From Oscillospiraceae bacterium (GTDB lineage Bacteria > Bacillota > Clostridia > Oscillospirales > Ruminococcaceae), in assembly GCA_024695445.1 (NCBI GenBank), contig JAILIG010000091.1, forward strand, positions 1 to 37,791: 37,791 bases of DNA, given 5' to 3'. Of the stretch, positions 1 to 37,791 are shown in pieces. Under the pieces are notes generated by a model. The model was not told where the DNA came from. It worked only from the letters and a program-made list of their open reading frames with translations, and searched no databases. How positions within the stretch are numbered: the first letter of the stretch is position 1; each line of letters begins with the position of its first letter. Both the position numbers and the translations under genes were made by a program.

Positions 1-1100
1 TCGTGATTGCAACGCATACAGACCGCGGACATATCCACAGCCATATCCTTGTCAACACCTACACGCTGACCGGCAGAAAGCTGAATGCCAATAAAACGAC
101 TTTGGATCGTGTCAAGGAATACTCGGACAGGGTGTGTCTGGCATTCGGTATTCAGCCATATGATAAAAGTCAGGGGAAGGGAAAAACTGTCAGCCATCAT
201 GAGTGGGAAAAACGCAGACAAGGAACTTCATGGAAGCAGAAGCTGCGCACAGAAATCGACAGCCTGATCGGTTCGGTCAAGAATCTGGACGAGCTGCTCT
301 ATGAACTGGAACTGAAAGGCTATGAGGTGAAGAAAGGCAAGTACATCTCCTTGAAAGCGCCGGAACAGCAGCGGTTTATCCGCACAAAAACGCTGGGGGA
401 AGAATACACAGCGGAGAACCTTTCTTCACGAATCCTTTGGGGTGATTTCGGCAGCGGTGCTGTGCTGAAGGACGAACCGTCGCCCCTGCGTGAATGCTAC
501 GAGACAGTCATCGGGCAGGTAATCATGCTTGCCGCGGAAAAGAAAAAGGTTCCGCGCCGAATCAGCAGCACGGAACCCTATTCGCCGGAAAATGATCTGG
601 ATGTACATCGACTGTCAGCACAGCTGACAATTATCAGCTGTGACCGTATTCGTTCTATCGGAGAACTGGAAGGAAAGATCGAAACCGCAAAAGCATCCTA
701 TGAGCAGGCACGACAGGAAATCAATATCCTGACCACCGAGCAGGAACGGCTTTCCTCCCTGATTCAGCAGGCGGAAATCTATTTCGATTTGTCAGGGAAA
801 ACTGATTTGACCGACATGGAACAACTGCGGCTGACGGTCAGCAGGCAGAGTGTGCTGAACAACGGTATCGCAGGTAGAGCCGACCTTGATCGTCTGAAAG
901 CCAAATTGCAGGAAACCGATAACCAGATCGTATCGCTGAAAGAGCCACTCAGGAAGTGTCAGCAGACATATACGGTATACGCTGATATTGCCAAGACCTA
1001 CCGCGAGATTTCACAGGGCGATTATATCTCCAAACTCGTCGAGGAAGAACGCAAGCGGCAGGCTGCCGAAAAGTCGCGCAGGAAGAGTGTGTCACTTTGA
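1..1100 (+). CDS. Relaxase / mobilization protein, 5'-truncated by the window edge
   Basis: The reading frame is open from the window start, so the N-terminus, with the catalytic tyrosine expected of this family, lies outside. The visible part begins with a HIHSH cluster (His at visible residues 10, 12 and 14), the metal-binding histidine motif of MobA/VirD2-type relaxases that nick oriT. About 130 residues of relaxase-like sequence follow, then a long charged region rich in Glu, Gln and Lys (about residues 215-360) that looks coiled-coil. Such relaxases start conjugative transfer of plasmids and integrative elements in Firmicutes. The gene ends 92 bp before the integrase promoter region, which fits one mobile element. 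Base composition looks more AT-rich than the genes after 2900. The family call is confident; whether the element is self-transmissible cannot be judged here. Confidence 0.85.
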   Translation, partial: VIATHTDRGHIHSHILVNTYTLTGRKLNANKTTLDRVKEYSDRVCLAFGIQPYDKSQGKGKTVSHHEWEKRRQGTSWKQKLRTEIDSLIGSVKNLDELLYELELKGYEVKKGKYISLKAPEQQRFIRTKTLGEEYTAENLSSRILWGDFGSGAVLKDEPSPLRECYETVIGQVIMLAAEKKKVPRRISSTEPYSPENDLDVHRLSAQLTIISCDRIRSIGELEGKIETAKASYEQARQEINILTTEQERLSSLIQQAEIYFDLSGKTDLTDMEQLRLTVSRQSVLNNGIAGRADLDRLKAKLQETDNQIVSLKEPLRKCQQTYTVYADIAKTYREISQGDYISKLVEEERKRQAAEKSRRKSVSL

Positions 1101-1192
1101 AATAGCCTAAATAGCCTAAGCTGCAATTCACATCTTGACTTTAAACCGCAAAAGTGATATAATGAAGGCATACAGGAATATGCCATAAAACT
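1101..1192 (+). promoter_or_regulatory. Promoter and possible operator region of the integrase
   Basis: TTGACT (1135-1140) and TATAAT (1158-1163) are separated by exactly 17 bp. A short inverted repeat, GGCATA (1167-1172) and TATGCC (1179-1184), sits over the expected transcription start and could be an operator or a hairpin. Upstream, the 9-base unit AATAGCCTA occurs twice in tandem (about 1101-1119), right after the relaxase stop. The promoter is clear; the operator role is a guess. Confidence 0.7.
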
Positions 1193-1216
1193 ATGTTGAT
1201 AGAAAGGAATCGACCT

Positions 1217-2416
1217 ATGGCATCAATCAGAAAAAGAGGAAATACATACCAGATCCGGGTTTCCTGCGGCTATAACACATCCGGGGATCAAGTTGTTCAG
1301 ATACAGAACTGGACGCCCGACTCAGGGATGACGCAAAAACAGATCGAAAAAGAGCTGAACCGAAGAGCCGTGGAATTTGAGAACGCCTGCAAATTCGGGT
1401 TTCAAAGCACGGTTATCAAGTTTCAGGATTTCGCGGAGCAATGGTTCCGGGAGTATGCGCCCGCAAAGCTCAAGACACAGACAATCCGCAGCTATCATTC
1501 GAGCGAGGCAAAGGTTTACAAGGCGATCGGGCATATGCGCATGGACAAGATCACAACGCGCCTTTTGCAGCAGTTTGTGATGGATGTTGCGAATGAGAAG
1601 CGCTTCAATCACAAAGGCGAACCGATGCCGCCCTATGCGCCGAAAACTGTCCGGAATTACATCACCTTTATCTCTACGGTATTTGACTATGCTGTGCGGA
1701 TGCAGATGCTGTCGGATAATCCGTGCAGAAATGTGGTGATCCCGTCGATCCGGTCGAAAAAGCGGGATATTTACTCGCTGGAAGAAGTGCAGCAGATGCT
1801 GGAGCTGTTTGAGCAGGAAACCGAAGCCAATTACAAGTATACGATCTTCTTCACGCTGGCGGCATTTACCGGACTGCGCCGCGGCGAGCTGCTGGGGCTG
1901 GAATGGAAGGACATCGACTGGAAACATAATATGCTCAGCGTGGTCCGGACTTCCGAATACACAAAGGAAAAGGGTATCTATACAGATACCCCGAAAACGG
2001 AAAGCAGTCAGCGCGTGCTGAAGCTGCCGGATGAACTGATGCAAAAGCTGAAAGCATTTCAGGAATGGCAGAATGGCTGCAAACGTGAACTCGGCAGCAA
2101 GTGGATCGAATGTGACCGGCTGTTCACGAAGACAGACGGCTCCCCGATGGGGATGCGGCAGCCCTACAAGTTTTTTGAACGGTTCTGCAAGAAAACGGGT
2201 ATGCGCTTTGTGAACATACATTCTTTCCGGCATTTTAATGCGTCCATTTTAATCAGCAACGGCGTCGATGTCAAGACGGTACAGGGCTGTTTAGGTCACA
2301 GCAGTGCGACAACGACTTTGAATATTTATGCGCATTCCTTCCAGGCAGCACAGGTCAGAGCGATGGACAGCGTGGCAGACTGCATCCTGAAACGTGACAC
2401 CAAAAGCAGCGCCTGA
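1217..2416 (+). CDS. int: Tyrosine recombinase / site-specific integrase (Tn916/phage type)
   Basis: This 399-residue integrase catalyses excision and integration of the mobile element. The catalytic set is complete: Arg221 (TGLRRGE), Lys260 (TPKTE), His335 and Arg338 (HSFRH), His361 (GHSS) and the nucleophile Tyr371 (NIYAHS). The N-terminal part (about residues 1-55) resembles an arm-site-binding domain, followed by a SAM-like core-binding domain (about 60-170). The ATG at 1217 is preferred because AGAAAGGA lies 8 bases upstream; the ATG at 1193 would put that site inside the gene. It has its own promoter and reads towards the 3' end of tRNA-Trp about 107 bp away, the usual arrangement for tRNA-targeting integrases. 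All key residues are present, so it is probably active. Confidence 0.95.
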   Translation: MASIRKRGNTYQIRVSCGYNTSGDQVVQIQNWTPDSGMTQKQIEKELNRRAVEFENACKFGFQSTVIKFQDFAEQWFREYAPAKLKTQTIRSYHSSEAKVYKAIGHMRMDKITTRLLQQFVMDVANEKRFNHKGEPMPPYAPKTVRNYITFISTVFDYAVRMQMLSDNPCRNVVIPSIRSKKRDIYSLEEVQQMLELFEQETEANYKYTIFFTLAAFTGLRRGELLGLEWKDIDWKHNMLSVVRTSEYTKEKGIYTDTPKTESSQRVLKLPDELMQKLKAFQEWQNGCKRELGSKWIECDRLFTKTDGSPMGMRQPYKFFERFCKKTGMRFVNIHSFRHFNASILISNGVDVKTVQGCLGHSSATTTLNIYAHSFQAAQVRAMDSVADCILKRDTKSSA

Positions 2417-2473
2417 AATGCGAATTTTCAGAATAATGGACAAATAAAGGACAAAACCACGATTTCTATAAAA

Positions 2474-2512
2474 ATCAAAATCCGGAAACCGCGTATCTGC
2501 GCGATTTCCGGA
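2474..2512 (-). terminator. Terminator of tRNA-Trp (hairpin 2481-2512)
   Basis: TCCGGAAA (2481-2488) pairs with TTTCCGGA (2505-2512), extended inward by CGCG-type pairs with a single mismatch. Read on the minus strand, the stem is followed by TTTTGATTTTTAT, a U-rich tail. The hairpin therefore terminates the tRNA transcript and lies on the element side of the probable insertion point. Confidence 0.7.
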
Positions 2513-2522
2513 GCCTAAAATA

Positions 2523-2598
2523 TGGCAGGGGCAGAAGGAATCGAACCCTCGGCACACGGATTTGGAGTCCGTTGCTCTACCAGCTGAGCTATACCCCT
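2523..2598 (-). tRNA. trnW: tRNA-Trp (anticodon CCA)
   Basis: The minus strand folds as a standard cloverleaf. The acceptor strand AGGGGTA starts at 2598 and pairs with TGCCCCT ending at 2527. The D arm contains AGCTCAGCTGGTAGAGC, the T arm GGTTCGATTCC, and the anticodon loop CTCCAAA shows anticodon CCA. The discriminator base is G (complement of 2526), as usual for bacterial tRNA-Trp, and the CCA end is encoded (2523-2525). It is the probable insertion site of the element to its left. Its anticodon and discriminator match the T-box of the trp operon at 15990. Confidence 0.97.
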
Positions 2599-2609
2599 AA
2601 GACCAGATT

Positions 2610-2638
2610 ATTATAACACAAACGGCACAGTTTGTCAA
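2610..2638 (-). promoter_or_regulatory. Promoter of tRNA-Trp
   Basis: On the minus strand a perfect TTGACA (2638-2633) and TATAAT (2615-2610) are spaced by 17 bp. Transcription would start a few bases before the tRNA 5' end at 2598. Confidence 0.9.
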
Positions 2639-2834
2639 GGGGGAAATCAAAAAAATTTTGAGACGGGAGCCGAAAAGCTTGAATCTGTGCGATTTTCCCT
2701 TGTGATTCGTGAGATCCGGGGCAAAATGCGGCCGCTGCGATCTCCGGATTCTGCATCCAACTGTCCGGAAACTGTGCGCAATCCGCTTTCATTTCATACG
2801 AAATGCAGAAAAACACTTTGCTTTGCGGGAGCCC
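2639..2834. other. Intergenic stretch, nothing recognised
   Basis: Between the tRNA-Trp promoter and the glnN promoter there is no convincing gene, RNA fold or repeat. Short open frames here lack ribosome-binding sites. Confidence 0.5.
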
Positions 2835-2863
2835 TTGCAATCGGCGGGAAAATCTGTTATAAT
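2835..2863 (+). promoter_or_regulatory. Promoter of the glnN operon
   Basis: TTGCAA (2835-2840) and TATAAT (2858-2863) are separated by 17 bp. The leader to the start codon is about 80 bases and contains the ribosome-binding-site hairpin described next. Confidence 0.8.
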
Positions 2864-2910
2864 ATATGTTGCGGGAGTAGGCTTGACGGCAGACTGCCGC
2901 AGAGAATCTG

Positions 2911-2950
2911 AAAGGAGGCGTATTTCCCGACGGGGAAATACGAGTGAGAG
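2911..2950 (+). promoter_or_regulatory. Ribosome-binding site with hairpin spacer before glnN
   Basis: A very strong AAAGGAGG (2911-2918) lies 32 bases before the ATG at 2951, too far for normal initiation. Between them 2919-2928 and 2933-2942 form a perfect 10-bp hairpin with a 4-base loop (GACG). Folding it would leave an effective spacing of 8 bases. A TGA at 2945-2947, in frame with the gene, rules out an earlier start. Confidence 0.7.
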
Positions 2951-5056
2951 ATGATGGATTCCAAAGTGACGCCGGATGAATATTTCGGCAGCAATGTCTT
3001 CAATGCCCGTGTCATGGCGAACTGCCTGCCGCATAAGGTCTATGAAGCGGTCATGAGTACCCGCACGCTGGGAACTCCGCTGCCGAAGGAGGCAGCCGAT
3101 GTTGTGGCGAATGCGATGAAGGACTGGGCGATTTCCAAGGGCTGTACGCATTACACCCACTGGTTCCAGCCGATGACCGGTGTCACTGCCGAGAAGCACG
3201 ATGCGTTTCTGACGCCGCGCGGCAGCGGGGTGATTCTCGAATTCTCCGGCAAGGAGCTGATTAAGGGCGAGCCGGATGCGTCCTCGTTCCCGTCGGGCGG
3301 TCTGCGCGCGACTTTTGAGGCGAGAGGCTATACCGCATGGGATCCGACCTCCGATGCGTTTATCAAGGACCGCACGCTCTGCATTCCGACGGGCTTCTGC
3401 GCGTATACGGGCGAGGTGCTGGACAAGAAAACGCCGCTGCTGCGCTCGATGGAAGCCGTCAGCCGCGCCAGCGTCCGGATGCTCCGGCTGTTCGGCAATC
3501 AGACCGTGCAGCGTGTCATGACCAATGTCGGACCGGAGCAGGAGTATTTTCTGATTGACAAAGCGTCCTATGACGCCCGCGAGGATCTGATCCTGACCGG
3601 CAGAACGCTGTTCGGCGCGATGCCGCCCAAGGGCGAAGAAATGGACGATCACTATTTCGGCAATCTGACGCAGCGTGTTTCGGACTTTATGCGCGAACTG
3701 GATGAGGAGCTGTGGAAGCTCGGCATCTACGCGAAGACCGAGCACAACGAGGTCGCGCCTGCGCAGCATGAGCTGGCGCCGGTCTATACGACCTCCAACA
3801 TTGCCGCCGACCACAACCAGCTCACGATGGAGCTGATGAAGAAAACCGCGCTGAAGCACGGTCTGGTTTGCCTGCTGCACGAAAAGCCGTTTGCGGGCAT
3901 CAGCGGCTCCGGCAAGCATAACAACTGGTCGCTTTCGACCGATGACGGACAGAATCTGCTCGATCCGGGCGACACGCCGCAGGAGAACATGATTTTCCTG
4001 CTGACGCTCTGCGCGATTCTGAAGGGCGTGAAGGAGTATGCACCGCTGCTGCGGATTGCATCGGCCTCCGCGGGCAATGACTGCCGTCTGGGCGGAAACG
4101 AAGCGCCGCCGACCGTGATTTCCGTATTTATCGGTGATGATTTACAGCGTGTGCTGGATGCGATTGAGCAGGGCAAGACGCTGATCGGCAGCGGCAAGGA
4201 GCGCTTCAACCTCGGTGTCGATGCGATGCCGCAGTTCCGCAAGGACGCAACCGACCGCAACCGCACCTCGCCGATGGCATTTACCGGCAACAAGTTCGAG
4301 TTCCGGATGCTCGGTTCTGCGGATTCGATTTCCTGCTTCAATTTCGTGATGAACACGATTTTTGCGTCGGAGGTCACGGCGTTCTGCGACGAGCTGGAAC
4401 AGGCCGCCGATTTCAAGACGGCACTGAACGATCTGCTTGTCCGCACAATCCGCGAAAACAGGGACATCATCTTCAACGGCAACGGCTACGGCGATGCGTG
4501 GTTTGCCGAGTGCAAGCGCCGCGGTCTGCCGAATTATCCCTCGACCGTGGAAGCGCTGATGCAGTATGACCGTCCGGAGTTTGTGCAGATTTTCGAGGCG
4601 CAGAAGGTTCTGACCGGCGCCGAGATTACATCCCGCAAGGAGATTCTGCTTGAAAATTACAGCAAGACGGTCTGCATCGAGGCAAAGACGATGCTCGACA
4701 TGGCGCGCAAGAAGATTCTGCCGGTTGTCATCTCCTATACAAAGGAGCTGCTGGACGCCGTTTCCCGCAAGCATGAGATGTTCGGCGACCTGCGGATGAA
4801 TGCCAGAGTGGAGGAGGCACTGGCCGAGAAGATCAGTGACCTGACGGCGGCGCTCTATGATGCGATCGAGGATCTCCGCGAGCAGATTTCCGCTGCGGCA
4901 AATGCCGGTGATGCCATTGAAACGGCACAGGCATACCGCAGACTGGTCGTGCCGGCTATGGAGCGGATGCGCACGACGGCGGACGCACTGGAGGTGCTGG
5001 TGCCGCAGGATCAGTGGCCGTTCCCGTGCTATTCCGAAATCCTTTACAACATTTGA
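2951..5056 (+). CDS. glnN: Glutamine synthetase type III
   Basis: This 701-residue protein has the usual length of GSIII, the large dodecameric form that makes glutamine from glutamate, ammonia and ATP. GSIII is characteristic of Bacteroides, cyanobacteria and Ruminococcus-like clostridia. Recognisable features are the GSIII N-terminus, a substrate-binding stretch with HNEVAPAQHE, the SGKHNNWS block, GNEAPP, and NKFEFRMLGS near the ATP site, all in the expected order. The C-terminal extension (about residues 560-701) is helical, as in GSIII. The start is ATG 2951 or 2954, since an in-frame stop lies just upstream. It is the first gene of a plus-strand operon running to pyrE. No nitrogen-responsive site was recognised in the leader. 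Confidence 0.96.
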   Translation: MMDSKVTPDEYFGSNVFNARVMANCLPHKVYEAVMSTRTLGTPLPKEAADVVANAMKDWAISKGCTHYTHWFQPMTGVTAEKHDAFLTPRGSGVILEFSGKELIKGEPDASSFPSGGLRATFEARGYTAWDPTSDAFIKDRTLCIPTGFCAYTGEVLDKKTPLLRSMEAVSRASVRMLRLFGNQTVQRVMTNVGPEQEYFLIDKASYDAREDLILTGRTLFGAMPPKGEEMDDHYFGNLTQRVSDFMRELDEELWKLGIYAKTEHNEVAPAQHELAPVYTTSNIAADHNQLTMELMKKTALKHGLVCLLHEKPFAGISGSGKHNNWSLSTDDGQNLLDPGDTPQENMIFLLTLCAILKGVKEYAPLLRIASASAGNDCRLGGNEAPPTVISVFIGDDLQRVLDAIEQGKTLIGSGKERFNLGVDAMPQFRKDATDRNRTSPMAFTGNKFEFRMLGSADSISCFNFVMNTIFASEVTAFCDELEQAADFKTALNDLLVRTIRENRDIIFNGNGYGDAWFAECKRRGLPNYPSTVEALMQYDRPEFVQIFEAQKVLTGAEITSRKEILLENYSKTVCIEAKTMLDMARKKILPVVISYTKELLDAVSRKHEMFGDLRMNARVEEALAEKISDLTAALYDAIEDLREQISAAANAGDAIETAQAYRRLVVPAMERMRTTADALEVLVPQDQWPFPCYSEILYNI

Positions 5057-5062
5057 TGTGCG

Positions 5063-5446
5063 ATGCAGAAGCCCAAAAAGGTGACGGGTGCCGGAAAAGT
5101 GCTGGCCTTGTCGGCAGCTGTGCTGATTCTGCTCACCGCAGCGGCCTGCATTTATCTGCGGCACTATATGCACAAGGATACGCTGATACTTTCCTGCTTT
5201 ACAAAGCAGGAGGCAGACGGCACATATTATGCGCAGGCTCCGGATTCCCGCAGCAGCATTCGCGTGGAATCGGATGTGGACCTGATGCCCTATCTGGCAG
5301 ATTCCGATGCAGTGCTGACCGTTTCCGGCGAGGTGACGCGGCTGCGGATTGCGCATTTTGACGGCATGGGCGTGTATCTGCCCTGTCTGTGCTATGATTA
5401 CCGGATTCACGCCGTGATCTCGGCGGAGCCGGCACCGGAGGAGTGA
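5063..5446 (+). CDS. Small membrane-anchored protein with a beta-rich domain, unknown function
   Basis: A 127-residue protein starting 6 bp after glnN, so probably translated by coupling. Residues about 12-32 form one hydrophobic segment, with a basic N-terminus suggesting that the rest is outside. The remaining part is short and beta-rich (DAVLTVSGEVTRL, then IHAVISAEP) and resembles an OB-fold of the tRNA_anti-like kind; this is a visual impression, not a verified family. Its last codons overlap the start proposed for mutY. The lipoprotein at 28868 has a comparable pattern, so the two may belong to a loosely related group of exported OB-fold proteins. No function is assigned. Confidence 0.7.
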   Translation: MQKPKKVTGAGKVLALSAAVLILLTAAACIYLRHYMHKDTLILSCFTKQEADGTYYAQAPDSRSSIRVESDVDLMPYLADSDAVLTVSGEVTRLRIAHFDGMGVYLPCLCYDYRIHAVISAEPAPEE

Positions 5447-6540
5447 AAAGCCACTTGCAGAACGACGAACAGCGGAATCGGATGCTTTCGGCGCTGCTTT
5501 CATGGTTTGCGGAGAATGCCCGCGACCTGCCGTGGCGCGCCGACCGGGAGCCGTATCATGTCTGGCTCTCGGAGATCATGCTCCAGCAGACGCGTGTGGA
5601 AGCGGTAAAGCCCTATTATACGTGCTTTTTGAGCACGCTGCCGGATATTCCGGCGCTGGCGGACTGCGATGAGGAGCTGCTTCTGAAGCTCTGGGAGGGC
5701 CTCGGCTATTACAGCCGTGTCCGGAATCTGCAAAAAGGCGCAAAACAGATCATGACGCAGTACGGCGGAGTTTTTCCGCGCACCTATGCGGAAATCCGTG
5801 CAATCTCCGGCATCGGGGACTACACGGCGGGCGCCGTCGGCTCGATCTGTTTTGACCTGCCGGAGCCTGCGGTGGACGGCAATGTGCTGCGCGTCATGAC
5901 GAGACTGACCGCGGACGGCCGCTGCACCGATGAACCGGCCGTGAAGCGCGAAATCCGCGAGACACTGCGTGTTTTGTACCGGCAGACGGCTGCCGGCACA
6001 CGCGGAACGCTGACGCAGGCGCTGATGGAACTCGGCGCGACGGTCTGTGTGCCGAACGGCGCGCCGCACTGCGGCGTCTGTCCGCTGCGAGAGGACTGTG
6101 CGGCACACCGGAGCGGCTGCGAGATGCAGTTTCCGGTGCGAAAGCAGAAAAAGGCCCGCAGAACCGAGCATTACACCGTGTATATTTTGCAGTGCGGCGA
6201 CAAAATCGCCGTGCGAAAGCGCCCTTCAGCCGGGCTGCTGGCGGGACTTTGGGAGCTGCCGCATCTGGACGGGCTCATGGAGGCGCAGCCGGCGCTCGAT
6301 GCAGCAAAATGCTGGCAGACCGGCACGGCGGAGATTGTTTCTGTGCGGCGGCGCAGTCATATTTTTACGCATATTGAGTGGAAGATGAACTGTGTGCATT
6401 TGCTCGTGACGCAAATGCCGGACTGCTTTACATGGGTTACGAAAGCACAGCTTCACGCAGAGACGGCACTGCCGACCGCGTTCCGCATCTGTCTGCCGGA
6501 CGGGTTTGACGGAGCGGAAACGGCGTTTCTGACAAACTGA
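5443..6540 (+). CDS. mutY: A/G-specific adenine glycosylase MutY
   Basis: MutY removes adenine mispaired with 8-oxoguanine. The N-terminal helix-hairpin-helix glycosylase domain shows SEIMLQQTRVEAV with the catalytic Glu, GIGDYTAGAVGS (the HhH hairpin) and VDGNVLRV with the catalytic Asp. Four cysteines for a 4Fe-4S cluster follow, but the first spacing is C-X7-C rather than the usual C-X6-C, then X2 and X5. The C-terminal part (about residues 230-365) looks like the NUDIX-like 8-oxoG-reading domain. The length (365) is normal. The start is uncertain: GTG 5443 overlaps the previous stop and touches GGAGGAG directly; TTG 5455 has a better distance; ATG 5482 is also possible. Confidence 0.93.
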   Translation: MKSHLQNDEQRNRMLSALLSWFAENARDLPWRADREPYHVWLSEIMLQQTRVEAVKPYYTCFLSTLPDIPALADCDEELLLKLWEGLGYYSRVRNLQKGAKQIMTQYGGVFPRTYAEIRAISGIGDYTAGAVGSICFDLPEPAVDGNVLRVMTRLTADGRCTDEPAVKREIRETLRVLYRQTAAGTRGTLTQALMELGATVCVPNGAPHCGVCPLREDCAAHRSGCEMQFPVRKQKKARRTEHYTVYILQCGDKIAVRKRPSAGLLAGLWELPHLDGLMEAQPALDAAKCWQTGTAEIVSVRRRSHIFTHIEWKMNCVHLLVTQMPDCFTWVTKAQLHAETALPTAFRICLPDGFDGAETAFLTN

Positions 6541-6558
6541 GGAGAGGGGGCCTGTACG

Positions 6559-7902
6559 ATGCCGCATTCATCCGGAGGCGGTTCTCACAGCGGCGGCAGC
6601 CACGGGGGCAGCCACAGCAGCGGAGGAAGTCACAGCAGCAGCGGCGGCAGCTCCTCCACTTCACCGGTCAGAAAGAGACCGTATCCCGGCGCACACCGGT
6701 ACCGCTATCGCCGGTTCGGCTCAGACCGCTATTTCTATTCTTCCGTCGAGCCGAAAAAGATTTTTCATCCGGCAAGACTGCTGATCGGTCTGTTCTATAT
6801 TCCCTTCCTGCTGCCGATTATCGCGGGGATACCCACGCAGCTGCGGAAAGCTTTTCAGAAGGGACCGGACGAGATCATCATTCAGGATGAAGCAAATTTG
6901 CTCGGCTCACAGGACTCCCTGCAGGAGGAAATGCGCGCCTTTTACAAAAAAACTGCCGTTACGCCGGCGGTCATTACGGTTCACAACGAGGACTGGAACA
7001 GCCGCTACAATACGCTGGAAAGCTATGCGTACGACCGGTATGTCCGGGAATTTGACGATGAATTGCACTGGCTGATTGTGTATTCCGAACCCAAGAACCC
7101 CGATCCGAAGTTCGTGGAATGGTACTGGGAGGGAATGCAGGGTGATGACACCGATCCGGTTCTGACAGACCATGTGACATCGCAGTTCACTTCTTATGTC
7201 TATGAGAATCTGAAGGCGGTCAGTGAGAATCAGTCCGTGGGAGAGCAGACCGTGAGCACGGTGTTATCAAACGGCTTTCATCTTGTGACGGACATTGCCG
7301 AACGGCCGGGGCTGTTCAGCCGTCTGAAAACCGTATTTTCTTTCTGGCCGGTGCTGCTGTTCCTCGGCTTCCACGCTTACTTCATGATGGGGCTGAACGA
7401 GCTGAAATACCGCAAGGCGGAGCTTGTACCGGACGATCCGAATGAGATTCCGGCCGTTCCGGACGGCACAGACCGTTTCGATGGGATGCAGCAGTCATAC
7501 GGTACACAGCAGCCCTACGGCACACAGCAGCCTTATGGCGCACAGCAGCCCTACGGTACACAGCAGCCCTACGGCGCGCAGCAGCCCTACGGTACACAGC
7601 AGCCATACGGCACGCAGCAGCCATACGGTACGCAGCAGCCATACGGCGCGCAGCAGCCATACGGCACGCAGCAGCCGTGGCCGGCGGAAATGCCTTCCCT
7701 GCAGCCGGCAGAACCGGAGCCGACCTATGAGCTGCCGCCGCTTCTGGAAGCCCCGAAGCCGGATCCGGACGAATTGCAGACAGATGTCTGCCGCTGGTGC
7801 GGAATTCGGTATGTCCGCGGCATTCAGTATTGCCCGGGATGCGGCGTATCTCTCGCGGAGTTCCGCCGCGACGATCCGCCAAATACAGGAACTGTTTCAT
7901 AA
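6559..7902 (+). CDS. Membrane protein with TPM-like domain, hexapeptide repeat and zinc ribbon
   Basis: This 447-residue protein has an unusual mosaic. Residues 1-34 are almost only Gly, Ser and His. A hydrophobic segment (about 75-93) is followed by a soluble domain (about 110-245) resembling the TPM fold: a QDEANLLG start, then a region with ITVHNEDW and LHWLIVYS. A second membrane segment follows (about 262-280). Residues 314-373 are ten tandem copies of YG(T/A)QQP. The C-terminus has a zinc ribbon beginning at Cys411 (CRWC, then CPGC). The start is ATG 6559 after AGGAGAGGGGG. It lies 18 bp after mutY and 29 bp before pyrE. The TPM call is moderate; role and partners are unknown. Confidence 0.8.
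   Translation: MPHSSGGGSHSGGSHGGSHSSGGSHSSSGGSSSTSPVRKRPYPGAHRYRYRRFGSDRYFYSSVEPKKIFHPARLLIGLFYIPFLLPIIAGIPTQLRKAFQKGPDEIIIQDEANLLGSQDSLQEEMRAFYKKTAVTPAVITVHNEDWNSRYNTLESYAYDRYVREFDDELHWLIVYSEPKNPDPKFVEWYWEGMQGDDTDPVLTDHVTSQFTSYVYENLKAVSENQSVGEQTVSTVLSNGFHLVTDIAERPGLFSRLKTVFSFWPVLLFLGFHAYFMMGLNELKYRKAELVPDDPNEIPAVPDGTDRFDGMQQSYGTQQPYGTQQPYGAQQPYGTQQPYGAQQPYGTQQPYGTQQPYGTQQPYGAQQPYGTQQPWPAEMPSLQPAEPEPTYELPPLLEAPKPDPDELQTDVCRWCGIRYVRGIQYCPGCGVSLAEFRRDDPPNTGTVS
7498..7677 (+). repeat. Tandem 18-bp repeat (10 units) inside the TPM-like gene
   Basis: Ten consecutive 18-base units encode YG(T/A)QQP. Units differ only at the Thr/Ala codon and at wobble positions (tac/tat, ggt/ggc). The frame is kept throughout. 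Such short, nearly identical units can change copy number by slippage. Confidence 0.95.
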
Positions 7903-7931
7903 TTCAGAGAATCGGAAAGGAAGTTTGACAC

Positions 7932-8585
7932 ATGACCTACAAAGAGGAATTCATCAGATTCATGACCGAGTGCGGCGTTCTGACCTTCGGCGATTTCACG
8001 CTGAAATCCGGCAGAAAGGCCCCGTACTTCATCAATACCGGCAATTACAAAACCGGTGCGCAGCTCTGCCGTCTCGGCGAGTATTATGCACACTGCATCA
8101 CGGAGCACGGCCTCAAAGCCGATGTGCTGTTCGGACCGGCCTACAAGGGCATTCCGCTGGCGGCAGCCGCGGCCATCGCGCTGTATAAGGAGCACGGCGT
8201 GGAGGTCGGCTATGCCTATGACCGCAAGGAGGTCAAGGATCACGGCGAGGGCGGCATGATTGTCGGCTCGAAACTCGAAGCCGGCACCAGGGTTGTGCTG
8301 ATTGAGGATGTGATGACATCCGGCAAGGCACTCCGCGAGGTGTACCCGAAGCTCAAGTCCGTCGCCGATGTGGATATCACCGGCATGATTATCACGGTGG
8401 ACCGTCAGGAAAAGGGCCTCAACAGCGAAAAATCCGCTGTGCAGGAGGTCAAGGCGGAGTTCGGCGTCGATGTGTATTCGATTGTCACGGTCAGCGACAT
8501 CATCGCCGCGATTGAGAGCGGTGTGGTGGACGGCAAGGCGTATCTGCCGCAGATGCTTGCCTACCGTGAGCAGTACGGCGTGTAA
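7932..8585 (+). CDS. pyrE: Orotate phosphoribosyltransferase
   Basis: PyrE joins orotate and PRPP to give OMP in pyrimidine synthesis. The 217 residues match the family length. The PRPP-binding loop VVLIEDVMTSGKA is intact, and the N-terminus has the typical TLKSGRKAPYFIN stretch; the flexible catalytic loop (YDRKEVKDHGEGG) is also present. The start is ATG 7932 after GGAAAGGAAG. It is the last gene of the glnN operon, ending just before a strong bidirectional terminator. No PyrR-type attenuator is seen directly upstream, only 29 bases separating it from the preceding gene. Confidence 0.96.
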   Translation: MTYKEEFIRFMTECGVLTFGDFTLKSGRKAPYFINTGNYKTGAQLCRLGEYYAHCITEHGLKADVLFGPAYKGIPLAAAAAIALYKEHGVEVGYAYDRKEVKDHGEGGMIVGSKLEAGTRVVLIEDVMTSGKALREVYPKLKSVADVDITGMIITVDRQEKGLNSEKSAVQEVKAEFGVDVYSIVTVSDIIAAIESGVVDGKAYLPQMLAYREQYGV

Positions 8586-8609
8586 CGCACGCAGGATCCG
8601 ATACGGACA

Positions 8610-8646
8610 AAAGCCCCGAAGCATTCAGAGGATGCTTCGGGGCTTT
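8610..8646. terminator. Bidirectional terminator between pyrE and ylmH-like gene
   Basis: A perfect 15-bp stem (8610-8624 with 8632-8646) has a 7-base loop. It carries AAA/TTT at its base and a U-rich tail in the minus direction (TTTTGTCC). It separates two convergent genes. Confidence 0.9.
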
Positions 8647-8658
8647 GTGTGATTATGC

Positions 8659-9432
8659 TCAAGTCCCGGTCTGTTCTTCATAGCCGGTGCAGTGTGCCGT
8701 GCGGATGATGAGATTTCCTTTCCGCGTCGTACCGTCGGTGCCGCAGAACCGGAATTTCCCGTATCCGCGGACCGAAACGCTGTCATTCTCTTTGAGCTGG
8801 ACGCTGCTGTTTTCGGTACACCGCCCGTTCAGAAAGACTTTTTTTGCACGGAACAGCGTCAGGCAGTCACTCCGCGAGAGCTTGCAGACCTTTGCGATGA
8901 TGCCGTCGATGCGCAGAGAGGCGACCTGTAAGGTCTGCTCGGTATAGACCGCCCGCAGATGCTCCGGCGCGGCGGTGACGGGTTCGCAGCGGACCGTCGT
9001 ATGCCGCACGCGGCTGAGCTCGCGGCAGAGGTAGTCCGAGACAGATTCCGCACAGAACAGAAACGCCGTTTTCTCCGTGACGAGAATGTCGCCGATGACA
9101 TCGCGTTCGATTCCGAGGTGCATCACGGCGCCGAGCACATCGCGGTGGGTGAGGCTGTCCGCAAATTTCTCCTGAAGCGGGGAAATCCGGAGGCAGACGA
9201 TCGGAAACGGCACCTCATAGCCGAGCTGCTCTGCGTCGCCGAAGCGCAGCATCACGCGTCCGGCATCGGGAATGCCGCCCCAGACGGTCACGCCGCAGCG
9301 GGGCAGAGAAGCAGCCATTGCGTAGAAATCGGCAAGCTCGGCTTCGTTCAGAAAGGGCGAGAAGGTAAAGCTGCCGGTGCGCTCGGACTGTGCCGCCAGA
9401 TCACCGAGGCGGTGCCGGATGAAATCTTCCAT
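8659..9432 (-). CDS. S4-domain RNA-binding protein, YlmH-like
   Basis: A 257-residue protein with an N-terminal region typical of the YlmH family and a C-terminal S4 RNA-binding domain (about residues 180-245), seen as SLRIDGIIAKVCKLSRSDC and VFLNGRCTENSSVQLKENDSV in neighbouring stretches. YlmH relatives bind ribosomes or RNA and are often encoded near the division cluster (sepF, divIVA). Here the gene sits instead downstream of the ExbB/ExbD-like cassette. The start is ATG 9432 with GGAGAA 7 bases upstream. It is separated from the upstream gene by 60 bases containing a hairpin without a U-tract, so it may be partly co-transcribed with that cassette. Confidence 0.85.
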   Translation of the reverse strand: MEDFIRHRLGDLAAQSERTGSFTFSPFLNEAELADFYAMAASLPRCGVTVWGGIPDAGRVMLRFGDAEQLGYEVPFPIVCLRISPLQEKFADSLTHRDVLGAVMHLGIERDVIGDILVTEKTAFLFCAESVSDYLCRELSRVRHTTVRCEPVTAAPEHLRAVYTEQTLQVASLRIDGIIAKVCKLSRSDCLTLFRAKKVFLNGRCTENSSVQLKENDSVSVRGYGKFRFCGTDGTTRKGNLIIRTAHCTGYEEQTGT

Positions 9433-9454
9433 GGTGGTTCTCCGTAGACAGCAG

Positions 9455-9485
9455 CCCCTCTCTGTCTGTCAGCGGCAGAGAGGGG
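9455..9485 (-). other. Intercistronic hairpin upstream of the ylmH-like gene
   Basis: CCCCTCTCTG (9455-9464) and CAGAGAGGGG (9476-9485) form a perfect 10-bp stem with an 11-base loop. No U-run follows on either strand, so it is not a standard terminator. It could stabilise or partly attenuate the cassette transcript. Confidence 0.55.
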
Positions 9486-9492
9486 AGCGGGT

Positions 9493-9909
9493 TTATTCTG
9501 CTTTTGCCTCTTCAAAGGTGATGTTGTTGTCCTTCAGTTCCTTTGTGAGGTCGTCGTAGGCATTCTTTGCGGCATTGTCGTCGTGCAGCTTGACGCGGGT
9601 GTCCTTGTCGAGCTTTTTCAGTTCAGTGATGAGCGATTCCAGATCGGTGGTCTTGTTCTGGTAGAGGTAGCTGCTGCCGCTGACCGTGACATCCACCGAA
9701 GCGATCTGCTCCACGGTTGTTGCCGCAGTCGATTCCGGCGCCGAAGTCACCATGCTGCTTCCGGTGCTGCTGCCGCCGTTTCCGTCCCCCTTGCCGAAGC
9801 CGAGGCCCTTGAGCCAGCCGAGCTTGAATGCGAGGAACACGAGCAGCGCGAGAATCGCAAGAATGATAATAACAATCAGCTTGCCCTTGCCTTTTCTTTT
9901 CATTTGCAT
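9493..9909 (-). CDS. Single-pass membrane protein with an ExbD-like extracytoplasmic domain
   Basis: A 138-residue protein: a short basic N-terminus, one strongly hydrophobic segment (about residues 11-29), a Gly/Ser/Thr-rich linker (about 38-65) and a C-terminal domain (about 68-138). That domain has the beta-alpha pattern of the ExbD/TolR periplasmic domain: VDVTVSGSSYLYQ, a helix LESLITELKKL, the strand RVKLHDDNA, then a final helix. Unlike the protein encoded just upstream it has no Asp in its membrane segment, so it would not take part in proton passage itself. The start is ATG 9909 with AGGAG 9 bases upstream. It follows the ExbD-like gene by 20 bp. The ExbD-like reading is an inference from pattern. 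Confidence 0.7.
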   Translation of the reverse strand: MQMKRKGKGKLIVIIILAILALLVFLAFKLGWLKGLGFGKGDGNGGSSTGSSMVTSAPESTAATTVEQIASVDVTVSGSSYLYQNKTTDLESLITELKKLDKDTRVKLHDDNAAKNAYDDLTKELKDNNITFEEAKAE

Positions 9910-9929
9910 GATAGTCTACTCCTTCTGTT

Positions 9930-10529
9930 TTAGAATGGTGAAATATCCGTTTCCGAAATATACAGATGCGGATAATCTGCTTTCAGCGCCTTGAGCGCAT
10001 TCTGCACCGTCTGATAAGCGGCTCTGGAGCCGGGCTTTTCCCCCTCATAGAGGAATTCGCAGAGGACGGTGTCCTCTTTCTGATAGCGCATCTCCGAGAG
10101 AATGCTGCGGAGCTGCGCACTGCTGACGGATCCGGATTCCAGCATATGCGGCACACTGTCACCGCGCCGGACGCTGAGCATCCAGTCGGTGTTGTCGAGC
10201 TCCAGCCTCAGCTTGAGGTTCTGTCCGAGCCCGTAATACTGCAGTGCGGCGAGGTCGGCAGCGCGCTGTGCGTCGGCTTCGTTGAGCTGCCGGAGCGCTT
10301 CTTCTGCCTGTTCCTTCTGCGCCTGTGCATCGGCGAGCTGCGATTCTGCCTTGTTTTTCAGATCCTTTGCCTCATCCATGACGCTCTGTGCGGCCCGCTG
10401 ATCGGCCGCAGCACTTTCCTTCGCCTGATCGACATCCATGCGGGAGAACAGTACGAAGAAAAAGAGCAGCAGCATCGTGACATCGAGCAAAGTCGTGAAG
10501 TCCAGCAGAACCTCATGTCCGCGTCTCAT
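9930..10529 (-). CDS. ExbD/TolR/MotB-like membrane protein with coiled coil
   Basis: The N-terminus has one membrane helix with the ExbD/TolR signature: DFTTLLDVTMLLLFFFV, including Asp16 at the place of the proton-carrying Asp of ExbD. A long Ala/Gln/Glu/Lys-rich coiled coil follows (about residues 33-92), then a C-terminal domain of about 100 residues with beta-alpha elements (VLCEFLYEGEKPG, a helix, LYISETDI). The coiled coil between helix and domain is more like MotB or ZorB-type spacing than like ExbD of E. coli. The ATG at 10529 overlaps the preceding stop by 4 bases, so the two are translationally coupled and probably made as one complex in the cytoplasmic membrane. The substrate or driven partner is unknown. 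Confidence 0.82.
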   Translation of the reverse strand: MRRGHEVLLDFTTLLDVTMLLLFFFVLFSRMDVDQAKESAAADQRAAQSVMDEAKDLKNKAESQLADAQAQKEQAEEALRQLNEADAQRAADLAALQYYGLGQNLKLRLELDNTDWMLSVRRGDSVPHMLESGSVSSAQLRSILSEMRYQKEDTVLCEFLYEGEKPGSRAAYQTVQNALKALKADYPHLYISETDISPF

Positions 10530-11008
10530 AAATCCTCCTGCCGTGCGGCGCCCGGCCGTTCTCTGGCATCGAGAAATCTGCCTGATTTCGCAAGCATTTC
10601 CTCGGCGTCATGTGCGGCAAAGGCCGCGTGCAGCACCTTGAAAATGACGGCGAAGATGATGCCCCATGCAGTCGAGGTCAGTGCTTCAAAGAAATGCTGC
10701 TTGACGCCTTCCATTTCGCCGGTCAGATCGAGTCCGACCAGAGCCTTGACCGTTCCGAACATACCGAGCAGCGGAAAAATGGAGATACAGGTCGTGAACA
10801 GCGTGTAGAAGATGCTGAGGCGTCTGCGGGAGTTGATGAGTGCGTTGAGAGAGCGTTCAGAGGGCGATTCCGAAAACCAGTGCTGCACATCCCGTGCCTT
10901 GAGCCGGACAACAAAGAGCAGCACACCGGTCAGCAGTGCCCATCCGCCGATATACCAGTCTGCGGAAAAGAGATGCGGAAACATCTTTCCCCAGAATTCA
11001 GGCTTCAT
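10526..11008 (-). CDS. MotA/TolQ/ExbB-type proton channel protein
   Basis: A 160-residue protein with three hydrophobic segments (about residues 17-35, 65-92 and 108-130). The last two carry the family pattern: PLLGMFGTVKAL with Thr86 and EALTSTAWGII with Thr113, matching the pore-lining Thr148 and Thr181 of E. coli ExbB. It is shorter than ExbB (about 240), lacking most of the cytoplasmic part. In the family, five such subunits surround two ExbD-type helices and use the proton or sodium gradient to drive motion outside the membrane. The start is ATG 11008 with GAGGTGA 7 bases upstream. It is the first gene of the cassette and has a perfect promoter. Confidence 0.88.
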   Translation of the reverse strand: MKPEFWGKMFPHLFSADWYIGGWALLTGVLLFVVRLKARDVQHWFSESPSERSLNALINSRRRLSIFYTLFTTCISIFPLLGMFGTVKALVGLDLTGEMEGVKQHFFEALTSTAWGIIFAVIFKVLHAAFAAHDAEEMLAKSGRFLDARERPGAARQEDL

Positions 11009-11044
11009 GAAAAATCACCTCGTTCGACAGAATCCGTCATTGCT

Positions 11045-11073
11045 ATTATACTCCCAAACGCGTGTTATGTCAA
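11045..11073 (-). promoter_or_regulatory. Promoter of the ExbB/ExbD-like cassette
   Basis: On the minus strand TTGACA (11073-11068) and TATAAT (11050-11045) are spaced by 17 bp, a consensus vegetative promoter about 37 bases before the ExbB-like ATG. Confidence 0.9.
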
Positions 11074-11166
11074 GTCCGTGTTTGCTTTTTGTCCGGTATT
11101 TCCGCAGAAACGGTCACGGTGCTCCGTGCTGTCCGGTGCCGCCGGAACCAGGCTTCGGATCCGCGC

Positions 11167-11195
11167 TTGATTTCCGGCGGCACCTGTGTTATAAT
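11167..11195 (+). promoter_or_regulatory. Promoter of the EamA transporter
   Basis: TTGATT (11167-11172) and TATAAT (11190-11195) with 17-bp spacing, reading away from the ExbB-like promoter about 95 bp to the left. Confidence 0.8.
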
Positions 11196-11235
11196 GTAAG
11201 GCGGAAATACTGATGAAGAAAGGAGCGCGATTCCC

Positions 11236-12132
11236 TTGCACCAGACAGCGGCATCCGGCAGGAGCCGGGGCATCGTCCTGATTTTATGCTCGGCGTTCTG
11301 CTTTGCGCTGATGAATCTCTGTATCCGGCTGACGGGCGATGTTCCGACGCTGCAAAAATGCTTTTTCCGGAATTTCTTTGCACTGATGATTGCCGCATCT
11401 TCGCTCATCCGGACGAAAACACCGCTGAAAATCGGGAAGGGCAATCTGAAATACCTGCTGCTGCGCTCGGTTTCGGGCGGGCTCGGCATGGTCTGCAATT
11501 TCTATGCCGTCGATCACATGGCGATCTCGGACGCTTCGATGCTGAACAAGCTGTCGCCCTTCTTTGCAATCATCTTCTCGTATTTCCTGCTGCATGAGAA
11601 GGCGTCGCTGCCCGAATGGCTGGCAGTCGGTGCGGCATTTGCCGGCGCGATGCTTGTTGCCAAGCCCTCCTTCGGCATGGAGTTTCTGCCCGCACTTGCC
11701 GGCATCGCAGGCGGCTTCGGGGCGGGGCTTGCCTATGCCAATGTCCGCAGGCTCGGAATGCGCGGGGAAAACAGCATGATAATCGTGGCGTTTTTCTCTG
11801 CGTTCACTTCGCTGATGCTGCTGCCGAATCTGCTGTTCCGGTATGTGCCGATGACCGGCCGGCAGTGGATGTTCCTCATTCTGACGGGCATTGCGGCAGC
11901 GGGCGGACAGATCTTCATTACGAAGGCATATGCCTGCGCCCCTGCAAAAGAGATTTCGGTTTACGATTTTTCAATCGTGATTTTCGCGGCTTTGTTCGGA
12001 TATCTCTTCTTAAAGCAGCGCCCCGACTGGCTCAGCGTCGCCGGCTATGTCATCATCATCGGGACAGCCGTATTGAAATGGCGCTATGTGACGGCGGAGA
12101 GCCGCCGCAGTCAGCCGGAAGAAAACAGTTGA
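11236..12132 (+). CDS. EamA-family (DMT superfamily) transporter
   Basis: A 298-residue protein with about ten hydrophobic segments arranged as two EamA halves. The first runs from SAFCFALMNLCIRL, the second from GGFGAGLAYANVRRL. The motif around GQIFITKAYACAPA and the C-terminal ALFGYLFLKQRP are typical. Members export metabolites such as amino acids; the substrate cannot be told here. The start is TTG 11236, 10 bases after AGGAG; the ATG at 11213 is out of frame. It has its own promoter and terminator, so it is monocistronic. Confidence 0.9.
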   Translation: MHQTAASGRSRGIVLILCSAFCFALMNLCIRLTGDVPTLQKCFFRNFFALMIAASSLIRTKTPLKIGKGNLKYLLLRSVSGGLGMVCNFYAVDHMAISDASMLNKLSPFFAIIFSYFLLHEKASLPEWLAVGAAFAGAMLVAKPSFGMEFLPALAGIAGGFGAGLAYANVRRLGMRGENSMIIVAFFSAFTSLMLLPNLLFRYVPMTGRQWMFLILTGIAAAGGQIFITKAYACAPAKEISVYDFSIVIFAALFGYLFLKQRPDWLSVAGYVIIIGTAVLKWRYVTAESRRSQPEENS

Positions 12133-12135
12133 TGA

Positions 12136-12171
12136 GAGCTCCTTCGTCTGTTCCGGGCGGGGGAGCTTTTT
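12136..12171 (+). terminator. Terminator of the EamA gene
   Basis: AGCTCC (12137-12142) pairs with GGAGCT (12162-12167), extended by wobble and G-C pairs inward, followed by TTTTT (12167-12171). Confidence 0.8.
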
Positions 12172-12334
12172 CCGGCCTGAAAGCCGGATGCACTGACACT
12201 TTTTTGCGCAGCGCATTTTTCTGTGTGTTCAGATTTCGCTTGAATTGGTCAGTGATCCGGTGCATAACCGGTCAGGCGGTTGCCGAAAATTGTTGATAGA
12301 AACTGTGCAAAAAGCCGATTTTAAAGAAAGATAC
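12172..12334. other. Intergenic region with a long inverted repeat
   Basis: No gene is supported. 12184-12197 and 12248-12260 are complementary over 13 pairs with one bulged base (12190), enclosing about 50 bases that include the palindrome TGCGCAGCGCA. It lies after the EamA terminator and before the MATE promoter. Function unknown. Confidence 0.5.
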
Positions 12335-12363
12335 TTTACATTCGTGCCGGTTTGTGATATAAT
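12335..12363 (+). promoter_or_regulatory. Promoter of the MATE transporter
   Basis: TTTACA (12335-12340) and TATAAT (12358-12363) with 17-bp spacing. Confidence 0.75.
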
Positions 12364-12439
12364 TCGTACCATATTCGTTTATAATATTCGTCCGAAATTG
12401 ATGTTCATTTATTGCGATATGCAGAGGGTAATCCGATCT

Positions 12440-13804
12440 ATGAAAAAATCAGATATCCGCGCACAGTTCTTTAAGTACATCCTGTTCAACATCATCAGCT
12501 CACTCGGCATCTCCGTCTATATCCTGATCGACACATTTTTCATCGAGCGCGGTATGGGAACGGAGGGCATCGCGTCGCTGAATCTCTGCCTGCCGGTCTT
12601 CAACTTCATGAACGGCTTCGGGCTGATGCTCGGTCTGGGCGGCGGCGGCAAGTTCTCCATGCTGTACTGCCGCGTGGAGCGAAAGGAAACAGACAGAGTT
12701 TTCGTGAATTCCTTTTCGGCGGCGCTGGCAGTCTCGGCGTTCTTCCTGAGCATCGGGCTGTTTTTCAGCAAGCCGTTCACATCGTTTCTCGGCGCAGACA
12801 GCAGCATCTTTGAGATGTCGCACAGCTATCTGAAGACGGTTCTGCTTTTCTCGCCGGCATTCATTCTGAACAATCTGTTCGCGTGCTTCATCCGCAACGA
12901 TTCGGCGCCCGGTCTGGCAATGGCCGGCGTGCTCGGCGGAAGCTGCGCCAACATCATTCTGGACTATGTGTTCATCTTCCGGCTCGGCATGGGAATGCAG
13001 GGTGCGGCGCTGGCCACCTGTCTTTCCCCGATCATCAGTATGCTCATCATGAGTACGCATTTCATCTCCGGCTGGTCGGCCTTCCAGATGCGCGTGATGC
13101 GCCCCTCTTTTACGGCCATCCGTGAAATCGCCGGACTCGGCCTTCATGCGCTCGTGACAGAGGCATCCGGCGGCATTGTCGTCATGATCTTCAACGCGAT
13201 CATTTACCGGATGCTCGGCAATGCGGGTATCGCGGCATACGGTGTCATCACCAACTTCGCCATTGTGTTCCTCGCAGTCTATGCGGGACTGTCGGGCGGC
13301 GTTCAGCCGCTGATGTGCAGCTTCCACGGCAAAAAGGACAGCGAAGCGCTTCGGTATCTGCTGCGGCTTTCCGTCACGACCGCGATCGTGATGGGCGGCA
13401 TTTTCTATACGCTGCTCTGGTATCATACAACCGGCCTGGTCGGCATCTTCAACAGCAGCGGAAACGCCGGGATGCAGGAGATTGCCGAGCACGGTCTCCG
13501 GCTGTACTTCATTTTCCTGCCCTTTGCCGGCATCAATGCCGTCATGGCGGTGTTCTTCACCTCGAATGAAATGCCGGCTCCCTCGCATCTCATTTCGCTG
13601 CTGCGCGGCGCCGTGCTGGTCATCCCGATCGCACTGATCTGCTTCCGTCTGCGTTCGGTCAGCGGCATCTGGATGACGGTTCCGATTGCAGAAATGCTGA
13701 CGGTGCTGACCGCGGTGATGATATATGCACGCACCGTAAAGCCTGTCGATCTGTATGCGCTTCCGAAAAAGCGGATCAGACGCAGAGCTGTTCGCTATTA
13801 CTGA
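12440..13804 (+). CDS. MATE-family multidrug/metabolite efflux transporter
   Basis: 454 residues with about twelve membrane segments in two similar halves, the MATE arrangement. The N-terminus reads MKKSDIRAQFFKYILFNI, followed by the substrate-path segment YILIDTFFIERG and the Gly-rich stretch LMLGLGGGGKFSM. MATE proteins exchange Na+ or H+ for cationic drugs or metabolites. The ATG at 12440 gives the normal family length; the frame is open upstream to 12245, but that part overlaps the promoter and is not protein-like. The ribosome-binding site is weak (AGAGGG about 12 bases upstream). It has its own promoter and terminator. Confidence 0.9.
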   Translation: MKKSDIRAQFFKYILFNIISSLGISVYILIDTFFIERGMGTEGIASLNLCLPVFNFMNGFGLMLGLGGGGKFSMLYCRVERKETDRVFVNSFSAALAVSAFFLSIGLFFSKPFTSFLGADSSIFEMSHSYLKTVLLFSPAFILNNLFACFIRNDSAPGLAMAGVLGGSCANIILDYVFIFRLGMGMQGAALATCLSPIISMLIMSTHFISGWSAFQMRVMRPSFTAIREIAGLGLHALVTEASGGIVVMIFNAIIYRMLGNAGIAAYGVITNFAIVFLAVYAGLSGGVQPLMCSFHGKKDSEALRYLLRLSVTTAIVMGGIFYTLLWYHTTGLVGIFNSSGNAGMQEIAEHGLRLYFIFLPFAGINAVMAVFFTSNEMPAPSHLISLLRGAVLVIPIALICFRLRSVSGIWMTVPIAEMLTVLTAVMIYARTVKPVDLYALPKKRIRRRAVRYY

Positions 13805-13806
13805 AA

Positions 13807-13844
13807 AAAAGCGCTCCTTTCTGTCAAAAGAAAGGGGCGCTTTT
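13807..13844. terminator. Bidirectional terminator
   Basis: A 16-bp stem (13807-13822 with 13829-13844) has a 6-base loop, with A-run and T-run at the base. It serves the MATE gene and the convergent gene at 13851. Confidence 0.9.
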
Positions 13845-13850
13845 GCATAA

Positions 13851-14168
13851 TCAGCGATGCGTCAGTTCAATGAAGGTCAGGCCGGTGCTGGTCTTTCGGT
13901 AATAGCGGAGCAAAAAGCGGGCGATATCGCGCTCATACGGATCGGGACGGTTCACATTGCCGCTGACCGCAGCACCGATGACACCGCCGAGCACTGCGCC
14001 GACCGGTCCGCCGAGCAGCAGGCCCGGAACAGCACCCACAAGTCCGCCGCCGAGGGTATCCCCGACATTCTTCTCATAGAAATACTTTGCTTCGCCTTCG
14101 AGATGCAGCATGACCTCGTCACGGCGCACGGCTTCTGCAAGCTCTGCATAGGTTCTGACTGTGACCAT
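13851..14168 (-). CDS. Small glycine-zipper protein, unknown function
   Basis: 105 residues. Residues about 35-72 are a run of Gly, Ala, Val and Leu with GxxxG spacing (GDTLGGGLVGAVPG then GGPVGAVLGGVIGAA), a glycine zipper that may insert in or cross the membrane. The N-terminal part looks soluble and helical, and the C-terminus has a basic stretch (FLLRYYRKT). The start is ATG 14168 with GGGAGGA upstream. It is expressed alone from a consensus promoter. No family was recognised. Confidence 0.75.
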   Translation of the reverse strand: MVTVRTYAELAEAVRRDEVMLHLEGEAKYFYEKNVGDTLGGGLVGAVPGLLLGGPVGAVLGGVIGAAVSGNVNRPDPYERDIARFLLRYYRKTSTGLTFIELTHR

Positions 14169-14212
14169 AATGTGTTCCTCCCTTTTTTGCCGGTGCTTCC
14201 GGCTTTTGATAC

Positions 14213-14241
14213 ATTATACTGCAAAAAACGCCCCTTGTCAA
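14213..14241 (-). promoter_or_regulatory. Promoter of the glycine-zipper gene
   Basis: Minus strand TTGACA (14241-14236) and TATAAT (14218-14213), 17-bp spacing. A small hairpin (GCCGG/CCGGC) lies in the leader. Confidence 0.85.
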
Positions 14242-14289
14242 GCCCGCCGCCGCATCCTTGTGACGCGGCATCTCCGTCCGCGTTCCGGC

Positions 14290-14318
14290 TTGACAAATCC
14301 GGTGCGGTATGGTATGAT
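14290..14318 (+). promoter_or_regulatory. Promoter of the polytopic membrane protein gene
   Basis: TTGACA (14290-14295) and TATGAT (14313-14318), 17-bp spacing, back to back with the minus-strand promoter at 14213-14241. Confidence 0.8.
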
Positions 14319-14366
14319 AAATCTGTTCTGATGCCGGTTAAAACCGTGCTGGGAAAGGAGAACTGC

Positions 14367-15920
14367 ATGAAGAAGATAACAAAGCAGCGTCTGCTGTTTG
14401 CAGCGGCAGTGCTGCTGTTTTCGGTGATTTGCTGCCTGACGAACATCATATCGGGCGACGACTATCTCGGCTATTACTCACGCGAGGATTCGGCTGTGTC
14501 CTACATTGCCGGCATCAGCGGGCGGTATTTCTCCAATCTGATTGCGTACCCGATCATCCGCTATCCGGCGGCGCGCTTCTGTCTGTATGTGCCGATCCTG
14601 TTTCTCTGCATCTGGCTGCTGGCGGACTGCGTGCAGATCAAAGAAAAGCGCATCGGGATTTCGTGGCTTGCGCTGGGACTGTTCTGCACGATGGTGCCGG
14701 AGATGTTCGCGCAGGTGCTGATGTGGCTGGGTGCCTTTGCACCGTATGTGCCGCCGATGATTTTTGCGATGCTGTTTCTCCGGACGGTATTCCGTGAATT
14801 TGCCGGGAAGCCGGTGAAATCCAAATGGGCGGTGCCCTGCTTTGCGGCGGTCGGCTTTGCCGGAGCGCTCTGCACGGAGCATATGGCAATCTACGCCTGC
14901 TGTCTTTCGGTATTTGTCCTGCTGTACGCCTTTTTCCGCAAGGATCTGAAGCTCCGCGCCTATCAGATCGCATACGCGGCCGGAACGGCAGCCGGAACGG
15001 TGCTGCTGTTTTTGAATCCGAATTACTCCGCGGTCGCAAACGGCACAGAGGAGCACACCTACCGGTTCATTGAATCTTCTCCGCTGGACATCATGATGCA
15101 GCTTTATATGAAGGTCATTGTCTTTTATTCGCAGCGCCTCTGGATTCTCAATTTCCTGATAGCGGCGTCGCTTCTGCTGCTGTACCGCAGGGCCGACCGG
15201 AGCGGCTGGAAGCCGGACAAGTGCCGGTTTGCAAAGGCAGCGCTGACGATTGCTTTCCTGTTCCCGCTGTACTTCTGCATCAATTACGGCTATGTGCGGC
15301 TGGAGTCGATTGACGGTGCGATGCGTCTTTCCGCGCTGGAAACGGCATTTTCGTTCCTGCACCTGATTTCGGTGCTGTATCTCGGCGTGATTCTCTGCAA
15401 GCGGCAGAGCGGGCTGCGCCTGACCGTATTTCTTGTGAGCACGGTGATCTGCACCGCGCCGTTCTGCATGGCAAACCCAGTATCGCAGCGCTGCTTCTTC
15501 TCGACCTTCTGCTTCTGGGTGCTGGCGGCACTGGAAATCTGCACGCAGGCGGTCTGCGCGCTGGACGGTGAGACCGCCGGATACTGCCGCAGGGGCGCCT
15601 TCCTGCTCGGAGCGGTCATGGCAGGGTATCTGAGCTATATCAACATCCTGAACTTCGTCACATTCCGAATCAATGTGTCGGAGGTCAGGGCACAGCTTGC
15701 GGAGAGCCCGAACCGGGCGGTGCTGATCGACGAGCCGTATATGCGCTACACGCCGTCGTTCTTCTTTAATACGGTGTTTGACAAGCTCGACGAATATGCG
15801 AGCGGATCGAAGGAGGATTATCTTACCTGTATGCTGCGCTATCACGGGATTCCGAAGGAACAGGTCGATCCGGAGAAGCTGGTCGTGACGCATCACAGTC
15901 TGTACGATTATCTGCTGTAA
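14367..15920 (+). CDS. Large polytopic membrane protein, DUF6056/glycosyltransferase-C-like
   Basis: 517 residues with about eleven hydrophobic segments. After the first helix comes SGDDYLGYY, an acidic loop placed as in GT-C glycosyltransferases and the DUF6056 family, which use a polyprenyl-linked sugar donor; the similarity is a visual judgement. The last about 90 residues, after the final helix, form a soluble tail (AESPNRAVLIDEP onward). The start is ATG 14367 with AAAGGAG 7 bases upstream; the frame is open back to 13857, but that stretch crosses the promoter and the opposite-strand gene. It is followed directly by the trp leader and has no visible terminator. Confidence 0.75.
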   Translation: MKKITKQRLLFAAAVLLFSVICCLTNIISGDDYLGYYSREDSAVSYIAGISGRYFSNLIAYPIIRYPAARFCLYVPILFLCIWLLADCVQIKEKRIGISWLALGLFCTMVPEMFAQVLMWLGAFAPYVPPMIFAMLFLRTVFREFAGKPVKSKWAVPCFAAVGFAGALCTEHMAIYACCLSVFVLLYAFFRKDLKLRAYQIAYAAGTAAGTVLLFLNPNYSAVANGTEEHTYRFIESSPLDIMMQLYMKVIVFYSQRLWILNFLIAASLLLLYRRADRSGWKPDKCRFAKAALTIAFLFPLYFCINYGYVRLESIDGAMRLSALETAFSFLHLISVLYLGVILCKRQSGLRLTVFLVSTVICTAPFCMANPVSQRCFFSTFCFWVLAALEICTQAVCALDGETAGYCRRGAFLLGAVMAGYLSYINILNFVTFRINVSEVRAQLAESPNRAVLIDEPYMRYTPSFFFNTVFDKLDEYASGSKEDYLTCMLRYHGIPKEQVDPEKLVVTHHSLYDYLL

Positions 15921-15954
15921 TTTTTGGTAAATAATAAAAATATCTGATACCCTC

Positions 15955-15983
15955 TTGACAAACTGCCTGCGATGCTGTAAAAT
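15955..15983 (+). promoter_or_regulatory. Promoter of the tryptophan operon
   Basis: TTGACA (15955-15960) and TAAAAT (15978-15983) with 17-bp spacing, immediately upstream of the T-box leader. Confidence 0.85.
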
Positions 15984-15989
15984 AATAGC

Positions 15990-16270
15990 AACATGAAAAA
16001 CCGTTGAAGCGGAGATAACGGTGCATATGCTCCTACAGAGAGCCCGGAATGCTGAGAGCCGGACGGAAGACAGTGCATCAAATGGCCCGCGGAGGGCGCA
16101 GTCGGCCGATTCGTGCCGGTAAAACTGCGACGGGAGGACATCCGTCAGTTGTCAGGGATATGCTGGTATCCTGTAAAAGTGCGTGCGGAATTTCCGTGCG
16201 AATCAAGGTGGCACCGCGAGTTTGCAAGTCAGACCCGTCCTTGACTGAAAGAGTTGAGGACGGGTTTTTT
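15990..16270 (+). ncRNA. T-box leader, tRNA-Trp responsive
   Basis: The T-box sequence AAGGTGGCACCGCG is at 16205-16218. It is followed by an intrinsic terminator (14-bp stem 16233-16246 with 16252-16265, T-run to 16270). Stem I can be drawn: GCGG (16009-16012) pairs with CCGC (16087-16090), and GTGCAT (16021-16026) with GTGCAT (16073-16078). The internal loop between these helices presents TGG (16083-16085), the Trp specifier codon. AGAGAGCC and GCTGAGAGC in the upper part match conserved stem I motifs. Uncharged tRNA-Trp would pair its CCA anticodon with UGG and its GCCA end with UGGC in the T-box bulge, preventing termination before trpE. Confidence 0.95.
16233..16270 (+). terminator. Regulated terminator of the trp T-box
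   Basis: ACCCGTCCT (16233-16241) pairs with AGGACGGGT (16257-16265), extended by five further pairs including two wobbles, then TTTTTT (16265-16270). It competes with the antiterminator that includes the T-box sequence. Confidence 0.92.
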
Positions 16271-16290
16271 ATGTGCAAAGGAGCGGAAAA

Positions 16291-16341
16291 ATGATGCGTA
16301 TTCCCGGAAGACGATGGTGCCGCAGAGGCAGAAGTATGTGA
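16291..16341 (+). CDS. Possible 16-residue leader peptide with a Trp codon
   Basis: AAAGGAG (16278-16284) precedes ATG 16291 by 6 bases, and the frame ends at TGA 16339-16341. The peptide is MMRIPGRRWCRRGRSM: basic, with one Trp codon (16315-16317). It lies between the T-box terminator and trpE. In Bacillus subtilis the rtpA (anti-TRAP) operon combines a T-box with a Trp-rich leader peptide, so a second control by translation is conceivable. With a single Trp codon and no clear alternative hairpins, this is tentative. Confidence 0.4.
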   Translation: MMRIPGRRWCRRGRSM

Positions 16342-16369
16342 AACTAAATTTCTGACAGGAGTTGTCAAG

Positions 16370-17848
16370 ATGAAAATAACACCCACACTGTCCGAGGCAG
16401 TCGCCTGTGCGGCGAGCGGCAAATATGCCGTCATGCCGGTATTCTGCGAGATGCTTTCGGATTCCCTCACGCCGATCGGCGTGCTGCGCATCCTGCGGAA
16501 TGTCTCCGCGCACACCTTTTTGTTCGAGTCCGTGACCGAGCACGGAACCAGCGGCCGCTACACATTTCTCGGCTATGATCCGAAGCTCGAAATCAGCTGC
16601 ACCGACGGCACGATGCGTGTCGGGGAGCTGACCGTGCAGACCGATGATCCCGGCGCGAAGCTGCGGGAGCTGATGCAGGCATACCGCAGCCCGAAGCCTG
16701 CCGGTCTGCCGCCCTTTACCGGCGGTCTGGTCGGATATTTCGCCTACGATTATTTCGCCTATCAGGAGCCGACGGTCCGGACAGCGACCGCGGACACCGA
16801 TCAGTTCCGCGACCTCGACCTGATGCTCTTTGACAAGGTCATCGCCTTTGACCACTTCCGGCAGAAGATCATCCTGATCGCCAACATGAAGCTCGACCAT
16901 CCGGAGACAGAGTATCACCGCGCCGTGCTGGCACTCAGCCAGATGCGCGACCTGATCCGGAACGGGATTCCGGCATCCGAGCCGGAGAGCCGCATGACCG
17001 GCGAGATGACGCCGATGATGAACAAGGAAGCCTACTGCGAAATGGTCGAACGCGCAAAGCACCACATCCGGGAGGGCGACATCTTCCAGATCGTGCTCTC
17101 CAACCGGTTCAGCGCACCGTTCACCGGCACGCTGCTCAACACCTACCGGATGCTCCGGACGGTCAACCCTTCGCCGTATATGTTCTTCCTCTCCGGCACG
17201 GATGTCGAGGTGGCAGGTGCCTCTCCGGAAACGCTGGTGCGGCTGGAGGACGGCGTGCTGCACACCTATCCGCTCGCGGGAACCCGCCGGCGCGGCAGTA
17301 CACCGCAGGAGGATGCCGCACTGGAGCAGGAGCTGCTCGCCGACGAAAAGGAGCTTGCCGAGCACAATATGCTCGTCGATCTGGGACGGAACGATCTCGG
17401 CAGAGTCAGCCGGTACGGCACCGTGACCGTTGAAAAATACCACGGGATCCTGCGGTATTCTCATGTCATGCACATCGGCTCGGTCGTGCGGGGCGAGATC
17501 CGGGAGGACTGCGACGCGATTGACGCGCTGAACGCGGTTCTGCCGGCCGGCACGCTCTCCGGCGCACCGAAAATCCGTGCCTGCCAGCTCATCGGGGAGC
17601 TGGAGGGCGCAAAGCGCGGCATATACGGCGGCGCAGTCGGGTATCTTTCGTTCTGCGGCGATCTCGATACCTGCATCGCAATCCGCATCGCGTTCCGCAA
17701 GAACGGACAGGTCTTTGTCCGGAGCGGCGCGGGCATCGTGGCGGATTCCGTTCCCGAAAACGAATATCAGGAGTGCGTGAACAAGGCGGCTGCGGTCGTG
17801 AACGCCCTGAAGGAAGCGGAGGCGCTGAACGATGATTCTGCTGATTGA
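16370..17848 (+). CDS. trpE: Anthranilate synthase component I
   Basis: TrpE turns chorismate and ammonia (from TrpG) into anthranilate. 492 residues is normal. The N-terminus holds the tryptophan feedback site region (TFLFESVTE, corresponding to the LLES motif). The C-terminal chorismate-binding domain shows [39 protein letters not shown] and the LSGAPKIRA block. The start is ATG 16370, 8 bases after AGGAG. Its end overlaps trpG by 17 bases, which couples synthesis of the two subunits. It is the first enzyme gene under the T-box. Confidence 0.97.
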
Positions 17849-19436
17849 CAATTACGACAGCTTTTCCTATAATCTCTGCCAGCTCATCGGAGCGCTCAAT
17901 CCGGATATCCGCGTCATCCGCAACGATGCGATGACGGTCGCGGAAATCGCGGCACTGAAGCCGAGCCACATCATCCTGTCGCCCGGTCCGGGCCGCCCGG
18001 AGGATGCCGGCGTCACAATGGATGTGGTGCGGGAGCTCGGCGGAAGCGTCCCGATCCTCGGCGTGTGCCTCGGGCATCAGGCGATCTGTGCGGCGTTCGG
18101 CGCTGAGATCGTTCACGCCAAGGCGCTGATGCACGGCAAGCAGTCCGAGGTGGTGCTCGATCACACATCCGCACTGTTCAGAGGACTGCCGGAGCGGGCG
18201 CAGGTCGCAAGATACCACTCGCTCGCAGCCCTTGAATCCACTGTGCCGGCCTGCCTTCATGTCACGGCACGCACGGCGGACGGCGAAATCATGGCCGTCC
18301 AGCATGAATCCAAGCCGGTTTTCGGCGTACAGTTTCATCCGGAGTCGATTCTGACGCCGGACGGCAAACAGATGCTGCAAAACTTTCTGCAGCTCGGTCA
18401 AAGGGAGGAAACCGATATGATCTCGGAAGCAATTAAGAAGATTGTTGACAAGCGCGATCTGACATTTGACGAAGCATACACCGTCATGAACGAAATTATG
18501 GACGGCAAAACGACACCGACGCAGAATGCGGCATTTCTGGCAGCGCTCTCGACCAAGAGCACCAAGGCGGAGACGATCGAGGAGATCACCGGCTGTGCTG
18601 CCGCGATGCGTGAGCACGCGCTTCATGTCGAGCACGATTACGATGTGCTGGAAATCGTCGGAACGGGCGGTGACAATGCCAATTCCTTCAACATCTCGAC
18701 GACCTCTGCGATTGTCGCGGCTGCCGGCGGCGCCAAGGTTGCGAAGCACGGCAACCGTGCGGCATCGTCCAAATGCGGTGCTGCGGACTGTCTGGAAGCG
18801 CTCGGCGTCAACATTGAGCAGAGCCCGGAGCGTGCGGCCGAGCTGCTCGGCGAGGTCGGAATGTGCTTCTGCTTTGCGCAGAAATACCACACCTCGATGA
18901 AATATGTCGGCAGCATCCGCCGGGAGCTCGGCGTCCGGACGGTGTTCAACATCCTCGGCCCGCTGACGAATCCGGCAAATGCGCGCCGTGTCGTCATCGG
19001 TGTGTACGACGCCTCTCTGGTCAATCCGATTGCGGAGGTGCTGATGCGTCTCGGCGTCCGGCGCGGCATGGTCGTCTACGGCCTCGACCGTCTGGACGAG
19101 ATTTCCGTGAGCGCGGAGACGCTGGTCTGTGAGTTTGATGTCGAGCAGGCCAAGACCTACACGATCGCACCGGACGACTTCGGTCTGGAGCAGTGCGACA
19201 AGTCGGAGCTGGCAGGCGGTACGCCGGAGGAGAACGCTGCGATTACCCGTGCGATTCTCACAGGTTCGGAGCAGGGCCCCAAGCGCAGTGCCGTGCTGAT
19301 GAACGCAGGCGCAGCACTTTATATCGCCGATCTGGCGCCGTCGATGGCAGAGGGCGTAAAGCTCGCCGCCGAGCTGATCGACAGCGGAGCGGCTCTGCAA
19401 AAGCTCGAAGACTTCATTGCGGCATCGAACCGCTGA
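17832..19436 (+). CDS. trpGD: TrpGD fusion: anthranilate synthase glutaminase + anthranilate phosphoribosyltransferase
   Basis: One 534-residue frame carries two enzymes. Residues 1-190 are the TrpG glutaminase with the triad Cys79 (GVCLGHQ), His169 and Glu171 (VQFHPES). Residues 196-534 are a full TrpD, with [23 protein letters not shown] and [10 protein letters not shown]. The joint reads LGQREETDM: the codons for REE are AGGGAGGAA, a strong ribosome-binding site, 7 bases before ATG 18417 (Met196), the expected start of a free TrpD of 339 residues. So TrpD may also be made alone. TrpG would have normal length if Gln190 (CAA) were TAA, suggesting a fusion by loss of a stop. TrpGD fusions are known in enteric bacteria. 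Confidence 0.95.
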
Positions 19437-19440
19437 GCAT

Positions 19441-20229
19441 ATGGGCACGATTTTAGAGGAGCTGGCAGCATTTGCTGCGGAGCGCACCGCAAACGCGAAG
19501 CGCCGCCGTCCGCTGTTCTCTCTGCGGGCGGATGCCGAGCAGATGCCGAAGGGTGATTTTCCGTTCACCGCGGCGCTGTCCGGTACGCAGCTCGCCTTCA
19601 TCTGCGAATGCAAAAAGGCATCGCCCTCAAAGGGGCTGATTGCGCCGGATTTCCCGTATCTGCAAATTGCAAAGGAATACGAGGCGGCGGGCGCGGACTG
19701 CATTTCCGTGCTGACGGAGCCAAGCCGGTTTCTCGGCGATGACCGTTATCTGTCGGAAATTGCCGCGGCAGTCTCGCTGCCCTGTCTGCGCAAGGATTTC
19801 ACGGTGGATCCCTACATGATCTACGAGGCCAAGCTGCTCGGCGCATCGGCGGTGCTGCTGATCTGCGCGCTGCTTGACAAATCGCGGCTTTCCGAGTATC
19901 ATAAGATAGCGGAGTCTGTCGGGCTGTCTGTTCTGGTGGAGGCGCATGACGAATCCGAGGCGGAGACCGCTGCGGAGATCGGTGCAAAGATCATCGGCGT
20001 CAACAACCGCAATCTGAAGGATTTTTCCGTGGACACCGGCCGTGTGGGCGCACTGCGGTGCTGTGTGCCGGCCGGAACGCTCTTTGTGGCAGAGAGCGGG
20101 ATGCAGTCTGCGGCGGATATCCGCCGCGTGCAGGAGGCGGGCGCAGATGCCGTGCTGATCGGGGAAGCGCTGATGCGCGCACCGGACAAAGCGGCCATGC
20201 TGCGTCAGTTAAAGGGGCTGGACGGATGA
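19441..20229 (+). CDS. trpC: Indole-3-glycerol phosphate synthase
   Basis: TrpC closes the indole ring from carboxyphenylaminodeoxyribulose phosphate. 262 residues form a (beta/alpha)8 barrel with the expected motifs: FICECKKASPSKG (catalytic Lys), SVLTEPSRFLG, LRKDFTVDPYMIYEA, IGVNNRNLKDF and FVAESGM. The start is ATG 19441, 4 bases after the trpD stop; the earlier in-frame ATG (19417) lies within trpD. There is no strong ribosome-binding site, so translation is probably coupled. It is not fused to trpF, unlike in E. coli. Confidence 0.96.
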   Translation: MGTILEELAAFAAERTANAKRRRPLFSLRADAEQMPKGDFPFTAALSGTQLAFICECKKASPSKGLIAPDFPYLQIAKEYEAAGADCISVLTEPSRFLGDDRYLSEIAAAVSLPCLRKDFTVDPYMIYEAKLLGASAVLLICALLDKSRLSEYHKIAESVGLSVLVEAHDESEAETAAEIGAKIIGVNNRNLKDFSVDTGRVGALRCCVPAGTLFVAESGMQSAADIRRVQEAGADAVLIGEALMRAPDKAAMLRQLKGLDG

Positions 20230-20825
20230 TCCGCGTGAAGCTCTGCGGGCTGATGTCCGTGCAGGACGCTGCGGCGGCCGGTCAGTGCCGCCCTGATTTC
20301 GCCGGGATGATTCTCGCGCCCGGATTCCGCCGGACGGTCACGCCGGAGACGGCAGCCGCCATCCGGCAGACGCTCGATGCTGCGATTCCGGCGGTCGGCG
20401 TTTTTGTGGGCGCGCAGCCGGATGAAATCGCAGCCTATGCAAACCGCGGTATCATACAGTATGTGCAGCTTCACGGCAGCGAGGATGCGGCAGATCTCCG
20501 CCGGCTGCGGCAGGTCTGTGCGCTGCCGGTCATTCAGGCGTTTCGCATCAAATCGGCGGATGATCTGAAAAAAGCGGCACAGTCTAAAGCCGATTATATT
20601 CTGCTGGACAGCGGCACCGGAACCGGCGAGCGTCTTGACTGGACGCTGCTGAAGGACTTTCCGCGTCCGTATCTGCTGGCGGGCGGTCTGACGCCGGAGA
20701 ATGTCGCAGAGGCGGTCCGGATGCTCCGTCCGTTCGGCGTGGATGTCAGCAGCGGAATTGAGACGGTCGGCAGAAAGGATGCCGGAAAAATGCGCAGATT
20801 TACGGAAGCTGCGCGCAGCATATAA
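20226..20825 (+). CDS. trpF: Phosphoribosylanthranilate isomerase
   Basis: 199 residues, a small TIM barrel. The start VKLCGLM carries the catalytic Cys, QLHGSEDAA and FRIKSADD are typical, [10 protein letters not shown] holds the catalytic Asp, and [10 protein letters not shown] and GVDVSSGIE bind phosphate. ATG 20226 overlaps the trpC stop (ATGA). It performs the Amadori rearrangement between TrpD and TrpC. Confidence 0.95.
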
Positions 20826-20902
20826 CAGAAACGGAAAACGGTTCGGAGAAGGGCATCGGCAACCCGCTTTTGCCTTTGGGAACATTCAACAGGAGGAACG
20901 CT

Positions 20903-22093
20903 ATGACAAATCAGGCAGGACGCTTCGGCGTACACGGCGGTCAGTACATCCCGGAAACACTGATGAACGCCGTCAACGAGCTGGAACAGGCCTACAACTT
21001 CTACAAGAACGATCCGGCATTTCAGGCAGAGCTTTCGGATCTGCTCAACAACTATGCAAACCGCCCGTCGCGGCTGTACTTCGCAAGGAAGCTGACCGAA
21101 ACGCTGGGCGGCGCAAAGATTTATTTAAAGCGCGAGGATCTGAACCACACCGGCGCACATAAGATCAACAATGTGCTCGGACAGGCACTTCTTGCGAAGA
21201 AAATGGGCAAGACCAGACTGATTGCAGAGACCGGCGCGGGACAGCACGGCGTCGCAACGGCGACCGCAGCCGCGCTCATGGGAATGGAATGCGTCGTGTT
21301 CATGGGCGAAGAGGACACGAAGCGACAGGCGCTCAATGTCTACCGGATGCGGCTGCTCGGCTCGGATGTCATTCCCGTGACGACCGGCACCGCGACCTTA
21401 AAGGATGCCGTTTCCGAGGCGATGCGCGAGTGGACAACCCGCATTTCGGACACGCATTACTGTCTCGGCTCGGTCATGGGCCCGCATCCGTTCCCGACGA
21501 TCGTGCGCGATTTTCAGGCGGTCATCTCCCGCGAGATCCGCGCACAGATGCTCACGCTGGAGGGCAGACTGCCGGATGCCGTACTGGCCTGTGTGGGCGG
21601 CGGCTCGAATGCAATCGGCTCTTTCTACCATTTCATCCCCGACAAGTCGGTGCGCCTGATCGGCTGCGAGGCGGCCGGACGCGGCATCGACACCTTTGAG
21701 ACGGCTGCCACCGTCAACACCGGCAGACTCGGCATCTTCCACGGCATGAAGTCCTACTTCTGCCAGGACGAATACGGCCAGATTGCGCCGGTCTATTCGA
21801 TTTCCGCCGGTCTGGACTATCCGGGCGTCGGTCCGGAGCACGCATGGCTGCACGACATCGGCAGAGCGGAGTATGTGCCGGTCACCGACGATGAGGCGGT
21901 CGAAGCCTTTGAGTTCCTCTCGAAAACCGAAGGCATCATTCCGGCGATTGAGTCGGCGCACGCCGTTGCGCACGCGATGAAGATTGCGCCGCAGATGGAT
22001 AAGAACCGGATCATCGTCATCACGGTCTCCGGCAGAGGCGACAAGGACTGCGCGGCCATTGCGCGTTACAGAGGGGAGGATATCCATGAGTAA
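20903..22093 (+). CDS. trpB: Tryptophan synthase beta chain
   Basis: 396 residues. The PLP lysine is Lys87 in [30 protein letters not shown] (phosphate binding) and the C-terminal TVSGRGDKD are all present. It condenses indole and serine. The start is ATG 20903 after AGGAGGA; a 77-base gap separates it from trpF, the longest in the operon. It is the canonical TrpB1 type that pairs with TrpA. Confidence 0.97.
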
Positions 22094-22859
22094 GATTGCA
22101 GCCGCATTTCAGGGCGGAAAGGCGTTTATCCCGTTCATCACCTGCGGAGATCCCGATCTGGAAACGACGGGCAAAATCGTCCGCGAGGCTGCCGCAAACG
22201 GCGCCGACCTGATCGAGCTCGGCATCCCGTTCTCCGATCCGACGGCCGAGGGCCCGGTGATTCAGAGCGCCAATATCCGTGCGCTCTCCGGCGGTGTGAC
22301 AACCGACCGGATCCTTGAGTTTGTGCGGACACTGCGGCAGGATGTGACCGTGCCGCTCTGCTTCATGACCTATGCCAATGTCGTATTTTCCTACGGCATC
22401 GAGCGCTTTGCGAAAAAATGTGCGGAAATCGGCGTGGACGGCATCATTCTGCCGGATGTTCCCTATGAGGAAAAGGATGAATTTGCACCGGTCTGTCAGC
22501 AGTACGGCGTTGATTTTATCTCGCTGATTGCACCGACCTCTGAGGACCGCATTGCGATGATTGCGAAAGAGGCGGCCGGCTTTATCTATGTCGTGTCGAG
22601 CCTCGGCGTGACGGGCGAGCGTGCGCAGATTCAGACCGATCTGACTGCCGTGATGCAGAAAATCCGGGAGAACACGCAGATTCCGTGTGCCATCGGCTTC
22701 GGCATCTCCGGTCCGGAGCAGGCGCATGATATGGCACAGCTTGCGGACGGCGTCATCGTCGGCTCCGCGATTGTCAAGCGCATCGGCGAAAACGGCAGGG
22801 ATGCCGCACCGGTTGTCGGCGCGTTTGTCCGCGAGATGAAGCAGGCAATTACAAAATAA
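22086..22859 (+). CDS. trpA: Tryptophan synthase alpha chain
   Basis: 257 residues; it cleaves indole-3-glycerol phosphate and passes indole to TrpB. Catalytic Glu is Glu44 (ELGIPFSDP). The position of the second catalytic acid, Asp60 in Salmonella, is Glu55 here (PTAEGPVIQ instead of LADGPTIQ). The phosphate-binding GFGISGPEQ and the loop SSLGVTGER are intact. The ATG at 22086 lies inside the end of trpB (8-base overlap). Last gene of the operon. Confidence 0.96.
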
Positions 22860-22874
22860 GGAACGGCGTTTTTC

Positions 22875-22904
22875 TTGACAACGGAGTCCGTTTTTTGCTA
22901 TAAT
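22875..22904 (+). promoter_or_regulatory. Promoter of the DUF3810-like gene
   Basis: TTGACA (22875-22880) and TATAAT (22899-22904) with 18-bp spacing. The spacer contains ACGGAGTCCGTTTTTT, which might act as a weak terminator of the trp operon, so the two signals may overlap. Confidence 0.8.
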
Positions 22905-22951
22905 GGATTTGCAGCAGGGGACTGCGGAATTCAAAAAACGGGGGCATTGTC

Positions 22952-24187
22952 ATGAAAAAGAAACTGTCTGTCTACTGGAAGCTGATTCTCGTGTTCGCCG
23001 CACTGATCCTGACCGGAGCTGCACTGAGCCTTCTTCCGGCATTCTGCGACTGGTGGGGCGATCATGTTCACCCGGTTCTGGAGGGCGGCCTCGGCAGATT
23101 GACAGCGCGTATCCCGTTTATACTCGGCGAGTGGCTGATTGTTCTGGCGATTCTGCTTTGTCTGCTCAGCCTGATTTTTCTGATTTTGCTTCTGTTCCTG
23201 CGCAAAAAGCAGGGCTGCCGCCGTTTTGCCCGCGGCTGGTACAAGTCGATGCTGATGATTCTCGTCTGTGTCGGACTGCTGTATACCGTCATATGGTTCA
23301 TCCCGTTCTGCGGGACGGTGCTGGGACAGGGCAATAAAGACCGCCGCAGGGATTTCAGCTTTGACGAGGTACATAAGGTCTATTGCTGGATCGCAGAGGG
23401 CATCAATACAGCGGCAGAGGAGATTCCGATTGCCGAAGACGGCACGGTTTCATTCCCTACGGTCGAGGAAAACCGCCCGAAGATCGTCGCGGCGCTGCGT
23501 GATTTTTCATCGGAGTGCCCGCGCCTGACCGGCTTTTATCCGCCGGTCAAGACATCGTTCTTCTCCGAGCTGCTCGATCATATGCGGATCGGCGGCGTGA
23601 CCTTCCCGATGACCGGCGAAGCGCTGCACAGCAAGTATTCGCTGGAGCCGCATTATCAGCCGGTGCTGGACGCGCATGAACTCAGCCATTTCAAGGGCTA
23701 TTACAACGAAAGCGATGCGAATTTCATCGCACAGATTGCCCTGAGCCGGAGCGAGGATCCGTATCTGCGCTTTGCTGCGTTTGCGGATATGATGAATTAT
23801 TTTGAAACGGACTATCAGGAGGCTGTATCGGAGCTGGAAGCGCAGTGGGAGCAGGAAGGAAAGCTGCCGCGGCTGCCGGCGGATTTCAGCCTGAAGAATC
23901 CGGAGCATAAAGCGCTGTTTCTCGAACGGGCAGAGCAGGCCGAAGCGATGCTTCCGCAGCGCCCGTACATCAGTGAGCGCGTCATACATCTCATGGATGC
24001 CTCGTGGAACATGGGGCAGGCGGTTTATGACGCAGACAGCCACCCGCTGGACGAGATGCCCGCTGTGAGCGAGATCGTCTCCGATGTGGCGGATGTCGGC
24101 TGGGATACACAGGCGGCAGTTCTGCAGGAGCACAGCTACGACGGCGTGACTTTGCTGCTGCTGCAATATCTGGACGGAAAACTCTGA
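22952..24187 (+). CDS. DUF3810-like membrane protein with a HExxH metalloprotease-like motif
   Basis: 411 residues. Three hydrophobic segments (about residues 8-30, 52-82 and 93-118) precede a long soluble domain. This contains AHELSHFKGYYNESDANF: His242-Glu-Leu-Ser-His246 followed by Glu253, the layout of a gluzincin-like zinc site. The pattern matches DUF3810, whose activity is not established. The domain probably lies outside the membrane, though topology is not certain. The start is ATG 22952. aroF follows after about 50 bases without an evident promoter, so they may form one transcript, but no functional link is apparent. Confidence 0.82.
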   Translation: MKKKLSVYWKLILVFAALILTGAALSLLPAFCDWWGDHVHPVLEGGLGRLTARIPFILGEWLIVLAILLCLLSLIFLILLLFLRKKQGCRRFARGWYKSMLMILVCVGLLYTVIWFIPFCGTVLGQGNKDRRRDFSFDEVHKVYCWIAEGINTAAEEIPIAEDGTVSFPTVEENRPKIVAALRDFSSECPRLTGFYPPVKTSFFSELLDHMRIGGVTFPMTGEALHSKYSLEPHYQPVLDAHELSHFKGYYNESDANFIAQIALSRSEDPYLRFAAFADMMNYFETDYQEAVSELEAQWEQEGKLPRLPADFSLKNPEHKALFLERAEQAEAMLPQRPYISERVIHLMDASWNMGQAVYDADSHPLDEMPAVSEIVSDVADVGWDTQAAVLQEHSYDGVTLLLLQYLDGKL

Positions 24188-24238
24188 CAGCCGGTTGAAA
24201 CAGACAGAACGCAGAATGAAGGAGTGTTATACAGAACT

Positions 24239-25270
24239 ATGATGAATCTGGAATTTGAACGCAAGCTGACCATTCCGAAGGAAGTCAAGGAGATGTATCC
24301 GGTTTCCGCGGAGCTCAGTCAGATTGTTGCAGAGCGCGCAAAAACGATCGAAAATATATTCACCGGCAGGGACCGCCGGCTGGTGCTGATGATCGGCCCG
24401 TGCTCTGCGGACAATCCCGACGCCGTGATGGATTATCTGTCCCGTCTGCGCCGTGTGCAGGAGGAAGTGGAGAAGGAAATCTTCATCATCCCGCGTGTTT
24501 ATACAAACAAGCCCCGCACGACCGGCGACGGCTACAAGGGCTTGCTGCATCAGCCGAACCCGCAGGGCAAGCCCGATATGTTCAAGGGCATTCTGGCGAC
24601 CAGAGCGCTGCATATGCGCGCACTGCAGGAGACCGGTTTCTCCTGCGCGGACGAGATGCTTTATCCGGACAACCACCGGTATTTGGACGATCTGCTGGCC
24701 TATGTGGCGGTCGGTGCGCGCTCCGTGGAGAATCAGGAGCACCGTCTGGTCGCCAGCGGCCTGCCGGTCCCTGTCGGCATGAAGAATCCGACGGCAGGAG
24801 ATTTGTCCGTCATGATGAACGCGATTACCGCCGCGCAGCACAAGCACACCTTCATTTACCGCGGCTGGGAAGTGCATTCGCAGGGCAACCCGCTTGCGCA
24901 CGCGATCATGCGCGGCTACATGAACCAGCACGGCCAGTCCCTTCCGAACTACCACTACGAGGATCTTGCGCGTCTGGCGGAGCTGTATGCGGCGAGCGAG
25001 CTTCAGAACCCGGCAGTCATTATTGACACGAACCACGCCAATTCCGGCAAGCGTCCGCTGGAGCAGCCGCGGATTGTCAAGGAGGTTCTGCACACCTGCC
25101 GCTATAATCCGGAGATTCAGCAGATTGTCAAGGGCTTCATGATCGAGAGCTACATCGAGGACGGCGCCCAGAAGGTAGACGGCGGCTGCTACGGCAAGTC
25201 AATCACCGATCCTTGCCTCGGCTGGGAGAAGTCCGCACGCCTGATCTACGACATCGCAGAGATGCTGTAA
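24239..25270 (+). CDS. aroF: 3-deoxy-7-phosphoheptulonate synthase (DAHP synthase, type I-alpha)
   Basis: The first enzyme of the shikimate pathway: phosphoenolpyruvate plus erythrose 4-phosphate. 343 residues, matching the AroF/G/H class. Motifs: VLMIGPCSADNP, PRVYTNKPRTTGDGYKG, ARSVENQEHR, PVGMKNPTAGD, IDTNHANSGK (metal-binding His) and the final GGCYGKSITDPCLGW. The start is probably ATG 24239, after AAGGAG about 14 bases upstream; GTG 24224 would overlap that site. Lying downstream of the trp operon, it supplies chorismate precursors for it, but it is separated by the DUF3810-like gene and is not visibly under the T-box. The effector type (Phe, Tyr or Trp) cannot be read from sequence with confidence, so the symbol is approximate. 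Confidence 0.95.
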   Translation: MMNLEFERKLTIPKEVKEMYPVSAELSQIVAERAKTIENIFTGRDRRLVLMIGPCSADNPDAVMDYLSRLRRVQEEVEKEIFIIPRVYTNKPRTTGDGYKGLLHQPNPQGKPDMFKGILATRALHMRALQETGFSCADEMLYPDNHRYLDDLLAYVAVGARSVENQEHRLVASGLPVPVGMKNPTAGDLSVMMNAITAAQHKHTFIYRGWEVHSQGNPLAHAIMRGYMNQHGQSLPNYHYEDLARLAELYAASELQNPAVIIDTNHANSGKRPLEQPRIVKEVLHTCRYNPEIQQIVKGFMIESYIEDGAQKVDGGCYGKSITDPCLGWEKSARLIYDIAEML

Positions 25271-25299
25271 GGTTCAGGCCGGATTCCCTGCAATCGGCA

Positions 25300-25334
25300 A
25301 GAGCACGCATTCCGCATCGGAGTGCGTGCTTTTC
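25300..25334 (+). terminator. Terminator after DAHP synthase
   Basis: AGCACGCA (25302-25309) pairs with TGCGTGCT (25323-25330), extended by four more pairs, followed by TTTT and a mixed tail. Confidence 0.8.
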
Positions 25335-25375
25335 CTTTGAACTGCCGCTTCATAAATATTTCAGCATTTGAGCAC

Positions 25376-25404
25376 TTGCATCTTCATAAAAAACAATGTA
25401 TAAT
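25376..25404 (+). promoter_or_regulatory. Promoter of the two-component system
   Basis: TTGCAT (25376-25381) and TATAAT (25399-25404) with 17-bp spacing. Confidence 0.75.
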
Positions 25405-25470
25405 AGAAGATGCAGCAGAGTGTCTGCTGATGCGGCTGCAAAAGATGTATGGAAAGTAAGGATGAAACAT

Positions 25471-26163
25471 ATGGAAAAGATACTGGTCTGTGATGATGAG
25501 CGCGACATCGTCTCAGCGCTGAACATCTACCTCTCCGCCGAAGGCTGGCAGACCGTGCCGGCGTATTCCGGCAGCGAGGCACTGGAAATTGTCCGGAAGG
25601 GCGGCATCCAGCTTGTCCTCATGGACATCATGATGCCCGGCATGGACGGCATCACCGCCATGAGCGAGATCCGCCGGTTCAGCAATGTCCCGATCATTCT
25701 GCTGACGGCAAAATCCGAAGACTCCGACAAAATTCTGGGGCTGAATGTCGGCGCGGACGATTACATCACAAAGCCCTTCTCGCCGGCGGAGGTTGTCGCC
25801 AGAGTGCGTTCGCAGCTCCGGCGTTATCTGCGGCTCGGCGCGGCAGAAACCGATGATCCGAATGTCCTGACCGTCGGCAGCATTTCCCTCGACATGAACG
25901 CGAAATCTGCGACACTGGACGGCGTGCCGGTTCCGCTGACACCGATTGAATTTGATATCCTCTCTCTGCTGATGCACAATGTCGGCAAGGTTTTCCCGCC
26001 GCGTGAGATCTATCAGGCGGTCTGGAAGGCGAACCCGGTGGGCTCGGAGAACACGGTCGCAGTACATATCCGGCATCTGCGCGAAAAGCTGGAAATCAAC
26101 CCGCAGGAGCCAAGACAGATCAAGGTTGTCTGGGGACAGGGCTATAAGCTCGAAAAGCCGTGA
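25471..26163 (+). CDS. OmpR-family response regulator
   Basis: 230 residues: a receiver domain (1-118) with the acidic pair Asp8/Asp9, the phospho-acceptor Asp52 (LVLMDIMMPG), Thr in ILLTAKS and Lys in YITKPFS, then a winged-helix DNA-binding domain (about 130-228) ending VVWGQGYKLEKP. ATG 25471 is preferred, with TAAGG 9 bases upstream; ATG 25462 is too close to it. The paired kinase begins 38 bases downstream. This kind of pair often reacts to envelope stress or antimicrobial compounds; the target genes are not evident here. Confidence 0.95.
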   Translation: MEKILVCDDERDIVSALNIYLSAEGWQTVPAYSGSEALEIVRKGGIQLVLMDIMMPGMDGITAMSEIRRFSNVPIILLTAKSEDSDKILGLNVGADDYITKPFSPAEVVARVRSQLRRYLRLGAAETDDPNVLTVGSISLDMNAKSATLDGVPVPLTPIEFDILSLLMHNVGKVFPPREIYQAVWKANPVGSENTVAVHIRHLREKLEINPQEPRQIKVVWGQGYKLEKP

Positions 26164-26200
26164 TCCCAGCCCTTACATCCGCAGTTTCTGAGAAAGTGAG

Positions 26201-28732
26201 GTGAGGCATTTGAGCCGTCCCGGAAAGAAAACGATCGCCATAAAGCTCGTGTCCGTCGTCTGCTCGATCATCTTCCTGTGGGCAGCGGGCGTGTCGATGC
26301 TCTGCGTGCTGTTCAATCTGGCTGTCGGTTTTGCGGATTCCGGCACCGACTTCAACCAGGCGTTTCTCACGCTGACCAAGAACAACGACGACAGCTCCAT
26401 TCGCTCCTATGCCACACTGACGCTGCGGCAGCAAAACGGCAGCTACCGGCCGCAGACGGCCGAGCAGCAGGCCATGCTCCGCAATATGATCAACAGTTTT
26501 CAGTCGCAGTTTGATCCGGAGCGGACGAATCTGCGCTTTGCCGTGACCGATCTGGACGGCAAGCTGCTTCTTTCAAACGATCCGGATTATGAGCTGCATC
26601 AGAAGCGGCTGGCGTCCGATGTTGCGACGGAAAACCTGCTGATCGTCGATCAGAACTACCAGACAATCCAGCATTTTGAGACCGGCTTTGAGGCATTCAG
26701 CACATTGCTGCATACCGACATGAAGCAGTTTCTCACCGATGCCGACGATTACAAATTCTGGTATTTCGCCGATGATCTGGTTGATTCTGCATATCACAAC
26801 GGGCTTTCTGCGATTCTGCTGAACGGCGAGTATACAGATTTTCTGACCTTCCCGTCGCTCCGCGATGCGCAGGAATATCCTTATGAGCAGTATTACGGCG
26901 AGGATGTGAGCTGGATCCCGGTCAGCAATCCCGACGAGGAAACGGTTCAGACGGCACACGCCCCCGCATACAGTGATCCGCCTGAGAGCGGCAGCTCCTC
27001 TCTTTTCCAGCGCACCGAACAGACTGATTCGCCCGGTTCGGGTGCAGGTATGCTCATTGTCAAGGTGACGGCATATGCCGAGCATGAGCGGCTTGAAAAT
27101 ATATCGCTGGATCAGTATTTCCTGCAAAAGCAGAACGGTACGCAGCTCCGTGCGGAGGATCCGGAGCTTGAAAAAGCGCTTCAGTCCGGGCTGGATGTGA
27201 CAATTACCGCATCGCACCGCGAATCCGAGCCTGTTTATGTTCACACCTATCTGCCGGAGGATTTGCCGGTCGATGATACGATCCGCGCAAACTACGAGCT
27301 GTTCCGGGTGCTGTTTGACCGTTCAGAATGGTTTGTCGTGTCGATGTTCCTGTTCATCATTCTGACGATCATCGCCTCAATTTCGATGTGTACGGCCGCA
27401 GGACACCGTGACCGGAGTGAGGAGCTGAACCCGTCCCGCGTGCATTCGATGGCGTATGAATTCTTCTGGCTGCTGCCGCCGCTCGCACTGGTGATGAGCT
27501 TCCTTGCGATGGCATTGCTCACCCGTGAGGAAGCGTCCTACCGGATGATTGCGCTCTTCGGACTGGGGCTTTCGCTCTGCATTTCGCTCTGCTGCATCCT
27601 CTGGCTGTATACGACGGCAGTCCGCATTAAATGCGGAACCTTCTGGAGCAGCTTCTTCTTTGTCCGGGTTGCCGGCGGTCTGTTTTCCCTGCTGCGGAAC
27701 CGCCTTGTGACCAGCGCATTTGCAGCGCTTGTACTGGGCTTTTTGTTTGTCATCAACGCCATGCTGCCGGAAATCTATCAAACACCGCTGGTGCTGCCGG
27801 TTATCGGCATCGACCTGCTGGCGATTCTGTTCATGATGTACTGCATTTATGCGTATTTTGAACTGCACGGCCATGTCAGCCGGATGGAGACCGGCGACTT
27901 CACGCCGGCGGAGCACACGCTGCCGCTCAGCGGTGATTTCAAACGGTTTGACAGCTCGCTGAACGAGATCACGGACAAGGTCGGCGACATTGTTGCACGG
28001 CAGACCAAGGCGGAGCATCTGCGGACCGAGCTGATAACGAATGTCTCGCACGACCTGAAAACGCCGCTGACCTCGATCGTCAACTATGTCGATCTGCTGA
28101 GCCGTCAGCAGATACCGACGCCGGAGGCAGCAGAATATCTGGATGTGCTGCGGCGGCAGGCGGCAAGACTCAAGAAGCTGACGATCGACCTCGTGGACGC
28201 TTCCAAGGCATCGACCGGAAACCTGACGGTTGAGCTGGTGCCGACTGCGCTGCAGGTGCTGATTGAGCAGCTTTCCGGCGAATACGAGGATCGCTTTGCG
28301 GAACGGGAGCTCTCGCTGATCTGCAATCTGCCGGCTGAGCCGCTGATGATTCTCGCAGACGGCAGACAGATCTGGCGCGTCTTTGATAACCTGCTCGGAA
28401 ATGCCTGTAAATACGCACTTTCCGGCACGAGAGTCTATCTGGATCTCTCAGCGGATGCAGAGACCGTGACCGTCTCGCTGAAAAACATCTCGGCCACGGA
28501 GCTGAACATTTCCCCGGACGAGCTTATGGAGCGGTTTGTCCGCGGAGACAGCTCGCGCCATACCGAGGGAAGCGGTCTGGGCCTTTCGATTGCCCGTGAC
28601 CTGACGGCATTGCAGCACGGCAGACTGATGCTGCACACGGACGGCGACCTGTTCAAGGCGACGCTGACCTTCCCGCGTTATGAACTTCCGGACGCACCGG
28701 CTGACGAGGAGCCGCCGCTGCCGTTCACATGA
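26201..28732 (+). CDS. Sensor histidine kinase, multi-pass
   Basis: 843 residues from GTG 26201; TTG 26210, with GTGAGG upstream, is an alternative. A first membrane helix (about residues 12-38) is followed by a long extracellular part (about 40-385) and then five membrane helices (about 388-570). The DHp helix has the phospho-acceptor His617 (NVSHDLKTPLTS). The ATPase domain has the N box (DNLLGNACKYAL) and the G2 box (GSGLGLSIA), but the usual DxGxG of the G1 box is replaced by a stretch reading ISPDELMERFVRGD, a variant seen in VanS-like kinases of Firmicutes. It would sense through its large outer domain or its multi-helix region. The signal is unknown. Confidence 0.92.
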   Translation: MRHLSRPGKKTIAIKLVSVVCSIIFLWAAGVSMLCVLFNLAVGFADSGTDFNQAFLTLTKNNDDSSIRSYATLTLRQQNGSYRPQTAEQQAMLRNMINSFQSQFDPERTNLRFAVTDLDGKLLLSNDPDYELHQKRLASDVATENLLIVDQNYQTIQHFETGFEAFSTLLHTDMKQFLTDADDYKFWYFADDLVDSAYHNGLSAILLNGEYTDFLTFPSLRDAQEYPYEQYYGEDVSWIPVSNPDEETVQTAHAPAYSDPPESGSSSLFQRTEQTDSPGSGAGMLIVKVTAYAEHERLENISLDQYFLQKQNGTQLRAEDPELEKALQSGLDVTITASHRESEPVYVHTYLPEDLPVDDTIRANYELFRVLFDRSEWFVVSMFLFIILTIIASISMCTAAGHRDRSEELNPSRVHSMAYEFFWLLPPLALVMSFLAMALLTREEASYRMIALFGLGLSLCISLCCILWLYTTAVRIKCGTFWSSFFFVRVAGGLFSLLRNRLVTSAFAALVLGFLFVINAMLPEIYQTPLVLPVIGIDLLAILFMMYCIYAYFELHGHVSRMETGDFTPAEHTLPLSGDFKRFDSSLNEITDKVGDIVARQTKAEHLRTELITNVSHDLKTPLTSIVNYVDLLSRQQIPTPEAAEYLDVLRRQAARLKKLTIDLVDASKASTGNLTVELVPTALQVLIEQLSGEYEDRFAERELSLICNLPAEPLMILADGRQIWRVFDNLLGNACKYALSGTRVYLDLSADAETVTVSLKNISATELNISPDELMERFVRGDSSRHTEGSGLGLSIARDLTALQHGRLMLHTDGDLFKATLTFPRYELPDAPADEEPPLPFT

Positions 28733-28751
28733 AGCGGTGCATTTCACAGAA

Positions 28752-28795
28752 AAAACACGCGCGCTTTCCTGCTTTTTGGAAAGCGCGCGTGTTTT
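28752..28795. terminator. Bidirectional terminator
   Basis: A perfect 18-bp stem (28752-28769 with 28778-28795) with 8-base loop, flanked by A- and T-runs. It ends the two-component operon and the convergent lipoprotein gene. Confidence 0.93.
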
Positions 28796-28867
28796 GCTGC
28801 CGATCAGATTCCGGGCCGTCTGCCCGATTGATACGGAAAGGACTGCATCGCGGCCGCAGCAGACTGT

Positions 28868-29284
28868 TCAGTCCGCGCGTTTTTCGAGCATCGAGACACG
28901 CAGAATCAGGATCTCGGTCTCCTCACCTTCATGGATGCTCTTTTGCTTGTCCAGCTTTCCCTCGACGGTAATCCTGTCATAGTCGCTGATGCCGTCGTAA
29001 TTGTCCCAGTCGAGCTCGATGCCGATGCCGTGGCCGCTTTGCGGATCCTCGGCGTATACGGAATAGAATTTTTCGTCGCCCTCCGTGCCGGGGTAGAGCG
29101 TGCCGACCATGTGATAGATGCCGCCGAGATAGCTGTCGGGGTTCTGGTACATATCGTAGATTGTGTCATACATCACGCTGGTCTTGATATACTGCATCTG
29201 TTCGGATATGCTCGACGACGGATCGCCGCAGGCTGTCAGCAGGAGCAGTGCGCAGCCTGCCGCGGCAGTTTTTCGTAAATTCAT
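28868..29284 (-). CDS. Small lipoprotein with OB-fold-like domain
   Basis: 138 residues. The N-terminus MNLRKTAAAGCALLLLTACG is a lipoprotein signal with lipobox LTAC, so the mature protein would be anchored at the outer face of the membrane at Cys19. The remainder (about residues 48-135) is beta-rich: NPDSYLGGIYHMVGTL, KFYSVYAEDP, GIELDWDNYD, DRITVEGKL, an alternation like OB-fold tRNA_anti-like domains. The start is ATG 29284, 9 bases after GGAGG; a longer frame to 29368 would bury the lipobox. It is monocistronic, with its own promoter. Function unknown. Confidence 0.85.
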   Translation of the reverse strand: MNLRKTAAAGCALLLLTACGDPSSSISEQMQYIKTSVMYDTIYDMYQNPDSYLGGIYHMVGTLYPGTEGDEKFYSVYAEDPQSGHGIGIELDWDNYDGISDYDRITVEGKLDKQKSIHEGEETEILILRVSMLEKRAD

Positions 29285-29370
29285 GAGAATTCGCCTCCGG
29301 TTTCGATGTGCATACGGTGCAGCAGATGCGCAGAAGACCGCACTTCCGTCCGCCCGGTATTCCTGCACTC

Positions 29371-29399
29371 ATTATAGCATGAATTCCCGGAAAAAGCAA
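29371..29399 (-). promoter_or_regulatory. Promoter of the lipoprotein gene
   Basis: Minus strand TTGCTT (29399-29394) and TATAAT (29376-29371), 17-bp spacing. The -35 box lies in the U-rich tail of the upstream terminator. Confidence 0.8.
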
Positions 29400-29428
29400 G
29401 AAGGCATCCGGAAAAAACGGATGCCTTC
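29394..29428 (-). terminator. Terminator of the LRR-dockerin gene
   Basis: GAAGGCATCCG (29400-29410) pairs with CGGATGCCTTC (29418-29428), an 11-bp stem with 7-base loop. On the minus strand it is followed by TTGCTTTTT. Confidence 0.85.
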
Positions 29429-29486
29429 GCGGGATCTCCGGCGGACCGCGGCGCAGAACTCCGGCGCGGTGTCCGTTCGGCGATGT

Positions 29487-32357
29487 TTACTCTTTGTTCT
29501 GCGGTGCCGTGAGCAGCAAGGTAATCATCAAATTGACATCATTCTGCGTCAGGGTGCCGCTGCAGTCAAGATCTGCGGCGTCCAGTCTGTCGTAGTTCAG
29601 ATCCGCCTTGACGAGCGGGTTTTCCGCGATGAGCCCGCACAGCAGACGCACATCGGCTTCATCGGTCTTGCCGTCCCCGTTCAGGTCGCATTCAAACGGC
29701 TTCGTCGGATCCTTGACGCGCAGCGGAATGAAGTGCCGTTCATACTTGTCCGCATAAGCCTGTGCGGTGCTGCCCTGATATCCGTATATGACGGCAGATT
29801 CCGGCAGCGTGCTGCTGCTGTCCTCGAGGCCGCACTCCGGCGCCTCAATGATGACGACGCGCAGCTTGCTGCATCCGGAAAGGGCGTTTGTCCCGATCTC
29901 CTTCACAGAAGCCGGCAGAACCACTCTGGTCAGCGGGGCGTCGGTGAAAGCTCTGGCCGGCACCACCGCGGCGCCGTCGCGGAAGGTGACATCGAGCTCT
30001 GTGCCGCCCGTGCGGAAGGCGTGGCTGTTGATTGCGTTGATTTCCTTGCCGATCGAAACGGTTTTGAGCTGCGGGCAATCCGCAAAGCTGCCCTGGGAAT
30101 CGTAATTGCCGCAGAGAATTTCACTGACGGAATCCGGCAGATAGACGGTTTCAAGCGCTGTGCAGCCGCGGAAGCACTCCGACGGAATGCACGCAGTTCC
30201 CTCGCTGATGACAACCTTTTTCAGTGCGCTGCATCTGTAGAATACCGCATCGTCAAGTGTGCAGCCGGGGAGCATGGCCTCGGTCAGAGCCGTCTCGCGG
30301 AAGGCCTCCTTGCCGATTGCCTTCAAAGACGGCGGGAACACGGTCCCGGTGAGGTTGATACAGCGGGAGAAAGCCTCCTTGCCGATTGTCTCTAAAGTCT
30401 CCGGCAGAATGACAGAAGCAAGCTCGGTGCGGCCTTCAAAGGCGTTTTCAGGGATTGCCGTGACGCCCTCGCGGAAGATGACCTCCAGCCCGGTACCGGT
30501 GGTGCGGAATGCAAACTCGCTGATTGCGGAAATGCCCTTTCCGATCGAAACGGTTTTGAGCTGCGGACAATCCGCAAAGCTGCCCTGGGAATCGTAATTA
30601 CCGCAGAGAATTTCACTGACGGAATCCGGCAGATAGACAGTTTCCAGCGCTGTGCAATAGCGGAAGCACTCCGACGGGATGCGCGCAGTCCCCTCGCCGA
30701 TGACAACCTTTTTGAGTGCGCTGCATCTGTAGAATGCCGTGTCATCGAGTGTGCAGCCGGGGAGCACGGCCTCGGTCAGACCTGTTTCGCGGAAGGCCTC
30801 CTTGCAGATTGCCTTCAAAGACGGCGAAAATACGGTTCCGGTGAGGTTGATACAGCCGCAGAAGGCCTCCTTGCCGATTGTCTCTAAAGTCTCCGGCAGA
30901 ATGACAGAAGCAAGCTCGGCACGACCTTCAAAGGCGCTGTCCGGAATCGCCGTGACGCCCTCGCGGAAGATGACCTCCAGCCCGGTACCGGTGGTGCGGA
31001 ACGCAAACTCGCTGATTGCGGAAATGTCCTTGCCGATCGAAACGGTTTTGAGCTGCGGACAATCCGCAAAGCTGCCCTGGGAATCGTAACTGCCGCAGAG
31101 AATTTCCCTGAGGGAATCCGGCAGATAAACGGTTTCAAGCGCTGTGCAATAGCGGAAGCACTCCGACGGGATGCGCTCAGTCCCCTCATTGACGGTGACC
31201 TCTTTCAGAACAGCGCATCTGTAGAATGCTGCATCGTCAAGTGCGCAGCCGGGGAGTACGGCCTCGGTCAGACCTGTTTCGCGGAAGGCCTCCTTGCCGA
31301 TTGTCTTCAAAGACGGCGGGAACACGGTTCCGGTGAGGTTGATACAGCCGCAGAAGGCCTCCTTGCCGATTGTCTCTAAAGTCTCCGGCAGAATGACAGA
31401 AGCAAGCTCGGCTCGGCCTTCAAAGGCGCTGTCCGGAATCGCCGTGACGCCCTCGCGGAAGATGACCTCCAGCCCGGTGCCCGTGGTGCGGAACGCAGCC
31501 CGGTTGATTGCGGAAATGCCCTTGCCGACCGAAACGGTTTTGAGCTGCGGGCAATCCGCAAAGCTGCCCTGGGATTCGTAACTGCCGCAGAGAATTTCCC
31601 TGAGGGAATCCGGCAGATAAACGGTTTCCAGCGCTGTGCAATAGCGGAAGCAGCTGCCCGGAATGACCTCCGCTCCCTCGCTGACCGTGACGGATTTCAG
31701 CGCAGTACACTGATAAAACGCAGCGTTGCCGAATGCGCAGCCGGGCAGTGTAAGCTTTGTGAAGGCGGTGCCGCGGAATGCTTCCTCACCGATTTCGGTC
31801 AGGCTTTCCGGGAATTCAATGTCCGTCAGGGATGTGCAGCCGGAAAAGGCTTCCCGCCCGATGACGGTGACGGTCTCCGGCAGACGGACGCTTTGCAGCT
31901 TTGCAAAGCCGGAAAAGACAGAACTCTCAAGTTCCGTGACGGGATGCTTTTTGTCCGCATTCCGGATCTCGACGCTGGTAATCTGATTTGCATACTGTTG
32001 GAAGGAGGGGCTGCCGGTCTGCGTGACGGTGCCGGAGCAGCTGATGACCAGCGCACCGGCGGTATCGAGCGTCCAGGTGCCTGTTTCCCCGACGGTTCCC
32101 GCAGCCTTTTCTACGGGGACGGTTTCGGGCAGAGTCGAAGATTCGTCCGGACCGGTCGTTTCCGCGGGCGCTGTGGTTTCAGCCGGTGAATCGGTGACCG
32201 CGGACGGAGCATCTGTACCGTCTGCGGGGGCGGCAGCCGCTTCCGTTACTGCGGATACGGTTGCTGCTGTGCTGACTGCCGATGCCGGAAAGCACTGCGC
32301 GGCGCCGGACAGCAGCAGGGCTGCCGTTAGAATGGATGTGTACCGTGTCAGTTTCAT
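29487..32357 (-). CDS. Secreted BspA-type leucine-rich-repeat protein with C-terminal dockerin
   Basis: 956 residues. An N-terminal signal peptide (about 1-28) is followed by a low-complexity Thr/Ala/Pro/Glu linker (about 30-88). Then comes a long array of LRR_5 (BspA-type) repeats such as LPETLETIGKEAF and TAIPDSAFEG. Within it a 164-residue super-unit is repeated about four times with high identity (QGSFADCPQ near residues 265, 429, 593 and 757). The C-terminus (891-956) is a type I dockerin-like pair of calcium loops, DLNGDGKTDEADV and DLDCSGTLTQNDV, each followed by a hydrophobic helix. Dockerins bind cohesins of cellulosomes or amylosomes; LRR_5 proteins commonly bind surfaces. The start ATG 32357 has AAAGGAG 7 bases upstream. 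Monocistronic. Confidence 0.94.
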   Translation of the reverse strand: MKLTRYTSILTAALLLSGAAQCFPASAVSTAATVSAVTEAAAAPADGTDAPSAVTDSPAETTAPAETTGPDESSTLPETVPVEKAAGTVGETGTWTLDTAGALVISCSGTVTQTGSPSFQQYANQITSVEIRNADKKHPVTELESSVFSGFAKLQSVRLPETVTVIGREAFSGCTSLTDIEFPESLTEIGEEAFRGTAFTKLTLPGCAFGNAAFYQCTALKSVTVSEGAEVIPGSCFRYCTALETVYLPDSLREILCGSYESQGSFADCPQLKTVSVGKGISAINRAAFRTTGTGLEVIFREGVTAIPDSAFEGRAELASVILPETLETIGKEAFCGCINLTGTVFPPSLKTIGKEAFRETGLTEAVLPGCALDDAAFYRCAVLKEVTVNEGTERIPSECFRYCTALETVYLPDSLREILCGSYDSQGSFADCPQLKTVSIGKDISAISEFAFRTTGTGLEVIFREGVTAIPDSAFEGRAELASVILPETLETIGKEAFCGCINLTGTVFSPSLKAICKEAFRETGLTEAVLPGCTLDDTAFYRCSALKKVVIGEGTARIPSECFRYCTALETVYLPDSVSEILCGNYDSQGSFADCPQLKTVSIGKGISAISEFAFRTTGTGLEVIFREGVTAIPENAFEGRTELASVILPETLETIGKEAFSRCINLTGTVFPPSLKAIGKEAFRETALTEAMLPGCTLDDAVFYRCSALKKVVISEGTACIPSECFRGCTALETVYLPDSVSEILCGNYDSQGSFADCPQLKTVSIGKEINAINSHAFRTGGTELDVTFRDGAAVVPARAFTDAPLTRVVLPASVKEIGTNALSGCSKLRVVIIEAPECGLEDSSSTLPESAVIYGYQGSTAQAYADKYERHFIPLRVKDPTKPFECDLNGDGKTDEADVRLLCGLIAENPLVKADLNYDRLDAADLDCSGTLTQNDVNLMITLLLTAPQNKE
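29960..31840 (-). repeat. Tandem 492-bp repeats within the LRR gene
   Basis: The marker CTGCCCTGGGA recurs at about 30088, 30580, 31072 and 31564 on the plus strand, always 492 bp apart (164 codons). The copies are nearly identical over long stretches, the outermost ones more diverged. Recent duplication or gene conversion is likely. Limits are approximate. Confidence 0.9.
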
Positions 32358-32419
32358 ATACTTCTCCTTTGTTCGTGAAACAGCTCCGTCTTTTCCGCGG
32401 AGCGGGCATCATATTCATT

Positions 32420-32448
32420 ATTATATCATTATTGCAGCATGATTGCAA
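32420..32448 (-). promoter_or_regulatory. Promoter of the LRR-dockerin gene
   Basis: Minus strand TTGCAA (32448-32443) and TATAAT (32425-32420), 17-bp spacing. Confidence 0.8.
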
Positions 32449-32523
32449 GCGTGCAGCCGCTTCGTTTGTCCCGATTGTTGCGGATTTTGCATCCTGAAAG
32501 TCAGAAATTGCGGAGGAGCGGGC

Positions 32524-32554
32524 AAAAAAACACAGGGCAATCGCTGCCCTGTGT
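32524..32554 (-). terminator. Terminator downstream of coaBC
   Basis: ACACAGGGCA (32530-32539) pairs with TGCCCTGTGT (32545-32554), a 10-bp stem with 5-base loop. On the minus strand TTTTTTT follows. It lies about 210 bases after the coaBC stop. Confidence 0.88.
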
Positions 32555-32765
32555 CGGATTTGTTTGCCCAGATCAGTCAAAATCTGTGCGCTTTCTCAAA
32601 GTAGCCCATATTTGACACGATCATTTTCAGAGCGGAATCAACAGTCTCCCGATAGATACCGGTTTGCGCTGCGGATATCACTGCACATCCCCGGTCAAAC
32701 GGCTTCGTACATCTGACAGTCAATCGGAAATACGGTGACAGCTTCTGACTCCGTGCCGCTGTTTG
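32555..32765 (-). other. Unexplained 3' region of the coaBC transcript
   Basis: After the coaBC stop (TGA followed by C) the same frame stays open for 62 more codons to a TGA at 32577-32579, just before the terminator. It has no ATG with a ribosome-binding site. It could be chance, a readthrough tail or a gene remnant. No RNA family was recognised. Confidence 0.35.
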
Positions 32766-33962
32766 TCAGTCCCGAAGCGACGCGGCGATTTTGTCGAGAA
32801 TGCGGTCTGCCGCCTGCTCCTTGGACATGAGCTCCAGTGCAGTTTCGTCCTCCGCCGTAATGAGCGTCAGGATGTTCGTGTCGGTGCCGAAGCCCGCACC
32901 GGCCGTGCGCAGGCTGTTTGCACAGATCATGTCGCAGTTCTTGGATGCCAGCTTCTTCCGGGAATTTTCGAGCAGATTTTCGGTTTCCATCGAGAAGCCG
33001 CAGAGGAACTGTCCTGCGCGGCGGTGTGCGCCGAGCCAGCGGAGAATATCCTCGGTGCGCTGCATCTCGATGACCAGGCTGCCGTCCGATTTCTTGATCT
33101 TGTTGTCCGCGACCGTGACCGGCGTGTAGTCCGCCACGGCAGCCGCCATGACGATGATATCGGAATCTGCCGACCGTTCGGAAACGGCGCGGAACATCTC
33201 CGCGGCGGATTCGACGCGCACGAGCTCTGCAAAGCGCGGCGGAACGGCATCGGTGTGCGCCGCGACGACCGTGACCTCCGCGCCGCGCCGCACCGCCGCC
33301 TGCGCGACGGCAAAGCCCATTTTTCCGGTGGAGCGGTTGGTGATGAAGCGCACGGGATCGAGCGCCTCACGGGTTGCGCCGGCCGTGACAAGCACGCGCT
33401 TGCCGGTCAGATCCTTTTCATGTGCGATCTCCCGCATGATATACTGGAACAGCACGCTTTCCTCCGGCATTCTGCCGTCGCCGGTGTCGCCGTTTGCGAG
33501 CCGGCCGGTGTCCGGCACCGCGATTTCATAGCCGAACGCGGCAAGGCGGCGGAGATTGTCCTGCACGATCGGATTGTGATACATATTGTGGTTCATCGCC
33601 GGCACGACGATTTTTTTGCAGGGGCAGGCCATGACCGTTGTCGTCAGCATATCGTCCGCGATGCCGCAGGCGATTTTGCCGATGACATTTGCCGAGGCGG
33701 GCGCGATCATGACGACATCCGCCTGCTTTGCGAGCGCGACATGCTCCACGCTGTACTGGAAATTCCGGTCAAAGGTGTCGATCAGACACCTGTTGGAGGT
33801 CAGCGTTTCAAAGGTGATCGGGTTGATAAACTGCGTGGCGTTCTGCGTCATCAGGACCTGCACATTGCAGTGAAGCGCAGTGAGCATCCGGACGAGGTTC
33901 GGGATTTTGTAGGCGGCGATGCTGCCTGTGACGGCAAGCACGACGGTTTTTCCGTTCAGCAT
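32766..33962 (-). CDS. coaBC: Bifunctional phosphopantothenoylcysteine decarboxylase / phosphopantothenate-cysteine ligase
   Basis: 398 residues. CoaC (about 1-185), a flavoprotein, shows the start VVLAVTGSIAAYK, the catalytic His in SVEHVALAK, APASANVIGKIACG and the Asn-containing PAMNHNMYHN. At the substrate flap, E. coli has LACGDIGPGRM with catalytic Cys158; here it reads LANGDTGDGRM, with Asn in place of Cys. CoaB (about 190-398) has VLVTAGATREALDPVR, ITNRSTGKMG, AAAVADYTP and KIKK. The start is ATG 33962 after GGAGG; an open extension to 34073 contains the promoter. It is divergent from an ECF S-component and coaX, forming a pantothenate-to-CoA locus. Confidence 0.94.
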   Translation of the reverse strand: MLNGKTVVLAVTGSIAAYKIPNLVRMLTALHCNVQVLMTQNATQFINPITFETLTSNRCLIDTFDRNFQYSVEHVALAKQADVVMIAPASANVIGKIACGIADDMLTTTVMACPCKKIVVPAMNHNMYHNPIVQDNLRRLAAFGYEIAVPDTGRLANGDTGDGRMPEESVLFQYIMREIAHEKDLTGKRVLVTAGATREALDPVRFITNRSTGKMGFAVAQAAVRRGAEVTVVAAHTDAVPPRFAELVRVESAAEMFRAVSERSADSDIIVMAAAVADYTPVTVADNKIKKSDGSLVIEMQRTEDILRWLGAHRRAGQFLCGFSMETENLLENSRKKLASKNCDMICANSLRTAGAGFGTDTNILTLITAEDETALELMSKEQAADRILDKIAASLRD

Positions 33963-34022
33963 GGCGGGTTCCTCCGTATCAGTTCCTTCGGTTTCTCCGC
34001 GGATTCCGCGGGCATCTGTCTT

Positions 34023-34051
34023 ATTATACCATTTTTTCGGAAAAAAAGAAA
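34023..34051 (-). promoter_or_regulatory. Probable promoter of coaBC
   Basis: TATAAT on the minus strand (34028-34023) is clear. The -35 at 17 bp (TTTCTT, 34051-34046) is poor. Confidence 0.5.
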
Positions 34052-34100
34052 GCCTCTTTTCCGATTTCAACAATATTTTGTGAAATTTTTCCGGAACCGG

Positions 34101-34129
34101 TTTACTTTTCCGCCCGTCTGCGTTATAAT
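34101..34129 (+). promoter_or_regulatory. Promoter of the ECF S-component and coaX
   Basis: TTTACT (34101-34106) and TATAAT (34124-34129), 17-bp spacing. The leader begins with a small hairpin, TCCCC and GGGGA around a GCAA tetraloop (34147-34160). Confidence 0.75.
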
Positions 34130-34187
34130 AAAGCTGCTGTATTGTATCCCCGCAAGGGGAATGATAACAACAAGGAGGAAATCCAAC

Positions 34188-34820
34188 ATGAAAAAAACAG
34201 GCAAGACCAAAACCCTCGTGATCCTCGGAATGCTGACAGCGCTGCTGCTGCTGTTCTCATTCACGCCGATCGGCACCGTTCCGGTCGGACCGCTGTCGGT
34301 CACACTGAACCCCATTCTCATTGCAATCGGTGCGATTGCGCTCGGACCTGTAGGCGGACTCGTCGTGGGATCCATGTTCGGTATCCTGAGCTTTCTGCAA
34401 TGCCTCGGCATCGGCGTGGCAAGTGGCATGGGTGCCATACTCTTCGACATCAATCCGTTTCTCGCCTTTGTGCAGCGCTTTATTCCGCGTGCGCTGGACG
34501 GTCTGCTGGTCGGTCTGATCTTCCGTGCCGTGGAAACGCCCCTCGGCAGCAGCCAGTCGTGCTTTGTGGCCGGCTTTTCCGCAGCCTTCCTGAACACGCT
34601 GTTCTTTATGAGCGCACTGGTACTGTGCTTCGGCAACACGGAGTATTTGCAGGGCCTGATTAAAGGCAGAAACATCTTTGTATTTGTCTGCGCGTTTGTC
34701 GGCTTCAATGCCGTCGTGGAAATGATCGTCACAACGATCGTTGCCGGCATTGTCGGCACGGCGCTGTACCGTTCCCGCATTCTCCCGCTGTCCGCAGACC
34801 GGACCGTGCGGGAAGCATAA
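34188..34820 (+). CDS. ECF transporter S component, probably for pantothenate
   Basis: 210 residues with about six hydrophobic segments. The N-terminus KKTGKTKTLVILGMLTALL is typical of ECF substrate-binding (S) components, which carry a short Ala-rich first helix that contacts the EcfT subunit. The loop FTPIGTVPVGPLSVTLNPI after the first helix resembles vitamin-binding S components of the PanT/ThiT group. coaX begins 12 bases downstream and coaBC is divergent, so pantothenate is the likely cargo (inference from context). The shared EcfA/EcfT module is not in the window. ATG 34188 follows AAGGAGG by 8 bases; the frame is open far upstream through coaBC, but that is a shadow. Confidence 0.88.
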   Translation: MKKTGKTKTLVILGMLTALLLLFSFTPIGTVPVGPLSVTLNPILIAIGAIALGPVGGLVVGSMFGILSFLQCLGIGVASGMGAILFDINPFLAFVQRFIPRALDGLLVGLIFRAVETPLGSSQSCFVAGFSAAFLNTLFFMSALVLCFGNTEYLQGLIKGRNIFVFVCAFVGFNAVVEMIVTTIVAGIVGTALYRSRILPLSADRTVREA

Positions 34821-34832
34821 CCGGAGTGCAGT

Positions 34833-35600
34833 ATGGTTTTTGCAGTCGATATCGGCAATACGAATATTGTGGTCGGTGCGTTTGACGACAGCGGCATCAT
34901 CTTCACAGAGCGCATCTCCACGGCACCGCTTTCTGCGGAAATTGAATACACCGTTCTGCTCCGGACGGTGATGGGGCTGCACGGGCTGAGCCCGTCGTCG
35001 TTTACGGGCTGCATCCTGTCCTCCGTCGTTCCGCCGGTGACGCCGACCATGCGGAATGCGCTGCTGCGGACCGTGGGGCAGGATCCGCTGATTGTCGGCG
35101 CAGGCATCAAAACCGGACTGAAGATCCGGCTGGACAATCCTGCGGCGCTCGGAAGCGACCGTGTTGCGGATGCCGTAGCGGCTGCACAGTTTTATCCGCT
35201 GCCGGTCATTACGGTCGATCTCGGCACTGCCACGACGGTTTCCGTTGTGGACAGCAGCCGCACCTTCATCGGCGGCCTGATTATTCCGGGTGTGCGCGTG
35301 GCGCTCAGCTCTCTGACGAGCCGTGCCTCCCAGCTTCCGGAAATCAGTCTGGAGCCGCCCCGCCGCGTGATCGGCGCCAATACCGCCGACTGCATGAAAA
35401 GCGGCATTATTTACAGCACCGCCTCTGCGATTGACGGCATCACCGCCCGCATTGAGGAGGAGCTGTCGGAGCCCTGCACGGTTGTTGCGACCGGCGGAAA
35501 CGCTCCGGTCATCATCCCGTTCTGCAAGCGGAGCATCGTGCTGGATGAGCAGCTTCTGCTCAAGGGCCTGATGCTGATTTACCGGAAAAACCAAACCTGA
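34833..35600 (+). CDS. coaX: Type III pantothenate kinase
   Basis: 255 residues, the size of CoaX, which phosphorylates pantothenate as the first step to CoA and is not feedback-inhibited by CoA. Motifs: VDIGNTNIVVG (ATP phosphate loop), SVVPPVTP, the pantothenate-site stretch GSDRVADAVAA, DLGTATTVSVVD and the C-terminal VVATGG. It starts at ATG 34833, 12 bases after the S-component gene, and is co-transcribed with it. Confidence 0.95.
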   Translation: MVFAVDIGNTNIVVGAFDDSGIIFTERISTAPLSAEIEYTVLLRTVMGLHGLSPSSFTGCILSSVVPPVTPTMRNALLRTVGQDPLIVGAGIKTGLKIRLDNPAALGSDRVADAVAAAQFYPLPVITVDLGTATTVSVVDSSRTFIGGLIIPGVRVALSSLTSRASQLPEISLEPPRRVIGANTADCMKSGIIYSTASAIDGITARIEEELSEPCTVVATGGNAPVIIPFCKRSIVLDEQLLLKGLMLIYRKNQT

Positions 35601-35617
35601 TACAATACAGTTTTTTC

Positions 35618-35650
35618 ACACGCCGCCGGCTCAGACCGTGCGGCGTGTTT
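35618..35650 (+). terminator. Hairpin after coaX, weak terminator
   Basis: ACACGCCGC (35618-35626) pairs with GCGGCGTGT (35640-35648), a 9-bp GC-rich stem. Only TTT follows, so termination may be partial. Confidence 0.5.
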
Positions 35651-35679
35651 GACTGTCTGCGCCCCGGAACGGCTTGTGC

Positions 35680-35708
35680 TTGACAAAATCCGCGATATGA
35701 GATACAAT
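35680..35708 (+). promoter_or_regulatory. Promoter of the U32-like gene
   Basis: TTGACA (35680-35685) and TACAAT (35703-35708), 17-bp spacing. Confidence 0.8.
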
Positions 35709-35738
35709 AGGAATATACTCACTGCAAGGAGGCGTACT

Positions 35739-36698
35739 ATGAGAGTCCGGTTTCATCTGCCCGATTTTGCGCGGCTGACACGGTTCAATATGATCTTCAT
35801 AACGATGCTGGAAAAGAGTCCGGAGTTCTTCCGCGAGGGTGTGGAAATCGCGTCTGTATACGGCGTATTCCCGCCGTCGATGTGGAACGGCGGCAGACTG
35901 CAGCACGGGGCCTGCGACAAGACCTTCGTCCGCTCGGTTGTCAAGGCGTTTCAGGCCAAGAACATCCCGCTGCGGTTCACTTTCACCAATCCGATGCTGG
36001 AGGAAAAGCACCTGAGCGATCCCTTCTGCAATATGGTCATGCACGCCGCGGATAACGGCCTGAACGAGTGCATTGTTTTCTCGCCTCTGCTGGAGGATTA
36101 CATCCGAAAGAACTATCCGAACTACAAGCTGACAAGCTCCACCTGCAAGCGGATTACCGATCCGGATCAGCTGTACGCGGAGGTTGCGCGGGATTATCAC
36201 ATCGTCGTGCTTGATTACGACCTCAATCACGAAATGGATGTGCTGGAAAAAATACCGGACAAGGAAAAAGTCGAGATTCTGGTGAATCCGTGCTGCAATC
36301 CGAAATGTCCGCACCGTTCGATGCACTATGAAGCAATCGGCAAGGAGCAGATCGAAGTAGCGGAATTCTTCAAAAAGCCGACCAGAGTGCCGTATCAGCC
36401 GGAGCGCTTTGAGCAGAAGCATCCGGAATATGCCCCGATTTTCTCCTGCAAATGCGAGCAGCGGTCGCTGTTTGACATCACCGGTCTGAAGAACCACATA
36501 ACGCCGGATGAAATCTGGAATACCTATGTGCCGATGGGCTTCCAGCAGTTCAAGATCGAGGGCCGGACCTTTGATCCGTTCAATCTGCTGGAGCATTATA
36601 TGTATTATATGGTGCGTCCGGAGTGCAGGGACTATGCGCGCATGGTCTTCCTGCGCAATCTGATGCGAAACGGTGTGCTGCATTTTTCGCAGAGCTGA
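35739..36698 (+). CDS. U32-peptidase-like TIM-barrel protein with cysteine cluster, unknown function
   Basis: 319 residues. The sequence alternates strands and helices like the U32/UbiU-UbiV barrel proteins (IASVYGVFPPSMWNGG, LRFTFTNPML, NECIVFSPL, KLTSSTCKRI, YHIVVLDYDLN, VEILVNPCC). A cysteine group, CCNPKCP (about residues 187-193) and CKC (about 244-246), could bind an iron-sulphur cluster, as in UbiV. The later KIEGRTFD stretch resembles the U32 C-terminal KIEGR motif. The start is ATG 35739 with AAGGAGG 7 bases upstream. It has its own promoter. The exact subfamily was not recognised; the U32 relation is an inference. Confidence 0.7.
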   Translation: MRVRFHLPDFARLTRFNMIFITMLEKSPEFFREGVEIASVYGVFPPSMWNGGRLQHGACDKTFVRSVVKAFQAKNIPLRFTFTNPMLEEKHLSDPFCNMVMHAADNGLNECIVFSPLLEDYIRKNYPNYKLTSSTCKRITDPDQLYAEVARDYHIVVLDYDLNHEMDVLEKIPDKEKVEILVNPCCNPKCPHRSMHYEAIGKEQIEVAEFFKKPTRVPYQPERFEQKHPEYAPIFSCKCEQRSLFDITGLKNHITPDEIWNTYVPMGFQQFKIEGRTFDPFNLLEHYMYYMVRPECRDYARMVFLRNLMRNGVLHFSQS

Positions 36699-36786
36699 AC
36701 GGAAAGCGGTGTCTCTGACAGACGGATCATACGGCACCGCCCCAGGTCCGCCAAAGGAACGCAGCCCCTTTGCACTCCCATGCAAT

Positions 36787-36835
36787 AAAAAAAGACGCCG
36801 CATTGCCTGTTTTGGCAGATGCAGCGTCTTTTTTT
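36787..36835. terminator. Bidirectional terminator between the U32-like gene and trxA
   Basis: A long imperfect stem (AAAAAAAGACGC with GCGTCTTTTTTT, plus GCAT/ATGC and TGCC/GGCA) carries 7-base A- and T-runs at its base. Confidence 0.92.
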
Positions 36836-36851
36836 GCTCAAAAGTGAAGGA

Positions 36852-37166
36852 TTACAGCCCCAGCCGTTTGGCGAGCTGACCGAGCGGCATGGCGCCGACG
36901 GTTTTGGCCTTGACGGTGCCGTTCTCAAAGAGCAGCAGCGCGGGAATCGAGTCGATGCGGTACGAAATCGCCGGCTCGGAGACCTCGTCCACATTGACCT
37001 TGACGACTTTGATATCCGGATAGGTTTTGTCAAATTCCTCCAGCACAGGTGCCATCATACGGCACGGGCCGCACCACTCTGCCCAGAAATCAACCAGCAC
37101 TCTGCCGGTCGCGTTCAGTACCTCTTTCATAAATTCCGCGTTGCTGTTTGCGTGAATGACTGCCAT
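36852..37166 (-). CDS. trxA: Thioredoxin
   Basis: 104 residues, normal for thioredoxin, a cytoplasmic disulphide reductant. The active site WCGPC has Cys32 and Cys35; DFWAEW precedes it. The cis-proline loop reads SIPALLLFENG. The gene lies 16 bases after an FTR-like gene on the same strand, so the two are probably one transcript and the encoded proteins electron-transfer partners. ATG 37166 follows GGAGGAAC. Confidence 0.96.
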   Translation of the reverse strand: MAVIHANSNAEFMKEVLNATGRVLVDFWAEWCGPCRMMAPVLEEFDKTYPDIKVVKVNVDEVSEPAISYRIDSIPALLLFENGTVKAKTVGAMPLGQLAKRLGL

Positions 37167-37182
37167 GATTGTTCCTCCGTTC

Positions 37183-37380
37183 TTATTTTTCCTTGTAGTA
37201 GAGCCTGCAGTGGCAATAGCCCTCGAATTCCGGATCGGCGATCTGCTCGCGGAATTCCTTGCACATACAGAGATTGTCCTCTGTTTTTTGCAGCCGGCAG
37301 GGACAGTAGCCGTCCTTCTTTTTCAGTCCCTCACGAATCGCAGCCACAACCTTTTTGTCCTCGTTGAAACGGATTTTCAT
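37183..37380 (-). CDS. Ferredoxin:thioredoxin reductase catalytic-chain-like protein
   Basis: 65 residues with six cysteines in three pairs: CPC (26, 28), CMC (38, 40) and CHC (56, 58), as in the catalytic chain of FTR, whose 4Fe-4S cluster and disulphide reduce thioredoxin with ferredoxin electrons. Spacing is CPC-X9-CMC-X15-CHC, different from the chloroplast form (CPC-X16-CPC-X8-CHC). It is shorter than that form, with no variable chain in view. The ATG at 37380 has AAGGAGG 7 bases upstream; a longer frame to 37473 has no site. It is the first gene of the pair with trxA, which supports the redox role. Confidence 0.88.
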   Translation of the reverse strand: MKIRFNEDKKVVAAIREGLKKKDGYCPCRLQKTEDNLCMCKEFREQIADPEFEGYCHCRLYYKEK

Positions 37381-37432
37381 TCTGCCGCCTCCTTTTTCAT
37401 AGCGTGCCCTTCTGCACGCCGATGATACCGTC

Positions 37433-37461
37433 ATCATATCATATTTCAGAGAAAAAGTCAA
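37433..37461 (-). promoter_or_regulatory. Promoter of the FTR-like/trxA pair
   Basis: Minus strand TTGACT (37461-37456) and TATGAT (37438-37433), 17-bp spacing. Confidence 0.75.
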
Positions 37462-37541
37462 GCGGAGTGACAAAAAGCAGCTGTCTCCCGTTCAAAAACA
37501 AGTGTGTTTTCTACAAAAACGGTGATTTGCCGCAAAAAAGC

Positions 37542-37570
37542 TTGACAAACGGCGCAGTTCGTAGTATAAT
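37542..37570 (+). promoter_or_regulatory. Upstream tandem promoter P1
   Basis: TTGACA (37542-37547) and TATAAT (37565-37570), 17-bp spacing. An inverted repeat GTTCGTA (37557-37563) and TACGAAC (37587-37593) brackets the -10 box and start region, as an operator might. Confidence 0.8.
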
Positions 37571-37636
37571 CAAGCTGTTCACATAGTACGAACAGGTGTA
37601 TTTCTGACAAGTACATGAAAAATATCGGAAAAGTGC

Positions 37637-37665
37637 TTGACAAATCGTGCATCATGTGATATGAT
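37637..37665 (+). promoter_or_regulatory. Promoter P2 directly before the lysine riboswitch
   Basis: TTGACA (37637-37642) and TATGAT (37660-37665), 17-bp spacing. Transcription would start right at the riboswitch 5' end. Confidence 0.8.
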
Positions 37666-37673
37666 AGAGGCAC

Positions 37674-37791
37674 GGACAGAGGCGCGGGCTTGATGAGTCC
37701 TGCCGGATCAGGGTGCCGACCCGACGCGGAATGCTGAATGCAGCACGGCCGCGGGAATCCGGTGGAAAAGGCAAGACCGCCGAAGCGTTTG
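37674..37791 (+). ncRNA. Lysine riboswitch (L-box), 3'-truncated by the window end
   Basis: The conserved L-box blocks appear in order: AGAGGCGCGG with TGATGAGT (37679-37698), CAGGGTGCCGA, and near the end GGTGGAAAAGGCAAGACC followed by GCCGAAGCG. The expression platform and the controlled gene, expected to be for lysine synthesis or transport, lie beyond the window. Confidence 0.85.

Follow-up and report, generated by a model that had tools for sequence, protein, structure and literature searches.

A three-gene operon on the minus strand

The window, the whole stretch of 37,791 nucleotides analysed here, carries at positions 9493–11008 three minus-strand open reading frames, B, D and T, which fill the whole of that span. 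The stop of B and the start of D overlap by 4 bases (ATGA) and D is separated from T by 20 bases; because of this overlap and short gap, the three are read as one operon. Its features are as follows.

10526–11008, minus strand: B, a 160-residue channel subunit of MotA/TolQ/ExbB type with a short cytoplasmic loop (open reading frame, Pfam)
10751–10753, minus strand: codon of Thr86 of B, predicted pore residue, motif GMFGTV (Thr in 26/26 aligned B)
10670–10672, minus strand: codon of Thr113 of B, predicted pore residue, motif ALTSTAWG (Thr in 26/26 aligned B)
9930–10529, minus strand: D, a 199-residue ExbD-type protein with N-terminal membrane helix, long stalk and alpha/beta head (open reading frame, Pfam, AF2)
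10482–10484, minus strand: codon of Asp16 of D, the membrane Asp, motif DFTTLLDV (Asp in 26/26 aligned D)
10230–10433, minus strand: residues 33–100 of D, predicted continuous helical stalk (AF2 model)
9493–9909, minus strand: T, a 138-residue protein with lysine-rich N-terminus, one membrane helix, a Gly-repeat and variable linker and an ExbD/TolR-like head (open reading frame, AF2)
9496–9702, minus strand: residues 70–138 of T, modelled head resembling the ExbD/TolR periplasmic domain

An EamA transporter gene on the plus strand, starting at 11236, lies upstream of the operon and divergent from it, and ylmH lies downstream on the same strand as the operon. The window neighbours named by Pfam (ylmH, EamA, a phosphoribosyltransferase and MatE) include neither TonB nor a flagellar gene nor a recognised defence partner, as an earlier note on this DNA had stated. 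Its description of the three genes as coupled is borne out by the tight operon and by the B-D-T order at related loci described below. Elsewhere in the window (6559–7902) is a 447-residue protein with no Pfam match at E < 0.001; its start is rich in Gly, Ser and His and it contains many PYGTQQ/PYGAQQ repeats.

The channel subunit B

In the HMM search that the earlier note had proposed, B scored 41.4 bits against the Pfam family MotA_ExbB, for a cut-off of 22.9, and in all 15 carrier genomes the cassette B exceeds this value. A profile of 20 B sequences finds MotA, ExbB and TolQ among solved chains with best E-values of 3e-4, 1e-3 and 0.03, respectively; the first unrelated solved chain appears at 0.35. 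Judged by these matches, B is a channel protein of the MotA/TolQ/ExbB family, in agreement with the earlier reading of it as a short member of this type. Some other B relatives reach about 200 residues, by open frame. The two putative pore threonines, said earlier to be kept, are each invariant in the window and the 25 related loci, as is Asp16 of D, and this count (26 B, 26 D) takes in every locus dropped from the alignments. The role of the conserved pore threonines in the superfamily is given in PMC12204202.

D, the predicted axle

The Pfam ExbD profile scores 24.1 bits on D, below its cut-off of 25.4, and the match covers residues 6–89, that is, the helix and stalk; the same profile is found at E < 0.01 in 18 of the 20 members of alignment A1. 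The AF2 model (mean pLDDT 83.6) has a helix from residue 12 to residue 100 (~ 90 residues) followed by an alpha/beta head. The predicted stalk would be roughly 10 nm long if straight, at 1.5 Å per residue. Compared with the related locus L029, the stalk gives a dN/dS of 0.03, at a dS near saturation (1.82). ExbD is absent from the matches listed for the D head by Foldseek and VIA-align, and the head may still be kin to ExbD. Among solved structures the D profile matches MotB chains best (E 0.002), including Clostridium MotB, and in NCBIfam its leading matches include MotS/MotB models; Pfam finds no OmpA-type domain on D up to E 10. The earlier assignment of D to the ExbD type thus stands in part. 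The membrane Asp is there, as is, in the model, the long helix, and the family profile falls short of its cut-off, but the ExbD-like head, for which D has no match among those listed, is seen most clearly on T.

T, the third protein

The best Foldseek and VIA-align matches of the AF2 model of T are ExbD and TolR, and there is a weak ExbD_2 match. On the strength of the model, the outer domain of T is ExbD/TolR-like, as had been proposed. At the level of sequence profiles, T against PDB sequences gave no ExbD (TatA at E 0.014 and weaker matches were found), and the D and T profiles show no similarity to each other. The predicted membrane helix has no acid in any of 21 T proteins, and because of this T is not expected to conduct ions in the way of ExbD; lacking the membrane-helix Asp in its sequence, T is not filed as an ExbD. 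It also has little of what marks the force transducers TonB and TolA, an SHLS motif and a His in the membrane helix according to PMC12204202. A His of this type is found in the predicted helix of only 1 of 21 T proteins, at the helix edge, and SHLS in 1 of 21, located in the head rather than the helix. The length of the T linker does not co-vary with that of the D stalk.

Of the 21 T proteins, 17 have a GxGxGxG repeat (9772–9807 in the window), by eye directly after the membrane helix. Three loci have a second T-like protein in tandem after T: L020 of G132 (8282–8704), L019 of G035 (2748–3170) and L099 of G294 (6545–6982). The last of these has, by eye, a lipoprotein-like signal at its start, hinting that a lipid anchor might stand in for the helix.

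Distribution and conservation of the three genes

B was found in 13 of 148 genomes in a family-wide search, own genome included, and a scan of named genomes gave 10 further loci. By title, all ten named relatives are metagenome-assembled, one of them being a Lachnospiraceae and the other nine Oscillospiraceae or Ruminococcus; from these titles we take the order to be Oscillospirales. The titles of five name a herbivore gut (yak rumen, sheep rumen, roe deer caecum, goat colon and horse faeces), and a further three are RUG bins, taken here to be of rumen origin. Together with the 13 places from the family search (own window excluded; two in G096), these make 23 loci, 22 of which show the order B-D-T, with the T of L027 recognised by profile. 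A search of an order sample gave matches at E < 0.001 in 8 of 295 genomes, of which five were counted as cassettes (G000, G132, G081, G351 and G294) and three (G219, G364 and G366) were judged unrelated from their frames, without a family scan. G294 and G351 have the B-D-T order as well. The survey of genes travelling together that the earlier note had called for thus finds B, D and T in order at 24 of 25 related loci (24 genomes).

The exception is G090, in which the three genes share one contig and B lies about 15.5 kb from D-T. At its B (L018, 8803–10382), with no D or T beside it, a CE2-type esterase gene with a 4-base overlap takes the place of D; its D-T adjoin dnaN, recF and gyrB, named by reading the sequences without a family scan. 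Alignments A1–A3 were made without L027 and L028, A1 also without L022, A3 without L035 and L036, and A2 without second T copies. L027 and L028 carry a divergent T, found by the A2 profile at E 2.5e-6 and 8.1e-7, respectively. Their cassettes (L027 10873–12867, L028 10803–12785) are divergent, with a longer T and two extra genes, one of 142–144 residues with no Pfam match and one of 322–355 residues with a tRNA_anti-like match (it passes the cut-off in L027 but not in L028). In L028 the genes that come next, on the opposite strand, look by eye like chemotaxis genes.

Thus, the B-D-T set is a rare but conserved three-gene unit. Selection was estimated by a Nei–Gojobori script from two close pairs, whose high synonymous divergence (0.3 to about 1) makes the dN/dS figures rough. 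Between the window and L029 the values for B, D and T are 0.08, 0.10 and 0.17, with 0.17 for the neighbouring ylmH; between L033 and L036 they are 0.27, 0.09 and 0.15. Only the T linker is relaxed (0.59 over 26 codons, window against L029). These sequence comparisons indicate that B, D and T are under purifying selection, and values of 0.08–0.27 speak against a decaying relic. Distances between 18 loci correlate with r = 0.67 for B-D, 0.45 for B-T and 0.60 for D-T; the B-T or D-T value was reached in 0 of 2000 label shuffles, the correlation being taken without control for the species tree.

Host envelope and the canonical form in the phylum

The earlier note had taken the host for a single-membrane bacterium, and the markers agree. 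Omp85 is absent from all 15 cassette genomes in a search positive in 7 of 14 control genomes, and TonB_C is likewise absent from all 15 in a search positive in 3 of 14 controls, E. coli being among the positives in both. A Ton system, which requires both TonB and an outer membrane, was rejected on these counts. In a phylum sample of 398 genomes the D profile gave six matches, own genome and five others. Four of the others are canonical ExbB-ExbD operons, identified with the B and D profiles and no Pfam, with B of 203–210 and D of 135–154 residues, and all four lie in Omp85-positive genomes; the fifth, G490, stands outside this comparison. In this sample the canonical form therefore goes with the outer-membrane marker (4/4) and the B-D-T form without it (0/15).

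Neighbourhood and co-occurrence

By clustering, neighbouring genes recur at a constant position in at most 3 of the 23 loci, several of which are only 5–7 kb long. Apart from the cassette genes themselves, two unidentified clusters recur, in 5 and in 4 loci, with no constant position or strand. A metallophosphoesterase cluster occurs in three loci (L023, L025 and L026), 3–5 genes downstream on the same strand. Pfam was run on 19 selected neighbours and one T. Next to L038 it named a D-Ala-D-Ala carboxypeptidase, next to L023 a dockerin protein, next to both L026 and L018 GDSL/CE2 esterases and next to L016 a fucosidase, and L100 contains an SpaA-repeat protein; none of the neighbours named among these 19 recurs in place.

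Cohesin was found in 8 of 13 carriers against 37 of 135 other genomes (Fisher p = 0.022) and, among genomes at least 90% complete, in 7 of 12 against 26 of 98 (p = 0.041). We treat this as a lead only, because two families were tested and the values are corrected neither for two tests nor for kinship. G108, the only genome of the same genus, has cohesins and no cassette. Flagellin shows no association (5/13 cassette genomes against 44/135 others, p = 0.76); the five carriers that have it possess a separate, stronger MotA_ExbB match, and own genome has none. Membership among flagellar stators was rejected on this basis.

PADLOC gave no defence assignment for the three proteins. B and T had no match at all, and D touched ZorB at E 0.056 and JetC profiles at E 0.0026, over the coiled coil. 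Zorya consists of ZorA and ZorB with ZorC and ZorD or with ZorE; with no ZorA match and ZorB at E 0.056 only, membership was rejected. PADLOC was also run on seven proteins from L021, L027 and L034, and L021 was the only defence neighbourhood among these, with Septu PtuA/PtuB and an SspB-like protein near the cassette (5554–7451 and 14541–15362). No relative was found in viral contigs, searched with the B alignment (pattern matches in 24 stretches, none confirmed), or in plasmids, searched with B alone, and a mobile-element reading was rejected.

Comparison with known systems

The cassette shares with ExbB-ExbD of the Ton system the MotA_ExbB family, the Asp helix, the pore threonines, the order of B then D and an ExbD-like outer domain, here on T. 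It differs in its hosts, without detected Omp85 or TonB_C, in the shorter B of the window (160 against 203–210 residues), and in a D with a long predicted stalk and its own head, the ExbD-type head being carried by T instead. TolQ-TolR of the Tol-Pal system is likewise set apart by the lack of the outer-membrane marker Omp85 in cassette hosts. GldL-GldM of gliding and type 9 secretion also has an axle with a long outer shaft, but the 18 nm GldM shaft consists of four folded domains and D of one predicted helix and one head; GldLM is exclusive to Bacteroidetes, both points as given in PMC9389320. MotA-MotB has the same channel family and Asp helix, and the D profile reaches Clostridium MotB, whereas D has no OmpA-type domain by Pfam and the cassette no flagellin association. 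Zorya ZorA-ZorB, a remote homologue according to PMC12505986, is a related motor outside the classic roles; the lack of a ZorA match, the weak ZorB score and the lack of fixed neighbour genes distinguish the two.

According to the 2022 review PMC9389320, the working of Ton orthologues in Gram-positives, if they work there at all, is still to be tested, and PMC12204202 (2025) supposes that Ton systems in monoderms are likely non-functional. No description of the three-gene unit was met in the titles and abstract starts of the literature searched, which lay outside most subscription journals and bioRxiv preprints.

A candidate wall-directed motor

We think it probable that the operon encodes a motor of the ExbBD/TolQR kind, driven by the ion-motive force and adapted to an envelope that lacks an outer membrane. 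Five B subunits would surround two D helices (5:2), and ion flow through the Thr-lined pore and past Asp16 would turn or shift the D dimer, whose helical stalk of ~ 10 nm would carry the motion outwards to the wall. T would be anchored separately by its helix without an ion-binding acid, and beyond a flexible linker its ExbD-like head could bind either peptidoglycan or the head of D; the heads of ExbD and TolR are capable of such docking. PMC12905483 gives these heads a peptidoglycan-binding site and has the ExbD head bind the D-box of TonB, and because of this it is plausible that T grips either the wall or the head of D. The work would be done on the cell wall or on a wall-bound surface structure, and one weak lead to the load is the cohesin-bearing surface enzyme systems. 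The new feature, judged from the models, would be a division of labour in which D has the Asp helix, the stalk and a head of its own and T has the clearest ExbD/TolR head.

The same parts could instead form a gated ion channel or tension sensor, in which D and T feel tension in the wall or linker and gate a leak through B. The very short B, the outward-facing heads of T and D (from the positive-inside pattern of their N-termini) and the lack of an identified load would suit such a sensor, and force output and gating are indistinguishable in these data; the long predicted helical stalk suits force transmission, and the relatives are regarded as motors in PMC9389320, so that we consider a sensor unlikely. 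Loss of function, with the cassette a vestigial or transferred Ton system, is what PMC12204202 supposes for Ton systems in monoderm Clostridia and would fit the patchy distribution in the family sample. This reading, to which we give very little weight, is largely refuted by the selection signal; the pore residues are conserved, the gene order is kept at all loci but one, where the three genes still share a contig, none of the 15 carriers searched has TonB_C, and the architecture is unlike the canonical ExbB-ExbD of Omp85-positive genomes.

A patchy, fast-diverging distribution, the ZorB and JetC matches of D and the defence genes at L021 would be expected of an anti-phage motor like ZorAB, but B and T are without PADLOC matches, neighbours are not fixed and no relative appeared in the viral contigs or plasmids searched, which makes defence improbable. 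A stator for flagellar or gliding motility, suggested by the MotB and MotS matches of D, is most improbable given that flagellin is no commoner in carriers than in other genomes, that the carriers with flagellin have a separate, stronger MotA_ExbB match and that own genome lacks flagellin. That the cassette is a diderm contaminant of the metagenome bins is scarcely credible. Own genome is a draft of 190 contigs with 3.75% contamination and the named relatives are metagenome-assembled, but the cassette also lies on a 2.7 Mb contig in G132 (one contig) and on one of 3.6 Mb in G113 (two contigs), the window and L029 have the same ylmH neighbour, and Omp85 is absent from each of the 15 carriers searched.

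Returning to the wall-directed motor, a wider conjecture may be offered, possible though rather doubtful at present: that monoderm gut Clostridia, probably Oscillospirales, have their own class of wall-spanning, ion-driven motor, with the axle and the ExbD-type head split over two proteins, which moves wall-bound machinery such as fibre-degrading assemblies. Motors of the ExbBD type are treated as a Gram-negative property, and here there is a defined example, conserved and under selection, in genomes that lack the outer-membrane marker. For this reason three small genes now allow a direct test of how such a motor would act on nothing but a cell wall.
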